This document shows positions 1 to 64,000 of a stretch of DNA of 64,000 bases, in pieces (within the stretch, counting starts at the first letter, position 1; each line of letters opens with the position of its first letter). The translations under genes were made by a program, and so were the position numbers. This DNA is from Ruficoccus amylovorans (GTDB taxonomy: Bacteria; Verrucomicrobiota; Verrucomicrobiia; Opitutales; Cerasicoccaceae). The notes beneath the pieces are model-generated. The model worked only from the letters and a program-made list of their open reading frames with translations. It was not told where the DNA came from and did no database searches. The stretch spans positions 1 to 64,000 of the forward strand of contig NZ_JACHVB010000043.1 in assembly GCF_014230085.1 (NCBI RefSeq), read 5' to 3'.

Positions 1-48
1 CGCGGATTCCAACTTCTAAGGAATCATTTTTGTGCTGGGTTGAGGTGG

Positions 49-1005
49 TCAAGCGGCGAAGTGTAGTTTGAGGTTGTTGGGAGAAAGGAAGTGTAGGGTT
101 TTGCGTGGGCGTTGGTTGAGTTGGGCTTCGATGTGGGCGAGCCTAGGCTCGCCCACATCGAGGAAGTTTGTGCCCTTGGGGAAGTATTGTCGGACGAGTC
201 CGTTGAAGTTCTCGACGCCGCCTTTTTCCCATGAGTGGTAGGGCTTGCAAAAGAATCCGGCTGCGCCGAGGGCCTCACTGACGCGCCGGTGTCCGGCGAA
301 CTCCAGCCCGTTGTCATAGGTGATGGTGTGCACGCGGTAGCCTTGCAGGACGCCGATAATGGCCTCAGCGGTCTCGTTGGCATCTTTGCTTTGCAGCAGC
401 GCCAGCCGCCCATAGCGGCTCTTGCGCTCGTAAAGACTCAGCAGGTAGCCTCCACCCCGGCAACCGGCGATGAGGTCCGCCTCCCAGTCGCCGTAACGCT
501 CGCGCCGCTGCACGATCGCAGGCCGCAGCTCAATGTCCACGCGGGCCGGGAGCTTGTGGCGGCTGGCTTTGTTCTTGTGCCGGTAGCGGCGTTTGCCGTT
601 GATGCGCAGGTGCCGGTAAAGCGTGCCCCCGCGATCACGGTCAGCCTGGATAAACGTGTAGATGCTCGTACGCGAAGGCGCCGGACGCCCCTGCCGCCGC
701 AGAGCTCCGCTGATCTGCTCGGGGCTGTGCTTGCACTCAATCCGCTCCCGCACGAGGGCCTCCAACTCTCCCTCGATCACGCGGTGACGACGACGCTTGC
801 ACTGCTGACGCCCAAGCGCCTTGGCATGCGCTTGTCCAGGACGATACCCGCGCAGCCCCCGATTACGACTCAGCTCCTTGCTGATGCTCGATTGAGAAAA
901 CCCCAGAAAATGGGCGATCTCGCGCTGACTCTTTCCGGCTTTACGCATGCGATAAATAATGGGACGATCCTCCACGCGGAGGCGACGGTAGCTTCTTGTT
1001 GACAT
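49..1005 (-). mobile_element. IS30-family transposase (complete ORF)
   Basis: A 318-residue DDE transposase of the IS30 family, which cuts and pastes its insertion sequence. The N-terminal third holds a helix-turn-helix (residues about 22-48, with SQREIAHFLGFS and SISKEL). The catalytic core shows D177 in DWEAD, D231 in TYDNG and E265 in GGVENFNG. The 33-residue gap between the second Asp and the Glu is the classic IS30 spacing. The reading frame is intact, so the element may be active. I could not identify convincing terminal inverted repeats in the short flanks, so the element boundaries are unknown; the left end may lie at or before base 1. It sits 100 bp past the 3' end of the rhomboid-like gene. 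Confidence 0.93.
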
Positions 1006-1104
1006 GTTGGTTCTCGCAAACCGCCATGCTTAAGCACCCTCTCGCGCTCTCCCCAAAAAACTTTTGAGACGGAACTTCGTTCCTTCGCAAGAACGTGGCC
1101 TAGG

Positions 1105-1914
1105 CTATTCCTTAAAGGTTCCGCCGGCGGCGGAGAGCTGGTCGGCTTCGGGCTGGTCCATGAGGGTGACGTGGGATTCGCAGTAGCCGCGCCCGTCACG
1201 GTAGTAGAACTGGTCGTCGGGCTTGGTCTTGTCCGTCGCACCGCAGATGCAGCACAGGTGGAAGGGCTTCTCGGCCTCGACGCGCTGCTTTTGCTCATAG
1301 ACCTGGCGGCGTTTGGCCGCCTTGCCCCGGCGCAGGATTTCGCCGCCGAAGAAGAGGAAGAAGTTCGCCGTGGCCGCAAGCACCATCAGGCGGTTGGAGG
1401 CGGTGCCCCCGATGAACTCAAACGCGTAGAGCGCCCAGGTCAGCGCCGCCAGCCACTTGACCTTCACCGGCAGGACAAAAAAGAGCAGGAACTCGAAGTT
1501 CGGAAACAGGTAAGCGAAGGCGAGAAAGACCGAGGTGGCCAGAAAGGCGTTGGTCGCGACCTGATCGGGGGCGGCGAAGGAGGCCGCGATGGTGGCCAGC
1601 GCCCCGACGAAAATGAAAAGGTTGAACCGAAACTCCCCCCAAGTCCCCTCCAGCGCGCGCCCGAGCATGAAAAACACGTACCAGGCGATGAGCAGGAAGA
1701 TCGGGCTGCTTGAGGGCGGGAAAAACAGGAACGTAAACACCCGCCAGACCTCGCCCTGGAGCACGAGTCCGGGGATGAGCGTCAACCGCTCCGGGGGAAA
1801 GTTGCCCAGCGAGATCAGTCCATAGACCACGACCTGCCCGATGATAATCCACAGGGTGAGGTTTTTGATGGCCAGTCCGCCAAAGCGGCGTTCCAGCCTG
1901 TCCAGTACGGTCAT
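1105..1914 (-). CDS. Rhomboid-like membrane protein with C-terminal zinc-binding-like tail
   Basis: A 269-residue integral membrane protein with about six hydrophobic segments between residues 18 and 195 and a cytoplasmic C-terminal tail. The fold order and phrases such as GEVWRVFTFLFFPP and the last two helices resemble rhomboid family proteins. However, the expected Gly-x-Ser-Gly of a rhomboid protease is absent (the equivalent helix reads ATSVFLAFAYLFP), and the WR-x-x-T-x-x-F-x-H histidine is replaced. It is therefore probably a non-proteolytic rhomboid relative. The tail carries CCICG and later C-x-x-H, a possible zinc-binding knuckle. Family membership is fairly sure; the function is unknown. 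Confidence 0.75.
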   Translation of the reverse strand: MTVLDRLERRFGGLAIKNLTLWIIIGQVVVYGLISLGNFPPERLTLIPGLVLQGEVWRVFTFLFFPPSSSPIFLLIAWYVFFMLGRALEGTWGEFRFNLFIFVGALATIAASFAAPDQVATNAFLATSVFLAFAYLFPNFEFLLFFVLPVKVKWLAALTWALYAFEFIGGTASNRLMVLAATANFFLFFGGEILRRGKAAKRRQVYEQKQRVEAEKPFHLCCICGATDKTKPDDQFYYRDGRGYCESHVTLMDQPEADQLSAAGGTFKE

Positions 1915-2087
1915 GTGTGTCGGGTCTCCTGAAAAAAATGCCGTCCGGTTCGGGGCGGCGGGCGTAAATGCGGCTCCCCGTACCTTGGGGATACGGGGAG
2001 CACAGCGGTGTTGAAAAAGAGTCAGTCAGGCGTTGGCGGCCTGAGTTCCCTTGGAATCAGTCAAGGCGGGCGAAACGCCCACCCGGC

Positions 2088-3347
2088 TCAGGCCATGGAA
2101 TAGGCTTCCAGGTGCTTGTCCACGCGGTTGGCGGCCAGCGCGAAAAACACCGGGGTGCCGTTTTCGTAGGGCACGGAGACCTCACCGGCGGCCAGCGGGC
2201 TGGCGTACTTGTAGTACTGGTAGCTGATGCTCAGGCCGTCTTCGTTGATCCAGTTGGCGGGGAAAGCCTTGGTGCTGTCGGCGATGTCGGCCAGCGAAGC
2301 CAGGCCGGTTTCGCAGCTGTAGGTGTCGGTATCGCCACGGGACAGGGTGATGACCTTGCCGGACTGGCCGTCCACCACGGCCTCGACGGCAGCCTGGCCG
2401 CACAGGAACGCCTCGTTCGAGTCGGCCTGGGAGGCGGCGCGGGCGCCACAGCGCTGGGTCGCCCCGAGGACGGAGCACTGGACCTTGACCGCGAGGTGCT
2501 GCTCCAGCAACTGGCGCAGGAAAAGCGACGGCGAGCTGATGTTCGGCAGCGAGGCCATTTCCGCCGGGATGGAGGTGGCCAGGTAATTGCCGTCCGAGTC
2601 AACCAGCCCCTGCCCGACCACGATCTGGCAGTAGGTATGGGTCTTGAGCACGTTGCTCACCTGCTCGACAAAGGCGTCGGCGCTGAAGGCAACCTCGGGC
2701 ATCAGAATGAGGTGGGGCGGGTCGGAGGGCTCGTTGCGGCGCTTGGCCAGCGAGGAGGCCGCCGCCAGCCAGCCGGTGTGGCCGCCGCCGACTTCGAGGA
2801 TGGAGACGAGGTCGTGGTTGCCCTGGCAGCACGCGTCCACGGCCAGTTCCTTGACGGTGGAGGCGATCTGCTTGACCACGCTGCCGTAGCCGGGGCAATG
2901 GTCGGTGAGGGAAAGCTCGTTCGTCAGGGACTTGGGCAGGCCGATCACGCGCAGGCTGACACCCTTGGCCTCGGCCAGCTCGCTCAGGCGGGCACCGGCC
3001 TCCAGGGTCTCACGGTCGCCGATGAGCAGGAAAAAGCGGACGTTGTGGGCTTCGAGGACGGCGAGCACGCGCTCCAGCTCCTCGGGGCGGCGGACAGAGC
3101 CGCGGCTGATTCCCAGAGCGGCACCGGGGGTGACGCGTAGCCCGCGAATGACTTGCTGGGACTCCTCGGCCAGGTCGATGATGTCCTCGTTCATGAGGCC
3201 GCGCAGGCCGTTGAGCCCACCGTAGATCTCCTCGATGCAGTCGTGGTTCAGTGCTTCAGTGACAGCGCCCGCCAGCGTGGAGTTTACAGTGGGGGTAGGT
3301 TCGCCGTCCTGGACGATCAAAATGTTACCGGTGAGTTCTTCGGACAT
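2088..3347 (-). CDS. Phosphofructokinase-like protein (PPi-PFK family), degenerate active site
   Basis: A 419-residue member of the phosphofructokinase family, closest in pattern to pyrophosphate-dependent enzymes (TDHCPGYGS, GGGHTGWLAAAS, LILMPE). The key catalytic motif PKTIDND reads PKSLTNE (residues 138-144), so the catalytic Asp is Thr and the last Asp is Glu. The GGDDT-type motif reads IGDRET, and the N-terminal glycine-rich loop is QDGEPTP instead of GG-x-x-PG. The family fold is clear, but catalysis of fructose-6-phosphate phosphorylation is doubtful, and a regulatory or altered role is possible. The start at MSEELTGN is preferred over an ATG 12 codons upstream because family similarity begins there. 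Automatic pipelines would probably label it diphosphate-fructose-6-phosphate 1-phosphotransferase. Confidence 0.8.
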   Translation of the reverse strand: MSEELTGNILIVQDGEPTPTVNSTLAGAVTEALNHDCIEEIYGGLNGLRGLMNEDIIDLAEESQQVIRGLRVTPGAALGISRGSVRRPEELERVLAVLEAHNVRFFLLIGDRETLEAGARLSELAEAKGVSLRVIGLPKSLTNELSLTDHCPGYGSVVKQIASTVKELAVDACCQGNHDLVSILEVGGGHTGWLAAASSLAKRRNEPSDPPHLILMPEVAFSADAFVEQVSNVLKTHTYCQIVVGQGLVDSDGNYLATSIPAEMASLPNISSPSLFLRQLLEQHLAVKVQCSVLGATQRCGARAASQADSNEAFLCGQAAVEAVVDGQSGKVITLSRGDTDTYSCETGLASLADIADSTKAFPANWINEDGLSISYQYYKYASPLAAGEVSVPYENGTPVFFALAANRVDKHLEAYSMA

Positions 3348-3446
3348 GTCTGTCTGGGTGTTTGGATGTTTAAAAGAGGACAAAATTTGAGGATGGGCAC
3401 TGGGCTTGGCAATGAAAAACGCGCTCCCCGGCCCCAGCGGGCGGCA

Positions 3447-5075
3447 TCAATCGTCCGCCTCCCGGTCCACAGGGCGGGCCGAGGCGTGCTCCAGCGAACG
3501 CGCCAGCGAGTTGAGCAGCCAGATCAGGCGCTCGACGGCGGCCACCACCTGAAGCAGCTCAGCCTGCTCGCGGGGGGCGGCTTCGCGGGCCGTCTCGATG
3601 AAGCCCTGCCGAAGCCGCGAAAGCGTCTCGCTGCCGTCACCGGTGATGAGCAGCGCCAGCGCGATGTCGTCGGGCTCCCCCGTTTCCACCGCGTCGAGCA
3701 CGGTCAGGGCCGCCGCCTCGAAGCCCTCGTAGAGCCGCCCCGCGCTGGTGTCGCGACGGCGGGCGAGCAGTTTGGCCCGGGGGATGTTTTTATAAAACTC
3801 CTCCTCCAGCGAGGCGTAGATGTCGAGCCGCTCGCTGAGAGTTCCAACGCGATGCGTGGTGTCCGCGGCAAGCGATTGGTGGACAAGTAGTTCAAGATAC
3901 CCGTCAATCGCCCGGCGCAGCCCCTGCGAACTCTCGTGGATGCCCCGGGCCTCCTCGGCGAGGAAGTTCGAGTGCGGGTCCATCCGCAGGTAGCGGGCCA
4001 GTTGCTCGCCGAGGCGGGTCTGTTCCATCCCGATCAGGTCGAGGCAGGTTTCCGGCTGCGCCTCGCAGCGCGGGTAAAGGAACTTCGGGCGGCTGGCGTC
4101 CTCGTCCAGCGGCGGCGGGTAAGCGCGGTTGAGCCAACGGGCCAGCGGCCCCTCCAGCGGCATGATAACCGCCGTCGTGACCACGCAGTACAGCAGGTTG
4201 GCCACTGCCATTTCGGTTGAAAGCGAGGTCGAAAGCGTTTCCAGGAACGCCGCCACCAACGGCACCCCGCCCCAGACTTCCACGAAAAACAGCGGCACCA
4301 GAATGGCCGTCCCGATCCACCCGTAGTAAACCTGGAACATCGCCATCTGCTTGGGCGTGCCCTTGAGCCGGAGCGTCAGCAGGTGCGTAATCAGGCTCGC
4401 CCCGAGGTTGACGCCGTAGATCGCCATGAGCGCTTCCAGCCGCCCCATCAGCCCGGCCTGCGCCAGCACGATGGTGACGAGGATCACGGCGTTGCCGGAC
4501 TGGGCCACCACCGTCAGCAGGCACCCGGCGATGAACACCAGCAGGTATTGTCCGGCGGTCGCCTCCATGATGTGCCGGAACCAGGTGAAATTCTGAAAAT
4601 CCTCCCCATAGTCCTGCAAGGTCAGCAGCCCCGTGAACAACAACCCCATCCCGAACAGAAACCCGAGCAGGTCTCGCCCCCGGCGCGGCACCCCGAAAGC
4701 GTAGAGGATGCCCGCCACCCCCACGAGGTAGGCGATGAAGAGGTTCAGCGGCAGGACGAGGAAAAAAATCAGCAGGCAAGTGCCGGGGTTGGACCAGTTG
4801 AGCAGGGAAATCGCCCGCTGGCGCTTCATCAGGCCGCTGGAGACCACGCTGATGGTCAGAAAGGTGATGGCGGCGGCGGTCTGCGTGATCGCCCCGATCC
4901 AGAACCCCCACCAGGCGGCCCGCCAGCGGGTCGAAGTCAGCCGCAGAAAAATCCCGTGCAGGCGGCAGCCGGTCAGGCGCTTGAGGTGCTGGTCGATAAT
5001 CTGGATACCGACGAAAAACAGCCCCAGTCCGGCCAGGATGTATCCGATGATGAAAAATAGGCTGTCGGCTTCCAC
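3447..5075 (-). CDS. Na/Pi-cotransporter II-like membrane protein with PhoU-like C-terminus
   Basis: A 542-residue protein. The N-terminal two thirds (about residues 1-325) hold eight or nine hydrophobic segments with two inverted repeats typical of the Na/Pi cotransporter (PF02690) family. The first repeat has GAITQTAAAITFL and the second LTVVAQSGNAVILV, followed by GVNLGAS. The canonical QSSSA signatures are altered (TQTAAA and AQSGNA), so the transported ion or substrate is uncertain. Residues about 340-540 are soluble, helical and charged, as in the PhoU-like tail of bacterial YjbB/NptA proteins. The start codon is GTG. The gene lies about 60 bp downstream of the PFK-like gene's start on the same strand, so the two are separate units reading the same way. 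Confidence 0.8.
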   Translation of the reverse strand: MEADSLFFIIGYILAGLGLFFVGIQIIDQHLKRLTGCRLHGIFLRLTSTRWRAAWWGFWIGAITQTAAAITFLTISVVSSGLMKRQRAISLLNWSNPGTCLLIFFLVLPLNLFIAYLVGVAGILYAFGVPRRGRDLLGFLFGMGLLFTGLLTLQDYGEDFQNFTWFRHIMEATAGQYLLVFIAGCLLTVVAQSGNAVILVTIVLAQAGLMGRLEALMAIYGVNLGASLITHLLTLRLKGTPKQMAMFQVYYGWIGTAILVPLFFVEVWGGVPLVAAFLETLSTSLSTEMAVANLLYCVVTTAVIMPLEGPLARWLNRAYPPPLDEDASRPKFLYPRCEAQPETCLDLIGMEQTRLGEQLARYLRMDPHSNFLAEEARGIHESSQGLRRAIDGYLELLVHQSLAADTTHRVGTLSERLDIYASLEEEFYKNIPRAKLLARRRDTSAGRLYEGFEAAALTVLDAVETGEPDDIALALLITGDGSETLSRLRQGFIETAREAAPREQAELLQVVAAVERLIWLLNSLARSLEHASARPVDREADD

Positions 5076-5215
5076 GTGTGCGGGTATCTACTAGCCAGCC
5101 CCAGCGGCCAGACTCAAGCCTGCATTCTGCCCATCGGTAATGACTGACGACCGGCAATGAACCGGCAGCCCCCCCTTTCTTTCCGCGAAGGAGCAGTTCC
5201 CCGACGATCCCCCCC

Positions 5216-6562
5216 TTACAAAATAACCGACCCGCCTTCGCGCAGCGTTGCCCGCAATTGGCGCGGATCGACGGCGGCGGCGGCCACCCCTCCCCGCAGG
5301 GCCAGCGCGGCGGCGACCCCGGCGGCTTCGCCGGTCTGGTTCATGTTGACCATGACCCGGATGGCGGCGTGGGCCTGCTCGTCGGCATCGATGAAGCGAC
5401 CCGCTGCCAGCAGGTTTCCATATGGCCCCTGCGGAATCAGACAGCGGTACGGAATCTGGTAATAAGTCGGGTCCACCGCCTGCGCGGCCCGCCAGCGCCC
5501 CTCGACCGGGGGCTGGTCGTGCCGGGTATAGGTCTCGCGTCCGTCCAGGTAGCGGAAGGTGATCCCGGGCTTGTCCCGGTGGTGGATGTCCACCCGGTAC
5601 GAGCCGTTGGCGATGGCGTCGTCGAAGCGTTTGCCGTGGAGGACTTCCTCGCCGCTGAGCCGGTGCAGGCAGTCGATGTGCCGCGTCTCGCGAATCCCGA
5701 TCCGGGCCGGAAGCCCGGCCAGCCCCACCCGCGAACCGGGCACGTGCTCCCTTAAAATATCCTGAATGGCGCGGATCTGGCGGCGGCCCTCGATCTCGGC
5801 CCGGGTCAGGCCGCGCGCGTCGGAGCAATCCTCCCCCACCCGCGTCCCGGCCAGCATCCGCAGGTCCGTCCCCGGCACCGGAGCCGACCAGATAAAGCCC
5901 TTGGGCATGCGGTGCGCGTCGGCCTGACGGGCGACGATCTCCCGCCACGGTGCCTGCCCGACACTTTCCCAGCCACTCACCAGCGCGCAGGCCGTGCCCG
6001 GCTGGAAATGCGCGGCCACGCGCCCCGCCAGCCCGAGCCGGTGGCAGAGGTCGCCGTCGCCGGTGGCGTCGATAAAGAACCGGGCCCGCAAGGCGCAGCG
6101 GCCGGATTTGTTCTCGACGATGACAGCGGCCAGCCGCCCGTCCTCGACCCACGGCGCGCAAAAAGCCGTGTGCAGCCACGGGTCGATCCCCGCCTCAGTC
6201 ACAACCTCGTCCAGCTCGATCTGCATTTCTGCGCTGTTAAAAATCCACCGCGCCGCGCCACTGCGCAAGCTGTCCTGCACCGCGTCGCGCCGGCGCAGAC
6301 GCTCGACCATTTCCAGCGAAAGCCCGGCGAAGATGCGTTTTTCAAAAGCCTCGTCCAGGTCGCTGTGCCAGATATTGACCAGCGAGAGCGTGGCCACCCC
6401 GCCAAAGCTCCCCATGCGCTCGACCAGCGCGACGGACAAGCCGAGCCGGGCCGCCCGGATCGCGGCGAAGACGCCCGTGCAGGAGCCCCCGAGGACGCAA
6501 AGGTCGTAGTCGCCCGCCACCGGAAGCTCCCGGGCAGGCTCGCGGATCGTTTTTTCTGCCAT
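5216..6562 (-). CDS. FAD-dependent oxidoreductase (FAD_oxidored family)
   Basis: A 448-residue flavoprotein. The N-terminal dinucleotide-binding fold is seen at DLCVLGGSCTGVFAAIRAA followed by an acidic strand end (ALVER), then GGVATLS. A second FAD contact is RFFIDATGDGDLCH around the middle, and the C-terminal GNLLAAGRFIDADEQAHAA is typical of PF12831 proteins, which are common beside sugar-catabolic genes in Verrucomicrobiota and Bacteroidota. I chose the start at MAEKTIREP because the longer ORF would run back over the divergent regulator's 5' region. The divergent AraC-type gene about 110 bp away is the likely regulator. The substrate is unknown. Confidence 0.85.
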   Translation of the reverse strand: MAEKTIREPARELPVAGDYDLCVLGGSCTGVFAAIRAARLGLSVALVERMGSFGGVATLSLVNIWHSDLDEAFEKRIFAGLSLEMVERLRRRDAVQDSLRSGAARWIFNSAEMQIELDEVVTEAGIDPWLHTAFCAPWVEDGRLAAVIVENKSGRCALRARFFIDATGDGDLCHRLGLAGRVAAHFQPGTACALVSGWESVGQAPWREIVARQADAHRMPKGFIWSAPVPGTDLRMLAGTRVGEDCSDARGLTRAEIEGRRQIRAIQDILREHVPGSRVGLAGLPARIGIRETRHIDCLHRLSGEEVLHGKRFDDAIANGSYRVDIHHRDKPGITFRYLDGRETYTRHDQPPVEGRWRAAQAVDPTYYQIPYRCLIPQGPYGNLLAAGRFIDADEQAHAAIRVMVNMNQTGEAAGVAAALALRGGVAAAAVDPRQLRATLREGGSVIL

Positions 6563-6670
6563 GCGCCAATCCTCCGTCACCCCCACCGGCAACACCAGTC
6601 CGGACCGATGGTCACCGCCCCCAATAACATGGACAAAACATCTGATTTTTACATAAATATCCAAACAAAC

Positions 6671-7549
6671 ATGAATCTCCCCCAACGGCAGACAGCGGAA
6701 AACCTGCTGGCCCGCGTCCTGCGCTCACCGGTCGCGGTCACGCGGGTCGGGCAGCGCCACTACACCGCCGGGCCGGGTGCGCACGACGAGGTTGTCACCA
6801 CCTGCCGCCTGATCCTGCTCCTGGCCGGAAGCATGCGCTACACGGTCGAGGGGCGTTCGTTTGTGCTGGAGGCCGGGACGCAGATTTTCGTGCCCGCGTG
6901 GACCCGGCGCATGTGGTCTACCCCGCTGGAGCACGGGTGCGAAATCGCCTGGTGCGAGTTTGACGACGATCCGGTTGAGTTCGGCCCCGGCCACTGCTTC
7001 TGCCGCACGCCGGGACGGGCCGCCTTCGCCCGCGAGAAACGCGCCCTGGCCGAGCTGGCCCGACTCTGGCAGGCCCACACGCGTTCCGCGGACGACCCAC
7101 TCCTGCGTCTTGGGCTGGAAGCCGCGCTCAAGCCGATGCTGGCCCGTTTCTGGCAAGAGGCCGCGCCAGTCCTCGCCCAAGACGGGATCGAACAAGCCCG
7201 TCCCCCGCATCCGCAGGTACGCCAGGCCCTGCGCTGGCTGGAGGAGCATTTTTGCGAGCCCGACGCGCTCGCCCGCCTGGAAGCCGCCTGCGGCCTGACC
7301 CCGAACTACTTCCGCGAACGCTTTCGCGAAGCCATGATGTGCACGCCCGGCGAGTACCTGCAACGCCTCCGCCTGCGCCGCGCCCGCTATCTGATCCACG
7401 CCACCGGCTGGCAGCACAAACGCATCGCCGCCGAGGTCGGTTACGCCGATCCGCTGTATTTTTCCCGACTCTATCGACGTTTTTGGGGACACCCGCCCAG
7501 CGCGGAGCTTTCCGCTAAAGACAGCCCACCCACGAGCGGCCCGGACTGA
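6671..7549 (+). CDS. AraC-family transcriptional regulator
   Basis: A 292-residue regulator. Residues 1 to about 150 form a cupin-like sensor region (LILLLAGSMRYTVEGRSFVLEAG). The last about 100 residues hold two helix-turn-helix units (ALARLEAACGLTPNYFRERF and HKRIAAEVGYADPLYFSRLYRRF), with the typical AraC ending RFWGHPPSAE. It is transcribed divergently from the FAD oxidoreductase, which it probably controls in response to a small, probably sugar-derived, ligand (inference). In-frame ATGs at 6608 and 6629 are alternatives. I chose 6671 because it leaves a promoter-sized gap and starts just before the cupin region. Confidence 0.88.
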   Translation: MNLPQRQTAENLLARVLRSPVAVTRVGQRHYTAGPGAHDEVVTTCRLILLLAGSMRYTVEGRSFVLEAGTQIFVPAWTRRMWSTPLEHGCEIAWCEFDDDPVEFGPGHCFCRTPGRAAFAREKRALAELARLWQAHTRSADDPLLRLGLEAALKPMLARFWQEAAPVLAQDGIEQARPPHPQVRQALRWLEEHFCEPDALARLEAACGLTPNYFRERFREAMMCTPGEYLQRLRLRRARYLIHATGWQHKRIAAEVGYADPLYFSRLYRRFWGHPPSAELSAKDSPPTSGPD

Positions 7550-7589
7550 CACCGGACCGTTTCCATGCAAGCCCGCGGACGGGCGGACC

Positions 7590-7763
7590 TCAGAAGCCGA
7601 CGGCTACGATGATGAAGAGAAACAGCAGGGCGAGCCCCGCGAGCATCCCGATCAGGACCATTTTGTCCTTCTTCGAGGGCTTGGGGTAATCGTCGTAATC
7701 TTCGCGCTCGTAAACACCGGGGCCAGCCGAGTGGTCCTGAGGCTTCACAGTTTCGTCGCTCAT
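7590..7763 (-). CDS. Small single-TM membrane protein
   Basis: A 57-residue ORF translated directly from the sequence. It starts MSDETVKPQDHS and has a hydrophilic acidic N-terminal half (YEREDYDDYPKPSKKDK) and one C-terminal transmembrane helix (MVLIGMLAGLALLFLFIIVAV). The charge pattern, with a lysine-rich stretch just before the helix, suggests a tail anchor with the N-terminus in the cytoplasm. It is convergent with the AraC gene, 40 bp away. The function is unknown. The composition and the sharp TM segment make chance unlikely. Confidence 0.6.
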   Translation of the reverse strand: MSDETVKPQDHSAGPGVYEREDYDDYPKPSKKDKMVLIGMLAGLALLFLFIIVAVGF

Positions 7764-7835
7764 ACAGAGATCCTTGGGTTGGGGTTACACCATAATGTAA
7801 GCTTATTCCCTAAATAAACTCAACCCGAAACCACA

Positions 7836-7915
7836 GCAGGGCATGCCCTGCACCCTCGGTGCTTCGCACCGTGATGGGGCTCTGCCCCATCGGAGCCAGA
7901 AAGGCTCCTGCCCCG
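7836..7915. repeat. Modular hairpin cassette, copy 1 (order A-B-C-D)
   Basis: Four hairpins in a row with almost no spacer: CAGGGCATGCCCTG (7838-7851), GGTGCTTCGCACC (7858-7870), ATGGGGCTCTGCCCCAT (7873-7889) and GGAGCCAGAAAGGCTCC (7891-7907). The same order occurs reversed at 38920-38998, and partial versions lie at 8120-8182, 57036-57085 and 61051-61142. The rest of the gap 7764-8119 shows no gene I can support. Confidence 0.85.
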
Positions 7916-8119
7916 TAAGCGTACTGACCGCCCCGGCAGGGAGCGAGTGCCAGCTCATCCACGCGCCCCCCGTCCGGCAACCGCGCAGGATGCCGTCATG
8001 TGCAGCTTCCCGCATCGTCCAGCTCCGCCACGCCCTCCCCGCGACAGGGGGAGGGCAGCGACCATTCTGGCCGTGCAGGGGAGCAGTTCCTCAGAGTCCA
8101 GCCCGCCAACGCACAGGGG

Positions 8120-8182
8120 GTAGGAGCCTTTCTGGCTCCGTAGGGGGATTTATCCCCCTCAATGCCAGCGGGGGCACCCCGC
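8120..8182. repeat. Modular hairpin cassette, copy 2 (reversed; purB 3' end)
   Basis: Hairpins GGAGCCTTTCTGGCTCC (8123-8139), AGGGGGATTTATCCCCCT (8142-8159) and GCGGGGGCACCCCGC (8168-8182). The last arm touches the purB stop codon (complement of 8183-8185), so the cassette probably acts as the purB transcription terminator. Confidence 0.8.
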
Positions 8183-9607
8183 CTAGAGGATGTCTTCGGG
8201 GATGTACTCGACGGCGGTGCGAAAGAGTTCGGCGATAGGGACGACCTTTTCGGCGAAGCGGCCCACCTGCTTGACGGCGGAGCCGGTTTCCTCCTTCGCC
8301 TTGTCGATAATGGCCTTGATCTTGTCCTCCCCGAGCTTGAGTCGCGAGTCGGCGCCGAGGCGCTCGGCCAGGTCGTTGCGGGAAATCTTTCCGGCCTTGA
8401 GGTCGCGGGCGGTGGCCAGCGCGTGCTCCTTGATCACCTCGTGGGCCTCTTCGCGCCCGACCCCGGCCTTAACCGCTTCCATCAGGACGGCGGTGGTCGA
8501 AAGGAAGGGCAGGTAATGGGCGTTTTCCTTGGCCGTCATTTCCGGGTAAACCTCCATCTGGCGCAGCACGGTGAGGAAGGTCTCCAGCAGCCCGTCGAGC
8601 GCGAAGAACGCGTCCGGCAGGACCACCCGGCGCACGACCGAGCAGGAGACATCGCCCTCGTTCCACTGGTCGCCGCCCAGCTCCGAGGCCATGGTGACGT
8701 GGCCGCGCAGGATGTGGTGGAAGCCGTTGATGCGCTCGCAACTGCGGGAGTTCATCTTGTGCGGCATGGCGGAGGAGCCGGTCTGCCCCGGCGCGAAGCC
8801 CTCCGAGGCCAGTTCGTGCCCGGCCATCAGGCGCAGGGTCTTGGCCAGCGAAGCCGGGCCGCAGGCGAGCTGGTAGAGCGCGCTCACCACGTCGAAGTCC
8901 AGGCTGCGCGGGTAAACCTGCCCCACGCAGTCGAAGGCGGCGGGCAGGCCCAGGTGCTTGCCCACGGCCTGATCGAGTGCGGCGGCCTTGTCGGTGTCGC
9001 CGTCGAAGAGGCGGAGCTGGTCGGTCTGGGTGCCGACAGCGCCCTTGAGCCCGCGGACCGGGTAGCCCTTCATCAGGCTGTCGAGGCGGTTAAAGGCCAG
9101 CAGCAAGTCCTCGCCGAACATGGTCAGGCGCTTGCCGAAAGTGGTCAATTGCGCGGCCACATTGTGAGTGCGCGCGGTGATGGGGAGCTCCTGCGTCTCA
9201 ACCGCCTTGCGGCTCAGGGCGATGAGGGCGGCAGCGACTTTTCCGCGCACCAGTTCCAGCGAACGGTAAACCTGGAGCTGCTCGACGTTTTCAGTTAAGT
9301 CGCGGCTGGTCAGTCCCTTGTGAAGCTGCTGGTGTCCAGCCAGATCGCAAAATTCCTCCAGCCGCGCCTTCACGTCGTGCCGGGTGATCTTTTCGCGCTT
9401 TTTGATCGCTTCGAGGTTCACCTGGTCGCGGACGGCCTCGTAGGCTTCGACCGCGCCGGCGGGCACGCTCAGCCCGAGGTCGGCCTGCGCCTTGAGCACG
9501 GCGATCCAGAACTCGCGCTCCAGCACAATACGGCCGCTGGGCGACCAGATTTTCTTCATCGGCCCGCTGGCGTAACGGTCGGCCAGGACATTGGGAATGC
9601 TCTCCAT
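8183..9607 (-). CDS. purB: Adenylosuccinate lyase
   Basis: A 474-residue enzyme of purine biosynthesis. It splits SAICAR to AICAR plus fumarate and adenylosuccinate to AMP plus fumarate, in the cytoplasm. The fumarase/aspartase superfamily signature is clear at GSSAMPHKMNSRSCERI, with the catalytic serine loop. The conserved TARTHNVAAQ supplies the general-acid histidine, and KGLTSRDLTENVEQ is the substrate-binding segment. The length is normal for the family. The start at MESIPNVLADRY is preferred over an ATG 12 codons upstream because family proteins begin there. The gene ends directly against a hairpin cassette. It appears to be a single-gene unit. Confidence 0.96.
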   Translation of the reverse strand: MESIPNVLADRYASGPMKKIWSPSGRIVLEREFWIAVLKAQADLGLSVPAGAVEAYEAVRDQVNLEAIKKREKITRHDVKARLEEFCDLAGHQQLHKGLTSRDLTENVEQLQVYRSLELVRGKVAAALIALSRKAVETQELPITARTHNVAAQLTTFGKRLTMFGEDLLLAFNRLDSLMKGYPVRGLKGAVGTQTDQLRLFDGDTDKAAALDQAVGKHLGLPAAFDCVGQVYPRSLDFDVVSALYQLACGPASLAKTLRLMAGHELASEGFAPGQTGSSAMPHKMNSRSCERINGFHHILRGHVTMASELGGDQWNEGDVSCSVVRRVVLPDAFFALDGLLETFLTVLRQMEVYPEMTAKENAHYLPFLSTTAVLMEAVKAGVGREEAHEVIKEHALATARDLKAGKISRNDLAERLGADSRLKLGEDKIKAIIDKAKEETGSAVKQVGRFAEKVVPIAELFRTAVEYIPEDIL

Positions 9608-9739
9608 CCCCAACGATAAAAAGGGGATTCGCGCGAATTGCACGGATAATCCTCACCCGGTTTTCGGGCGCGTGCCCGAAGGAGAAAAATCCTGAGACCC
9701 ACTTGCATAAAACCTGCCTTGGGGGCACATTATGGTGCG

Positions 9740-10243
9740 ATGGCAAAACCACGTCCGCAACTGATCCGCGCCCTGCGGGAAACCGCCCGGCAGATCGAGG
9801 AAGGGGCGGATTACCACTGGGCGCACGCGGGCAAATGCAACTGCGGCCACCTCGCCCGGGTAATCACCGGCCTGTCCCCGACCGAGATTTTCCAGCGTGC
9901 GCAAAAGCACGAGCTATCCGAGTGGTCGGAGTACGCCAATGACTACTGCCCGGCCAGCGGGCTGCCCATCGACGACATCATCGAGCACATGATGCAGGCC
10001 GGGCTGGAACGCCGCGACCTGCACCGGCTCGAATACCTCAGCGACGTGCGCATCCTCATGGCCCTGCCCGGCGGCATGCGCTACCTGCGCCGCAACCAGC
10101 CCGCCGACGTGGCGCTCTACCTGCGCACCTGGGCCGGGCTGCTCGAAGCCGAGGCCAAAGCCAAGACCGCCCGCAGCCACGGCCGCTCACGGCCCACGCC
10201 GTGCGATTGCCCCTCCCCGTTTCAGGGGTACTACTTGGCGTAG
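9740..10243 (+). CDS. Conserved hypothetical protein
   Basis: A 167-residue soluble protein without a signal peptide. The N-terminal half has a short cysteine/histidine cluster (HAGKCNCGHLARVITGLSP) and later CPASGLPIDDIIEHM. The C-terminal half is helical and charged (RRDLHRLEYLSDVRIL). It resembles uncharacterised proteins I recall from Verrucomicrobiota and Bacteroidota, but I cannot name a function. The CNCGH motif could bind a metal. The start MAKPRPQL is preferred over an ATG seven codons earlier. It is divergent from purB, with a gap of 132 bp that would hold both promoters. Confidence 0.6.
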   Translation: MAKPRPQLIRALRETARQIEEGADYHWAHAGKCNCGHLARVITGLSPTEIFQRAQKHELSEWSEYANDYCPASGLPIDDIIEHMMQAGLERRDLHRLEYLSDVRILMALPGGMRYLRRNQPADVALYLRTWAGLLEAEAKAKTARSHGRSRPTPCDCPSPFQGYYLA

Positions 10244-10273
10244 CGCACAGTAGCAGCGGTTCGGGGGAGAGGG

Positions 10274-10445
10274 TTTTCACCGCAGAGGCGCAAAGACGCA
10301 GAGGTTTTTCAAGGGGTAAGCCTCGCCGTATTTACTCTATTCGGAGGAGTCTATGCCCCTGCCATCAGCGCCCGCCAACAGCGCCCATTGACCCAAAAAC
10401 TCCCTCTCTCTCCCTCTGCGTCTTTGCGCCTCTGCGGTGAATAAA
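10274..10445. repeat. Inverted-repeat element with dispersed GCAAAGACGCAGAG-type arms
   Basis: Arms of about 30 bp, reading TTTTCACCGCAGAGGCGCAA onward at 10274-10304 and its reverse complement at 10412-10442, enclose about 107 bp with no coding potential. A third copy of the arm lies inside the MITE-like element at 35710-35740. This is the content of the gap between the hypothetical gene and the EEP gene. Confidence 0.8.
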
Positions 10446-10502
10446 AAAACGACCCCCCCCAAGCGCACACTCCGCCGCACCGTCAACCCACGATCCCCGC
10501 GC

Positions 10503-11465
10503 TCACGGCTCGAACTGAAAAGTCATCACGATCGGGTAGTGGTCTGAGCCCAGTTCGGGGCCGGTCCATTCGGCCACCGGGCGGATCTGCGCCGAGACGA
10601 AAAACTGGTCGATCTGCGTCCAGATGAGCGGCATCCCGGCGGGCCAGGTCCGGCGCGGCAGCCAGCGCACATTGGGCGAGCGCAGGCCGCTTTCCCGCTC
10701 GAATTTCTGGAAAAACGGCGACCACGGGGAGCAATTCATGTCCCCCAACGCGATGACGGCACCGGTTTGCGAGGCGCAGAGCTTGGCCAGGTCGCCCAGT
10801 GCGTGGTTGCGCCAGCCCCAGGCGTCCTTGCTGTCGGGAGCGGGCGGGTGCATCACCACCAGCGTCACCGTCCCCTCCGGCAGTTCCACCCGCGCGGGCA
10901 CTGTCCCCACGCCGCCCCAGGCGAATTTCTCGTCGACCACCGGGTAGCGGCTGTAAATAACCGCCCCCAGCCCGCTGCGGCCCATGCTGCGACGCTTTTT
11001 CTGCGGGTAGAGCCGGTCCAGCTCGTTGTAAAGCGGCAGCATCGAGTCCGTCGCCTCGACCATGACAAAGATGTCGGGGTCTTCCTGTTTCACCCACTCC
11101 ACGATCCGGTCGAAGTCCCGGTTCTGCGTGTGGATGTTGAACGACGCGGCCTTATAGACCGAGCGCCCCGGCGCGGCCCCGCCCTTGGGAATCCTAAAAA
11201 CCTCCACCCCGTTCCAACCGAGGAAGACCAGCGTCAGCACCAGCAGGACGGGGCGGCGCGTGACCAGTAAAAACAGCCCCAGCAGCCCGAGCCCGGCGAA
11301 GTACTCCATCCGGAAATGGCTCAGCCCGTCGAGCCGCCAGTCCTTCTGCGCCCAGAGCGGGGCCACCGTCGCCGCCGCCAGCAACACCAGCAGCACAAAG
11401 CAAAAGACCGTGACGAGCGTGCGCACGGAGAGCAGTCCGGGGGAATGATGAGAGGCCCTGTCCAT
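10503..11465 (-). CDS. Endonuclease/exonuclease/phosphatase-family membrane-anchored protein
   Basis: A 320-residue protein with three hydrophobic segments in the first 90 residues, followed by an EEP (PF03372) domain. Visible signature blocks are ASFNIHTQNRDFDR, DPDIFVMVEATD with the metal-binding Glu, GLGAVIYSRYP, LVVMHPPAP with the catalytic His, ALGDMNCSPWSPFF (Asp/Asn pair), and the terminal GSDHYPIVMTF with the catalytic Asp-His pair. All catalytic residues are present, so it should be an active Mg-dependent phosphodiesterase or phosphatase acting at the outer face of the cytoplasmic membrane. The substrate is unknown. Confidence 0.85.
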   Translation of the reverse strand: MDRASHHSPGLLSVRTLVTVFCFVLLVLLAAATVAPLWAQKDWRLDGLSHFRMEYFAGLGLLGLFLLVTRRPVLLVLTLVFLGWNGVEVFRIPKGGAAPGRSVYKAASFNIHTQNRDFDRIVEWVKQEDPDIFVMVEATDSMLPLYNELDRLYPQKKRRSMGRSGLGAVIYSRYPVVDEKFAWGGVGTVPARVELPEGTVTLVVMHPPAPDSKDAWGWRNHALGDLAKLCASQTGAVIALGDMNCSPWSPFFQKFERESGLRSPNVRWLPRRTWPAGMPLIWTQIDQFFVSAQIRPVAEWTGPELGSDHYPIVMTFQFEP

Positions 11466-11602
11466 ACCTGAAAAAAGTGTCGCCTGAACTGCCTCGGAGG
11501 ACGGGCGCGAACCGACGAATCCAAACTACTTTGGCGGACTCGGACGAGGTTTCAAGGCAGGAAAGGGTTGTCTTGCGCCGGGGAGGCGTTTTCATCGGCG
11601 GC

Positions 11603-12013
11603 ATGGTCCAGCTCACCGCTTCCTACGAAGGCGACCTGCACTGCACGGTCACCCACGGCCCCTCGGGCCAAACGCTCGCCACCGACGCGCCGGTGGACAA
11701 CCAGGGACGGGGCGAGACGTTTTCGCCCACCGACCTGTGCGCTTCCGCTCTGGCCACCTGCGTGGCCACCATCATGGGCATCAAGGCCCGCTCGCTCGGC
11801 CTCGACCTCAAGGGCATGACCCTGACGGTGGAAAAACACATGTCCTCCAACAGCCCGCGCCGCATCGCCGCCCTGCCGCTGACGATCGACGTTCCCACGC
11901 CGACCACCCCCGAGCAACGCGCCGCCCTCGAACGCGCCGCCTACGGCTGCCCCGTCCACAACAGCCTTCACCCCGACATCGAAAAACCCATCACTTTCAC
12001 CTGGCAGGACTAG
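11603..12013 (+). CDS. OsmC/Ohr-family protein
   Basis: A 136-residue protein of the OsmC superfamily, usually thiol-dependent peroxidases that reduce organic hydroperoxides. The family arrangement is intact: an N-terminal beta region (GQTLATDAP), FSPTDLCASALATCVATIMG on the central helix with candidate catalytic cysteines, then a C-terminal GCPVHNSLHPDI. The subtype is closest to YhfA-like OsmC proteins, not to Ohr. The start at MVQLTASYEG matches family length; a longer in-frame extension to 11477 has no family resemblance. A GC-rich hairpin follows the gene. Confidence 0.85.
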   Translation: MVQLTASYEGDLHCTVTHGPSGQTLATDAPVDNQGRGETFSPTDLCASALATCVATIMGIKARSLGLDLKGMTLTVEKHMSSNSPRRIAALPLTIDVPTPTTPEQRAALERAAYGCPVHNSLHPDIEKPITFTWQD

Positions 12014-12024
12014 TCCTGCACCTG

Positions 12025-12065
12025 TGATCCTCCGGATCACTGACACCCGCGCCAACGCGCGGGTG
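12025..12065. terminator. Two hairpins after the OsmC gene
   Basis: GTGATCCTCCGGATCAC (starting at 12025) and ACACCCGCGCCAACGCGCGGGTGT (about 12042-12065) follow the OsmC stop codon. There is no T-run, so this is a tentative terminator. The remaining bases to 12239 hold nothing I recognise. Confidence 0.45.
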
Positions 12066-12239
12066 TGGCCTCCCCCCAGAGCCTGTTTTGAAATATCCTT
12101 GGGCCCCGTTGTCCGCGTCAATTTCAATGCATTGCTCTTCAACACGATGCAAAGGCATCGAAAGTGCAGGGTCCGGTTGGACCAGCAATCCACCAGCTTC
12201 AGGGTCCGGGGGCGCACAACCTCCGGTTAAGCAATCTCC

Positions 12240-15116
12240 ATGACCACCGTTCGCCATCTGACCTGTTCCCGCCCCGGCGCCGCCTGGGAGGAGGCCGCGC
12301 GTCCGTGGTTCGAGCTGTTAGGGAAGACCGCCTGGCAGGCGGAGAGGCCCGTGGCCGCGCTGGTGCCGGACGGGGTGGCCGCCTCTGTCCTCAAGCGCCA
12401 ACTGGCCGAGGCCGGGGTGCCGCTGGTCGGGATCGACATCTTTACTCCCGGTCGTCTGCGCCACCGGTTGACCGCCAGCACCGAGCAGGACAAGCCCGTC
12501 GCCGTGCGCGAGGAGCTGATCCTTTTCCTCCGGCTGGCCGCCCGCAGCCTGCCCGACAACGTCTTCGCCCGCGCCGTGTTGGCCGACCCGCAGCCCTTTT
12601 TGCGCGACTTCGACGCGCTCGACGCCGCCGGGTGGACCGACAACGTCTTCCGCTTCGAACCCGCCAACGAGCTTTTAGCCGCACTGCGCCACCAACTCGA
12701 CCAGGCCGGGATGCAGACCGCCAACGCCGCCGCCCGCCCGCAGGATCGCCCCGAACCGGTTTTTTCCCACCTGCTCGTGCTGGGCTTCGGACCGGGGCAA
12801 ATGGGGCACTTTTTTCTTCTCCGGTCCGCTCTCGCAGCCAGTGAAGCGGCCACCGTGGTCTTCAGCCAGCCCATCTCGGACTCGCCGCTGGACTTCGCCT
12901 TCACCGAGGTCTGGGAGAGCATCCTCGGGCCAACCGCCCCCGCCCCCGGCATGATGGAGTTCCCGCCCGCTGAAGGCCCGGAGGCGGACTTCCTGCTCGC
13001 CCCCGATCCCTGCGTGGAGGCGCAACTTATCACCGACCAGGCCGAGCGTTGGCTGGCCGATTCCGACGCCCCGCGCATCGGGATCGTCTTCCCGCACGGC
13101 GGGCTTTCCCTGCTGCGCGAAACCGCCCTCGCCCTCGAAGCCGCCCGCCTCCCCCACTACGACGCCGGAGGCCACGCCGCTGCCCGGCCCGCCGGCTTCC
13201 AACTGCTGGAAGCCTGGCGCGCCATGCAGGAGAGCCAGCGCCTGCCCGAGGCGGTGGACTTCATCAACGCCCTGCGCGCCCACCGCGAACTCGCCCCCGA
13301 ACCAGCCGAGAAGCTTTTAAAAGCCCTGCGCGAAACCTTCTCCGAGGCCATGACCGACGACCTCGCCGTACTCCGGGCCGCCGGTTCACACCGCCCGGAG
13401 GCAGCTGACTTTTTCACCCAATGGCCCACCCTGCCCGCGCAGGCAACTCTGAGCGGGTTCACCGAGGCCGCGCGGCCCGTGCTGGAACGTTTCGCCTGGC
13501 CCGAGCGCCTGGACTTCCTCACCGACCGCGTCGCCCTGCTGGCTCCCCGCATCGGCGAGGAGCTTGACCGCGCCGCCTTCCTCGGCTGGCTGGCCAAGAT
13601 GGTGGACCGCCCGGGCCGCGCCCGCAGCGAGACCGGACGCCACCCTCTGGCCCGTGTCGCGCTTGTCACCGTGCAGGAAGCCCTCACCGGCGACTGGACG
13701 CACCTGATTTTTGCCGGGCTCAACGGACGGCAATGGGAGCCGCCCATCTCCGCCTCCGGCCTGCTGGACGAAAGCCTCATCCGCCATCTCAACGAACGGG
13801 CCGGGTACAGCGTCGAGGGCGCGGCTGACTTCGACGGCGAACACGGACGACTCCTCGCCCCCGCCGAGCAGGCCGCACTGCTGGAGTCGGCCTTCTGGCA
13901 CCTGTTTTCCCAGACCGGAGCCGTCATCGCCTGCACCGCCTCGCGCCGGGAAAACCCCGCCGCTACCCGCGCCAGCCCCCTGAACGACCTATTCCTCAAA
14001 GCCTGGCACCTCACCCACGGCGACCTCCCCGACGAGGCCGCCTGCGACCGACTCGAAGCCGCCAGCCGCGCCCGCCTGCCCGCGCCCGAGACCGACCGGG
14101 ACTTCGACGGGCGGGCCGGGTTCATCGGCGTACACCAGAACCGCCGCAATGCCGCCCTCCCCTTTGACGGGTACTTTTTCGGCTTCGATGTGCCCCCGCC
14201 CGGCGGGCTGGATTTTTCCTTTTCCCAATGGGAGGAGGCTTTCAAAAACCCCGGCTACACCTGGATCAAACAGGCTATCCGGGCCGACATCGCCTGGCAA
14301 CCGGAGGCCGAGCGTTCGCTGGCGCAGGCGGTCGGGCTCTGGGTCCACGACTGGGTCAGCCCGCTGGCCAACGACGGCCACTGGCTCCCCCTACCCGAAC
14401 GCACCCTGTGGCCCAAGATCGCCCGCGACAAGGCCGCCCGGGTCGAAAACCGCCTCGCCGCCGCCTACGAAGCCGCCGGTCGTCGCCTGCCCGACTGGTG
14501 GAGCGAGTCCCATGCGGGAGCGCTTCTCATGGCCGAGTCCCTCATCGGGGCCGTGCTCGACACCGCCCTCGACGCCCTCCCCCGCGGGCAGATGGCCAGC
14601 GAGTTCACGCTCCCCGAGGGAGAACTGGAACTTTACCCCGGCGGGGCGCGGCTGCGCATGCGCGGGCGCATCGACCTGATCCTTCACGACGGTGCCGACC
14701 CCGACAACACACCCGGCCCGGCCTGGCTGGTGGACTTTAAAACCAGCGCCAGCCGCAAGCCCCTGACCACTAAGCGCTTCGCCGAGGGCGACGGACTCCA
14801 GCTCGGGCTTTACGCCTTGGCCCTGCGCCAACTGGGCTTCTCGCCCGTCACCCTGAGCCTGCTCATGCCCGGCGGCGCGTTAAAAGCCCAGCTCACCGAC
14901 ACCGACGTGCGCGAGCAGACCGCGCTGCTCGGGGCCGTCTCGGCCATCCATACCACCGGCACACTCGGGCACTGGGGGGCGTTCCGCGACCGCTTTACCT
15001 TCAGCGGCCATTACCCGCTGGCCACGCTCGTGATCGGCCCGGCCACACTCAAAGGCAAGTGGCTGCTCACCCACCCCGGGCTCGACCCCGACAACAACGA
15101 GGAGGCCGACGCATGA
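12240..15116 (+). CDS. addB: AddB/RexB-like PD-(D/E)XK nuclease and inactive-helicase subunit
   Basis: A 958-residue subunit of an AddAB-type double-strand-break resection enzyme. The N-terminal half is the degenerate, nonhelicase part. The C-terminal nuclease is evident from LRMRGRIDLILHD (metal-binding Asp), WLVDFKTSASRK (D-x-K) and GLQLGLYALALRQLG. Unlike characterised AddB proteins, I see no cysteines in the nuclease region to hold the usual 4Fe-4S cluster. The stop codon overlaps the addA start by four bases (ATGA), which implies coupled translation. The symbol is given by context and domain layout; family pipelines may call it only a PD-(D/E)XK nuclease family protein. Confidence 0.8.
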   Translation: MTTVRHLTCSRPGAAWEEAARPWFELLGKTAWQAERPVAALVPDGVAASVLKRQLAEAGVPLVGIDIFTPGRLRHRLTASTEQDKPVAVREELILFLRLAARSLPDNVFARAVLADPQPFLRDFDALDAAGWTDNVFRFEPANELLAALRHQLDQAGMQTANAAARPQDRPEPVFSHLLVLGFGPGQMGHFFLLRSALAASEAATVVFSQPISDSPLDFAFTEVWESILGPTAPAPGMMEFPPAEGPEADFLLAPDPCVEAQLITDQAERWLADSDAPRIGIVFPHGGLSLLRETALALEAARLPHYDAGGHAAARPAGFQLLEAWRAMQESQRLPEAVDFINALRAHRELAPEPAEKLLKALRETFSEAMTDDLAVLRAAGSHRPEAADFFTQWPTLPAQATLSGFTEAARPVLERFAWPERLDFLTDRVALLAPRIGEELDRAAFLGWLAKMVDRPGRARSETGRHPLARVALVTVQEALTGDWTHLIFAGLNGRQWEPPISASGLLDESLIRHLNERAGYSVEGAADFDGEHGRLLAPAEQAALLESAFWHLFSQTGAVIACTASRRENPAATRASPLNDLFLKAWHLTHGDLPDEAACDRLEAASRARLPAPETDRDFDGRAGFIGVHQNRRNAALPFDGYFFGFDVPPPGGLDFSFSQWEEAFKNPGYTWIKQAIRADIAWQPEAERSLAQAVGLWVHDWVSPLANDGHWLPLPERTLWPKIARDKAARVENRLAAAYEAAGRRLPDWWSESHAGALLMAESLIGAVLDTALDALPRGQMASEFTLPEGELELYPGGARLRMRGRIDLILHDGADPDNTPGPAWLVDFKTSASRKPLTTKRFAEGDGLQLGLYALALRQLGFSPVTLSLLMPGGALKAQLTDTDVREQTALLGAVSAIHTTGTLGHWGAFRDRFTFSGHYPLATLVIGPATLKGKWLLTHPGLDPDNNEEADA

Positions 15117-18100
15117 GCAACGCCTTCCCCCCCCTCCCCGATCAGGCCGACCGCGACCAGTTCCTCAACGAGACGGAAAAAAACTTCTCCGTCATCGCCC
15201 CGGCGGGTGTGGGCAAGACCACCTCCATCGTCGGACGCATTGCCCGGATCGGCCTAGGCGACGCCAACCGCGCCGAGCCGCTGCTCCCGCACCTGGCCGT
15301 CGTCACCTACACAAACAAGGCGGCGGAGGAACTTCAGGAGCGCGCCCGCCGCAAGCTCCTCGAACACGCCGCTGGCAACGAGCACCTGCTGAAACTTTTC
15401 GGACGGGCCTTTTTCGGGACCATTCACAGCTTTTGCCTGGAGTTGCTGCGCCGTCACGGCCACCACCTCGGCCTGCCCCCCGCGCTCGAACTGGTCGAGG
15501 ACGAGGAAGCTCTCTGGCTGCGTTTTCTGCGTTCGCAGGACCGCCTGAGCGAACTGATCCCCGAACCGCTCCGGGGTGACTTCTTAAAAATCGCCCCGCT
15601 GGGAAAAATGCTCGAACTGGCCCGCAAGCTGCCCGGCGACACTTTTCCCGAGCCCGGTCCCCTGCCCTCTCCCGACGCCGCCGAAGTCCTTAGCTGGGAA
15701 GCCAAAGGCCGCTCCGCCGCGACCATCACCCGCTCGCAACAGACCCTGCGCGACTGGCTCGACGCCCTGGCCGATCCCGCCGCACGCGGACTCGGCCTGC
15801 CCGAGCCCGCGACCACGGCCAAAGAATTTGTCGCCGCCTGGAGCAACGCCCTCCAACCCGTACAGGACTGGCTCGCCGAGACCGGGCTGGGCTTCGCCTC
15901 CGCCGTGGCGCGGCGCTACCGCGCCTTCCGACTGGAGGCCGGGCAGCTCACCTACGACGACATGATTTTTCTCGCGGACCAGTTGCTCGCCCAACCGCAG
16001 GCGCTGGCCGAAATCCGCGCCCACCGTTGGCGGGTCATCCTCGACGAGGCTCAGGACACCGACCCGGTGCAGTTCCGCGTGCTCACCGCTGTCGCCCGTG
16101 AGCGCGGCGCCCCCGCCGACTGGCCCGGCTTCGGTGAACCGCCCCCCGGTGGGCACTTCTGCATGGTGGGCGACCCGCAGCAGTCCATTTACAGCGACCG
16201 CGCCGACCTGAAAACCTATCTCGCGCTGCACGCGGCGCTCTCAAGCGCTCCCGACGGCGGCGAGCTGACCTTCCGCGTGACCATGCGCTGTGACCACGCC
16301 GTGGTGGCGGCGGTCAATACTGCCTTTCCCGCCGTGCTCGACGGCTCCGGCGGGCAGGTCAACCTCGTACCGCTGGAGGCCCGGCCCGGCGTCCTCCCCG
16401 GCCACGTGGAACGGCTCACCCTGCGCCCCGAGGCCGAGAGCAAACGCAAGCGCGATCGGCTTGACGCCGAGGCCGAAGCCCTCGCCCGCTGGCTCAAGGC
16501 CCGCGGCCCGGCCGAACTCGGCGCGCACGGCTGGGGCGAAGTCGCCCTGCTGTGCCCCCGGCGCGACGGGCTGGAGGCGCTCGCCTTCCAACTCGAACGC
16601 ATCGGCCTGCCCGTCCAGAACCACTCCCGCCTCGACCTCCTCGGCGACGACCCGGCCTTCGCCTGGACCGCCGGGCTCATGCAGGTCATGGCCAGCCCGG
16701 GTGACAGCTTTGAACTCTTCGGCGTGCTGCGGGAGGTTTTCGCTGTGGCCGACGGAGAAATGGCCGCACTCGTCCAGTCCGCCCGCCAGGCTGGCCAACC
16801 CTCCCCGCTCAGCCTGGAGACGCGCCCGGATGCCGTCCCCGGCCTTTGCGGGGAAACGCTGGCCCTGCTCCACGCTGCCCGCCGCAAGTGTATCCATCTT
16901 CCACTACGTGAGGCGCTGGAGCACCTGCTCGCCGTCACCGCGCTGCCCGCTCGGCTGGCCTGCCTGCCCGGCGCTTCCCCGGAGCGGACAGCCCGCACGC
17001 TCGACGCCCTGCGTGTCGAAGCAGACGCCGCTGAGGCCCGGGGCGGCACGCTGGCCGACTTTGCCAAAACATTGCGCCGCCGCTACACCGAGGCCCCCGG
17101 CGAGGCTCCCGCCGCCCCCGACCGCATCCAGCTTTTGACCTGCCACAAGTCCAAGGGGCTGGAATGGCCCGTGGTCATCCTTCCGCTGTTTTTCTCCCCC
17201 ATCACCGAGGCGAACGCGAACTACCCGCAACTGCTGGGCGGTCCCGGCGAGCGTCCCGTGCTGGCTGTATCCAAAAACCATGACAAATCCACCGCCAAGG
17301 CCGCGCTGGCCCGCCGCAACGCGCAGACCTATGAGCGGCTGCTCTACGTCAGCGCCACCCGTGCCCGGCACAGCCTGATCGTGGTCGAGGACGAATCGCT
17401 TTTCGACCGCCCGGAGGGCTCCTTTGCCGGGGGGCTGCGCGTGCTCGCCAACGACGGCAACCGCTCCTGGTGGGACGGGCTCCCGGCCTTCGCGCCCAAG
17501 TCCGAGCTTTTCCCCGCCCGCCACGCGCCCGGCGAAACGGATGGCCCCGAGACGACTCCCACTTCGCTCGCGGAGGACACCGCCACAGAACGCACTCGCC
17601 GCGCCCAACTCGCCCGCGAGCACGCCGGGGACTTCGCCGAGCGCGTGCTGCCCAGTTCGCTGGCGCGGCATGAGGGCTTCGAGGGGCATCACCGCGACGA
17701 ACGCGACCTCGAGGCCGAACCGCTTTTCCCTGAGCTGGCCGCCGCTGCCGCCGCCAAAAAAGGGGCCGACTACGGCAACTGGTGGCACCTGACGATGGAA
17801 ACCCTCCCCTGGGCCGCCGGTCCCGACGCCTGGCGCGAACACGCCGAAGCCCGCCTCGCTCACTGCACGGATCGCCCGCGCGGGCAGGACGAGTTGGACC
17901 GTTTTTTCCGCTCCGAGGCCGCCCAACGCCTGTCCGCTCCCGGCCTGCTGGTCCGCGCCGAAGTGCCGGTCTTCTGGCCCGAGGACACGGGCCGCGTTTA
18001 CGACGGCACCATCGACCTGGCCGCACGCACCGACACCGGCTGGCTCGTGATCGACTGGAAAACCGACCGCCTTTCCTCCGGCGGGCTTGACGCCCTCGCC

Positions 18101-18226
18101 CTGACCTACGGCCCCCAGCTAGACTGCTACCGCCGCGCCCTCGGGAGCATTTTTGATGTGCCCGTCGAGGTCTATCTCTATAGTACCCGTTTGGGCCAAT
18201 GGCTGGAACTGTCCCCGCAGGGCTGA
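15113..18226 (+). CDS. addA: AddA/RexA-like UvrD-family helicase-nuclease subunit
   Basis: A 1037-residue SF1 helicase with all main motifs: Walker A APAGVGKTTS near residue 30, VVTYTNKAAEEL, FFGTIHSFCLELL, the Walker B region VILDEAQDTDPVQ, FCMVGDPQQSIYSDRADL, LTCHKSKGLEWPVV and LLYVSATRARHSL. A C-terminal RecB-like nuclease is seen at YDGTIDLAARTDTGWLVIDWKTDRL and GPQLDCYRRAL. With the upstream AddB-like protein it should process DNA ends for RecA loading; recA itself lies 1.6 kb downstream. The start is fixed by the ATGA overlap with the upstream gene. Confidence 0.88.
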   Translation: MSNAFPPLPDQADRDQFLNETEKNFSVIAPAGVGKTTSIVGRIARIGLGDANRAEPLLPHLAVVTYTNKAAEELQERARRKLLEHAAGNEHLLKLFGRAFFGTIHSFCLELLRRHGHHLGLPPALELVEDEEALWLRFLRSQDRLSELIPEPLRGDFLKIAPLGKMLELARKLPGDTFPEPGPLPSPDAAEVLSWEAKGRSAATITRSQQTLRDWLDALADPAARGLGLPEPATTAKEFVAAWSNALQPVQDWLAETGLGFASAVARRYRAFRLEAGQLTYDDMIFLADQLLAQPQALAEIRAHRWRVILDEAQDTDPVQFRVLTAVARERGAPADWPGFGEPPPGGHFCMVGDPQQSIYSDRADLKTYLALHAALSSAPDGGELTFRVTMRCDHAVVAAVNTAFPAVLDGSGGQVNLVPLEARPGVLPGHVERLTLRPEAESKRKRDRLDAEAEALARWLKARGPAELGAHGWGEVALLCPRRDGLEALAFQLERIGLPVQNHSRLDLLGDDPAFAWTAGLMQVMASPGDSFELFGVLREVFAVADGEMAALVQSARQAGQPSPLSLETRPDAVPGLCGETLALLHAARRKCIHLPLREALEHLLAVTALPARLACLPGASPERTARTLDALRVEADAAEARGGTLADFAKTLRRRYTEAPGEAPAAPDRIQLLTCHKSKGLEWPVVILPLFFSPITEANANYPQLLGGPGERPVLAVSKNHDKSTAKAALARRNAQTYERLLYVSATRARHSLIVVEDESLFDRPEGSFAGGLRVLANDGNRSWWDGLPAFAPKSELFPARHAPGETDGPETTPTSLAEDTATERTRRAQLAREHAGDFAERVLPSSLARHEGFEGHHRDERDLEAEPLFPELAAAAAAKKGADYGNWWHLTMETLPWAAGPDAWREHAEARLAHCTDRPRGQDELDRFFRSEAAQRLSAPGLLVRAEVPVFWPEDTGRVYDGTIDLAARTDTGWLVIDWKTDRLSSGGLDALALTYGPQLDCYRRALGSIFDVPVEVYLYSTRLGQWLELSPQG

Positions 18227-18302
18227 GAGTGCACTCCTTGCGATCTCTTTCCTCCGGGAACATATCCTTCACACTTTTGTTATTAACAATTTAGCTACTA
18301 CC

Positions 18303-18941
18303 ATGAAAAACTTCCTTTTCGATTTCGACGGCACACTGGCCGACACGCTGCCGCTGTGCATTTCCGCCTTTCGCGAGGCCATCGAGCCGCTGGCCGGGCG
18401 CAAGCTCAGCGACGCCGACATCATCGAGACCTTTGGCCCCTCCGAGGAAGGCACCATCGCCGCGCTCATCCCCGACCATCAGGAGCAGGGCCTCCGGGGC
18501 TACCTCAACAGTTACGAAACACTGCACCACAAGTGGCCCGCTCCTTTCCCCGGCATGGTCGAGATCCTGCGCTTCCTGCGCGAAAAGGGAGCCTTCGTCG
18601 GTATGGTCACCGGTAAGGGGGCCAAAAGCGCTGCCCTCAGCCTCGAACGCTTCGGCATCAGCGACCTTTTCCAGGCGATCGAGACCGGCTCCCCACGCGG
18701 CCCGGTCAAGGACGAGAAAATCGCCCACCTGCTGAAGACCTTTAACCTCGACCGCGCCGAAACCCTCTACATCGGCGATGTCGTCAGCGACATCACCGCC
18801 TCGCACGCCTGCGGGATCAAGGCCACCGCCGCTGCCTGGGCAGCAACCGCCGACCTCGAAGCCCTCCGCGCCGCGCAGCCGGATTTTCTCTTTACCAGTA
18901 TCGCGGATTTCGACGCGTTCATTCGCGGGTTCTTTCAATAA
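18303..18941 (+). CDS. HAD-superfamily hydrolase (phosphoglycolate phosphatase-like)
   Basis: A 212-residue HAD phosphatase. Motif I is FLFDFDGTLADT with both catalytic aspartates at the N-terminus, motif II lies at MVTGKGAKSAALS, the motif III lysine is near GPVKDEK, and motif IV is YIGDVVSDITAS. The helical cap after motif I places it with Gph/PGP-type phosphatases, but substrate specificity cannot be read from the sequence. The start MKNFLFDFDG is chosen because motif I must lie close to the N-terminus. It is convergent with the next HAD gene, which is a different subfamily member. Confidence 0.87.
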   Translation: MKNFLFDFDGTLADTLPLCISAFREAIEPLAGRKLSDADIIETFGPSEEGTIAALIPDHQEQGLRGYLNSYETLHHKWPAPFPGMVEILRFLREKGAFVGMVTGKGAKSAALSLERFGISDLFQAIETGSPRGPVKDEKIAHLLKTFNLDRAETLYIGDVVSDITASHACGIKATAAAWAATADLEALRAAQPDFLFTSIADFDAFIRGFFQ

Positions 18942-18978
18942 GCCGAAGGGTACTCGGCTGGCTCGCCCATTCCCACCC

Positions 18979-19614
18979 TTACAGCAGCGCCAGCACCTCA
19001 ATGTGCGAACGCAACACCGGCACCCCGCAAGCCTCCAGCCGGGCGCGGCTCTGATGCCCGCCTTCAAGCAGCACGCAGTCGGCCCCGATCTCGCGGGCGA
19101 CCTCGTAGTCGTGCGTCGTGTCGCCCACGAGCAGTACCTCGTGGGGCGCGTGAGGCAGGCTCGCCATGTGGGCGCGGCCATTGGCGGCCTTGCCGGCGGC
19201 GTAGATATTATCCAGCCCGATCAGTTGGGAAAAATACCCGTCCAGCCCGAGCAGGCCGACCAGTTCCACCAGCGTCCGGTGCTCGTGGGCGGAGAGAATG
19301 ACCTGCCCCACCCCCTGCGCCCGCACTGCCTCGACCGTGGCGCGAACCTCCGGATACAGGCTGCACTCCAGCCGACGCCGGTTATAGCCGTCGATAAACT
19401 CCCGACTGACCGCCTCGAAGGAATCCCGCTCCAGGTCGAAGCCGAGCTTGCGGTAGTACTCCACCACCGGGAACCCAAACTCCTCCTGGTAAAACCGCGC
19501 CGTCACGGGCCGCATCGACCGCCGCGTCATCAGGCCGTTCATCACCTCCAGGCACAGCCAGGCATCGTCCAGCAGCGTGCCGTTCCAGTCCCAAATCAGA
19601 TGTCGGTATGCCAT
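18979..19614 (-). CDS. HAD-superfamily hydrolase (Gph-like)
   Basis: A 211-residue HAD hydrolase with motif I HLIWDWNGTLLDDAW, in which the usual Phe-Asp is Trp-Asp but both aspartates are kept. Motif II is VILSAHEHRTL, the motif III lysine is in YAAGKAANGRAHM and motif IV is LLVGDTTHDYEVARE. The DWNGTLLDD start places it among phosphatases similar to phosphoglycolate phosphatase. The start MAYRHLIWDW is chosen on family grounds. It is divergent from recA, with a gap of 164 bp. Confidence 0.85.
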   Translation of the reverse strand: MAYRHLIWDWNGTLLDDAWLCLEVMNGLMTRRSMRPVTARFYQEEFGFPVVEYYRKLGFDLERDSFEAVSREFIDGYNRRRLECSLYPEVRATVEAVRAQGVGQVILSAHEHRTLVELVGLLGLDGYFSQLIGLDNIYAAGKAANGRAHMASLPHAPHEVLLVGDTTHDYEVAREIGADCVLLEGGHQSRARLEACGVPVLRSHIEVLALL

Positions 19615-19778
19615 TGCTCTATCTATTAAATAGCCCTGCCGCCCCAGCGCCAGCCAACAGCGGGATTTTCCCATCATTAACAGAGGAATCGGAAATTTTC
19701 AAGAATAGTGAACAAAATAACACATTGGGCTTGCACTCGCGATCCAAGTCCGCACGCTGACATAAAAACCACCTCACC

Positions 19779-20840
19779 ATGGCAGCTCCCAAGAAAAACA
19801 CTTCCGACACCAAGGGCACCGAAGCCCTCGACCTGGCCATTTCCGCCATTAACAAGCAGTTCGGCGAAGGCTCAATCATGCGCCTGGGCGACAGCACGAA
19901 ACTGAACGTCGAAACCGTTTCGACCGGCTCGGTCGCTATCGACCTCGCCCTCGGCGTTGGCGGGCTACCCCGCGGCCGTATCTGCGAAATCTACGGCCCC
20001 GAGTCTTCCGGTAAGACCACCCTGTGTCTCTCCATCATCGCCGAGGCCCAGCGCCAGGGCGGTAACGCCGTCTTTGTCGATGTCGAGCACGCCCTCGACC
20101 CCCGCTACGCCAAGGTCGTCGGTGTCGATCTGGACAATCTCATGGTTTCCCAGCCCGAGTCGGGCGAAGACGCCCTCAACATCACCGAGACGCTGATCCG
20201 CTCCGGCGCGGTCGATGTCGTCGTGGTGGACTCCGTGGCCGCGCTCGTCTCCCGCACCGAACTCGACGGCCAGATGGGCGACACCACCGTCGGCCTCCAG
20301 GCCCGCATGATGAGCCAGGCCATGCGACGCCTCACCGGCGCGATTAACAAGTCCAAGTGCATCTGTATCTTTACCAACCAGATCCGTGAAAAGATCGGGG
20401 TCATGTTCGGCAACCCGGAAACTACCCCTGGCGGTCGCGCGCTGAAGTTCTTCGCCTCCGTCCGCATCGACATCCGACGCATCGGCGCGATCAAGGACAC
20501 CTCCGGCGCTGTCAAGGGTAACCGGACCCGCATCAAGGTGGTCAAAAACAAGGTCGCCCCACCCTTCACCGAGTGCGAGTTCGACATCATGTACAGCGAG
20601 GGCATCTCCCGCACCGGCTCCCTCCTCGACCTCGGCGTCGAACACAAGCTGCTCGAAAAGAAAGGCGCGTGGTTCGGCTACAACGGGGACCTCATCGGCC
20701 AGGGGCGCGAAGCCTCCAAGGCTTATCTGGCCGAACATCCCGACGTAATGAAAGACCTCCAGGCCAAAATTCTCGAAAAAGTTCAGGTCGTCGGCGGGAC
20801 CGCGCTGGCCGAGTCCAAGGGTGCGCAGGACGAGGAATAG
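19779..20840 (+). CDS. recA: Recombinase RecA
   Basis: A 353-residue RecA. It forms filaments on ssDNA, catalyses strand exchange and triggers LexA-type repressor self-cleavage. Visible features are Walker [31 protein letters not shown], the loop L1 to L2 region [50 protein letters not shown], and the C-terminal acidic tail GAQDEE. The length matches the family. I looked for an SOS operator in the 100 bp upstream and found none I can name. A strong hairpin follows. Together with addAB it covers the break-repair pathway. Confidence 0.99.
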
Positions 20841-20869
20841 TCCTCCCCTCTCTTCTTACCTTTTACCGA

Positions 20870-20903
20870 AAGGCCGCCGGGCAAGTCTTGCCCGGCGGCC
20901 TTT
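20870..20903 (+). terminator. recA terminator hairpin
   Basis: A near-perfect stem, AAAGGCCGCCGGGCAA paired with TTGCCCGGCGGCCTTT with a loop of about two bases, starts 30 bp after the recA stop. Its tail is short in T, so the termination strength is uncertain, but the stem is very stable. Confidence 0.8.
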
Positions 20904-21047
20904 GCTGTATCCCTCACGCAGACGTATCCCAACCGTAAAAGCACGAGAACAGCCCCTCACCCTTGGCTTCCCGCCACATCTGGCAGGGGATTGGGGGTAT
21001 TTTCTGCGTGACGCCAACGCCCCTCCGGCTGACAATCGTCCGCACAT

Positions 21048-22406
21048 ATGCCTTTTGGAGAAACCATAGCCGCCCTGTCCACCCCGACAGGCGAAGCCGC
21101 GCTCGCCGTCATTCGCCTTTCCGGTCCCGACTGCGAACGTATCGGCCGTGACTCCTTCGGTTCCACGTGGAACGCCGAGCCCCGGATCGCAGCACTATCG
21201 ACATACAAGTCACTCTCAGGAAACACCTTAGATAGATGCATAAGCCTCTATTTTGAGGACGGCCACAGCTATACCGGCGAGCCCATGCTCGAGCTCAGCC
21301 TCCACGGGAGCCCGCTCGTCGTTCAACTCGTACTGGAAGACCTCCTGGCCCGCGGCTGCCGCCTGGCTGAGCCGGGTGAGTTCACCAAGACCGCATTCCT
21401 CAACGGCAAGCTCGACTTGAGCCAGGCCGAGGCCGTGGCCGACCTCATCCACGCCCGCAGCACACGGGCCCTGCGTGTCGCCCAGCGCCAGCTTGCCGGT
21501 TCCATCGGTAAACGCATGGACGCCTACACCCAACGCCTGCTCCGCGTCCAGGCTGAGCTGGAGGCGTATATTGACTTTCCGGAAGAAGACTTGCCGGAAG
21601 AGGACCAGTCCGGCCCGATCAAGGCCATCTCCGGCCTAAGTCGGGACATTTCACAACTCATTGATACGCAACACTATTCTTCCCTGCTCCACGATGGCGT
21701 CCAAACCGTCATCCTCGGTGCCCCCAATGCAGGAAAAAGCAGCTTGCTCAACTGGCTGGCCGGGCAGGATCGCGTCATCGTGAGCGATACCCCCGGTACC
21801 ACGCGCGATGTGGTGGCCGAAAGGGTGGTCGTGGGTGACTACGTGCTTCAGCTCATGGATACCGCCGGGCTGCATGCCTCCGAGGATGCACTGGAACGGC
21901 TTGGGATGCAAAAAACCCTGGAATGGCTCGATCGGGCAGATTTCATTCTGGTCGTGGTGGATAGCGCGGCCCCCTCCCCTACCCTGCCTGACGCCGCCCT
22001 GGAAAAAATTCAGGCCGGTAACGCACTCGTAATCGAAAACAAATGTGATCTCCCCTCTAGCTCCTCCAGAGCCGACTTCCTCCCCGCCTGCCCGCACATC
22101 CGACTCTCGCTAAAGACCGGCGAGAACTGCGATCAACTCAAAAGTCGGTTGATCGAGACTCTTTCCGCCGGGCACCACATCCCTCACGAGGACGAACTCA
22201 TCGTCAGCACACGCCACGCCGCCGCCCTCACCCGCGCTGTCGATGCTCTGGAGACCACCTTGACGCGCCTGAACGAAGGTGCTCCGCCCGAATTGGCCGC
22301 CTCCGACCTGCGCCTAGCCGTCGAGGCCTTCGGCGAAGTTGTCGGTAAAATCGACAACGAGGCCATGCTCGACCAACTTTTTGCCACTTTTTGCATCGGA
22401 AAATGA
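21048..22406 (+). CDS. mnmE: tRNA modification GTPase MnmE
   Basis: A 452-residue GTPase that, with MnmG, installs the carboxymethylaminomethyl group on wobble uridine 34 of certain tRNAs. The N-terminal tetrahydrofolate-binding domain begins [23 protein letters not shown]. The G domain has [14 protein letters not shown] (P-loop), DTPGTTRD (G2), DTAG (G3) and NKCD (G4). The C-terminus is the family hallmark FCIGK. The gene overlaps mnmG by four bases. A parS-like palindrome sits inside the coding sequence near codons 38-42. Confidence 0.98.
21161..21172. promoter_or_regulatory. parS-like site 1 (core), within mnmE
   Basis: GGTTCCACGTGGAACG contains the 14-bp palindromic core GTTCCACGTGGAAC, differing from the two perfect sites in mnmG only at the outer bases. 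It is the probable binding site for ParB. Confidence 0.65.
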
Positions 22407-24340
22407 AGTTCCCGCTTAAATACGGTCCCAATCAGCCTTACGATGTCATCGTCTGCGGCGCAGGCCACGCCGGCTGTGAAGCTGCCATGGCCGCGGCCCG
22501 CATGGGCGCGGACACGCTCCTGCTGACGGGCAATATCGACACCATCGCCCAAATGAGCTGTAATCCAGCCATCGGCGGGCAGGCCAAAGGGCACATGGTC
22601 CGCGAAATCGACGCCCTCGGCGGTGTCATGGGGCTGAACACCGACACCACAGCCATCCAGTTCCGTCTGCTAAACGCCTCCAAAGGCCCGGCGGTACAAG
22701 CTCCACGCGCACAGTGCGACAAAAAGGCCTACCAGTACCGAATGAAGCATCAGATAGAACTTCAGCCGAACCTGACGCTCTTTCAGGCCATGGTTGAGGG
22801 CCTGATCTTCAGCGGTGACTCTGTAGCAGGAGTCAAAACCAGCATGGATGTCTCTTTTTATGGCAAAACGGTTATTGTGACGACGGGCACCTTCCTGCGC
22901 GGACTCATGCATATCGGCAGCAATCGCAACGAAGGCGGCAGGCTGGGCGATTTTACGGCCAAAGGACTCTCTGGCAGTTTCCTGGAGGCTGGGATCGCTC
23001 TGGAACGGCTAAAAACAGGCACTCCGCCCCGTATTTTGGGCTCCAGCATCGATTTCTCGGTCTGTGAGGAGCAAAAAGGCGACACCGAGCCGACGTTCTT
23101 TGCTTTTTACGACACCCGTTTCGGGGAAGAAATGTTCCACGTGGAACATTCACCGGAAGCATTCGAGTGGGACCGCCGATTGTTCCACGTGGAACAATCC
23201 GGCCAACGACTCCAGGGCTGGATGCCGGGCAGCGACCAGGTTTCCTGCTGGGAAACCACCACCACGGAGCAAACCGCCGAAATCATCCGCGACAACCTGC
23301 ACCTGTCCCCGCTCTACGGCGGAATGATCGAGGGGGTAGGGCCGCGCTACTGTCCGAGCATTGAGGACAAAATCGTCCGCTTCGCCGACAAGCCCACCCA
23401 CAAGCTATTCCTGGAACCGGAAGGCCGACACACGGACGAGTGGTACATCAACGGCCTTTCCAGCAGCCTGCCGTTTGAAGTCCAGCTTCAAATACTCCAC
23501 AGCGTGCGGGGCCTGGAACAGGCGGTCATGTTACGCCCTGCCTACGCGGTGGAGTATGATTTTGCCCCGCCGACTCAGCTTTACCCGTCGCTGGAATCAA
23601 AAAAGGTAGAAAATCTCTTCTTCGCGGGTCAGATCAACGGCACCTCCGGCTATGAGGAGGCAGCAGGGCAAGGGCTTCTGGCAGGGGTCAACGCCGTCCA
23701 GAAGGTGAGGGGAGGGGAGCCGCTGATCCTCGGTCGCCACGAGGCCTACCTCGGCGTGCTCATTGACGATCTGGTGACCAAAGGGACCAAGGAACCCTAC
23801 CGGATGTTCACCAGCCGGGCGGAGTATCGCCTGATCTTTAACCACGGCAGCGCCGAGGTTCGACTCGGGCAGCATGCCATCGACCACGGCCTGGTTCCCG
23901 AGGAAAGGGCAGGGCGCATAACAGACAAGCTGAGCGAGATTGAACATTGGGAAAACAAACTGGAGACAACGACCACACGAGGCGGCTCGTTCGGAGACCT
24001 GCTCCGGCGAGACCGGGCGGGCACGGAACCCTTGCTGCCTGAGCAATTCCAGAGCCTCACGCACTCAATCAGGGAGGAAGTCCTGTATCGCATTTGCTAC
24101 CGAGGCTACCGTGAACGTGAATTACGGCACATCGAGAAACTCAAGGGCATAGCGAACGTAAAGCTCCCCAAGAACATCAATTTCCTCGAAATCAAAGGCT
24201 TGCGCAAGGAAAGCGCACTAAAACTAGAGGAGATACGCCCGCTGGACCTGGGGCAGGCCAGCCGCATCAGCGGTGTTAACCCCGCCGACATCAGCCTGAT
24301 CCTCGTCGCCCTCAAAGCACGTCGAAACCAGACCGAGTAG
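22403..24340 (+). CDS. mnmG: tRNA uridine-5-carboxymethylaminomethyl modification enzyme MnmG (GidA)
   Basis: A 645-residue FAD enzyme, partner of MnmE in tRNA wobble-uridine modification. The FAD-binding [17 protein letters not shown] is at residue 16, followed by [22 protein letters not shown] and GLMHIGS. The later block [17 protein letters not shown] is the family signature, followed by [16 protein letters not shown]. Compared with the E. coli protein, residues about 237-275 are an insertion of roughly 30 residues containing FHVEH and FHVEQ. Those residues are encoded by two parS palindromes. The start overlaps the mnmE stop (ATGA). Confidence 0.97.
23133..23148. promoter_or_regulatory. 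parS site 2, perfect palindrome in mnmG
   Basis: TGTTCCACGTGGAACA, a perfect 16-bp palindrome identical to the well-known parS of Pseudomonas. It lies inside coding sequence and is read as the codons for MFHVEH. Confidence 0.85.
23181..23196. promoter_or_regulatory. parS site 3, perfect palindrome in mnmG
   Basis: TGTTCCACGTGGAACA again, 48 bp from the previous copy, with a second identical 16-mer in the same translated frame (read as FHVEQ). Two perfect copies this close are most unlikely by chance. Confidence 0.85.
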
Positions 24341-24899
24341 CCCGATGCCGAGGGGTATGCTGTACCCAGTCCTTGCTGCAGCCCTGATGAAGAGACTCCA
24401 CAGTCTGCTGGAAAATGGCATCAACCAAGGGTTCGGGCGTGCCCCCGCCTATCGACCGTCATCATGTCCTACCATGCGTATATCAAGTGAGCAACCTGTG
24501 CCTACCCCTACCTCCCCCTATATACCTTCTCCCGATCACAGCGAGCTAGATGCCTATCGGGGATGAATTCATCGGGACTATCCCGATAAATAACCAAATA
24601 AGCGGGCCAAAAAGATCGCGTCCAAAAAACCTGCGCGTGGGCGCACTGCCATCAATCGTGCGAAGCACTGATAAGCGCAGAGTAGCCAGGAACTGCTTTC
24701 GGTTTGTGATAATATCGCAACAGACAGGTAACGAACACGTGACAGCCCCCGAATCCAATCCCCAAGACACTGACCAATAACACGTTGCGATTCCACAAAA
24801 AGCCAATAGGTTTTTATTTACAATATTTTTACAAAATGTTTTCAATGTTGGCAAATAGAATAGAGTGAGGCATAAGAGAGTGATACTATTTTCAGAACT
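24341..24899. other. Long intergenic region, no gene seen
   Basis: Between mnmG and the response regulator, 559 bp. The 5' half is mixed composition; the 3' quarter (about 24790-24890) is AT-rich and is the likely promoter region of the two-component operon. A 12-bp palindrome, GATGAATTCATC, sits at 24562-24573, in a stretch where TCGGGA-type sequences recur. No ORF here has convincing codon or family character, although mnmG's usual partner rsmG would be expected nearby in some genomes. Confidence 0.6.
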
Positions 24900-25595
24900 G
24901 TGAACAAAGATAAGAAGATCCTCGTTGTTGACGACGAACCGGACGTAACCGAACTGCTTGACTATAAACTGAGGCAGGATGGTTACCGCGTGTCCGTTAT
25001 CAACGACCCACTGATGATCATGGGGACGGCGCGCTCGTTTCAACCCGACCTTGTCATTCTGGACATCATGATGCCGGACCTGAACGGTATCCAAATCTGC
25101 CGCATGCTCCGGGCCGACCCGGTCATGAAAGCGGTGCCGGTTATTTTCCTGACCGCGCGGGGCGAGGCCGACGACCGGATCAAGGGCTTCGAGACCGGCG
25201 CGGACGACTACATCAGCAAACCGTTCGATACACGGGAACTATTACTGCGTATCAAGGCACTTTTCAAACGCCTCGGGCAGACCGCCGAAGCTGGCGGACA
25301 GAAGGAAATCACCATTGGCAAGGTGGCGATTGACATCGAAAAGCACCGGCTGAGTGTCGAAGGACGAGACATCGACCTGACGGCAACCGAATTCAAGCTC
25401 CTGCGCCTCCTGATGGAGCGCAAGGGACGGGTGCAAAGCCGGGAGAACCTGCTCGTCAACGTTTGGAACTACGAGGCCGACATCGAAACACGCACCGTGG
25501 ACACGCACATCCGCCGCTTGCGCGAAAAGCTCGAAGACCACGCGGGCATCATTGAAACCGTGCGCGGCGTCGGCTACCGGGCGGTTGACAAGTGA
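24900..25595 (+). CDS. PhoB/OmpR-family response regulator
   Basis: A 231-residue regulator. The receiver domain (residues 1-120) has the acidic pocket VDDEPD, the phosphoacceptor Asp in DLVILDIMMPDL, the T in FLTARGEADD and the K in YISKPFD. The C-terminal winged helix has DLTATEFKLLRLLMERKGRVQSRENLL and the recognition region VDTHIRRLREKL followed by VRGVGYRA. This layout matches the phosphate-responsive PhoB type. The start codon is GTG, at 24900. The histidine-kinase gene follows 28 bp downstream, so they form an operon. The signal is unproven. Confidence 0.93.
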   Translation: MNKDKKILVVDDEPDVTELLDYKLRQDGYRVSVINDPLMIMGTARSFQPDLVILDIMMPDLNGIQICRMLRADPVMKAVPVIFLTARGEADDRIKGFETGADDYISKPFDTRELLLRIKALFKRLGQTAEAGGQKEITIGKVAIDIEKHRLSVEGRDIDLTATEFKLLRLLMERKGRVQSRENLLVNVWNYEADIETRTVDTHIRRLREKLEDHAGIIETVRGVGYRAVDK

Positions 25596-25623
25596 GCCCC
25601 GCTGCGGCCAGCATTCTTACCCT

Positions 25624-26943
25624 ATGGGCGTGATCGTATTCATCCTGGCCGTGTGGGTCCTGTACCTGCTGTTGCGGCTGCGACGACTGCGCGCGGTGAT
25701 GAAGAAGGCAGCCGACGCACTTGAATCCCGCAAGTCTTTCCTTTTAAATGAGAAAGGAAATTGGCCCAAGCGGTATTTTCTCGACCGCATGGCTCGCGAG
25801 ATCAATACCCTGACCGACATTCGCCGCCACAGCGAGCGTCGCGAAGAGGGCTATTTCCAGCAAGTTGAAACGGCACTGGAGAACCTGATCGAGGCCGTTC
25901 TCATCGTCAACGACGAGAACCAACTCGTCATGGCCAATCCCGCCGCCCGGCGCCTGCTCCGCATCGAAGGGCGCACGGAGGGCAAGCGGGTTGAGCAGTA
26001 CTTGCAGAGCCCGCAGTTTCTGGAGTTGATGAAGCGCATTCGGGCGGGCGAGTACAGCGGTTTTCAGGAGATTGAGCTGGTCCGTGGCAAGACATCCCAC
26101 ACCTTTGAAGTCACCGGTGCTCCCATCCCGAACGCCGATCCGCACGCCCCGGACATGACACTGTTTGTGCTGCACGACATCACGCGCCTGAAAATCCTCG
26201 AAGGCGTGCGCAAGGAGTTCGTGGCCAATGTCTCCCACGAGCTGCGCACGCCGGTCACGATTATCAAGGGCTACGCCGACACCCTGGTCGAGGACCAGGA
26301 CAGCCTGGAGCCCGAGGACCGCGCCCGCTTCCTGGCCAAAATCCAGAAAAGTGTAAACCGGCTGCACCTGTTGCTGGAGGACTTGCTGGTGCTGTCGCGG
26401 CTGGAGTGGGGGACCGAGTCCGTCTCACGCGAGGCCTATCCGCTGCCGCAGATCATCCGCGAGCTACAGGAGAACATCCAGCCGCGCCTGGAAGAGAACG
26501 GCAAAAAGCTGCTCGTCGAGCTCGACCCGATGATTGACCGGCTAATGCTCGATCCGATCAAGATTTCGCGTGTCTTTCAGAATGTTTGCGACAATATCAC
26601 CCGCTATGCCAAAGGGTTTACCACTATCCAGATACGCGCCCGCTACGAGGACGGCAAGGTCCGGGTGTCGATTGAGGACGACGGCTGCGGGATTCCCGCC
26701 GCTGACGTGCCGCACATTTTCGAGCGTTTCTACCGCGTGGACAAAGGCCGTTCACGCGAACTGGGGGGGACGGGCCTGGGCTTGAGCATCGTGAAGCACA
26801 TCATCCAGCTCCACGGGGGCGAAGTCGCCGCGCACAGCGTGGAAGGCGAGGGCACCCGGATAGAGTTCACCCTGCCCGACACCAGCGCCGAGGCCGCCGC
26901 CCGTGTCGCGGCCGAACGCCGTCGCAGCGCCCAGGCCGGTTAA
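25624..26943 (+). CDS. Sensor histidine kinase (PhoR-like)
   Basis: A 439-residue kinase with one N-terminal transmembrane helix (VIVFILAVWVLYLLLRLRRLR), a PAS-like region (ENLIEAVLIVNDENQLVMANPAARRLL), a HisKA domain with the phospho-His in EFVANVSHELRTPVT, and an HATPase domain with N-box VFQNVCDNITRYA, DDGCGIP and GGTGLGLSIVKHIIQLHGG. The layout is that of PhoR, without a large periplasmic sensor, and the protein pairs with the upstream PhoB-type regulator. The start at MGVIVF is chosen because the longer ORF reads back over the regulator's last codons. Confidence 0.93.
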   Translation: MGVIVFILAVWVLYLLLRLRRLRAVMKKAADALESRKSFLLNEKGNWPKRYFLDRMAREINTLTDIRRHSERREEGYFQQVETALENLIEAVLIVNDENQLVMANPAARRLLRIEGRTEGKRVEQYLQSPQFLELMKRIRAGEYSGFQEIELVRGKTSHTFEVTGAPIPNADPHAPDMTLFVLHDITRLKILEGVRKEFVANVSHELRTPVTIIKGYADTLVEDQDSLEPEDRARFLAKIQKSVNRLHLLLEDLLVLSRLEWGTESVSREAYPLPQIIRELQENIQPRLEENGKKLLVELDPMIDRLMLDPIKISRVFQNVCDNITRYAKGFTTIQIRARYEDGKVRVSIEDDGCGIPAADVPHIFERFYRVDKGRSRELGGTGLGLSIVKHIIQLHGGEVAAHSVEGEGTRIEFTLPDTSAEAAARVAAERRRSAQAG

Positions 26944-26947
26944 CGCC

Positions 26948-27604
26948 ATGCCAGCAGACACCCACTCCGACAGCTACGCGGCTGCCCGGGAGCGTTCCCG
27001 GCTGCGCCGACTCGAGCTCTCCCGCTGGTGCCAGGCCCACCTCGACCCGCGCGAACCCTTTGTGCTGGAGTTCGGTTGCGGGCACGGACACTTTTTGACC
27101 GCCTACGCCGAGGCCAACCCGCGCCGCAACTGTGTCGGCATCGACATCATGACCAAGCGGATCGAAAAAGCCTCCGCCAAGGCCGCCAAGCGCGGACTTA
27201 ACCGCCTGCACTTCCTCAAGGCCGAGGCGGACGAATTCCTCGACGCCCTCCGCGGCCACGCCCGGGCGAGCCTTGTTTTCATGCTCTTTCCCGACCCGTG
27301 GCCGAAAAAGCGTCATCACAAGCACCGCATGGTGCAGGACGAATTCCTCAACGAGCTGGCGGAGGTCACCACACCGGAAGCACGGTTCTGTTTCCGCAGC
27401 GACCACGAGGGCTACCACCGCTGGAGCGCCGACCACCTTTACCGGCACCCGCGCTGGGAGATCCGGGCCGACGAGCACTGGCCCTTTGAGCACGAGACCT
27501 ATTTCCAGGGGCATATGGAGAGCTTCCGCTCCATCGTGTCCGCTCGCACCGGCCCCGCAGATACGGCCACCAAGCCACAGCCGACACAGCTCTCGTTCTT
27601 GTAA
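26948..27604 (+). CDS. trmB: tRNA (guanine-N7-)-methyltransferase
   Basis: A 218-residue SAM-dependent enzyme that methylates guanine 46 of tRNAs. SAM binding is at FVLEFGCGHGHFLTAYA, then CVGIDIMTKRIEKA. The family signature VFMLFPDPWPKKRHHKHRMVQDEFL supplies the catalytic loop, and HEGYHRWSAD and FEHETYF follow near the C-terminus. The start at MPADTHS is chosen because it directly follows the kinase stop by five bases. The gene may be the last of the two-component operon by location only. Confidence 0.96.
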   Translation: MPADTHSDSYAAARERSRLRRLELSRWCQAHLDPREPFVLEFGCGHGHFLTAYAEANPRRNCVGIDIMTKRIEKASAKAAKRGLNRLHFLKAEADEFLDALRGHARASLVFMLFPDPWPKKRHHKHRMVQDEFLNELAEVTTPEARFCFRSDHEGYHRWSADHLYRHPRWEIRADEHWPFEHETYFQGHMESFRSIVSARTGPADTATKPQPTQLSFL

Positions 27605-27710
27605 GAGGGAACTTGTTTTTGGAATCACGGATGACACCGACGGGCACGATCAGGGCGTTTTTAAACGGCAATGAGACCCGGCCTGCCAATCGGCATCGAT
27701 TCATCAAGAT

Positions 27711-27791
27711 GATTTAACAGGAAGGGCGGGAAGTTAAGAAGGGGATACCCTTGGCCTGACTTGGCGTTCTTTCCGACCTTCCTGTTAAATC
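27711..27791. repeat. AACAGGAAGG palindromic repeat, copy 1
   Basis: About 80 bp. It begins GATTTAACAGGAAGGGCGGG and ends with the near reverse complement TTTCCGACCTTCCTGTTAAATC, so it is an imperfect palindrome. Related copies lie at 62221-62299, 63759-63837 and 63900-63940. Confidence 0.85.
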
Positions 27792-27841
27792 TCTTAGGTC
27801 TCCAAAAGGTTAAGGAGCGCGATGCCCCAACCGACGAGCAG

Positions 27842-27878
27842 GCGCGTCTCCGTGCCTCTGTGCCTTCGTGTGAGTTCT
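27842..27878. repeat. CTGTGCCTTCGTGTGAG-type dispersed repeat
   Basis: CGTCTCCGTGCCTCTGTGCC continuing to CTTCGTGTGAGTTC resembles the CTCTGTGCCTTTGTG-type sequences I recall from many environmental bacterial genomes, and it is kin to the arms at 10274 and 35710. The match is by pattern recall only. Confidence 0.5.
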
Positions 27879-27911
27879 TTTGCCGGGCCTGATCCGGAAA
27901 TACCCCAGAGA

Positions 27912-28412
27912 CTACTGCGGGCAGGGGACACCTTCCTCGCGCAGGAGGCGGCGCTTGAGCGGTAGCCCCCAGCGAAAGCCCCCGAGCGCGCCATCCCGGC
28001 GGATGACCCGGTGGCAGGGGATGAGCCAGGCGAGGGGGTTACGCCCGATGGCGGTCCCGACGGCCCGCGTGGCCAGTGGGCGGTCAACCGCATGGGCGAT
28101 CTCGGAATAGGTGCGGGTTTGGCCACGGGGGATGGCCTTGAGGGCGTCCCAGACCGCAAGTTGAAAAGACGTGCCGCGAGGGGCGATCGGGACCGCCTCC
28201 CCGGAGAAAACGCGACCGGCCCAGCAACGGGTAGATTTGTCGTCGCGGGTCAGGGCCGGGCCCAGCCCGGCAGCGGTCAGGACGGGTACGGCTTGCTCGC
28301 CGGGCAGCAGAAATCCGAGGTAAACCAGCCGGTCTTCCGATACGGCCAGCAGGCAGGGGCCGTAGGGGGAATCGGTGGACCCGTAGTTCACCGTAGGAGA
28401 AGCCAAGCTCAT
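27912..28412 (-). CDS. ogt: Methylated-DNA--protein-cysteine S-methyltransferase
   Basis: A 166-residue suicide alkyltransferase that repairs O6-methylguanine. The C-terminal domain is typical: FQLAVWDALKAIPRGQTRTYSEIA, then the active-site IPCHRVIRRDGALGGFRWG, with the acceptor cysteine in PCHRV. The N-terminal segment is short, as in Ogt or YwbB-type proteins, not Ada. Its start overlaps the end of the upstream small membrane protein gene by four bases, so the two are co-translated. Confidence 0.95.
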   Translation of the reverse strand: MSLASPTVNYGSTDSPYGPCLLAVSEDRLVYLGFLLPGEQAVPVLTAAGLGPALTRDDKSTRCWAGRVFSGEAVPIAPRGTSFQLAVWDALKAIPRGQTRTYSEIAHAVDRPLATRAVGTAIGRNPLAWLIPCHRVIRRDGALGGFRWGLPLKRRLLREEGVPCPQ

Positions 28413-28630
28413 AGGATGTCCAGAGCCACGAGCATGCCGAGTTGCCCCAGCAGGGTCAGGAAGAGAAGGATATAGACCCAGATGCCGAAGAGGTCGGGAT
28501 TAAGGCGGCGTTCAACAGGGGCCGATGTCTTCTTAACCGTTTGATAGACGGCAGGTTCCGGCTCCGGGCGAACGGGCTTACGCTTTTCCCAATCACTGAG
28601 GGCTCTGGTAATATCCTTGGGACTGGGCAT
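28409..28630 (-). CDS. Small membrane protein upstream of ogt
   Basis: A 73-residue protein starting MPSPKDITRALSDWEKRKP. It has a hydrophilic N-terminal part with proline-rich acidic spacing (PEPEPAVYQTVKKTSAP) and one C-terminal hydrophobic helix (LFGIWVYILLFLTLLGQLGMLVALDIL). The stop overlaps the ogt start by four bases (ATGA). No family is recognised. An ATG 20 codons upstream is an alternative start. Confidence 0.65.
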   Translation of the reverse strand: MPSPKDITRALSDWEKRKPVRPEPEPAVYQTVKKTSAPVERRLNPDLFGIWVYILLFLTLLGQLGMLVALDIL

Positions 28631-28690
28631 GGGAGCAGTCACGCAGAGCGGACAGGCTTCGTCAAGCCGGGAGCGCGGAGCGCAAAGCAT

Positions 28691-28855
28691 AACGATTCCT
28701 AATTAATGCCACGTATGCTTGCCACGGAGGGCTTGAGCGAGAATAGAGAGTTGACGATATTTCCTGTGGATTCGAGTGTTGACGCGTCCTGCAGGATACG
28801 TCAATGCGTATGCCCTTTATTCAAAAATCTCTCCAGACCCATTAGGACAATTATC
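28691..28855. promoter_or_regulatory. Divergent promoter region of the atp operon
   Basis: 165 bp between the divergent small-membrane/ogt genes and atpB. No clear atpI gene is present here or elsewhere in the window. I see no confident consensus promoter. Confidence 0.4.
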
Positions 28856-29806
28856 ATGTCTGTGCCCCGCAAAACGGCGCTTACCACCGGATTCCTTTCA
28901 CTATTAACGACAAGCACCTTCGCCAGCGACGGTGCTGCTGTCAGCCCCTACGCCTACGAACTCACGAAGTTCCTCGGCTTGCCCGTGACGAACGCGATGT
29001 TCACAGGCTGGGCGCTTTCGCTGCTGCTGATCGTAGTGGTGCGCCTCATGGTAGGCCGGCCGCAACTGGTACCCGCCCGCGGGCAGGCCATGGTGGAAGG
29101 GCTAATCCAATGGGTCTATGACATCATGGCCCCGATTGTGGGCAAAAAGGTGATCAAGCCTGTCTTCCCGCTCCTGCTTTGCCTGTTCACCTATATCCTG
29201 ATCATGAACTGGAGCGGGCTTCTGCCCGGCGTGGGCACCTTCGGCCACTTCGTGCCGGAGCACGAGATCACGATGGAGCAGGCCACTGACATGCAGCACT
29301 CCGGGGCGATTGTCCGCGAGATTGACGGTAAATACTACGATGGGCACTTCCACTACTTCTTCCGCCCGGTCAACTCCGACCTGAACACGACCCTGGCGCT
29401 GGCCATCATCTCGTTCCTGGCCTGGATCTGGTTCGTGCTCAAGTATGCCGGGGTCAAGCTCCTGCTCTTCGACCTCTTCGGCAACAAGGCGGACAAGAAG
29501 GAAGTCCCCGGCTATATCTACGTACCGCTTTTCGGCGTCTTCCTCGGCGTGGGCCTGATCGAAGTCATCTCGATCCTCTCCCGTCTGGTTTCGCTGCCCT
29601 TCCGTCTTTTCGGTAACGTCTTCGGGGGTGAAAACCTCCTCACCAGCATGCACGGGATGTTCGCCTGGGTGCTGCCGGTGCCGTTCTACTTCCTGGAAAT
29701 CCTCATCGGCTTTGTCCAGGCCCTCGTTTTCACCCTGCTGACCGCCGTTTACATCGGCCTGATCTGCAACCACGACAGCGCGGACGAGCACGCCCACGCG
29801 CATTAA
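28856..29806 (+). CDS. atpB: ATP synthase F0 subunit a
   Basis: A 316-residue membrane subunit that forms the proton half-channels beside the c-ring. Five to six transmembrane segments are visible. The essential arginine is in SLPFRLFGNVFGGE. The loop GHFVPEHEITMEQATDMQHSGA and onward, about 55 residues between membrane segments, is longer than in E. coli. The first 20 or so residues look like a cleavable export signal (TTGFLSLLTTSTFASDGA). The start MSVPRKTAL is preferred over one 50 codons upstream because family proteins begin with this type of segment. Confidence 0.96.
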   Translation: MSVPRKTALTTGFLSLLTTSTFASDGAAVSPYAYELTKFLGLPVTNAMFTGWALSLLLIVVVRLMVGRPQLVPARGQAMVEGLIQWVYDIMAPIVGKKVIKPVFPLLLCLFTYILIMNWSGLLPGVGTFGHFVPEHEITMEQATDMQHSGAIVREIDGKYYDGHFHYFFRPVNSDLNTTLALAIISFLAWIWFVLKYAGVKLLLFDLFGNKADKKEVPGYIYVPLFGVFLGVGLIEVISILSRLVSLPFRLFGNVFGGENLLTSMHGMFAWVLPVPFYFLEILIGFVQALVFTLLTAVYIGLICNHDSADEHAHAH

Positions 29807-29894
29807 TGACTTTCCCGGGCGGGACCGTCTGCCAACGAGTGACGGGCGTCCGGGTTTCCAACCAAGACCAAAACCAACTCACAAACCAAACATC

Positions 29895-30113
29895 ATGTTC
29901 GACCTACTCGCACAAATCTCAGGTGATATCGGCCAGGGCCTGACTGCCGCCCTCGGCTGTCTCGGTGCTGCCCTCGGCGTCGGCTTTGTCGGCACCCGCG
30001 CGGTGGAAGCCGTCGGCCGCAACCCCGGCGCTTCCGGTAAGATCCTCGTCCAGAGCATCATCGGTATGGCCCTTTCCGAAGCCGTCGCGTTCTACGCGCT
30101 GTTCCTGTACTAA
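29895..30113 (+). CDS. atpE: ATP synthase F0 subunit c
   Basis: A 72-residue proteolipid with two helices joined by the polar loop GRNPGASG. The ion-binding glutamate is in MALSEAVAFYALFLY, with no adjacent Ser or Thr and no partner Gln in the first helix, so the ring is probably proton- not sodium-specific (inference from known Na-binding c-subunits). Confidence 0.96.
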   Translation: MFDLLAQISGDIGQGLTAALGCLGAALGVGFVGTRAVEAVGRNPGASGKILVQSIIGMALSEAVAFYALFLY

Positions 30114-30168
30114 GGTAAAATCTTCCAATGGCGCAGGTCGCTGAACCGACCTGCGCCAACCCTTTCCC

Positions 30169-30750
30169 ATGATCGATCTCCTGCCCAACCTTATCGCCGC
30201 CGCGGCTGAAGTCTCCCACGGAGCCGCCGAGTCAGGCACTGTTGTTGAAAAGCTCGCCTCGACCTTCCACGTCGAGTGGCACCTGCTGCTGGCCCAGGGC
30301 ATCAACTTTATCGTGGTGGCCTTCGTGCTGTGGAAGTTCGCTTTCAAGCCGGTCGTCGCCACCCTGGAGACCCGCAAGAAAAAGATCGAGGACGGTCTCC
30401 AGTACGCCGAGGAGATGAAGGCCCGCCTGGCCGAAGCCGAAAAGCAGTACGCCGAGAAGATGAAAGAGGCCGCCATCGAAGGCGCGCAGATCATCGAAGA
30501 GGCCCGCGAGAACGCCAAGACCTACCTGGAAAAGCAGACCCAGGAAGCCGTCACCAAGGCTGAAGGCATCGTCGCCAAGGGCCGCGAGTCGGTCGAGCTT
30601 GAGCGCAAGCAGATGCTCTCCGAGCTTCGCCGCGAAGTCGCTCACCTCGTCGTGCAAACCTCCGGCAAGGTCCTCAACCGCGACCTCTCCGCCGAGGAAA
30701 AGAGCCGCTTCAACGAAACGGCCGCCAAAGAACTTTACGGCAAGAACTGA
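30169..30750 (+). CDS. atpF: ATP synthase F0 subunit b
   Basis: A 193-residue stator subunit. One N-terminal transmembrane helix (GINFIVVAFVLWKFAFKPVV) is followed by a long, charged, heptad-like helix rich in Glu, Lys and Ala, which dimerises and reaches to the delta subunit. It is part of the atpBEFHAGDC operon with short gaps throughout. Confidence 0.95.
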   Translation: MIDLLPNLIAAAAEVSHGAAESGTVVEKLASTFHVEWHLLLAQGINFIVVAFVLWKFAFKPVVATLETRKKKIEDGLQYAEEMKARLAEAEKQYAEKMKEAAIEGAQIIEEARENAKTYLEKQTQEAVTKAEGIVAKGRESVELERKQMLSELRREVAHLVVQTSGKVLNRDLSAEEKSRFNETAAKELYGKN

Positions 30751-30767
30751 TCCGGCCCGCCCGAGCA

Positions 30768-31181
30768 ATGGACCGCAAAACCGAAGAACACCTGAAAACC
30801 CTCGCCCGCAAGCTGGTCGAGATTTCCCTCGATGAGTCAGGCCGCGTCAGCGCCGAGCGGGTAGGGGACGTGCTGAGCACCCTTGAGCAGCACCCGCCCT
30901 GCCACGCCCGCAACCTGCGCCCGCTGCTCAAGCACTACCTGGCCTACATCCGCCGCGAAGTCGCCCGCAGCCAGGCCCGGCTCGAATACGCCGGCCAGAT
31001 GGGCGAATCCACGCTGGAGGAAGTCCGCGCCGAGCTGGCCGAGCACTATGGTCGCGCCATCGACATCGTAGCGAAGGAAAACGACGAGTTGATCGCCGGT
31101 TTCCGCGTGGCCATCGGGGACGACGTTTACGACGCCTCGCTCTCCGGTCGCCTGCACGCCCTTGAGACTTCCATTGCCTGA
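30768..31181 (+). CDS. atpH: ATP synthase F1 subunit delta (short)
   Basis: A 137-residue subunit linking the b stalk to the top of F1. The position between atpF and atpA and the C-terminal pattern (AIDIVAKENDELIAGFRVAIGDDVYDASLSGRLHALETSI) fix its identity. It is about 40 residues shorter than the usual 175-180, and the gap of 17 bp after atpF leaves no room for a longer N-terminus. The missing part lies in the N-terminal helical domain or the linker. Confidence 0.85.
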   Translation: MDRKTEEHLKTLARKLVEISLDESGRVSAERVGDVLSTLEQHPPCHARNLRPLLKHYLAYIRREVARSQARLEYAGQMGESTLEEVRAELAEHYGRAIDIVAKENDELIAGFRVAIGDDVYDASLSGRLHALETSIA

Positions 31182-31229
31182 GCGCACCACCCACTTTAAA
31201 CACCACCCTCTCATCCACTTCCGCATTTT

Positions 31230-32774
31230 ATGAGCACCGTTCTTGAACAAATCCAGGCCGAGATAGCCAAGCTCGAAACCCAGGCTGTCAAAACCAACGT
31301 CGGCCGCATCGTACAGATCGCCGACGGCGTGGCCCGCCTCGACGGCCTCTCCGAGGTCATGTACAACGAGATGATCGAGTTCCCCGGCGGCGTGTACGGC
31401 ATCGCCCTGAACCTCGAAGAGGACGAAGTCGGCGTCGTCATCCTCGGCGACCCCTCCGAGCTCAAGGAAGGCGACGAAGCCAAAACCACCGGTCGCCTGC
31501 TCTCCGTCCCCGTCGGCAAGGGCCTTCTGGGCCGCGTGGTGGACGCCCTCGGCGCTCCCATCGATGGCAAAGGCCCGATCGAGAGCGACGCGCTCTACCC
31601 GGTCGAAAAAATCGCCCCCGGCATCATCCCCCGCAAATCCGTGGACCAGCCGGTGCAGACCGGCATCATGGCCATTGACGCGATGATCCCCGTCGGCCGC
31701 GGTCAGCGCGAGCTGATCATCGGCGACCGCGCCACCGGTAAGACCACCGTGGCCATCGACACGATCATCAATCAGGCCCAGATCAACCAGCAGCACAAGA
31801 AGGAAGACGGCAGCTTTGAGGAAGGCTTCCGCCCGATGTACTCCATTTACGTGGCCATCGGCCAGAAGCAGTCCAACATCGCCCGTACGATCAAGTCCCT
31901 GGAGGCTGCCGGGGCCATGGAGTACTGCACGATCGTGGCCGCTCCCGCCGCCGAAAACCCGGCCAACCAATACATCGCCCCGTTCTCCGGCGCTGCCATG
32001 GGCGAGTTCTACATGCACAACGGCATGGACGCGCTCATCGTCTTCGATGACCTTTCCAAGCACGCCGTGGCCTACCGCCAGATTTCGCTCGTGCTCAAGC
32101 GTCCCGCCGGTCGCGAAGCCTACCCCGGTGACGTTTTCTACCTCCACAGCCGCCTGCTGGAGCGTTCCGCCCGCGTCAACGAGGAGAACGGTAACGGCTC
32201 CCTGACCGCGCTGCCGATCATTGAAACACAGGCTGGTGACGTTTCGGCGTACATTCCGACGAACGTTATTTCGATCACTGACGGGCAAATCTTCCTCGAA
32301 ACTGACCTCTTCAACCAGGGTGTTCGCCCGGCTATTAACGTCGGTATCTCGGTCTCGCGAGTCGGTTCCGCCGCGCAGGTCAAGGCGATGAAGCAGGTCG
32401 CCGGCAAGGTGAAGGGCCAGTTGGCCCAGTACCGCGAACTGGCTGCCTTCGCGCAGTTCGGCTCCGACCTGGACGCCCGCACCAAGGCCACCCTCGACAT
32501 GGGTGACCGCATGGTCGAGCTCTTCAAGCAGCCGCCCCTCTCCCCGAAGCGCACCGAAGTGCAGGTCGCCCTCATCTGGACCGTCCAGAACAACTACATG
32601 GCCGACATCGCGGCCAAGAAGGTGACCGCCGCCGTCAGTTCGCTGGAGCAGTACCTGATCGCCTCCAAGCACGCCCTGTTGGACAAGATCCGCACCGGCG
32701 GCAAGCTCACCGATGAGATCACGGCCGAGCTCAAGAGCGCCGTCGAGGAGTGGAAGAAGACCTTCGTCGCCTGA
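31230..32774 (+). CDS. atpA: ATP synthase F1 subunit alpha
   Basis: A 514-residue regulatory nucleotide-binding subunit. The P-loop is [14 protein letters not shown], followed by [19 protein letters not shown] and the [47 protein letters not shown] region, which carries the arginine finger beyond it. [22 protein letters not shown] is the usual C-terminal block. Length and motif order are normal for the family. Confidence 0.99.
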
Positions 32775-32778
32775 TCCC

Positions 32779-33654
32779 ATGCCCAGCACCAAGGAAATAC
32801 GGGGCCGCATCAAGGCGGTCAAAAACACCGGGCAGATCACCCGGGCGATGCAGCTTGTGGCCGCTTCCAAGATGAAGCGCGCGCAGGATGACGCCATTTC
32901 CAGCCGTCCCTACGCAATGCTGCTGGCTGAGATTCTCGAATCGGTGGCCGACCAGGAGACGGAGTTTCACCACCCGCTGCTGGAGGGTCGCGAGGTCCGC
33001 AAGCGCGGCATCCTCGTCATTTCCAGCGACAAGGGCCTGTGCGGCGCGCTCAATGCCAACCTGTTCAAGGAGATCATCAAGATCAAGGATCCGGTCGCGT
33101 ACATCTCGATCGGGCGCAAGGCCACGCAGTTCCTCAGCCGTACCCGGCGCGAGCTCAAGGCCGACTTCGTTCTCTCGGACAAGGTCGCCTACCACGAGAT
33201 CCGCGCCGTGGTCGAGTATATGCTCAACCTCTACTACGAGGAGGAGATCGACACCATCGAGGTCCTGCACAACCGCTTCGTCAACACCCTCCAGCAGGAG
33301 CCGGCCCTCGTTCGCCTGGCCCCGATGGACCAGTTGCGCGAGCAGCTCGACCGCCTGCGCAAGCGCGAAAAGCTTGAGCTGGCCGAGACCACCGGAGACG
33401 AGCGCGAGTTCCTCTTCGAGCCCAGTGCGGCCACCATCCTGCACGAGCTTCCCAACCTCTTTATCAAGGAAGAGATCAACCACATGGCCTTTGAGGCCAA
33501 AGCCTCCGAGCACAGCGCGCGGATGGTGGCCATGAAGTCCGCCACCGACAACGCCAAGAACCTCGTCGGCGATCTCACCCTCGAATACAACAAGGCCCGC
33601 CAGGCGGCCATCACTCAGGAAATCATCGAAATCGCGGCCGCCGCCGCCAACTAA
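32779..33654 (+). CDS. atpG: ATP synthase F1 subunit gamma
   Basis: A 291-residue central-stalk subunit. The N-terminus STKEIRGRIKAVKNTGQITRAMQLVAASKMKRAQ and the C-terminus SARMVAMKSATDNAKNLVGDLTLEYNKARQAAITQEI are the two coiled-coil arms that turn inside the alpha/beta ring. The start MPSTKEI is four bases after the atpA stop and matches the family; a longer in-frame ORF begins within atpA. Confidence 0.98.
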   Translation: MPSTKEIRGRIKAVKNTGQITRAMQLVAASKMKRAQDDAISSRPYAMLLAEILESVADQETEFHHPLLEGREVRKRGILVISSDKGLCGALNANLFKEIIKIKDPVAYISIGRKATQFLSRTRRELKADFVLSDKVAYHEIRAVVEYMLNLYYEEEIDTIEVLHNRFVNTLQQEPALVRLAPMDQLREQLDRLRKREKLELAETTGDEREFLFEPSAATILHELPNLFIKEEINHMAFEAKASEHSARMVAMKSATDNAKNLVGDLTLEYNKARQAAITQEIIEIAAAAAN

Positions 33655-35100
<1,446 letters not shown>

Positions 35101-35112
35101 TCCCTTCCTCCC

Positions 35113-35526
35113 ATGCCGCTGACACTTGAAATCGTCACCCCCGAGGGCAAAGCCTTCACCGGCCAGGTTGACGACGTGGTCCTGCCCACCGCCAACGGCG
35201 ACGTGGACATCCTCCCCGGTCACCAGCCGCTGCTGACCATCGTCGAGCCTGGCGAAGTCCAGGCCACGATGGCCGGCGGGCGCGAATACCTCGCCGTGGA
35301 CAAGGGCTTCGCCCGCGTCCAGAACGACGTGGTATCCGTGCTGTGCGAAGGGGCGATCAACATTCAGGAGATCGACCTGAACTTCGTCGAGGATGCCCGC
35401 CAGAAGGCTGAAGCCGCGCTGGAAAAGGCCCGTAAGGAAGGCCACGACCCGGCCCAGATCGAAAAGCTCGAGTCCGTCGCCCGCTTCGCCATGACCCAGC
35501 AACTGGTCAAGCGCAAGAAACATTGA
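35113..35526 (+). CDS. atpC: ATP synthase F1 subunit epsilon
   Basis: A 137-residue subunit of the rotor. The N-terminal beta sandwich (LTLEIVTPEGKAFTGQVDDVVLPTANGDVDILPGHQPLLTIV) is intact, and the two-helix C-terminal hairpin (DARQKAEAALEKARKEG) is present, so the brake-type inhibition is possible. It is the last gene of the operon, followed 24 bp later by a clear terminator. Confidence 0.97.
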   Translation: MPLTLEIVTPEGKAFTGQVDDVVLPTANGDVDILPGHQPLLTIVEPGEVQATMAGGREYLAVDKGFARVQNDVVSVLCEGAINIQEIDLNFVEDARQKAEAALEKARKEGHDPAQIEKLESVARFAMTQQLVKRKKH

Positions 35527-35549
35527 TCTCCACGACCTTTACACCAACA

Positions 35550-35580
35550 AAAGCACAGGCTTACCGACCTGTGCTTTTTT
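35550..35580 (+). terminator. Rho-independent terminator of the atp operon
   Basis: A stem AAAGCACAGG paired with CCTGTGCTTT around a loop of about eight bases is followed by a T-run (CTTTTTT). Textbook position, right after atpC. Confidence 0.9.
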
Positions 35581-35620
35581 ATTGGGCTGCCATCAGCTAA
35601 AGGCAATTTTAAGGCACGGC

Positions 35621-35774
35621 CTAGTGTCGTGTTAGCTAAGTTCTTAACAAATGTTAATGGCCACAAAAAGGCACAAGAAGCACAAAAAACTTCGTGGATA
35701 CAGAGGTCGCTCTGCGTCTTTGCGCCTCTGCGGTGAAAATATTTTTATCAGGAACTAAGCTAACGGGACACTAG
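35621..35774. mobile_element. MITE-like element with 23-bp terminal inverted repeats
   Basis: The ends CTAGTGTCGTGTTAGCTAAG (35621 onward) and CTAGTGTCCCGTTAGCTTAG (reverse complement of bases ending at 35774) match at 20 of 23 positions. The 108 bp between carry no ORF but include the dispersed repeats CCACAAAAAGGCACAAGAAG (about 35660) and the CTCTGCGTCTTTGCGCCTCT motif (35710 on). Both ends begin with CTAG, possibly the target. No transposase is inside. Confidence 0.7.
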
Positions 35775-35912
35775 GATAGCCAACATGCAGCCTTTATTTG
35801 AACAGAACAAACCAAGTCAGGGTCTGCTCACTCCGGGTTGCGGAAAGCTCCTGACAGAAGGATTGACTTTAGGCTTTCCGCCATGCCCGCAGTCGGGCAA
35901 GCTGAGCGCTTC

Positions 35913-36452
35913 ATGTCCCTGTTTCTGGCAACATTCCTGACTGGCATCGTCCTGCTTGCGCTCGGCGGCTGGTTCTTGTGGAACGGTCCGCGGGTCCGCC
36001 CGGCCACTTTCGGCTGGATGCGTTCCACCCCGGCGGCCGTGGTGCTTTTCGGCGGGGCTGCGGTGTGGTTCCTCTGGCACATCGCCCACCTGGGCAAGGC
36101 CGACTTCGGCGACTACAAGCAGCTCCTGCTTCTGGTCTTCGGTGTCACCGCGCTGGGTTCGTTTTTCTTTGTCCGGGACTTCCTGGCCGTGCGCGGCCTG
36201 GCCGTGCTCATGCTCCTGAGCGCCCGCCCGCTGCTGGATGCCGCCTATATGCAGTTCGACCACCCGCAGCGCCTGCTCATGGTGATCGCGGTTTACATCG
36301 GCATCGTCATCGCCCTGATTATCGGGGCCGCGCCCTACCGCCTGCGCAACTTCTTTACCTGGCTGTTCGCGAAAAATGCCCGCGTCCGTGCCTTGGGCCT
36401 CGTGCTGGTGGTCTATGGGGCGGCGGTGTTCATCACTTCCTTTACCTACTGA
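35913..36452 (+). CDS. Six-TM membrane protein of unknown function
   Basis: A 179-residue integral membrane protein with about six hydrophobic segments (LATFLTGIVLLALGGWFLW, AAVVLFGGAAVWFLWHIAHL, LLLLVFGVTALGSFFFV and later ones). No family is recognised. An earlier ATG at 35883 is possible; I chose MSLFLATF because the first membrane helix starts right after it. It is 13 bp upstream of gmk and probably cotranscribed. Confidence 0.7.
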   Translation: MSLFLATFLTGIVLLALGGWFLWNGPRVRPATFGWMRSTPAAVVLFGGAAVWFLWHIAHLGKADFGDYKQLLLLVFGVTALGSFFFVRDFLAVRGLAVLMLLSARPLLDAAYMQFDHPQRLLMVIAVYIGIVIALIIGAAPYRLRNFFTWLFAKNARVRALGLVLVVYGAAVFITSFTY

Positions 36453-36465
36453 AGCCTGCCCGCGC

Positions 36466-37074
36466 ATGAGCACACCTGATCCCGCCCCGGGCAAGCTGAT
36501 CGTCATCGCCGGTCCCGCCGGCAGCGGCAAGACCACCCTGTGCGAGCGCATGCTGGCCGAACAGCCCGACGTGCGCCGCGTCATCACCTGCACAACCCGC
36601 GCCCCGCGCGAGGGCGAAGTCGATGGCCGCGATTACTATTTCCTGAGTCCGGAAGAGTTCGAACGCCGGATCGAGGCCGGGGACTTTTACGAATACGCCC
36701 GTGTGCATGGCCGCTACTACGGTACCCTCAAGTCAGAGATCGACCGCCACCTGAGCGCCGGTCGCAACGTCCTGCTCAACATCGACGTACAGGGCGCGGC
36801 CTCCTTCCGCCAGGCCGAACGGGAAAACCCCTCCCTGGCCGGCCGGCTGGTCACGGTTTTCATCACCATCACTCCCGGCCAGATGCGAGAGCGCATGCTG
36901 GGCCGGGGCGACAACGACGAGGCGGAAATCGCCCGCCGCCTCAAGAGCGCCGAGGACGAACTGGCCCGCGCCGGGGAATTCGATCACGTCATCGCCAGTA
37001 CGGACCGGGAAAGCGACTATCAACGTCTGCTTATGCTCTACAGGCACTTAACAAGCCCCCTAACTGGTCGATAA
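36466..37074 (+). CDS. gmk: Guanylate kinase
   Basis: A 202-residue kinase that makes GDP from GMP. The P-loop is IAGPAGSGKTTLCERML near the N-terminus, with TTRAPREGEVDGRDYYFLSPEEFERRI, the GMP-binding Tyr region YARVHGRYYGT, and LLNIDVQGAASFRQAER. The C-terminal R-x-x-S-A-x-x-E (RRLKSAEDELARAGEFDHVI) binds nucleotide. Normal length. Confidence 0.97.
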   Translation: MSTPDPAPGKLIVIAGPAGSGKTTLCERMLAEQPDVRRVITCTTRAPREGEVDGRDYYFLSPEEFERRIEAGDFYEYARVHGRYYGTLKSEIDRHLSAGRNVLLNIDVQGAASFRQAERENPSLAGRLVTVFITITPGQMRERMLGRGDNDEAEIARRLKSAEDELARAGEFDHVIASTDRESDYQRLLMLYRHLTSPLTGR

Positions 37075-37158
37075 ATCGTCTCGACTTCATTAGGGGCTGG
37101 TTATTATGTACTAAAGACAACTCTCCACATCCTCTATTACTCAAAACGACTACGCGTT

Positions 37159-37773
37159 ATGAAAAACCTGAGCAAACTGATCTCCACCACCACTCTTCTG
37201 CTTGGCGCCAGCGCCGCTTTTGCCATGCAGAGCGCTCCCACTTCCGAGGAAGCTGCGGCTCCCAGCTCGACTGAGTACGCCGAAACGCTGACCAAGACGG
37301 CCAAGTCTGTCGCCACGGAAAACACCCTCAGCGCCATTGACTCGCTGAAAAGCTCCTTCTCGGGCAACAAGGAAGCCAGCAGCCTGCTGAGCTCAGCCAT
37401 CAACAGCTTCAAGGGCGGCGACACGCTCAAGTCGCTCGACACCCTGAACCAACTCAGCGAACTCGACCTGACCGACAAGCAGTCGCAACTCGTCGAAGAA
37501 GTCAAAGGCACCGTGTCGGCCTACAGCCTGAACCAGAATTTCGACACCTCCGACCCGAACCTGAGTGGCCCGGTCAACAACGCCATCGCCGCCATCAAGA
37601 CCGGTGACAAGACTGCCGCCGCCAAGAGCCTCGGAGAAATCTACGAAATGGGCTCCCTCACCGACAAGCAGAAGGAAGTCCTCACCAGCGTCGCTTCTGA
37701 CTACGCCGGCGTGGACCTGGGCAAGATCGGTGATGCCGTCAACGCGGCCAAGTCCGTCAAGGACATGTTCTAA
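37159..37773 (+). CDS. Exported helical repeat protein
   Basis: A 204-residue protein with a clear signal peptide (MKNLSKLISTTTLLLGASAAFA) and a mature part made of Ser/Ala/Lys-rich helices. Two related units are visible: SSLLSSAINSFKGGDTLKSLDTLNQL continuing to LTDKQSQLVEEV, and VNNAIAAIKTGDKTAAAKSLGEI continuing to LTDKQKEVLTSV, each ending in the LTDKQ segment. No family or enzyme motif is recognised; a periplasmic structural or binding role is possible. Its own terminator follows. Confidence 0.75.
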   Translation: MKNLSKLISTTTLLLGASAAFAMQSAPTSEEAAAPSSTEYAETLTKTAKSVATENTLSAIDSLKSSFSGNKEASSLLSSAINSFKGGDTLKSLDTLNQLSELDLTDKQSQLVEEVKGTVSAYSLNQNFDTSDPNLSGPVNNAIAAIKTGDKTAAAKSLGEIYEMGSLTDKQKEVLTSVASDYAGVDLGKIGDAVNAAKSVKDMF

Positions 37774-37797
37774 CCGGGAACCCCCGTTCCTTTCATC

Positions 37798-37834
37798 AAA
37801 AAAACGCCCGGTCAAAAGCCGGGCGTTTTTTTTG
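37798..37834 (+). terminator. Rho-independent terminator
   Basis: A stem AAAACGCCCGG paired with CCGGGCGTTTT, with a 6-base loop and a run of eight T after the stem, follows the exported repeat protein and also faces the scpB gene from its 3' side, so it may be bidirectional. Confidence 0.9.
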
Positions 37835-37883
37835 CGGGTAGCACCCGCTGGCAGTGCGTGGATCACCCCTCTTTACGCTGTCC

Positions 37884-38663
37884 TCAGCGACCGGTGAAAA
37901 CGGGCGGGCGCTTTTCCTTGAAGGACAGGACGCCCTCCTTGTAGTCGTCGCTGTCGTACACGCGGCGGCGCAGTCCCTGAATCTCCTCAAAGGTTTCGGC
38001 GGGCAGAGGCGTGCCCTTGAGCAGGAGCCGGAACTGATGCTTGATCACGCGGATGGCCAGCGGGGCGTTGGCGGTGATGCTGTCGGCCAGTGCCAGCGTG
38101 AAGCCCTCCAGCTCGGGCGCGGGCACCACATGATTGACCATGCTCACGTTGTGCGCCTGCCGGGCCGAGATCGGCTTGGCGGTGAAGAACATCTCCTTGG
38201 CGATTTTGGGGCCGAGCACATTGATGAAATGAACCACACCGGAGGCATTGTAGGGCAGCCCGAGCTTGGCCGGGGTGATGGCAAAGGTCGCGTTTTCCGC
38301 GCACACGATCATGTCGCAGGAAATACACAGGTCGCAGGCCCCGCCCCAGACCGTGCCCTCCACCATGGCGATAACCGGGTAAGGGAAGTCCTGCACGCGG
38401 CGCAGGAGCACGCCGAGGCTGTCGTAGTAGTTGAGCGGGTCGCGGCGGCCTTCGGGCAGCTCCTTGATGTTGTGTCCGGCGCTCCAGACCTTTACGCCCG
38501 GTTCAGCCCGCAGGATAACGGCATAGACCGCCTGTTTCTCCAGTTCGTCAAACGCACCCACGAGCGCCTCCACCATTTCACCGCTGAGGCAGTTGCGTGC
38601 CTCCGGATTGCTGAAAGTGATGATGCCGGTTTTACCCTGAATTGCTGTCGTAACGAGTGCCAT
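37884..38663 (-). CDS. scpB: Methylmalonyl-CoA decarboxylase (crotonase family)
   Basis: A 259-residue crotonase-fold enzyme, close in pattern to E. coli YgfG/ScpB, which decarboxylates (R)-methylmalonyl-CoA to propionyl-CoA. Distinctive shared blocks are VWSAGHNIKELPEGRRDPLNYY (oxyanion region with the catalytic His64), MVEGTVWGGA, the Tyr-bearing LGLPYNASG and RRRVYDSDDYKEGVLSF. No other propionate-pathway genes are next to it. The start at MALVTTAIQG is chosen because the longer ORF runs through a non-coding repeat. Confidence 0.88.
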   Translation of the reverse strand: MALVTTAIQGKTGIITFSNPEARNCLSGEMVEALVGAFDELEKQAVYAVILRAEPGVKVWSAGHNIKELPEGRRDPLNYYDSLGVLLRRVQDFPYPVIAMVEGTVWGGACDLCISCDMIVCAENATFAITPAKLGLPYNASGVVHFINVLGPKIAKEMFFTAKPISARQAHNVSMVNHVVPAPELEGFTLALADSITANAPLAIRVIKHQFRLLLKGTPLPAETFEEIQGLRRRVYDSDDYKEGVLSFKEKRPPVFTGR

Positions 38664-38840
38664 ACCGGGATTTTCCCCCTTTACGTCAAGGCGAGCAAGG
38701 CCGCAGTTGCGCCCGCGAACGCTTTGCGCAGGGAGTTGGGGGAAAGGGATTTGCCCGCGAAGGGGCGCGACGCCGGGTCCTTCTGTGTCCGGTCCGCTCA
38801 GGATATGGGGAAAGTGATCAACAGTTTCACCCACAGACAT

Positions 38841-38875
38841 AAAAAACCCCGGACGAAAACTGTCCGGGGTTTTGA
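38841..38875 (-). terminator. Hairpin between scpB and gnd
   Basis: A stem AAAACCCCGGAC pairs with GTCCGGGGTTTT, with A-runs and T-runs on both sides. It lies upstream of scpB and downstream of the gnd cassette, so it would end transcripts from gnd before scpB. Confidence 0.85.
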
Positions 38876-38919
38876 AAAAACAGGATCGGTTGACCCAAAG
38901 CTGCACCCTTCCCGTCTCC

Positions 38920-38998
38920 GGGGCAGGGGCCTTTTGGCCCCGATGGGGCAGAGCCCCATCACGGTGCGTCAGCACCGAGGGTGCAGGGCATGCCCTGC
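38920..38998. repeat. Modular hairpin cassette, copy 3 (reversed, complete)
   Basis: Contains GGGGCCTTTTGGCCCC, GATGGGGCAGAGCCCCATC, GGTGCGTCAGCACC and GCAGGGCATGCCCTGC in this order, that is, the reverse complement of copy 1's A-B-C-D. It ends immediately before the gnd stop codon, whose complement is CTA at 38999-39001. Confidence 0.85.
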
Positions 38999-40501
38999 CT
39001 AGGATTTGATCTGGGGGCGCTTGGGGTCGGGCCAGTCGATGTGGAAGAACTCGCCACGCGGCTTGTCGGTGCGCTCGTAGGTGTGCGCGCCGAAGAAGTC
39101 CCGCTGGGCCTGGAGAAGGTTCTGCGGGAGGTTGGCCGTGCGGTAGCCGTCGAAGTAGGCCAGGGCGCTGCTGAAGCAGGGGACCGAGACGCCGCAGGTG
39201 ACGGCGGTCGCGACGACCTTGCGCCAGCTGGCTTCGAGCTTGCCCACGGTTTCCTTGAAATACGGGTCGAGCAGGAGGTTGGCCAGGTCGGACTGGGCCG
39301 CGAAGGCGTCGGTGATTTTTTGCAGGAAGCCGGCACGGATGATGCAACCGCCGCGCCAGATCTGGGCGATTTCGCCGTAGTTAAGCTTCCAGCCGAACTC
39401 GACGGCGGCGGAACGCATGAGCTGGAAGCCCTGCGCGTAGGAGCAGATCTTCGAGCAGTAGAGGGCGTCATGGATGGCCTGGATCAGCTCGCCCTTGTCG
39501 CCTTCGTACTTGGCGGTGGGGGCGGCAATGAGCTTGGAGGCGGCGACGCGCTCTTCCTTGATCGCGCTCAGGCAGCGGGCAAAGACGGCCTCGGCCACAG
39601 TCGGGGCGGGCACGCCCAGGTCAAGCGCGCTGATCGAGGTCCACTTGCCGGTGCCCTTCTGGCCGGCGGTGTCGAGGACGATGTCCACAAAGGCCTTGCC
39701 GGTTTCAGGGTCGTTCTGGGCGAGGACTTCGCCGGTGATTTCGATCAGGAAGGAGTCGAGGATGCCGGTGTTCCACTTCTTGAAGATGTCGGCCATCTCG
39801 GCAGCGGACAGGCCGAGGAGGTTGCGCATCAGGTCGTAGGCTTCGCAGATCATTTGCATGTCGCCGTACTCGATGCCGTTGTGGACCATCTTGACGTAGT
39901 GGCCCGCGCCGTTCTCGCCGATGTAGGCGGTGCAGGGCACGCCGCCTTCAACGGGCTTGCCGGGGGCGGCGCCTTCGAGCGGCTTGCCGGTCTTGGCGTC
40001 CACCTTGGCGGAGACGGCTTCCCAGATCGGCTTCAGGTATTCCCAGGCCTCGGGGGTGCCGCCGGGCATGAGCGACGGGCCGAAGCGCGCGCCTTCCTCA
40101 CCGCCGGAGACGCCGGAGCCGATGAAGCGCAGGCCCTTCGAGGTCAGGTCCTTCTCGCGGCGGATGGTGTCGTGCCAGTAGGCGTTACCACCGTCGATGA
40201 TGATGTCGCCCTCTTCCAGGAGCGGAACGAGCCCGTCGATGACGGCGTCCGTGCCGCGACCGGCCTGGACGAGGATGATGATCTTGCGCGGGCGCTTGAG
40301 GCTGGCGACGAAGTCCTTCAGCTCGGCACAGCCGACGAGGCCGCCGGGCGTGTCGGGATGGGCCGCCACAAACTCCTCCATCTTGGAGGTCGTCCGGTTA
40401 TAGACGGAAATCTTATAGCCGTGGTCGGCGATGTTGAGGGCGAGGTTCTGGCCCATGACGGCGAGGCCGACGAGCCCGATATCGGAGACTGCTTCTGACA
40501 T
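38999..40501 (-). CDS. gnd: 6-phosphogluconate dehydrogenase, long NADP-type
   Basis: A 500-residue enzyme of the oxidative pentose phosphate pathway. The Rossmann fold reads [19 protein letters not shown], and the strand end is VYNRTTSK (N35, R36, T37), the NRT motif that binds the 2'-phosphate of NADP. The substrate and catalytic block is [20 protein letters not shown], then [16 protein letters not shown] with the catalytic Lys. The long C-terminal domain continues to EFFHIDW. Its neighbour on the same strand is a shorter, NAD-type paralog. The stop codon abuts a hairpin cassette. Confidence 0.97.
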
Positions 40502-40611
40502 ATCTTACACGTGTTGGGTTTGGGTCACGTTGAACAATGCTCGACCGCTGGTCAAGCAGCAATGGGGGCAGTTTTCCCGCTTGGCCAGATCTTGCAACGA
40601 AAAAGCGCCCA

Positions 40612-40637
40612 AGCCCCCGACGGACAACAGACGGGGG
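40612..40637 (-). terminator. Candidate terminator after the 41151-40639 gene
   Basis: GCCCCCG and CGGGGGC arms with a 10-base spacer sit just past the stop of the exported protein gene on the same strand, followed by TTTTT 15 bp later. Imperfect, tentative. Confidence 0.5.
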
Positions 40638-40638
40638 C

Positions 40639-41151
40639 CTATTTATAGACGACCACCCAGCGGTTGCCGACTTGAGCCAGGACCACGTCGATACGCTTGG
40701 AGCTGTTACTGGCCATTTGCATTGCGACATCCTTGTCGTTGATGAACGTTTGCGTGCCATCCGAAGTGGTGCGTACTTCGACTGGAGCGCGATAAACCTT
40801 GTCGAGAAACTCACGCTCTCGGCCCACGCTAACGTAGATATAATCAATAACGACTCCGCCTTCCTTAGGGATCATTTTGGAGCGGGTGCTATCGATTTTC
40901 TTTTGTGTAAAAATGAGCGCAGTATCCTCCTGCGGCCACGTTCCCCAATAAACGACAAAGCCCTCTTTACGCTCATCGGGACGGAGCTTCTCATCATCGC
41001 TTTTGCTGGCATTCCCGAAGTCGATCACGATCTTCTTGCCGACCTCCAGATGCTCGTCACGGATCCAGTTGCCGATGCCATAGGCGTGCTCTTTGGCATG
41101 GGCCAGGATGGGTAAGCAGCAGCAGATAAACAATAGAGATAAGCTTTTCAT
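40639..41151 (-). CDS. Exported hypothetical protein
   Basis: A 170-residue protein with a signal peptide (MKSLSLLFICCCLPILAHA) ending in an A-x-A site. The mature part is mixed polar, with EHLEVGKKIVIDFGNAS, VVYWGTWPQEDTALIF and EVRTTSDGTQTFINDKDV. I recognise no family. It lies between the two 6-phosphogluconate dehydrogenase genes on the same strand, but intervening terminators suggest it is not cotranscribed. The start at MKSLSL fits the signal peptide. Confidence 0.7.
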   Translation of the reverse strand: MKSLSLLFICCCLPILAHAKEHAYGIGNWIRDEHLEVGKKIVIDFGNASKSDDEKLRPDERKEGFVVYWGTWPQEDTALIFTQKKIDSTRSKMIPKEGGVVIDYIYVSVGREREFLDKVYRAPVEVRTTSDGTQTFINDKDVAMQMASNSSKRIDVVLAQVGNRWVVVYK

Positions 41152-41239
41152 GGGCGGGGAAGGTTCTGGCATCTTAAGGATACAGCGTAAGACAACTCAA
41201 GCCCGGACCGCCGCGCTTCCGCCCCCGAACCACAAAAAA

Positions 41240-41266
41240 AACGCCCGGCCAGAACAGCCGGGCGTT
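41240..41266 (-). terminator. Hairpin after gndA
   Basis: A stem ACGCCCGGC pairs with GCCGGGCGT (41241-41265), preceded on the plus strand by an A-run, which is a T-run in the direction of the minus-strand transcript. It lies downstream of the 42323-41298 gene. Confidence 0.85.
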
Positions 41267-41297
41267 GATAAAGAATCGGGCGTGATTTGCGCTGGCG

Positions 41298-42323
41298 TTA
41301 CGCCATCGGGGTGATGCCGGTCTTCTCCAGGTGGCCACCGAACTGGTAGCGCATGGCGGAGCAGACCTTGTCGGCGAAGGCGTGTTCCTCGCGCGAGCGG
41401 AAACGCGAGTACAGGGCGCTGGTCAGCACGGAGGCGGGCGTGGCTGAGTCGATGGCGGCCTCGATGGTCCAGCGGCCTTCGCCAGAGTCGGAGACGCGAC
41501 CAGCGAACTTTTCCAGCTTCGGGTCGCCGACAAAGGAGGCGGCGGTCAGGTCGAGCAGCCAGGAAGCGATGACAGAGCCGCGACGCCAGACTTCGGAGAT
41601 TTCACCCAGGTCGAGGTCGTAGTCGAGGTCGCCATGCATGGAGGGCGCGGTTTCGGCGTCCACTTCCTGCGCACGGGTGTCGCAGTTGGCGTTTTTCAGG
41701 ATGTCGAGGCCTTCGGCGTAGGCGGCCATGATGCCGTACTCGATGCCGTTGTGGACCATCTTGACGAAGTGCCCGGCCCCGGCCTTGCCGCAGTGCAGAT
41801 AGCCCTTTTGCGCGGTGCCTTTGCCGTCGGGACGGCCCGGGGTCTTGTCGATGTCGCCTTCGCCGGGAGCGATGGTAGCAAAAATCGGGTCGAGGTGCTG
41901 GACGGGGCCGTCTTCGCCGCCGATCATGAGGCAGTAGCCGCGTTCCAGGCCCCAGACGCCGCCGGAAGTGCCGCAGTCGATGTAGTGGATGCCCTTCGGC
42001 TCCAGCTCTTTCGCCCGGCGGCGGTCGTCGCGGAAGTAGGAGTTACCGCCGTCGATGATGATGTCGCCCTTGTCCATGAGCTCGGCGAGCTGGCCGATTA
42101 CCTTGTCGGTGATGGCGGCCGGGATCATAACCCAGGCAGCCTTGGGGGCTTCGAGTTTGGAGACAAATTCTTCGAGGGTGCTGGCACCGACGGCACCGTC
42201 GGCCACCAGTTCGGCGACGCTGTCCGGGTTCGTATCATAAACGACGCAGGTATGTCCCGCCTTCATCAGGCGACGCACCATGTTAGCACCCATACGGCCG
42301 AGGCCGACCATTCCTAATTGCAT
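41298..42323 (-). CDS. 6-phosphogluconate dehydrogenase, short NAD-type
   Basis: A 341-residue decarboxylating dehydrogenase of the short (GntZ/YqeC-like) subfamily. The Rossmann fold starts LGMVGLGRMGANMVRRLM and ends VVYDTNPDS: Asp30 at the strand end indicates NAD over NADP. Other blocks are GNSYFRDDRRRAKEL, DCGTSGGVWGLERGY and [22 protein letters not shown] with the catalytic Lys. It differs in length and cofactor motif from the long gnd nearby, so this strain carries both types side by side. Confidence 0.93.
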   Translation of the reverse strand: MQLGMVGLGRMGANMVRRLMKAGHTCVVYDTNPDSVAELVADGAVGASTLEEFVSKLEAPKAAWVMIPAAITDKVIGQLAELMDKGDIIIDGGNSYFRDDRRRAKELEPKGIHYIDCGTSGGVWGLERGYCLMIGGEDGPVQHLDPIFATIAPGEGDIDKTPGRPDGKGTAQKGYLHCGKAGAGHFVKMVHNGIEYGIMAAYAEGLDILKNANCDTRAQEVDAETAPSMHGDLDYDLDLGEISEVWRRGSVIASWLLDLTAASFVGDPKLEKFAGRVSDSGEGRWTIEAAIDSATPASVLTSALYSRFRSREEHAFADKVCSAMRYQFGGHLEKTGITPMA

Positions 42324-42432
42324 GACAGATCCTTGTGTTGGAATTAAAGTGAGATGAGGAGACGCTTATACACCTATCCGCGGACACCGGCACTGCCAAC
42401 CCTTTTCCTCACCGCCCGCGTATTTAGAGTCA

Positions 42433-42525
42433 TGATGGTTAAATGGTTGAATGGCCAATTGTTAACTGTTGGATGCGGAACGTAGCAAACAACAATTAAC
42501 CATTTAATCATTTAGCCATTCGGCC
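42433..42525. repeat. Large imperfect palindrome, AATGG-rich
   Basis: ATGGTTAAATGGTTGAATGG (42435 on) pairs imperfectly with the region 42487-42525 (read in reverse: ATGGCTAAATGATTAAATGG), with arms of about 35 bp. It lies in the gap upstream of the GPP34-family gene, where I see no gene. The overall unit of about 93 bp may be a MITE or repeat relic. Confidence 0.7.
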
Positions 42526-42645
42526 TTTTTTGGGGCGGCTACGACTTTATTTGGACTGCTCTAGATCTGTTATACGATAAACCCGGCGTGGCGGGCCTGG
42601 AGTATTCCCTTGCCGCCCGTAACCGGAGGCATCATAAGGTGTTGC

Positions 42646-43296
42646 ATGCTCCGATTCGCTGAAGAAATTGTCCTGCTGGCCCTGAACGACGAAACCGGAA
42701 AAATCAGCCGCAATGTGCCCGAGCAATCGCTCGAATGCGCCATCGCCGGTGCGCTGCTGATGGAACTGGATTTCATGAAGCGGATCGAAGCGGACCCTCA
42801 GAACATCGTGCTGGCCAAGTCCGACCCGACCGGCGACCCGCTGCTGGACGAGACCGTTTCGCTCCTGGGCAAAGTCGGCCAGGCCACCCCCATCGTCAAG
42901 GTGCTGGCACGCCTCATGGTGAAAGCGGACGAATTCGAGAGCCGCCTGCTGGCCTCGCTCATCCACAAGGGCATTCTCAAAGAACAGAACAAGTCCTTCC
43001 TGTGGATGAAGGGCGAGCGGACCTACCCGATGATCGACGGGCGCGAGGAGTCCGAGGTACGGACCCGCATCCGCATGATTATCCTGACCAACACGCTCCC
43101 GGATCCGCGCGATGTGGCCATCATCTCGCTCATGGAGGCCTGCCGGCTCTACCGCACCGTCTTTTTGAACGAGGAACTGGGCCAGTGCCGCAAGCGCATC
43201 GCCCAGATCGCGAAAATGGACTTCATCGGGCAAGGCATCGCCCGCCTGCTTCAGCTCACCGATTCCAAGTCTCTCGAAGAAATCGCAGCCAGTTGA
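42646..43296 (+). CDS. GOLPH3/GPP34-family phospholipid-binding-type protein
   Basis: A 216-residue soluble protein of the GPP34 (PF05719) family, known from eukaryotic GOLPH3, which binds phosphatidylinositol-4-phosphate at the Golgi. Two strong blocks match: LRFAEEIVLLALNDETGKI at the N-terminus followed by AIAGALLMELDF, and LAKSDPTGDPLLDETVSLL in the middle. LIHKGILKEQNKSFL is also characteristic. Bacterial homologs are mostly actinobacterial (my recollection), so its presence here is notable. The function in bacteria is not established. The start MLRFAEE matches family N-termini. Confidence 0.85.
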   Translation: MLRFAEEIVLLALNDETGKISRNVPEQSLECAIAGALLMELDFMKRIEADPQNIVLAKSDPTGDPLLDETVSLLGKVGQATPIVKVLARLMVKADEFESRLLASLIHKGILKEQNKSFLWMKGERTYPMIDGREESEVRTRIRMIILTNTLPDPRDVAIISLMEACRLYRTVFLNEELGQCRKRIAQIAKMDFIGQGIARLLQLTDSKSLEEIAAS

Positions 43297-43354
43297 ACGA
43301 TTGTCCGTTGGTTAATGCGTTATGACTGCCTGCGCGAAGGATGCGCTATTTTTG

Positions 43355-43657
43355 TCACTCAATGGAGACCTCAGATATGTGGTCTTCGTCTGAGTCCCTG
43401 ACTGGTGATTTTTCCACCGCGGGAACAGCGACCACATCCATCTGGGAAAAATCTGGCGGCTCCAGCAGATGATCGAAGGCGTGACGATTATTTTCAAACG
43501 CCGGATAAGGATCAGCTCCTTGTACTATGGCAGCGGGCGCGGTATCTTCGGGAACGGTCCAGTCGCTCTGATCGGAACGACACCCCGCCAGCAGTAAACT
43601 GCATAATATCAGTACGGGAGGAAGTTTCAGAAGTCCTCCGGTCCGTTTTCTACTCAT
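43355..43657 (-). CDS. Small lipoprotein
   Basis: A 100-residue protein with a lipoprotein signal (PPVLILCSLLLAGCRSDQ; cysteine 26 is the lipidation site) and a hydrophilic, acidic mature part with no known domain. It overlaps the end of the upstream cupin gene by eight bases, which suggests co-expression. The function is unknown. Confidence 0.75.
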   Translation of the reverse strand: MSRKRTGGLLKLPPVLILCSLLLAGCRSDQSDWTVPEDTAPAAIVQGADPYPAFENNRHAFDHLLEPPDFSQMDVVAVPAVEKSPVRDSDEDHISEVSIE

Positions 43658-44018
43658 CGAGAAAAACGGTATCGGTGATATCCCAAGCCGGGGCGGCCAC
43701 TATCAAGAATACCAAGGGTTCGTCGCCCACGGTCCAGATTTGGTGATGTTGACCGGGACGGATAAGGGCGGCATCGCCCGGCTCCAGCAGCATGACTTCC
43801 CCATCCAGTTCGATCCGCGCTCGTCCCTCCAGCAGATAGTAACTTTCTTCGGCCATCGGATGATAATGCGGACGCGAATGACTGCCGGGCTTAATCGTCA
43901 CGCGCATCAGGCTGTGAAGCGTGCTACCGGAGGACTTTCGGCCAATCAGTTCGTAAATCTCCTCCCCCCTCATCCAGTGGATTGGCTCGCCTTTATCGCC
44001 TTTGTATACTCGATTCAT
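43650..44018 (-). CDS. Cupin-domain protein
   Basis: A 122-residue single-domain cupin. Motif 1 is PGSHSRPHYHPMAEESYYLLEG, with the metal-binding His, His and Glu, and motif 2 is ALIRPGQHHQIWTVG. The small beta-barrel commonly binds a metal and acts as an isomerase, dioxygenase or sensor; the reaction here cannot be told. It overlaps the downstream lipoprotein gene. Confidence 0.88.
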   Translation of the reverse strand: MNRVYKGDKGEPIHWMRGEEIYELIGRKSSGSTLHSLMRVTIKPGSHSRPHYHPMAEESYYLLEGRARIELDGEVMLLEPGDAALIRPGQHHQIWTVGDEPLVFLIVAAPAWDITDTVFLDE

Positions 44019-44091
44019 CCCTTAATTCGTGCCCTTGAATTATATCCCGAACAGCGTTGAAAAATCAAGCCATCGTGCAGGATTAGGGATA

Positions 44092-44988
44092 TTATCCATA
44101 AGACACGGTAATTCCCAGATAATTCAGCAGCCAGACTTCTTTCCAGAGGCGATAGCGACCTTCCTTGGTCAAGTGCCCAAACTCCTCCTGAAGGTCTGTC
44201 GGCATGAGAAAACCGAGCTGCCGGTTCAGGCGTTCCAGCGACTGTTGCTCGCGATTAAGTTCTACTACCGGCTCCTCGTCCTGATCCCAGGGCTGGACCT
44301 CCACGCCGTTCAGTCTCAGCTCGTGCAGGCGACGACGATGGAAACGAAGAAGCGGCTGGAGGCGGCGCAAAAGCGGCTTGCGACGGATCTCCCAGTCCTC
44401 GGGATAGTAGCCTCCGAAGGGGAGAAACACGTTGTCGCTGATGATGCGGCGCCCGTCCGTGGTGTTAGTCGAAAGAATGTAGGCGACATTGACCGCCCCC
44501 GCCCGCTGCGGAAAAAACAGGATCTGGCAACGGGTTTCACCATTGCCCTCCTGATAGATGGTCGAGCGGATGGAGAGTGATTGGTCAAACTCCGCCTTGA
44601 CCGCCTGGAGCTTTTTAAAACCTTGTCCGCGCAGCCAGTCACGCATGGCGATGAGCTTGCGCTGGGCCGGCCACTCGTCACCATCGCGGTTGGGCCCGAA
44701 TTTCGGGAAAAGGGGGATCGGACTCCGGCTGATCGCTGCGATAACGAGCCAGTTGTACATCGTCTCGATCAGGAACCAGGCGATAAACGCCACCAGCGCC
44801 AGCATCCAGAAGGGGCGGTCACTCCAGCCAAACTCGTGCGCAAACACAGCCATCCCGACCGCGAAAAGCAGCCAGCGCAGCCAACGGTTGAGAATGCCGA
44901 TCACGGGCAGACGCCAATTCAGGTTCCCGAAGCTGACCAACAGGGACACCAGCAGCAATCCGATCACGATCTGAACGGCTAATGACAT
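44092..44988 (-). CDS. Membrane protein of unknown function
   Basis: A 298-residue protein with two to three N-terminal hydrophobic segments (AVQIVIGLLLVSLLVSF, LRWLLFAVGMAVFAHEFGW, LALVAFIAWFLIETMYNWLVIAAI) and a long charged C-terminal half rich in arginine (RRKPLLRRLQPLLRFHRRR). It seems lineage-specific. No enzyme motif is visible. It is upstream of the cupin and lipoprotein genes on the same strand, 73 bp away. Confidence 0.7.
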   Translation of the reverse strand: MSLAVQIVIGLLLVSLLVSFGNLNWRLPVIGILNRWLRWLLFAVGMAVFAHEFGWSDRPFWMLALVAFIAWFLIETMYNWLVIAAISRSPIPLFPKFGPNRDGDEWPAQRKLIAMRDWLRGQGFKKLQAVKAEFDQSLSIRSTIYQEGNGETRCQILFFPQRAGAVNVAYILSTNTTDGRRIISDNVFLPFGGYYPEDWEIRRKPLLRRLQPLLRFHRRRLHELRLNGVEVQPWDQDEEPVVELNREQQSLERLNRQLGFLMPTDLQEEFGHLTKEGRYRLWKEVWLLNYLGITVSYG

Positions 44989-45052
44989 GCTAATATAGTC
45001 AGGGACGCACGCGGTAATGTTCCCGTATGCCCGCGACGGGGCGAATACCGGC

Positions 45053-46192
45053 CTAGCTCAGGCGCAGCGGCATGATCACGCACAGGAAGTCCTCCAACGT
45101 CTTGAAAACGCCGGGGCTCAGCTCGTCCTTGAACTCGAAGTAGATCTCGTCGGCATTGAGGGCCTTGAGCGGGTCGAGCAGGAAATGCGGGTTAAAGGCG
45201 ACCTGGACTTCTTTGCCTTCGTAGGCGATGGCCATGCGCTCGCGCGACTCACCGACTTCGGGGGACGAACCGCTGATTTCGAGCAGATTGTTGCCCAGCT
45301 TCAGCTTGACCGAGTTGTTCTTGTCGCTGGTGACGAGGGCAGCGCGTTGCACGCACTCGGCCATCAGCTCACGCTCGATCTTGATCCGGCTTTCGGTCTC
45401 CTTCGGGATGACCTGGCGGTAGTTCGGGTAATTGCCCTCGACGATCTTGGAAACGAGGTAAATCGAATCCACCAGCCCGGACGAGTCCGCCGAATCGGCG
45501 GCCATGCGGATTTCGAAGGCAACCTGGCGGTCGGTAAAGGTGATTTTCAGCTCCTGACCCTGGCCGAGCAGGCGCTCCAGCTCAGTCACAGTCTTGGCCG
45601 GGAGGATGAAGCTGCCCGCGTTGTCCTCGGTCACTTCGAGTTCCTTGCCGGTGAGGGCCAGGCGGCGGCCATCGGTGGCCACGAGGGTCAGCTTCTGGTC
45701 ACCGAAAACGAAGTACACGCCGTTGAGGATGTAGCGGTTTTCGTCGGAGCTCATGGCGTAGGAAACGCTCTTGAGCATGCCGAGGATCTCGCCCTGCTGC
45801 ATGTTGTAAACGTGTTGGTCGGCGAAAGAGGGCAGAGGCGGGAACTCCTCTTGGGCGATGCCCATGATGCGGAATTCCGAACCGCCGGAGGAGCAGGTGA
45901 TCTTGGCCTGATTGCCGGAGGAAGCGTCGAGCTCGACGCCGGTGTCGGGCAGGGCACGGACGATGGTGGCGAGCTTGCGCACCGGCAGAGTGATCCCACC
46001 GGGCTGCTCGATCTCGGCCTTGATCTTACAGCGGATGCCAAGGTCAAGGTTCGTCGTGGTCAGCGAGAGCGTATCGCCCTCGGCCTGGATGAGCACATTG
46101 CTCAGAATCGGCATCGTAGCACGGGTGCCAACAACGTTGAGCACCTGTTGGAGTCCGTTCACGAAGTGGTCCCGGTGAATCTTAAACTTCAT
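45053..46192 (-). CDS. dnaN: DNA polymerase III subunit beta (sliding clamp)
   Basis: A 379-residue clamp that encircles DNA and tethers polymerase III. Three repeated domains fit the length. The N-terminus [38 protein letters not shown] and the C-terminal [31 protein letters not shown] (with the family's M-P-L-R end) are characteristic, and [27 protein letters not shown] is the signature of domain 2. The gene usually lies beside oriC. The upstream region carries DnaA-box-like sites. Confidence 0.98.
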
Positions 46193-46450
46193 GTGACAGC
46201 GAGAGTGTGGAGTTTTGGTTTTGCTGACAACCTTGTAATATTAATGTATTAGATTTTTAAAAAGGGTATTACTCTTAATAAGGGCTGTCGGCGAGTGGAA
46301 TAACCGGGTAAAGCCCATGCTATCCAGTCGCTTACCGAATAATTTGGCGGTGGATAACTCCGGGCGCAAGCCTCAATAACCCGGAATAAGATGCCCCCTT
46401 TTTTTACCGACAAAGTTATTCGCAACTTACTGGGGGCCTTATCCGTGGTT
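46193..46450. other. Candidate origin region (DnaA-box-like cluster, AT-rich stretch)
   Basis: The stretch 46225-46265 is AT-rich (CTTGTAATATTAATGTATTA). Beside it lie DnaA-box-like sequences: TTATCCACC (complement of 46349-46357), TTATTCGCA (46417-46425) and TTATCCGTG (46439-46447), plus two TTATTCC forms nearby. The consensus is TTATNCACA; the best has one mismatch. This is suggestive, not proof. Confidence 0.4.
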
Positions 46451-46561
46451 TGTTCGGGGCCGGGAAGCCCGGTTTTCCGCAAGCTGGGCAGCGGGCGGTT
46501 TGGCTCGCCTTGGAACCGGGTGGGTTGCAGGCTATAGAAACGTTTTTTGCCCCAATCCGCC

Positions 46562-48019
46562 ATGACAAAATCCTCCCCCTCCAAATGGTCGCCCTGGGTC
46601 CTGCTCGTCTCAGTCGCCGTCCTCCTGCTTATGCTCCTGAGCAGTTTCTACCTCTGGCAACTGTTTAGCTCGCCAAGACTGGTCGAGGAGGCGCGGGAAC
46701 GGCTGCGGGCAGAGGGGGCGCCGATGACTTTTAGAGAATTGGCGGTTGGCCCGCCCGTCCCTGACGAGGAAAACGCCGCGCTCGTGCTGATTGCGCTGGA
46801 GTCGTATTTTACCCGTACGGCTCTGGAGGAGTTTATCGATACTTTTTCGGATTGGGATTACGAGAACGAGAACCACCCCGGTATGCTCGCTCCCTGGACG
46901 GAACTTTCTGAGGAGGAGCGACAGCAGTTGACCCAACTGCTCGACAGCAAAGATGTCCGCCACATTCTGGCCGAGGTGCATCGGGCGTTGGCGCTGCCGG
47001 GGATGGACCGTCAGGTTGACCCCGAAAACTACGAGTTGAATCTCGGACCGATGTATTTCCAACGAGTGGTTTCGCTCTATCTATTAAAAGCCAATCAATC
47101 CCTGTTTCTGGCCGGGAAAGCCGATTCTGCTGAAGCCAGGGAGGCGCTGGTCAAACAGGGATATTCGTCTTTGCTTGAAGCGCTGGAACTGACTGACCGC
47201 GTGACGGAGGATTCCAGTTTTGTGACTTTTATCGATGCGCTGTCAAAAGTTGGATTTGGCCGGATGACACTCGAAGCCGTGCAGAATGCAGACCGTGGAT
47301 TTCCGCTGCCTCGTGTCCTGTTTCCAAGGTTTGTTGCTCTGTTAACCGATTCTGAGATTAATAGCCTCTGGACGAGGATCCTGGATCAAGAGAGGTTTTT
47401 TATGGAAAAGGCCATTGATATATGTTCAGTACAGGAGAGGGTGGAACTTGCGGTCTCTTACCCTTTTGATTCCGATGCTCCGTGGGCGGAGTATGTGGAA
47501 AAAGCCTATGTTTATTGGGCACTCCCAAGTTTCTATCGATACTACGCGGCTTGGTATGATAGCCTCAGAGAATTGAGAAAGGCTAATTTGATGGATCCTG
47601 CCTGGGCCGATGAAAGTCAAACCATCCTCTGTCAGTATTTCGATAAGACCGCGGAAGATTTTGGGAGTGAAGATCTTGATGGACTTTTTTCCACGTACAT
47701 GAAGGTCGGTAACCATCTGCAGGCAGACTGGTCTTTGCGTCAAGTCGTGGCCTGCGGGCTGGCCATTAATGCCTATGCTGATGATCGGGGACAACTCCCG
47801 TCTTCGCTGGAGGCGCTGGTGCCGGACTACCTGCCCGAAGTGCCGGTGGATCCTTTGTCACCAAAGGGTGGCACTATCCGCTACGAACCGCTGGGTGACC
47901 ATTTCCGGCTTTGGGCCGTGGGGCTCAACGGCATCGATGATAGTGGCCTGCACGCAGAGAACTGGCAGGAGGGCGACCTGGTGTTTCGTGGACGCCGGGC
48001 GGTTTTTGATGAATTGTAG
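46562..48019 (+). CDS. Membrane-anchored protein with pseudopilin-like C-terminus
   Basis: A 485-residue protein anchored by one N-terminal helix (WVLLVSVAVLLLMLLSSFYLWQLF). The long extracytoplasmic part is acidic and helical without a known domain. The C-terminal about 100 residues carry a pattern seen in type II secretion pseudopilin-like or planctomycete/verrucomicrobial proteins (RGQLPSSLEALVPDYLPEVPVDPLSPKGG, LWAVGLNGIDDSG). The function is unknown. The ATG five codons earlier is an alternative start. Confidence 0.7.
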   Translation: MTKSSPSKWSPWVLLVSVAVLLLMLLSSFYLWQLFSSPRLVEEARERLRAEGAPMTFRELAVGPPVPDEENAALVLIALESYFTRTALEEFIDTFSDWDYENENHPGMLAPWTELSEEERQQLTQLLDSKDVRHILAEVHRALALPGMDRQVDPENYELNLGPMYFQRVVSLYLLKANQSLFLAGKADSAEAREALVKQGYSSLLEALELTDRVTEDSSFVTFIDALSKVGFGRMTLEAVQNADRGFPLPRVLFPRFVALLTDSEINSLWTRILDQERFFMEKAIDICSVQERVELAVSYPFDSDAPWAEYVEKAYVYWALPSFYRYYAAWYDSLRELRKANLMDPAWADESQTILCQYFDKTAEDFGSEDLDGLFSTYMKVGNHLQADWSLRQVVACGLAINAYADDRGQLPSSLEALVPDYLPEVPVDPLSPKGGTIRYEPLGDHFRLWAVGLNGIDDSGLHAENWQEGDLVFRGRRAVFDEL

Positions 48020-48151
48020 AGATCCGCACATTCATAAATCCGCAGATTAAACAACGGGAAGAAACAATTAAAGCCACGGCGATTGCTTTTGCAAATATCA
48101 ACCCTTGAGAAACTTACGAACCTACAAATCCACGAATTTTACGAATTCCCC

Positions 48152-49438
48152 CTATCCGCCGGTGGCGAGGGCCTGGAGGGCGTCTTCGACCTTGTACTTG
48201 TTGAGCTTGCGGCGCATGACATCGAGGGCGCGCATGACGGCACGGACTTTGACGGTGGAGCGTTCGCCGGGGTAAACCATCCGCACGCACCAGGTGCCGC
48301 AGGGGGCGTGGTAGCCGATGTAGATGGTGCCGACCGGGTTCTCAGCGGTGCCGCCGCTGGGTCCGGCAAAGCCGGTCACGGAGAGGGCGTAATCGGTGGA
48401 GAGGCGTTCGGCTGCGCCAGTGGCCATGGCCACGGCAGTTTCCGCGCTGACGGCTCCGTGCTGGGCAATGATGCACTCGGGCACGCCGAGCAGTTCCATT
48501 TTGGCATCATTGTTATAGCAGACAATGCCGCCGGAAAAGACCTTGGAAGCGCCGGGAATGTCGGTAAAGGCGTTCGACAGCAGGCCGCCGGTGCAGGATT
48601 CGGCCACGGCGAGGGTTTTTTCGTCCGCCCGCAGGTGGTCGAAGATGACCTTGGCGATGGAGTCGTCGCCATAGCAGACAAAGTCCGCTCCAAGCGTTTC
48701 GCGGCACTCCTTGGCGATGTGCTGGATGGCGCAGCGGGAGTAGTCGCCCTTGCCACGGCTGAGGCGCACATCGACCATGCCCTGATGGGCGCAGTAGGCG
48801 ACGCCAAGCCCCTCATGTTTGTCGAAAATCGGCATCAGGAGGTTTTCCAGTGCGCTCTCGCCGATGCCCATGGTGCGAATTTGCAGGTAGGCTTCGTCCA
48901 ACCGGCAGTGGCCCTCCGAGCAGAGTCGGGGGATGACCTGGTCCGAGAGCATGGGGATCATCTCGTTGGATGGGCCGGGGAGCATCGCCAGGCACTTATC
49001 GTTGATTTTCAACCAGATACCGGGGGCGGTTCCGTTCGGATTGGGAAGGATTTCGGCACCTTCGGGCAGGTAGCACTGCTTGAGATTGTTCGGGGTGACG
49101 GTGCGCCCCAGCCGCTCGAAACGTGCCCGAATGGCCTGCTCGATCTCGTCGGAGTAGATCAGCTTGCGGCCGAGAACTTCGGCCACGGCCTCGCGGGTGT
49201 TGTCGTCGCTGGTCGGGCCGAGCCCGCCGGTCGTGATGACGATGTCGGACTGCTCCCAGCTCTCCTTGAAAAAGCGTCGGATGTCCTCGGGCGCGTCGTT
49301 GAAGCAGACGTTGCGCTGGAGGTGCAGGCCGTGGCGGGCCAGCTCGCGTCCGATGTGGGCGAGGTGGGAGTTTTCGCGGATGCCGAGCAGGAGCTCGTCA
49401 CCGAGATTGAGAAGTTCTACACGCGGATTTGACGGCAT
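48152..49438 (-). CDS. cinA: CinA-family protein (competence/damage-inducible; nicotinamide-nucleotide amidase-like)
   Basis: A 428-residue two-domain protein. The N-terminal MoCF-like domain (LLNLGDELLLGIRENSH, ITTGGLGPTSDDNTREAVAEVLG, LPGPSNEMIPML) links to a C-terminal CinA domain (TLAVAESCTGGLLSNAFTDIPGASKVFSGGIVCYNN, LSVTGFAGPSGGTAENPVGTIYIGY). The latter is NMN-amidase-like in some bacteria, and cinA is often near recA in others, though recA is 28 kb away here. Start MPSNPRVEL by family length. Confidence 0.94.
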   Translation of the reverse strand: MPSNPRVELLNLGDELLLGIRENSHLAHIGRELARHGLHLQRNVCFNDAPEDIRRFFKESWEQSDIVITTGGLGPTSDDNTREAVAEVLGRKLIYSDEIEQAIRARFERLGRTVTPNNLKQCYLPEGAEILPNPNGTAPGIWLKINDKCLAMLPGPSNEMIPMLSDQVIPRLCSEGHCRLDEAYLQIRTMGIGESALENLLMPIFDKHEGLGVAYCAHQGMVDVRLSRGKGDYSRCAIQHIAKECRETLGADFVCYGDDSIAKVIFDHLRADEKTLAVAESCTGGLLSNAFTDIPGASKVFSGGIVCYNNDAKMELLGVPECIIAQHGAVSAETAVAMATGAAERLSTDYALSVTGFAGPSGGTAENPVGTIYIGYHAPCGTWCVRMVYPGERSTVKVRAVMRALDVMRRKLNKYKVEDALQALATGG

Positions 49439-49669
49439 GGGTAAAGTCGGGTTCACTCAGGACTGAATGGTACCGTTCCGGAATAGTCCGTCCCGCCTGC
49501 CCTTCCGCTTTCTGGCCCGCAACCCATGTTCCCGCAGCCACAGTCGATCAACCGCTTAGGCTTGAAGCTTGAATTTCGGGCCCCAAACCGGTTTGCCTGC
49601 CTGAGCCGTTTCCGGACGAGGTGACCTGAGGCCTGAGTATTGATGTACTATTAACGCACGAGTGCAAAA

Positions 49670-51202
49670 ATGCCAACCCCGCAAACAAAGAAAAAATTGA
49701 ACGAGGCCGTCCGGCGGCTGCCGCACACGCCCGGCGTGTACCTGATGAAAGACCGGGTCGGCACGGTCCTATACGTGGGCAAGGCCAAGGACCTGAAAAA
49801 GCGGGTCAGCACGTACTTCCAGCCCTCGCGCAAGCGCCAGATCGCCCAGCCCAAAGTCACCGCCATGATTGATCTGGTGCACGAGGTCGAGACTATCGAC
49901 GTGCGGACCGAAACGGAGGCGCTCCTGCTCGAAGGCCGTCTGATCAAGGAGTACAAGCCCAAGTACAACACCGACTTCACCGACAACAAGCAGTTCCTGC
50001 TCGTGCGGGTGGACATAGGGGCGGAGTTGCCGCGCTTCCGACTGGCCCGCAACCGCAAGGACGACGGTGCCCGCTACTTCGGGCCCTTTGTCCACGCCGC
50101 GCTTTTACGCAAGACACTGGCTCAGATGCGGATAAAGTACGGCATCCTCCTCGGGGACGCCCATCCAGTGCGCCTGCCCGATGGTCGCTGGCTGCGCTAT
50201 GACGATGCCCGCTCGGAGATCTACCACGCCACCGAGCCGGTCACGCCGGAGCAGTACCGGGTCTTTGTGGACGAGGCTTGCGCCTTTTTAGAGGGCAAAT
50301 CCCGCGAATGGCTGGCCCGTCTGCGCGAAAAAATGGCCGCCGCCGCCGAAGCCCGCGAATACGAAAAAGCCGCGGAACTGCGCGACCAGGTCAAGGCGAT
50401 GGAGGCGACGCTGGAACCGGCCCGGCGCTTTACCCGGACGACGCTGCCACTGCCGAACGCGCCGCAGGAGGCGATGGTCTCACTGCAAAAGTCGCTCGCC
50501 CTGCCCACGCTCCCGCGCCACATGGAGTGCTTTGACATCTCGCACATTTCCGGCTCCTTCGTGGTCGCCTCGATGGCGTACTTCGCCGAAGGCCGTCCCG
50601 ACCGCGCCCAGAACCGCCGTTACCAGATCAAGAGTTTCGTCGGCAACGACGATTTCCGCGCCATGGAGGAAGTCGTCGGCCGCCGCTACTTGCGCCTGAA
50701 AAACGAGGGCCGTCCGATGCCTGATCTCGTGGTGATCGACGGAGGGCAGGGGCAGGTTCATGCCGCGATGAAGGCTTTCCTCTTTCACGGGTTGGAGATG
50801 CCGCCGCTCATCGGCCTGGCGAAAAAGGAGGAGACAGTCATCTTTTCCGACGGGCGGGACCCGCTCAACCTGCCTCATCACGACACGGGCCTGCGGCTGC
50901 TCCAGCGGCTGCGTGACGAGGCCCACCGCCTGGCCAACGGCTACAACGCCCAACTGCGCTCCCGGCGCATCCGCGAGACCGTGCTGGACGAGTTCGAGGG
51001 GCTTGGCCCGGTCCGCCGCAAGGCCCTGCTGGAGCACTTCGGTTCGCTGGAGCGCCTGCGTAAGGCCGGGGTGGACGACCTGCAACAAGTCGAGGGCATC
51101 GGCCCGAAACTGGCCGTCGCACTGCACGCTTTTCTGCGCCGTGAGCCGTCCCCCGCGCCCACGCAAAAGGGGAACCTTTCGGCTCCCCTTCGTTTGCGGT
51201 AG
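49670..51202 (+). CDS. uvrC: UvrC-like excinuclease, compact form
   Basis: A 510-residue endonuclease subunit of nucleotide excision repair. GIY-YIG domain: PGVYLMKDRVGTVLYVGKAKDLKKRV. UVR segment for UvrB contact: YEKAAELRDQVKAMEATLE at about 231-249. RNase H-like domain: MECFDISHISGS at about 285, then LVVIDGGQGQV, DEAHRLANGYN, and a C-terminal helix-hairpin-helix (LEGLGPVRRK...GIGPKLAVALHAF). It lacks about 100 residues between UVR and MECFDISH, and the usual RPC-x-x-Y...C-x-APC cysteine cluster is missing. It is probably a variant UvrC and may not have all its activities. Confidence 0.9.
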   Translation: MPTPQTKKKLNEAVRRLPHTPGVYLMKDRVGTVLYVGKAKDLKKRVSTYFQPSRKRQIAQPKVTAMIDLVHEVETIDVRTETEALLLEGRLIKEYKPKYNTDFTDNKQFLLVRVDIGAELPRFRLARNRKDDGARYFGPFVHAALLRKTLAQMRIKYGILLGDAHPVRLPDGRWLRYDDARSEIYHATEPVTPEQYRVFVDEACAFLEGKSREWLARLREKMAAAAEAREYEKAAELRDQVKAMEATLEPARRFTRTTLPLPNAPQEAMVSLQKSLALPTLPRHMECFDISHISGSFVVASMAYFAEGRPDRAQNRRYQIKSFVGNDDFRAMEEVVGRRYLRLKNEGRPMPDLVVIDGGQGQVHAAMKAFLFHGLEMPPLIGLAKKEETVIFSDGRDPLNLPHHDTGLRLLQRLRDEAHRLANGYNAQLRSRRIRETVLDEFEGLGPVRRKALLEHFGSLERLRKAGVDDLQQVEGIGPKLAVALHAFLRREPSPAPTQKGNLSAPLRLR

Positions 51203-51223
51203 AAACAGATGCTGGGTAAAAAC

Positions 51224-51952
51224 TCAGGCGGCCTTGCGCTCGCTGCGCAGGCGACGCCAGGCCAGTGCGCCCATCCCGGCCACGGCCATCAGCCAGATGC
51301 CGTCGGAGGGTTCGGGGACGGCAGTCAGGCTGCCGCGGATATAGTCTGTGCCATTGCCGGCGAAGCGGATGATGAAGTGGTACGGAGTGTTGGTTGACTC
51401 ATTCGGGAAGAAGCTTTCGCCCAAAACGGGAAAAGCGATATTGGCGTCCGGGTAGGTGGCATCGTTGCCGAGAACCATGTCAAAGGGGGCGACATCCTGA
51501 GTGAAGTTGAACTCGATGCTGGAAACCTCATATGCTCCGACATCCGGCGCAGTCACGGAATCTGGTGAGATACCGTGGTTAAAACTCATGGTCACCTGAT
51601 CGTAGCCGGAGAAGGCGTCTGTGTTGCTATTGGTGACAACGATCTCGCCGCTGAGGTTGGTGTCGCTTTCGAACTGGGCGTCGTACCAGCCGTCAACGGT
51701 TACGGAACCGTTACTGATGGCATCGCGGTATTGACCGCCGCTTTGGTCATATTGGAGGCGGGCCGGGTTGTACACGGCTACGCTCGTATCGACATCCATG
51801 CTGATATTGAGCGAATCTCCGACAGAAAAGTAGCTTCCCAGGCTGCTGGAAACATAGTTTAGCGCGCCGGTGAAACGCCAGGTCTGGGTTTCCGCCAGGG
51901 CGGACCCGAAGCTGGCGACGAAAAACAGGACGGATGCAGTAGCTTTATTCAT
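51224..51952 (-). CDS. PEP-CTERM sorted secreted protein
   Basis: A 242-residue protein with an N-terminal signal peptide (MNKATASVLFFVASFGSALA) and a C-terminal sorting tripartite tail: AVPEPSDGIWLMAVAGMGALAWRRLRSERKAA, the PEP-CTERM pattern of Pro-Glu-Pro, hydrophobic helix and basic end. Exosortase (EpsH) is expected elsewhere in the genome to process it. The mature body is Ser/Asp/Thr-rich with no enzyme motif and may be extracellular matrix. Confidence 0.9.
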   Translation of the reverse strand: MNKATASVLFFVASFGSALAETQTWRFTGALNYVSSSLGSYFSVGDSLNISMDVDTSVAVYNPARLQYDQSGGQYRDAISNGSVTVDGWYDAQFESDTNLSGEIVVTNSNTDAFSGYDQVTMSFNHGISPDSVTAPDVGAYEVSSIEFNFTQDVAPFDMVLGNDATYPDANIAFPVLGESFFPNESTNTPYHFIIRFAGNGTDYIRGSLTAVPEPSDGIWLMAVAGMGALAWRRLRSERKAA

Positions 51953-52727
51953 AGTGCCTATAAGTATGTTTGAGGCCCAGACCCTAGGAATGAAACTACT
52001 CCTGTCAACCTAGAAAGGCCCGGAATAATACTAATAATGACGGAAATCCCGAGTGTGTAAAAAATCTGTAAAGTTTTCCAGTAAAAGGCTTTAAGACCCA
52101 TCGGTTTTTTGAGATTGTCGTCTGTCAGGCCGCGAAGGGGACGAGTCTTGACATCCCAGTACGACCGGGTGCGTGATGCACATGAAACTGGCTCTCCAAA
52201 CCGTCTCTGGGGCGTTAAGTTGTCAGCGGCGGCCGACCGGGAGTTATCCTGACTACGGGTACAGGGTTAGGCGGAGGAAGCTACGGGATTCGGCGGCTGA
52301 CGGCATAAGGATTATTTGTGTAAACTATGGATTGAGAAAAATATGCTTATGCCCTGATATGGGAGGATGATACGTGCCACACCCCGTCGTAAGCCCGACC
52401 TCTCCATGCTCAACAACGTGTCGTGCGAGACCCGGACCGCCATCCCGCCCCGCTCCGCCGAACCGGAGAGCGTCGGGGGCAAGGGCTTGCTGGCCGAGGC
52501 CGCACGGAGCCGCAACAGCCGGGAAGAAAACCTTTTTCGGCGACTTTTCAGGCGTTGATGTTACTGGCTAGCGTTGTCGGCCAACGGCTGCGGGCTGTTT
52601 TGCCCCGGGCCGACTCACTCCGTAATTTGAAGACATGCTCCAAAGAAAGATCGTTTGTCTTCGCGTCCGCAGAAAAGAACGTGGGAGCGCTTGCACACCG
52701 CCGGGAAGCAAATACACTACGTGAGTT
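51953..52727. other. Long intergenic region, no confident gene
   Basis: 775 bp. A few short ORFs exist (for example near 52367-52558) but I find no family, codon bias or ribosome site worth a call. It probably holds the promoters of the divergent PEP-CTERM gene and the peroxiredoxin. Confidence 0.5.
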
Positions 52728-53234
52728 ATGAAAAATCCGCTTTTGATTCTGGCTGGTGTCCTTGGACTGAGCGTGGCGCAGGCCGAACCCCTCAAAGTGG
52801 GCGATCCGGCCCCGGTGGTGACGGCGGTTGACCAAAACGGTAACGAGGTCGATCTGGCCAAAATTTACGCCGACGGCACGACGCTGGTGTATTTTTACCC
52901 GAAAGCGGACACGCCCGGCTGCACTGCTCAGGCCTGTAGTCTCCGCGACGCTTACACCGAGTTGACTGATGCCGGGGTGACAGTCATCGGAGTGAGCATG
53001 GACTCGGTCGGCTCCCAGAAAGCTTTTGCCGAAAAGTACAAGCTGCCTTTTATCCTCATCGCCGACCCTGACGGTAAGCTTGCCGACGCCTTCGGCGTGC
53101 CGCACAAGCTCGGTTTTGCCTCGCGTCAGGCTTACCTGATCCGGGACGGCAAAATCGTCTGGCTGGATTACAAAGCCTCGACCAAGCAGCAGGCACAGGA
53201 TGCCCTGGCAGCCCTCAAGGCGCTTGGAGAGTAA
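52728..53234 (+). CDS. Exported peroxiredoxin (Bcp/AhpC-TSA family)
   Basis: A 168-residue thiol peroxidase exported by a signal peptide (MKNPLLILAGVLGLSVAQA). The thioredoxin fold has YFYPKADTPGCTAQACSLRD: the peroxidatic Cys is in PGC and a second Cys sits five residues later, as in atypical 2-Cys Bcp-like enzymes. VIGVSMDSVGSQKAFAEKYKLPFILIADPDGKLADAFGV and QAYLIRDGKIVW complete the family pattern. It would detoxify peroxides outside the cytoplasm. Confidence 0.92.
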   Translation: MKNPLLILAGVLGLSVAQAEPLKVGDPAPVVTAVDQNGNEVDLAKIYADGTTLVYFYPKADTPGCTAQACSLRDAYTELTDAGVTVIGVSMDSVGSQKAFAEKYKLPFILIADPDGKLADAFGVPHKLGFASRQAYLIRDGKIVWLDYKASTKQQAQDALAALKALGE

Positions 53235-53360
53235 ATTCGCGAAGGAGCGGAGCGGATCGCCCTCTCATTATCGGTTTACCGTCCCGACTGTCATTTTGGC
53301 AGTGTACCGGGAGACGAACGCTTGCTCCGGCCAACTCTTAAGCCGGAAACTGACACAACT

Positions 53361-53639
53361 TCATGCGGTGCGTCCGAAAAAATAGTAGTAGCTCAGTGCT
53401 GCCATGCAGAGGCTGAAGACCAGGGCGAATATCCCGATCAAACGGCTGTAGCGGATGATAGCCTGATGATCTCCCTCTTCCTCAGGCTGCTCCTGAGTCA
53501 GATTATAGACCAGGCGCTGGTAGCGCTCGACCAGGATGTCACCGTTGCTCAGCAGCAGGTGCGCCCCGATAATAGCTGGAATTAAAACCAAGGCAGGCAG
53601 AACCAGATAAGGTAAAAGTGTCAGAACCCGTGCGATCAT
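53361..53639 (-). CDS. Small two-TM membrane protein (paralog 1)
   Basis: A 92-residue protein with two helices (LTLLPYLVLPALVLIPAIIGAHLLLSN and IIRYSRLIGIFALVFSLCMAALSYYYFF) separated by a charged cytoplasmic loop with EEEGD. The segment LLLSNGDILVERYQ resembles LVLANSDKLTVKYQ of the neighbouring gene, which shares the same layout. No known family. Confidence 0.65.
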   Translation of the reverse strand: MIARVLTLLPYLVLPALVLIPAIIGAHLLLSNGDILVERYQRLVYNLTQEQPEEEGDHQAIIRYSRLIGIFALVFSLCMAALSYYYFFGRTA

Positions 53640-53810
53640 GTGTGCTGAGTGTTAAGGAAAACACCCTGATTATGTAATTCCGAAGGCCTCTTGGAAGCCA
53701 ATTCTGTACGGAGGTATCGCTAAATAGGGGCTTTTCCGGACCGGGGGGATTTGCAGGCCTTGCGGTCTGCCCGATTATGATGGGCACAGCGAACAAAGTG
53801 ATTCAGCAGA

Positions 53811-54062
53811 TCACGTGGTTACGTAATAAACGACGCCTGCGCTGAACACTAAAAGCAGGACGCCAACGGCTTTCAGGAGCCAGATAATGCGGGGCATGTT
53901 GCTGAAGTCTTCATCCTTCAGCGGCTGCATGGTGCGTGCTAATTGATAATTCTGGTACTTGACCGTGAGCTTATCGGAGTTGGCCAATACCAGATAGCAA
54001 CCGAGCGAGGCGGGAACCCCGATCAGCACAGCAATGAAAATCCAAAACAATCCCTCAAGCAT
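53811..54062 (-). CDS. Small two-TM membrane protein (paralog 2)
   Basis: An 83-residue protein with two helices (GLFWIFIAVLIGVPASLGCYLVLAN and IWLLKAVGVLLLVFSAGVVYYV) and a charged middle (KYQNYQLARTMQPLKDEDF). Layout and the N/S-D-x-L-x-x-K/R-YQ segment match the gene at 53361, so this looks like an old tandem duplication. Function unknown. Confidence 0.65.
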   Translation of the reverse strand: MLEGLFWIFIAVLIGVPASLGCYLVLANSDKLTVKYQNYQLARTMQPLKDEDFSNMPRIIWLLKAVGVLLLVFSAGVVYYVTT

Positions 54063-54270
54063 ACCCTGTGAATCTATCGTTTAAAGCATACACTGAAATT
54101 CAACTCGACACTAAGTATCGGTTTAGGCAGAAATTTAAACTGTTTTTTTGAAAAATTAACCAGATTGTGTATTATTATCGCATTTTTACATTTGCTTGAT
54201 ACACCGAACAATTTTAAAAAAATAAAAAGAAAATATTGACTTGGCCCAAAATAATGGTTCTATTGGCAAC

Positions 54271-54372
54271 ATAAACTTTTACGACTTCTCCTACGGGAGA
54301 TGGGGTAACAAGCAACGAGATAAAGTAGAAAACAAATGGCGGAGCGTTTAGGGGTAGGCGCTCCGCCTTCAT
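54271..54372 (+). ncRNA. Candidate small RNA with promoter and terminator
   Basis: In the AT-rich gap 54063-54631, TTGACT (54236-54241), a 17-bp spacer and TCTATT (54259-54264) look like a sigma-70-type promoter. The predicted transcript of about 100 nt has a hairpin (TCTCCTACGGGAGA) and ends with a strong stem GGCGGAGCG...CGCTCCGCC at 54338-54368 followed by TTCATTTTAT. There is no convincing ORF. The region between the DnaJ-like gene and paralog 2 contains nothing else I can support. Confidence 0.35.
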
Positions 54373-54631
54373 TTTATCTGGATGCCTGGAGCGTCCGGAA
54401 AAACCAAACACGCTGAAACGCACCCTTTCTCGCCTGTTTAAAGCTCAAAAGCCATAGATGGCAGGCGGGTAAAGACAGCAACCGTACCGGGTAATACCGA
54501 TTCTCCCCGGGCTTGAAGGTTGCCGCTGTTGCAAAGGAACGACGTTCCGTTTCAAAAGGTTTTTGCGAGAGCCCCAGCGGGTGTTTTTTGATAAAAATAC
54601 CCGCTCGCATAAGGGCCCATAACCCTCAAAT

Positions 54632-55651
54632 CTATTTGGAATCGGTATAAGCCTGGCGCAGTTGCTCCCAGCGTTCTTTCTGCGTATCGGTCTTGGCGGG
54701 CGGAACGCTGACCATGATGACGACGTAGAGGTCGCCCCGGGTGCCATCCGCTTTTTTCATCCCAAGCCCTTTCAGCCGCAGGCGACGGCCCGAAGGAGAA
54801 CCAGCGGGAACGGTGACCGAGACGCGCTCCTTCAGCGTAGGGACGGTGAACTTGCGGCCAAGGGCGGCGTCCCAGGGCATGACTTCGAGTTCGTACTCCA
54901 GGTCGGCCCCCTCGACCTGGAAATCCGGGTGTCGCTCCAGCTTGACCGTGAGCAGGAGGTCGCCGGCGGGTCCGCCGTTACGGCCTGCCTGGCCTTTACC
55001 CGCGAGGCGGATCTGCTGGCCCTCGCGTACCCCGGCGGGGACACGCACGCGGAGGGTTTCCACCCGGGTGCCGCCGCTGGCCTCGGGGCGCTTGAGACTG
55101 ATCTCGCGGGTCGAGCCGTTGTTGGCCTCTTCGAGGGAGACGAGCAGGTCGGCTGTGAGGTCCGCGCCCCGGCGCGCGCGCGGCACGCCCGTGCCGAAAC
55201 CCTCGTAGCCGTCTCCACCGCCGAAATCCTGATACTCGAAGCCGCCTCCGCGGCCGCCCTGGGAGCCGAAAATGTGCTCGAAAAAGTCGCTGAAGCCCGT
55301 CCCGCCGAAGTGGAAATCGCGGCCGCCGCCCCCGCTGGTATTGAAGCGCACGCCGCCGGGACCGCCCCAGCTCGGAGGCGGGGTGAAGTTCGCTCCGGCC
55401 TGCCAGTTGCTACCGAGGGCGTCGTATTTCTCGCGCTTTTCCGGGTCGCTGAGAACTTCGTAGGCTTCGTTGATCTCCTTGAACTTGGCCTCGGCGCTCG
55501 CCTTGTCAGCGTCCTTGGCGTGGTCGGGGTGGTATTCCCGGGCCAGCTTGCGGAAAGCCTTCTTGATCTCATCCTGGCTGGCCTCGCGGCTCACGCCCAG
55601 TACTTCGTAGTAGTCTCGGTATCTCACTGACACTCGCCTACATTGAAACAA
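54632..55651 (-). CDS. DnaJ-class co-chaperone (CbpA-like)
   Basis: A 339-residue J-protein. The J domain is at the N-terminus ([43 protein letters not shown] present). A Gly-rich, Phe-rich linker follows, then two C-terminal beta domains ([62 protein letters not shown]), without the zinc-finger repeats of full DnaJ. This places it with CbpA. Start ambiguous: MFQC (55651) or the GTG at 55627, whose [10 protein letters not shown] end is closer to the family. Confidence 0.93.
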
Positions 55652-55914
55652 TTTTCCTGCAGAATCAAGGGGGTAGAGAAGGCAGAAATCCGGAAAAATC
55701 AGAAATCTTCCTCCGACTTCATTTGGGACTGTCCATCAGCGTTTGATGGCGTGGCTAAGGGGGATGCTGCTCCAGCATTCCGGACACTTGAGACTCTATG
55801 CGGGGTCTGGGGCGAGTAGCCGGAGGGCAACTGACGCATCGCCTGCTTCCTGTCGGGCGGTAACCCGGAAATTGAAGTTGCGCCCGGCGGCCCGGCCTTG
55901 GCATAGTCGGACGC

Positions 55915-57009
55915 ATGTATGGACCGGCTTTCACCTTCATTTGCGGAGACGACGATTTCCTCGTCGCCCAGGAGGGGCGGGCGCTTTTTGCCGAAAAAAC
56001 CCGCGAGTTGGCCGACGATTTTTCCAAGGAAACGGTCGAGGCCGCCGCCCAGAACATGAGCGAGGTCGAGGAGGTGGTGAACCGCTTTCGCGACTCGGTG
56101 CAGACGCTCTCCATGTTCGGGGACAAGAAGGTGGTCTGGCTCAAGGACGTGAATTTCCTGGCCGATTCGGTCACGGGCCGCGCCGAGGGCACGAAAAAGC
56201 TGGTCGAAGACCTGCAAGCCGTGCTCGAAACCCTTGACCCGGCCGCGGTCGAGGTGATCGTGACCGCCTTTCCGGTGGACCGCCGCCGCAAGGAGTTCAA
56301 GTGGTTCCAGAAGGCCGCCGATTTCCGCGACCTTAAGGGGGCCAACGACGAGGATTCCCTCATCGGGCTGGCCCGCGCCGAGGCCGAGCAGCTTCAGGCG
56401 CAGATGGGCATGCGTGCCGCCGCCGCCCTCGTGGCCAAGGTCCAGGGCAACACCCGGCTGATTCTGGAGGAGACGCGCAAGCTCGCCACCTACGTCGGCT
56501 CCGGCGGCGAGATCGTGGAGGGGCTGGTGGCTGAACTGGTCCCGGCCTTCGGCGAAGGGGATTTTTTCGAGGCGGCGGAGGCGTTTTTCTCACTCAACCT
56601 GCGCTGGACCCTCGACGCGCTCCGGCGGCACTTTTTCACCAACTCCGAGGCCCGCCCGCTGATCGCCTCCATGCAGAACCGCAACCGGCTCATGATCCAA
56701 CTGCGGGTGATGATGGACGGGGGCGAGCTGCGGCTGAGCCCGCGCGGCTTCGCCAAGCCCGAGTTCGACCGCGCCGCCCGCACCTATGCGAAGCACTTCG
56801 GCGGCTTCGACGACAAGTCCTCCTTCAACGTTTTTACGCAGAACCTCTGGTACCTGGGCAACAAAATCGCCCCCTCCGCCCGCGAGCTGACGCTCAAGCG
56901 CCTGATCGACTTCCAGCTTGAGTTCATGCACGCCTTCGAGGATCTCATCCGCCGTCCCACCGACCAGGAGGCCGTCATGCGCGACCTCGCCATCCGCTGC
57001 CTCTCCTAG
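55915..57009 (+). CDS. holA: DNA polymerase III subunit delta
   Basis: A 364-residue clamp-loader subunit that opens the beta clamp. The N-terminal part (TFICGDDDFLVAQEGRALFAE), KKVVWLKDVNFLADS and the C-terminal conserved helical region (RRHFFTNSEARPLIASMQNRNRLMIQLRVMMDGGELRLSP) agree with the diverse HolA family. The stop codon is followed at once by CAAACGCGCGGCGTTTG, then the hairpin cassette. The rest of the clamp-loader operon is not adjacent. Confidence 0.88.
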   Translation: MYGPAFTFICGDDDFLVAQEGRALFAEKTRELADDFSKETVEAAAQNMSEVEEVVNRFRDSVQTLSMFGDKKVVWLKDVNFLADSVTGRAEGTKKLVEDLQAVLETLDPAAVEVIVTAFPVDRRRKEFKWFQKAADFRDLKGANDEDSLIGLARAEAEQLQAQMGMRAAAALVAKVQGNTRLILEETRKLATYVGSGGEIVEGLVAELVPAFGEGDFFEAAEAFFSLNLRWTLDALRRHFFTNSEARPLIASMQNRNRLMIQLRVMMDGGELRLSPRGFAKPEFDRAARTYAKHFGGFDDKSSFNVFTQNLWYLGNKIAPSARELTLKRLIDFQLEFMHAFEDLIRRPTDQEAVMRDLAIRCLS

Positions 57010-57085
57010 CAAACGCGCGGCGTTTGATCCGATTGAGGGGCTGCGCCCCTACGGAGCCAGAAAGGCTCCTACCCCCGGTCGGGGA
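57010..57085. repeat. Modular hairpin cassette, copy 4
   Basis: CAAACGCGCGGCGTTTG (57010-57026) directly follows the holA stop codon, then AGGGGCTGCGCCCCT (57036-57050) and GGAGCCAGAAAGGCTCC (57053-57069), the C'-D part of the cassette. A small CCCCGGTCGGGG hairpin (57073-57084) closes it. It sits between two convergent genes and is likely a bidirectional terminator. Confidence 0.85.
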
Positions 57086-57089
57086 GATG

Positions 57090-57695
57090 TTACCAGAGGA
57101 TCCAGGGGATATACTGGTTGCCGTCGAGGGTGAGCCAGTCCGAGCCTTCGGTGCCCAGCGTGCGCACAAGATCCAGGGGTACGCCCCGCCGGAGCACGGC
57201 GTTGACCACGAGGCGGCTGTCGCGGGTGCCGCCGTCGCGCAGGTCCACGAGCTGGATTTCGGCCTCCAGGCGCAGCAGGTTTCCGCCTTGGGAGGGCTGG
57301 GGAATGAGCTTGATCGCGGTCACGCTGAGCACGTAGTCCTCAAAGGTCGAAAGGCTGGTCTCGCAGCCGGGACCGATGAGGGTGGAGAGCCGGACGGGCT
57401 TGCCCGCGATGATCGCGTCGAAGCCGATGAGGATGTTCTCGGCGTTCTTGTAGCGGGAGAGCAGCGGGTCGCTCAGGATCGGGTTGGCCTGGAGGAGTTC
57501 GCGCAGCTTGGGGCGGACGTTTCTGAGGTCGAGCCGGTCAAGGTAAGGCCGGGGCGCGTTCTGGACAAGCTCCTCGATGATGGCGTCGTTCGCCGGGAAT
57601 GTCTCGGGCGGCAGCGGGGTGTCGTCGGCCCGTAGCTGGCAGGCGGCGACGATAAACAAAAAGGTGGCAAGCGGGCGTAAACTCAGGCGGGGCAT
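57090..57695 (-). CDS. Exported hypothetical protein
   Basis: A 201-residue protein with a signal peptide (LRPLATFLFIVAACQLRA). The mature part ends in GSDWLTLDGNQYIPWILW. No family is recognised. Its C-terminal WILW resembles the C-terminal WFLW of the short ORF at 57869-58153. The start at MPRLSLRPL fits the signal peptide; a longer in-frame ORF has no support. Confidence 0.6.
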   Translation of the reverse strand: MPRLSLRPLATFLFIVAACQLRADDTPLPPETFPANDAIIEELVQNAPRPYLDRLDLRNVRPKLRELLQANPILSDPLLSRYKNAENILIGFDAIIAGKPVRLSTLIGPGCETSLSTFEDYVLSVTAIKLIPQPSQGGNLLRLEAEIQLVDLRDGGTRDSRLVVNAVLRRGVPLDLVRTLGTEGSDWLTLDGNQYIPWILW

Positions 57696-57868
57696 GGGCG
57701 GGCAGATGAAAAGTACGAAACGCCACTGTGGCCGTTCCGCCGCCGGGGGACGAACCTTTTTTGCAAGGCGGAGGGCAGTGTGAAGCCGGAGGCTTGGGGC
57801 AGCCTGTGAAGGAAAGGAACGAGAGGTTGGTCCTGCTGTATCCAAAAACGGATACGCGATGAGAAACC

Positions 57869-58153
57869 TTACCACAGAAACCAGAATATACGCTGGCTTT
57901 GGCTGGTGGTTTCGTTGCCGTCCTTGTCGGTGCTGGTGTGGGTGGAGGTCAGTCCACCAAAGGAGTGTGCTTGGTCGCGCTGGAGCGTGAACTCTGAACG
58001 GATCCCGCTTTGAGGCGTGACGGGCTCGCCGGTGGCCTCGATTACGAGAGGCGTGCCGTCGGGAGCTGTTGCGTGGATCGTGCGCTTGGAGCCGGGTTGG
58101 GGCGCACAAAAAAACCGGCGCGGAACGGGCCGCGCCGGTTTTGCACACAGCAT
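57869..58153 (-). pseudogene. Possible small gene or gene remnant ending in WFLW
   Basis: 94-residue reading frame ending TSQSQRIFWFLW, with a hydrophilic Thr/Ser/Glu-rich body (TIHATAPDGTPLVIEATGEP). The only ATG lies at or before the terminator hairpin of the SET gene, so a real start may be absent. The end resembles the C-terminus of the neighbouring exported protein. I cannot tell whether it is an intact short gene or a decayed one. Confidence 0.3.
58108..58143 (-). terminator. Terminator of the SET-domain gene
   Basis: A stem AAAACCGGCGCGG pairs with CCGCGCCGGTTTT (loop AACGGG), with A- and T-runs. It follows the SET gene stop by about 20 bp on the minus strand. Confidence 0.9.
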
Positions 58154-58164
58154 AAGGGACTTGG

Positions 58165-58710
58165 TTAATTGGCTTGGAAACTGGGGGCGGGGATGACCAC
58201 GTTTTTGACCAGAGCGCGCGGGAGCGTGCGGCGGCGCGGGCGCGGCTCGCTGACTTCGGGCGAGCAGGTCAGATCGCTCCACGGGCACGGGTCGTAGTGA
58301 CCGTAGTTTTCCAGGATCTCCTCGCCTTCGAAGATATCGCGCAGGGCGACGGAGCACAGCGGGTCGCCGTCAGCTGGAGCGCCGGAGTTAGGCTCGTTGG
58401 AGTGGTTGACGTAGCGGGCGTTGTCGAGGCAGACGATGATGCTGTCCAGCCGGGCCGAGTAGTAGCCGTACACGCGGGCGGCGTTGAGGATGCCGTTGAT
58501 GGTTTTGTTCGTGCGCGAGTCGGCCACCGTCTCCAGATGGGCGCGGCTGAGCAGGAGCACGTTGTCGAGGGTGGCCTTCCACCAGACGGACCCGGCGGGA
58601 ATAAACGTCCGGGCGAAAAGGCCGCAACCGTGGATGGGGCTGGGCCGGACTTGCGCGTAGCGTTCGAGGACACTGGCGGCGGGTTTGAGAGAGAGTACGT
58701 TTCTAGGCAT
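58165..58710 (-). CDS. SET-domain protein (protein-lysine methyltransferase-like)
   Basis: A 181-residue protein. SET motifs are in order: RPSPIHGCGLFARTFIPAG, then CLDNARYVNHSNEPNSGAP (N-H-S-x-x-P-N), then ALRDIFEGEEILENYGHYDP (G-E-E-I-x-x-x-Y). The pattern is typical of bacterial SET proteins acquired from eukaryotes (established for other families; inferred here). The cofactor is S-adenosylmethionine; the substrate is unknown. Divergent from the DUF4019 gene across 383 bp. Confidence 0.9.
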   Translation of the reverse strand: MPRNVLSLKPAASVLERYAQVRPSPIHGCGLFARTFIPAGSVWWKATLDNVLLLSRAHLETVADSRTNKTINGILNAARVYGYYSARLDSIIVCLDNARYVNHSNEPNSGAPADGDPLCSVALRDIFEGEEILENYGHYDPCPWSDLTCSPEVSEPRPRRRTLPRALVKNVVIPAPSFQAN

Positions 58711-59093
58711 GATGGATCAGTGAGGGAATCGACTGGCCGATCACGCAATCCCGACGGAGTTGACTCCGTCCGCAGCCGATATTTTGCTCCACTGTCCCTG
58801 TCTCCACAACGGGTTTGACCACAGGAACAAAAACCGGGCGTTCAAGCCAAGAATTGAAGGTGGTTGTGTTGCGTTGAGTAAGGTTGCCGCGGGTCCGGTA
58901 ACGGACCGCTCGCGACGGTTATATCGACGGAGAAAATATGTGTCCTTATTTAGACGAAATGTCGAGATTTCAATGCAGGTTTTCTGCAAATTTTCCGGCG
59001 GGGGTGCGGACCGGTTTCCGGGTCGGGGGAGGGCATTTCCCGCCGTCAGCAATACGCTCGACAGCGGGTGGGAGAGGGGGCAGGCTTTGGGGG
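58711..59093. other. Divergent intergenic region
   Basis: 383 bp between the SET gene and the DUF4019 gene, with a short palindrome GGTCCGGTAACGGACC near 58889 and nothing I can call a gene. It probably holds both promoters. Confidence 0.45.
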
Positions 59094-59537
59094 ATGAAGT
59101 CCGTCCTGCCGCCCGCTGCCGTGCGCCTGTGTGCCGCGCTCGTCCTCCTGCTCTCGCTGGCCGCTCCGGCCTGGGCGTTGCCGGACCGCGAGATCGCCGG
59201 GCGCGAGGCGGTTGACACCTGGCTGGCGCTGGTGGACGGCGGCAAGTACGCCGAGAGCTGGGAAGCGACCGCGCCGGTCTTCCGCACCGCGATCCCGAAG
59301 GAGCAGTGGGTCGAGCTGTTGGCAAAGGTGCGGACCCCGCTGGGCAAGGTCGAGAGCCGCAAGCTCAAGGCACTCTTTTACACCGACGCGCTGCCGGATG
59401 CTCCGCCGGGGGAATACGTCGTCGTGCAGTTCGAGACGAAGTTCGCCGGGCGCGAGGACACCGCGCTGGAGACCGTCACCCCGATGCTCAACGCCGAGGG
59501 GACGGCCTGGCAGGTCTGCGGTTACTATATCAAGTGA
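59094..59537 (+). CDS. Exported DUF4019-type protein
   Basis: A 147-residue protein with a signal peptide (RLCAALVLLLSLAAPAWA). The mature part starts LPDREIAGREAVDTWLALVDGGKYAESWEATAPVF, the pattern of DUF4019 (PF13211), and continues with YVVVQFETKFAGREDTALETVTPML. Periplasmic; function unknown. A longer upstream ORF has no support. Confidence 0.75.
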   Translation: MKSVLPPAAVRLCAALVLLLSLAAPAWALPDREIAGREAVDTWLALVDGGKYAESWEATAPVFRTAIPKEQWVELLAKVRTPLGKVESRKLKALFYTDALPDAPPGEYVVVQFETKFAGREDTALETVTPMLNAEGTAWQVCGYYIK

Positions 59538-59609
59538 CGTCTCGTTTCTTTTTAACCGGCGGGGATAATGCGTTGCGGTTCGGGGGCGGGACTGTCAGGG
59601 TCGCCCGCC

Positions 59610-60014
59610 ATGCAATCGAAGCCTCAACTGCTGATTTTTGCCACTTGCGACGGCGTGCACGTCGAGCCGTCCACCGGCAAGCACTACCTGATGGGCATTT
59701 TCTCAAGCCTGCGGGCGCGGGACTTTCCGGTCGTGCATCCGCAGATGGTCTGGTTCATCAGCCTGACCGATGTCAGCGTGGGTGAGCATACGCTGAATCT
59801 CTCACTGGGCCTGCCCGGCATGCAGCCGCTCATGTCCGTGTCGCGACCCTTCGAATCGAAGAGCCCGCTGCACCGCATCCACATTATCAACCAGCTCCAG
59901 AATGTCCATTTCGACCAACCCGGTGACTACACGGCGGCGATTGAGGTTGACGACGAGCCCATCCTTGTGACGTCCTTTGGAGTCATTGCCCTTGGCAATC
60001 CCCCGACATTATGA
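59610..60014 (+). CDS. DUF6941-type hypothetical protein
   Basis: A 134-residue soluble protein (KPQLLIFATCDGVHVEPSTGKHYLMGIFSSLRARDFPVVHP) with no signal peptide and alternating strands suggesting a beta-sandwich. It resembles the DUF6941 family by recall. Its stop overlaps the start of the PfkB kinase by four bases, so the two are translationally coupled. Function unknown. Confidence 0.7.
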   Translation: MQSKPQLLIFATCDGVHVEPSTGKHYLMGIFSSLRARDFPVVHPQMVWFISLTDVSVGEHTLNLSLGLPGMQPLMSVSRPFESKSPLHRIHIINQLQNVHFDQPGDYTAAIEVDDEPILVTSFGVIALGNPPTL

Positions 60015-60997
60015 GTGAAAAACAGTTTGAACTGATCGGCGTTGGCTCGCCGATTGTTGATAGTCTTGCCCAGGTCGAAGAGACCTTCGTCGCCTCCATC
60101 CCCGGAGAAAAGGGCGGTATGGAACTGGTGGACGCCACCACGATGGGCGAATTGATGGCCCAGGTCGAGTCTCCCATGACCGAAGCCCCCGGCGGCTCCG
60201 CCGGAAATACCGCCGTGGCTGTGGCCCGGCTGGGCCTGCCCACGACCTTCCTCGGCAAGATCGGCAACGACGCCGGCGGCGAGTTTTACAAGGACCGCTT
60301 CGTAGAACTCGGCGGCGATGGCTCGCGCTTCAAGGTGGGCGCGGTGCCCAATGGCCGCTGCCTGTCCCTCGTGACGCCCGACTCCGAGCGCACCATGCGC
60401 ACGGACCTGGGCGCGGCCATGACCCTCTCCCCGGATGAGGTGAGCGTGGAGGACTTCCGCGGCTGTCGGCACGCCCACATCGAGGGCTACATCCTTTTTA
60501 ACCGCGAACTGATGTTCAAGGTGCTCAACTCGGCCAAGGCCGCCGGGTGCACGGTCAGCATCGACCTGGCCTCCTTCGAGGTGGTCGGGGCGACCAAGGA
60601 CATCCTGCCCGACATCCTGAGCGAGTACGTGGACGTGGTTTTTGCCAACGAAGGCGAGGCGGGCGCGTTGTTCGACTCGACCGACTACGAAAAGATGGTG
60701 GCCGAACTGGCCGGGATGTGCGAAGTCGCCGTGGTCAAGCTTGGCAAGGCCGGTTCGCTCATTCAGCAGGGTAAGACCCTGGAGAAAATCGCTCCGGTGC
60801 TGGTCAACCAGTCGGTCGATACGACTGGCGCGGGCGACCTGTGGGCGGCGGGCTTCCTTTACGGCTGGCTGCGCGGGCGTCCACTGGCGACCTGCGGCCA
60901 CTACGGCTCGGTCATGGGCGCGGAAATCGTCCAGGTCATGGGTGCGGCTATCCCGCACGACCGCTGGCCCGGCGTTCGCAAGCTGCTCGAAGCCTGA
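60011..60997 (+). CDS. PfkB-family kinase (adenosine kinase/ribokinase-like)
   Basis: A 328-residue sugar or nucleoside kinase. PfkB signature 1 EAPGGSAGNTAVAVARLGL with GKIGNDAGGEFY; signature 2 DTTGAGDLWAAGFLYGWLRG with the catalytic Asp. The pattern GVGSPIVDSLAQV at the start fits adenosine kinase-like members, but specificity is not readable. Overlaps the upstream gene (ATGA). Confidence 0.9.
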   Translation: MSEKQFELIGVGSPIVDSLAQVEETFVASIPGEKGGMELVDATTMGELMAQVESPMTEAPGGSAGNTAVAVARLGLPTTFLGKIGNDAGGEFYKDRFVELGGDGSRFKVGAVPNGRCLSLVTPDSERTMRTDLGAAMTLSPDEVSVEDFRGCRHAHIEGYILFNRELMFKVLNSAKAAGCTVSIDLASFEVVGATKDILPDILSEYVDVVFANEGEAGALFDSTDYEKMVAELAGMCEVAVVKLGKAGSLIQQGKTLEKIAPVLVNQSVDTTGAGDLWAAGFLYGWLRGRPLATCGHYGSVMGAEIVQVMGAAIPHDRWPGVRKLLEA

Positions 60998-61050
60998 GCC
61001 ACGTGGCCTGAGCGAGCCTGGTGTACCCTTACCGAAGTTCTTGCATTAAA

Positions 61051-61142
61051 TTTGGGGGTTCTGCGCCCCCAAACCCCGGTGCGTGACCGCACAGGACATT
61101 GAGGGGCGCTGCCCCTACGGAGCCCATAAAGGCCGCTACCCC
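61051..61142. repeat. Modular hairpin cassette, copy 5
   Basis: TGGGGGTTCTGCGCCCCCA (61053-61071), GGTGCGTGACCGCAC (about 61079), AGGGGCGCTGCCCCT (61102-61116) and GGAGCCCATAAAGGCCGCT (about 61119-61137): the order A'-B-C'-D again, with a degraded D. It fills most of the gap between the two PfkB genes. Confidence 0.75.
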
Positions 61143-61222
61143 TGATAGCTGGTCCAGCCGGACTCTGCGTCGGCGTTGACGGGGCAGGGGCGGGTATTTA
61201 GGGTATCGGCATCTCCGGCTCT

Positions 61223-62119
61223 ATGGACAACCCGCACTCAACCACTTCCTCCCTGCTCGTGACGGGCGGGCTCGGTCTCGACACGCTTGTCATGCCCGAC
61301 GGTGAGGTGCGCCACGAGATCGGCGGCTCGGCCTGGTTCGCCTCGCTGGCGGCGGCGTTTTTCCTGAAGCCGCGCCTCCTCGGCGTGGTGGGCGGTGATT
61401 TTCCGCTGGCCGAGCGCGACCGTCTGGAATCACTTGGGGTGGATACTGCCGGGATGGTCGTGCTCGCGGACGAGAAGACCTTTGCCTGGAAATGCCTTTA
61501 TCACGCGGACCCGGACAAGCGCAAAACCCTGGAACTGCACCCGAACGTGGAAGAGTCCTACCGCCCGCGCCTGAGCGAAGCCGAGCGGCGCTGCCCGTTT
61601 CTGCTGCTGGCCAACATGCGGCCCGACTTCCAGCGGCGCGTGCTCGATCAGATGGCGGGCGAACCGTTTGTCGCGCTCGACACCATTGACTTCTGGATCC
61701 GCGAGCGCCGGAACGAGCTTTTGCAAATGATCCGCCGGACCCGCCTGCTCCTGCTCAACGACGAGGAAGCCACCCTCCTTACCGGCGAGCCGGACCCGCA
61801 CCGTGCTGGTCGCGCCCTGCTGGCGCTCGGGCCGGAGTTTGCCGTGGTCAAGCTCGGTTCGCGCGGCTCGCTGGGCTTTGCGCAGCGGGAGGATTGGCAT
61901 GTGCCCGCGCAGTTGGTGGAAAATCCGGTCGATCCCACCGGGGCCGGGGACAGCTTCGCCGGGGCGCTCATGGCGACGCTGGCCGTTGCCGAGAAACGTG
62001 ACGCCGCCGCCCTCCGCGTCGCTATGGAGGCCGGGGCGCGCATTGCCGCGATCACCGTGCAGGGCTTTTCCGCACGGGCGCTGATCGCCGGGTTGGAGAG
62101 GGAACGAGCCGGAGGCTGA
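61223..62119 (+). CDS. PfkB-family carbohydrate kinase
   Basis: A 298-residue kinase. HEIGGSAWFASLAAAFFLKPRLLGVVGGDFP is a variant of PfkB motif 1 (the usual GG-x-x-N is GGSAW); VDPTGAGDSFAGALMATLA is motif 2 with the catalytic Asp, intact. LLNDEEATLLTGE is the usual middle motif. Not the same subfamily as the gene at 60011. Confidence 0.9.
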   Translation: MDNPHSTTSSLLVTGGLGLDTLVMPDGEVRHEIGGSAWFASLAAAFFLKPRLLGVVGGDFPLAERDRLESLGVDTAGMVVLADEKTFAWKCLYHADPDKRKTLELHPNVEESYRPRLSEAERRCPFLLLANMRPDFQRRVLDQMAGEPFVALDTIDFWIRERRNELLQMIRRTRLLLLNDEEATLLTGEPDPHRAGRALLALGPEFAVVKLGSRGSLGFAQREDWHVPAQLVENPVDPTGAGDSFAGALMATLAVAEKRDAAALRVAMEAGARIAAITVQGFSARALIAGLERERAGG

Positions 62120-62164
62120 CGTTTTCGCTTTTTTAACCACGGATTTCCCGGATGCCGCGGATTA

Positions 62165-62188
62165 TACCATTTGAAACCTGAAATGGTA
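62165..62188. repeat. Small hairpin after the second PfkB gene
   Basis: TACCATTTGAAACCTGAAATGGTA forms a stem of eight to nine bases, a possible terminator in the gap 62120-62444. Confidence 0.5.
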
Positions 62189-62220
62189 AAATCGGAAAGT
62201 ATCCTGTCCTTGTTGCTATT

Positions 62221-62299
62221 GTTAACAGGAAGGACGGGAAGTGAGGAAGGCAACATCTCCGAATGAGCTTGTCGTTCTTTCCGGCCTTCCTGTTAAATC
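62221..62299. repeat. AACAGGAAGG palindromic repeat, copy 2
   Basis: GTTAACAGGAAGGACGGGAA at the left and CCGGCCTTCCTGTTAAATCC at the right, about 78 bp, same layout as the copy at 27711. Confidence 0.85.
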
Positions 62300-62444
62300 C
62301 CAGCCTCTGTACGCGGTAGCCATGCGATTTCCCCGAACGCTTGTCCCCAAATGCAGGATCCCGGCGCCGCTCGGGAAGGGCCATGTCCGGCTTGCGTTTT
62401 GGGGAAGTGAGCGGTAGGGTGGCGGTTTTTATCGAGGCATACCC

Positions 62445-63722
62445 ATGAAGGAGACGGACAGCATCCACGAACTGGTTGAAGGCATCGCCCGGCAGGCCCG
62501 CGCGGCCGCCTTGCAGACGGCTGTGCTCAGCACGGAGCAGAAAAACCGCGCCCTCAACATCCTTGCCGATCTGATCGAGGAAAACGCGGCCCTGCTCCTG
62601 AACGAGAACGCCCGTGACCTTTCGACCGCGCGTTCGCTGGAGTTGGCCAAGCCGATGATCGAACGGCTGACCTTTACCCCCGAGCGCATCAAGGCGATGG
62701 CCGCCGGTGTGCGCGAGGTGGCCGCGCTGCCCGATCCGGTGGGTGAGGAGCTGGAGCGCACCGTGCGCCCGAACGGCCTCGACATCCGCAAGGTGCGTGT
62801 GCCCATCGGCGTAATCGGAATTATTTACGAGTCGCGCCCGAATGTGACGGTTGACTGCGCCGTGCTCTGCCTCAAGAGCGGCAACGCCTGCATCCTGCGC
62901 GGAGGCAAGGAGGCCATCCATTCGAACCTGGCGTTGGCCGAGCTCATCCGCCAGGCCCTGCAAAAGTCCGGGCTGCCCGAGCACGCCGTGCAGATCATCC
63001 CCACGACGGACCGCTATGCGCTCAACGAGCTGCTCAAACTCAGCCAGTACGTCCACTGCATCATCCCCCGTGGCGGCGAGGGGCTGATCCGCTTTATCAC
63101 GGAGAACAGCCGCATCCCCGTCATCAAGCACTTCGATGGCATTTGCTCGGTCTATGTGGACAAGGCCGCCGATCCGGCGATGGCCGTCGCCGTCACCGTC
63201 AACGCCAAGACCCAGCGCGTGAGCGTGTGCAACGCGGCGGAAAATCTTTTCATCCATCGGGCTTGCGCGCCTGAACTGTTGCCCGCCATCGCCCGCGCCC
63301 TGAGGGAGAAGGACGTGGAACTGCGGGTGGACGACAGGGCGGCGGCGATTCTGGAGCCCGCGGGCATCCCGACCGTGCCCGCGACTGAGGACGACTACCG
63401 TACCGAATACCTGGACGCGATCATCGCGATCAAGGTGGTGGACTCGGTCGAGGAAGCTATTACGGACATCAACCAGTACGGCAGCGGGCATTCCGAGTCG
63501 ATCATCACCGCCGACGCGGAGGCCGCCCGGCTGTTCCTGGCCGGGGTGGACGCCTCCACGGTTTACCACAACGCTTCGACCCGTTTCACCGACGGTAATG
63601 AGTTTGGCCTGGGCGCGGAGATCGGCATTTCCACCGACCGCCTGCACGCTCGCGGCCCGATGGGCCTGCGTGAGCTGTGCACTTACAAGTACCAGGTCCA
63701 CGGTACCGGCCAGATCAAGTAA
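62445..63722 (+). CDS. proA: Glutamate-5-semialdehyde dehydrogenase (gamma-glutamyl phosphate reductase)
   Basis: A 425-residue enzyme that reduces gamma-glutamyl phosphate in proline synthesis. [39 protein letters not shown] is the family signature, with the NADP-binding loop. The catalytic Cys is in [50 protein letters not shown] closes the fold. Normal length. Confidence 0.97.
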
Positions 63723-63758
63723 AGCCGTTTCTCACGCGTTTTGATGCTCAAAGATATC

Positions 63759-63837
63759 AAACAGGAAGGGCGGAAAGTAAGGAAAGGGATACCACCTGTT
63801 TTCCTTGGCGTGCGTTTCGTGCTTCCTGTTTAATCCC
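63759..63837. repeat. AACAGGAAGG palindromic repeat, copy 3
   Basis: Starts TCAAACAGGAAGGGCGGAAA and ends GCTTCCTGTTTAATCC, about 78 bp, after proA. Its left half is repeated, inverted, at 63900. Confidence 0.85.
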
Positions 63838-63899
63838 TTGCTTGATCAAGGCGGTTGGTCGGTAGATCCCATTTCTGTGGAGAAACTGTATAAGGGCGG

Positions 63900-63940
63900 G
63901 GGCATATCCTTCCTTACTTTCCGCCCTTCCTGTTAAACTC
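63900..63940. repeat. AACAGGAAGG palindromic repeat, copy 4 (half)
   Basis: GCATATCCTTCCTTACTTTC continuing to CCTGTTAAACTC is the reverse complement of the left half of copy 3, so this is a partial copy in inverted orientation near the window end. I see no gene from 63723 to 64000. Confidence 0.8.
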
Positions 63941-64000
63941 TTTTTGAATATCAAAAAACGGGCGGTGTGGCCTGAGTTGCAAGTTCTCGTGGGGTTCATT

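Follow-up and report, generated by a model that had tools for sequence, protein, structure and literature searches.

A GPP34/GOLPH3-family protein of Ruficoccus amylovorans that lacks the presumed PI4P pocket residues, and its relatives fused to cytochrome P450

The window gene, its neighborhood, and the fold of its product

The window, by which we mean the whole 64,000-nucleotide stretch of Ruficoccus amylovorans DNA analyzed here, contains a forward-strand gene for a protein of the GPP34/GOLPH3 family (Table 1); we refer to these as the window gene and the window protein. An in-frame TTG is present upstream, at 42610, and a start there would add only 12 residues. In the alignment of the window protein with its relatives, in which rows were trimmed to an MLRFAEE start wherever the ORF extended upstream, every row has MLRFAEE as its N-terminus. 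Because all of the relatives' rows begin in this way, 42646 is likely to be the start codon.

Two distinct 6-phosphogluconate dehydrogenase genes, one full-length and one short, lie close together in the window. At six of six related loci (L030 to L035), a gnd gene of at least 82% identity is found upstream on the opposite strand, at distances ranging from adjacent to about 5 kb, and this linkage is loose synteny rather than an operon. The opposite strand downstream of the window gene carries a small ORF whose start resembles that of a lipoprotein, a cupin gene, an ORF with no Pfam match, and dnaN. No operon partner of the window gene was seen, and there are no tRNAs or Rfam matches over gathering scores within the window. 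We fetched the loci of 80 of 135 relatives (7 from Verrucomicrobiota and 73 from outside it). Beyond groups of related loci, these 80 have no gene family in common except GPP34 itself (and frames on or adjoining it); the exception to this lack of shared neighbors is an ABC-transporter-type group present at 18 of the 80 loci.

Table 1. Coordinates of the features discussed in the text (positions are those of the window unless a contig or locus is named)
Feature	Position	Strand	Basis or remark
Second 6-phosphogluconate dehydrogenase gene, full-length	38999-40501	-	Close to the short form
Short 6-phosphogluconate dehydrogenase gene, divergent, upstream of window gene	41298..42323	-	Loose synteny, no operon partner
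Window gene, GPP34/GOLPH3-family CDS, 216 aa plus terminal stop	42646..43296	+	Translation, PF05719, AlphaFold model, Foldseek, VIA-align
Codon P25, equivalent of GOLPH3 W81	42718..42720	+	Profile alignment, residue check
Codon A34, equivalent of GOLPH3 R90	42745..42747	+	Profile alignment; Ala in 10/10 window-type sequences
Codon D95, equivalent of GOLPH3 R171	42928..42930	+	Profile alignment; D 3, E 3, G 2, R 1, S 1 (n=10 window-type)
Codon E98, equivalent of GOLPH3 R174	42937..42939	+	Profile alignment; Glu in 10/10 window-type sequences
Beta-hairpin L111-W120 (strands 111-114, 117-120)	42976..43005	+	AlphaFold model
Host GPP34 paralogue, contig C52	C52:6004-6603	-	PF05719
Host GPP34 paralogue, contig C21	C21:143049-143648	+	PF05719
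Third GPP34 paralogue and MscS-type gene, host contig C21	L029:8041-10819		
GPP34 gene and neighbors, Chroococcidiopsis plasmid pB	L156:5228-9814		
GPP34 with hydrophobic segments	L151:1132-2667		
GPP34 with hydrophobic segments	L176:6038-7213		
Sulfotransferase-family gene	L175:3654-4805	-	
GPP34-P450 fusion loci: L079, L082-L084, L086, L088, L089, L097, L102, L107, L109, L146-L148, L154, L155, L158-L175			

The original prediction assigned the product to the GOLPH3 (GPP34) family from motifs shared with GOLPH3 and proposed a PF05719 search and a structure model as checks. PF05719 matches the window protein at 136.7 bits (gathering cut-off, 29.1; E = 1.4e-39) over residues 5 to 202, covering model positions 2 to 198 of 201, and the motifs are present in the sequence, within blocks aligned by phmmer. 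In a phmmer search of the PDB, the window protein matches GOLPH3 (3kn1) at an E value of 2.1e-5 and Vps74 at 2.5e-4 to 4.5e-4; with a 20-row profile, these values are 4.3e-22 and 2.6e-20, respectively. With 48 sequences as input, AlphaFold gave a model with a mean pLDDT of 94.3. GOLPH3 is the model's top Foldseek match (E = 6.4e-8), and all 8 PDB chains at an E value of ≤0.001 are GOLPH3 or Vps74. By VIA-align, the model superposes on human GOLPH3 (3kn1 and 9qpq) and yeast Vps74 (2zih and 4tu3), which belong to the same PF05719 family, over 177 to 192 residues at 2.6 to 2.8 A. The alignment with GOLPH3 9qpq (189 residues, 2.7 A) has a Z score of 19.0, and the GOLPH3/Vps74 chains score 16.3 to 19.0 versus 3.9 for the next unrelated chain. 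The likeness to GOLPH3 is not due to chance, and the family assignment of the original prediction is borne out. The weak alignments to winged-helix regulators (Z ≤3.9) were not read as evidence of DNA binding. NCBIfam gave no match for the window protein.

The window protein is slightly acidic (pI 5.5). No transmembrane-type hydrophobic segment was found in it, and thus any membrane contact would be peripheral. In our reading, the gene encodes a soluble, cytoplasmic bacterial GPP34/GOLPH3-family protein. Taken alone, it is a further member of a known family, and bacterial GPP34s have already been published. A 2009 study saw prokaryotic GOLPH3 homologues (PMC2661371). In a later paper, the GPP34/GOLPH3 domain is counted in 218 bacterial species, and such proteins are described as previously undescribed in prokaryotes (PMC12402492). 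That paper reports a genetic effect of the GOLPH3-like protein SCO4440 of Streptomyces coelicolor on wall-deficient cells and muropeptides. The claim of the original prediction that bacterial roles are not established is therefore slightly out of date.

Pocket residues, paralogues, and distribution

We take the PI4P pocket of GOLPH3 to be W81/R90/R171/R174, with W88/R97/K178/R181 as the Vps74 equivalents. The numbering of the PDB chains, in which Trp and Arg are found at 81 and 90 of GOLPH3 and at 88 and 97 of Vps74, agrees with this. The window protein keeps none of these four residues; it has P25, A34, D95, and E98 in their places (Table 1), so that two of the four positions are acidic. At the position of R174, Lys or Arg is present in 10 of 10 paralogues of the C52 type (see below), in 67 of 68 non-fusion proteins of the sister clade, and in 13 of 13 class A fusions, and both the Trp and the R90 equivalent are missing from all three. 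A lone pocket Trp, without the basic set, is found in the Chroococcidiopsis protein of L156. The VIA-align superposition pairs the first residue of the model with GOLPH3 residue 59 and Vps74 residue 66, so the protein has no counterpart of the eukaryotic N-terminal tail. The window protein thus differs from GOLPH3 and Vps74 in lacking both the pocket residues and the tail, and its host is a bacterium with no Golgi. The original prediction had pointed to the PI4P binding of GOLPH3 and had named the lack of a basic pocket as grounds for refutation; PI4P binding by the window protein, which is moreover slightly acidic overall, we reject on the pocket residues. The window protein belongs to the GPP34 family but, going by these residues, is no PI4P effector of the known kind.

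The nearest relatives of the window protein, at 57 to 84% identity, come from Verrucomicrobiota MAGs and from three Cerasicoccus species of the family Cerasicoccaceae (L033 to L035), in agreement with the Verrucomicrobiota host originally predicted. The host genome contains three PF05719 genes, namely, the window gene and one gene each on contigs C52 and C21, and 2 to 3 GPP34 paralogues are present in each of the 10 Cerasicoccaceae genomes searched. A GPP34 match at an E value of ≤0.001 was found in 26 of 132 genomes of the order (25 over the cut-off) and in 33 of 337 genomes of the phylum (30 over the cut-off). We built a FastTree phylogeny of 146 GPP34 domains with midpoint rooting, leaving out rows that scored below 40 bits, duplicated another row, or had fewer than about 150 residues. 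The paralogues form separate clades, which are the window type (n=10; support, 0.992), the C52 type (n=10; 0.989), and the C21 type (n=7; 1.0). Together with the Verrucomicrobiota proteins of L036, L118, and L121, they make up one clade of 30 (0.973). With midpoint rooting, its sister is a clade of 99 domains (0.861), drawn from loci in MAGs of other phyla and from the genomes to which these loci belong, and the joint clade of 30 plus 99 has a support of 0.976.

Within flanks of about 1.5 kb, an MscS-type gene follows the C21-type gene at 3 of 7 loci, and a metY-like gene adjoins the C52-type gene at 3 of 10 loci. On host contig C21, an MscS-type mechanosensitive channel gene comes after the third GPP34 paralogue, on the same strand. 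There is no GPP34 match among 50,697 phage records, and on this count a phage origin was rejected. Among 72,556 plasmid records, 11 carry GPP34, 6 of them from Streptomyces, all at <60% identity. On Chroococcidiopsis plasmid pB, the GPP34 gene adjoins an SDR oxidoreductase gene and lies near three genes annotated as CAAX/CPBP membrane proteases.

The 73 fetched relatives from outside Verrucomicrobiota (L037 to L109) are MAGs of many phyla. Many of their names are, we presume, those of marine sponge projects, and there is no baseline for this count. A demosponge MAG paper lists the hosts Rhopaloeides, Coscinoderma, Ircinia, Carteriospongia, and Aplysina, and the bin prefixes looked for are absent, as whole words, from its main text as available. 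An enrichment of sponge symbionts among the relatives is a lead and not a result.

Cytochrome P450 fusions and sterol genes in the sister clade

In the sister clade, GPP34, on the N-terminal side, and a cytochrome P450 occur in one ORF. We fetched 34 such ORFs, of which 29 are distinct (for loci, see Table 1). In all five examples read on the correct strand (L079, L086, L107, L146, and L162), Pfam finds both domains, and the heme-cysteine motif is present in all 29 sequences. The fusions fall into two classes, which the tree does not unite in a single clade. Class A (n=13) consists of 11 core members plus L171 and L175, with a support of 0.65 with those two and 1.0 without them, and class B (n=16) has a support of 0.994. 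The nearest solved structures to the P450 part of L086 (class A) are CYP51/lanosterol demethylases (E = 3e-35). The P450 part of L162 (class B) has weak matches to several P450s, the best at 1.4e-19, with CYP51B1 at 9e-16. A model of a class A fusion was unusable (pLDDT, 33.4; pTM, 0.22; 9 rows at 78 to 97% identity to the first). Directly downstream of the fusion at L175 is a sulfotransferase-family gene. In a third architecture, found at L151 and L176, GPP34 precedes three hydrophobic segments within the same ORF, and the hydrophobic part has no Pfam family.

The flanks of the class B fusions, two of whose 16 loci are <4 kb, contain a sterol-methyltransferase-like gene at 10 of 16 loci, a Rieske oxygenase gene at 10, an AcrB-type transporter gene at 8, an MMPL transporter gene at 6, and an amine-oxidase-type gene at 5. 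In the cluster of L162, the Pfam matches, all over cut-offs, include Sterol_MT_C (59 bits), KshA_C (81), and an MMPL protein with Sterol-sensing (44) and Patched (42) matches; no NCBIfam model is over its cut-off for these proteins. Within the fetched flanks, sterol-cluster genes are present at none of the 13 class A loci and at none of the 69 non-fusion (stand-alone) loci, including the 7 from Verrucomicrobiota. Published work describes sterol gene clusters, with CYP51 or sterol methyltransferases, in sponge symbionts (PMC9531527 and PMC10070321); these resemble the surroundings of the class B fusions in having sterol-type genes, P450 or methyltransferase, in many phyla. The likeness is one of gene types; in the main texts as available, the GPP34 domain goes unmentioned ("golgi" occurs 0 times in PMC9531527 and PMC10070321, and "gpp34" occurs 0 times in PMC9531527). 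No bacterial GPP34-P450 fusion is named in the titles or the beginnings of abstracts in the literature searched.

We sampled 400 genomes from two classes, 197 from the class of G443 (the genome of L046, a Dehalococcoidia MAG) and 203 from the class of G440 (the genome of L037, an Acidimicrobiia MAG). GPP34 is present in every one of the 26 genomes that have a sterol methyltransferase domain, in 25 of them in a long, fusion-type frame, a form that in this sample was identified mostly by length rather than by reading each frame. In the G443 class, GPP34 is over the cut-off in 21 genomes (25 at an E value of ≤0.001), 19 have a frame of at least 675 aa, and the 18 genomes with the methyltransferase domain are all among these 19; short and long GPP34 forms occur together in 18 of the 21. 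In the G440 class, 13 genomes have GPP34, 8 have a long frame (one of only 647 aa), and 8 have the methyltransferase domain. Long frame and methyltransferase coincide in 7, and GPP34 is present in 8 of 8 methyltransferase genomes. The Fisher p values (1.4e-24 for the G443 class and 2.5e-11 for the G440 class) ignore kinship and therefore overstate the evidence. The methyltransferase domain is missing in 8 of the 34 GPP34 genomes of both classes. In a separate set of 23 genomes, picked for having GPP34, a long frame is present in 17. Of the 24 frames of at least 640 aa from this set, 23 were read, each of them a P450 fusion; the one remaining is at the same place as L107, also a fusion. Of the four frames of 400 to 640 aa, the three that were read (L151, L176, and L177) include no P450 fusion.

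The window ORF ends after GPP34 and has no P450 domain. No P450 was found in the host genome with a query that matched 7 of 14 controls. The sterol methyltransferase domain was found in 0 of 337 Verrucomicrobiota genomes with a query that matched no control genome there, and this same query did match 18 of 197 and 8 of 203 genomes of the two other classes. The sterol link is therefore one of the sister clade, whose sterol-linked GPP34-P450 fusion is the lead worth following.

A docking module and its alternatives

Our best explanation, in which we place middling confidence, is that the window protein, a soluble cytoplasmic GOLPH3 fold of one of three Cerasicoccaceae paralogue types, is a docking or scaffold module. 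It would dock peripherally at the cytoplasmic membrane, independently of PI4P, and, once docked, would hold a lipid-acting or other membrane enzyme there. The family and fold point in this direction, the eukaryotic relatives being enzyme adaptors recruited to the membrane (PMC8421267), as do the 29 distinct P450 fusions, the sterol-methyltransferase-like and Rieske genes near class B, the joining of GPP34 to a transmembrane-like part at L151 and L176, the co-occurrence with sterol methyltransferase in two classes, and the retention of three paralogue types in the family. Because the sterol link lies with the sister clade, it is by homology only that we infer such a module in the window protein. 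Judging from the P450, sterol-cluster, and transmembrane fusions of the relatives, a membrane-lipid role is plausible. Weighing against the docking module are the host genome in which no P450 was found, the Verrucomicrobiota count for sterol methyltransferase, the lack of an operon partner, the 69 stand-alone loci without sterol-cluster genes, co-occurrence statistics that ignore kinship, and the published SCO4440 phenotype, which, as described, concerns the cell wall and not lipids (PMC12402492).

The squalene-hopene cyclase distribution also argues against a docking module and bears on the idea that the window protein serves a hopanoid pathway of Cerasicoccaceae, which we regard as improbable. 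This cyclase is encoded in 4 of 4 sampled genomes of the family at 4.1e-115 or better, the host (E = 2.0e-116) among them, all with GPP34, and the sister-clade fusions sit in sterol-type clusters. However, in the phylum sample, 13 of 17 genomes with a strong cyclase match lack GPP34 over the cut-off, no strong cyclase match is present in 26 of the 30 genomes with GPP34, and in the host the cyclase gene (C14) and the three GPP34 genes (C43, C52, and C21) are on four different contigs. GPP34 does not track the cyclase consistently in the phylum. Hopanoid enzymes are possible clients of the window protein because the cyclase is present in the genome, although the counts gave no statistical link. 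A role as a PI4P effector in the manner of Golgi GOLPH3, marking internal membranes, is very improbable: family and fold would fit, but no pocket residue is kept, two of the positions are acidic, the tail is gone, and PI4P is not known to be a usual lipid of such bacteria.

A role in the cell envelope or in osmotic stress, like that of SCO4440, with wall enzymes or channels as partners rather than lipid enzymes, is possible, if somewhat unlikely. The SCO4439/SCO4440 mutant is reported to have altered muropeptides and wall-deficient cells under osmotic stress (PMC12402492), and the MscS-type gene that follows the C21 paralogue in the host, as at 3 of 7 C21-type loci, would suit such a role. The window paralogue, however, has no MscS-type neighbor, the published effect may be indirect, and this explanation overlaps with docking at the membrane. 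Compared by description, SCO4440 is, like the window protein, a bacterial stand-alone GPP34, but it comes from an actinomycete and has a conserved D-Ala-D-Ala carboxypeptidase neighbor, SCO4439, where the window gene has the opposite-strand gnd gene upstream. A recent acquisition from a eukaryotic host is hardly credible. Although the 2009 study inferred GOLPH3 transfer between eukaryotes and prokaryotes (PMC2661371), the window protein has 21 to 22% identity to GOLPH3/Vps74 by structural alignment versus 35 to 41% to the rows from other bacterial phyla in the alignment of relatives, and the three paralogue clades are spread across Cerasicoccaceae.

A broader scenario extends the docking module to the whole bacterial family, and as a whole we think it unlikely. 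Bacterial GPP34 would be an ancient docking module for enzymes of sterols or membrane isoprenoids. In sterol-methylating bacteria, the GPP34-fused P450 would work with the sterol methyltransferase, the Rieske oxygenase, and the sterol-sensing transporter; the eukaryotic GOLPH3 role of keeping enzymes on a membrane through PI4P would have arisen by the addition of the PI4P pocket and a coat-binding tail; and the Cerasicoccaceae trio would be lipid-enzyme versions of the module.

GOLPH3 has been studied as a Golgi and cancer protein, and for its relatives in bacteria no role has been agreed upon. The questions that the present findings raise, namely, whether the GPP34 half binds membranes or sterols and whether it directs the P450, are testable. 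A concrete, testable hint of the bacterial domain's possible function comes from the P450 fusions, together with the near-complete coincidence of GPP34 with a sterol methyltransferase domain in two sampled classes.
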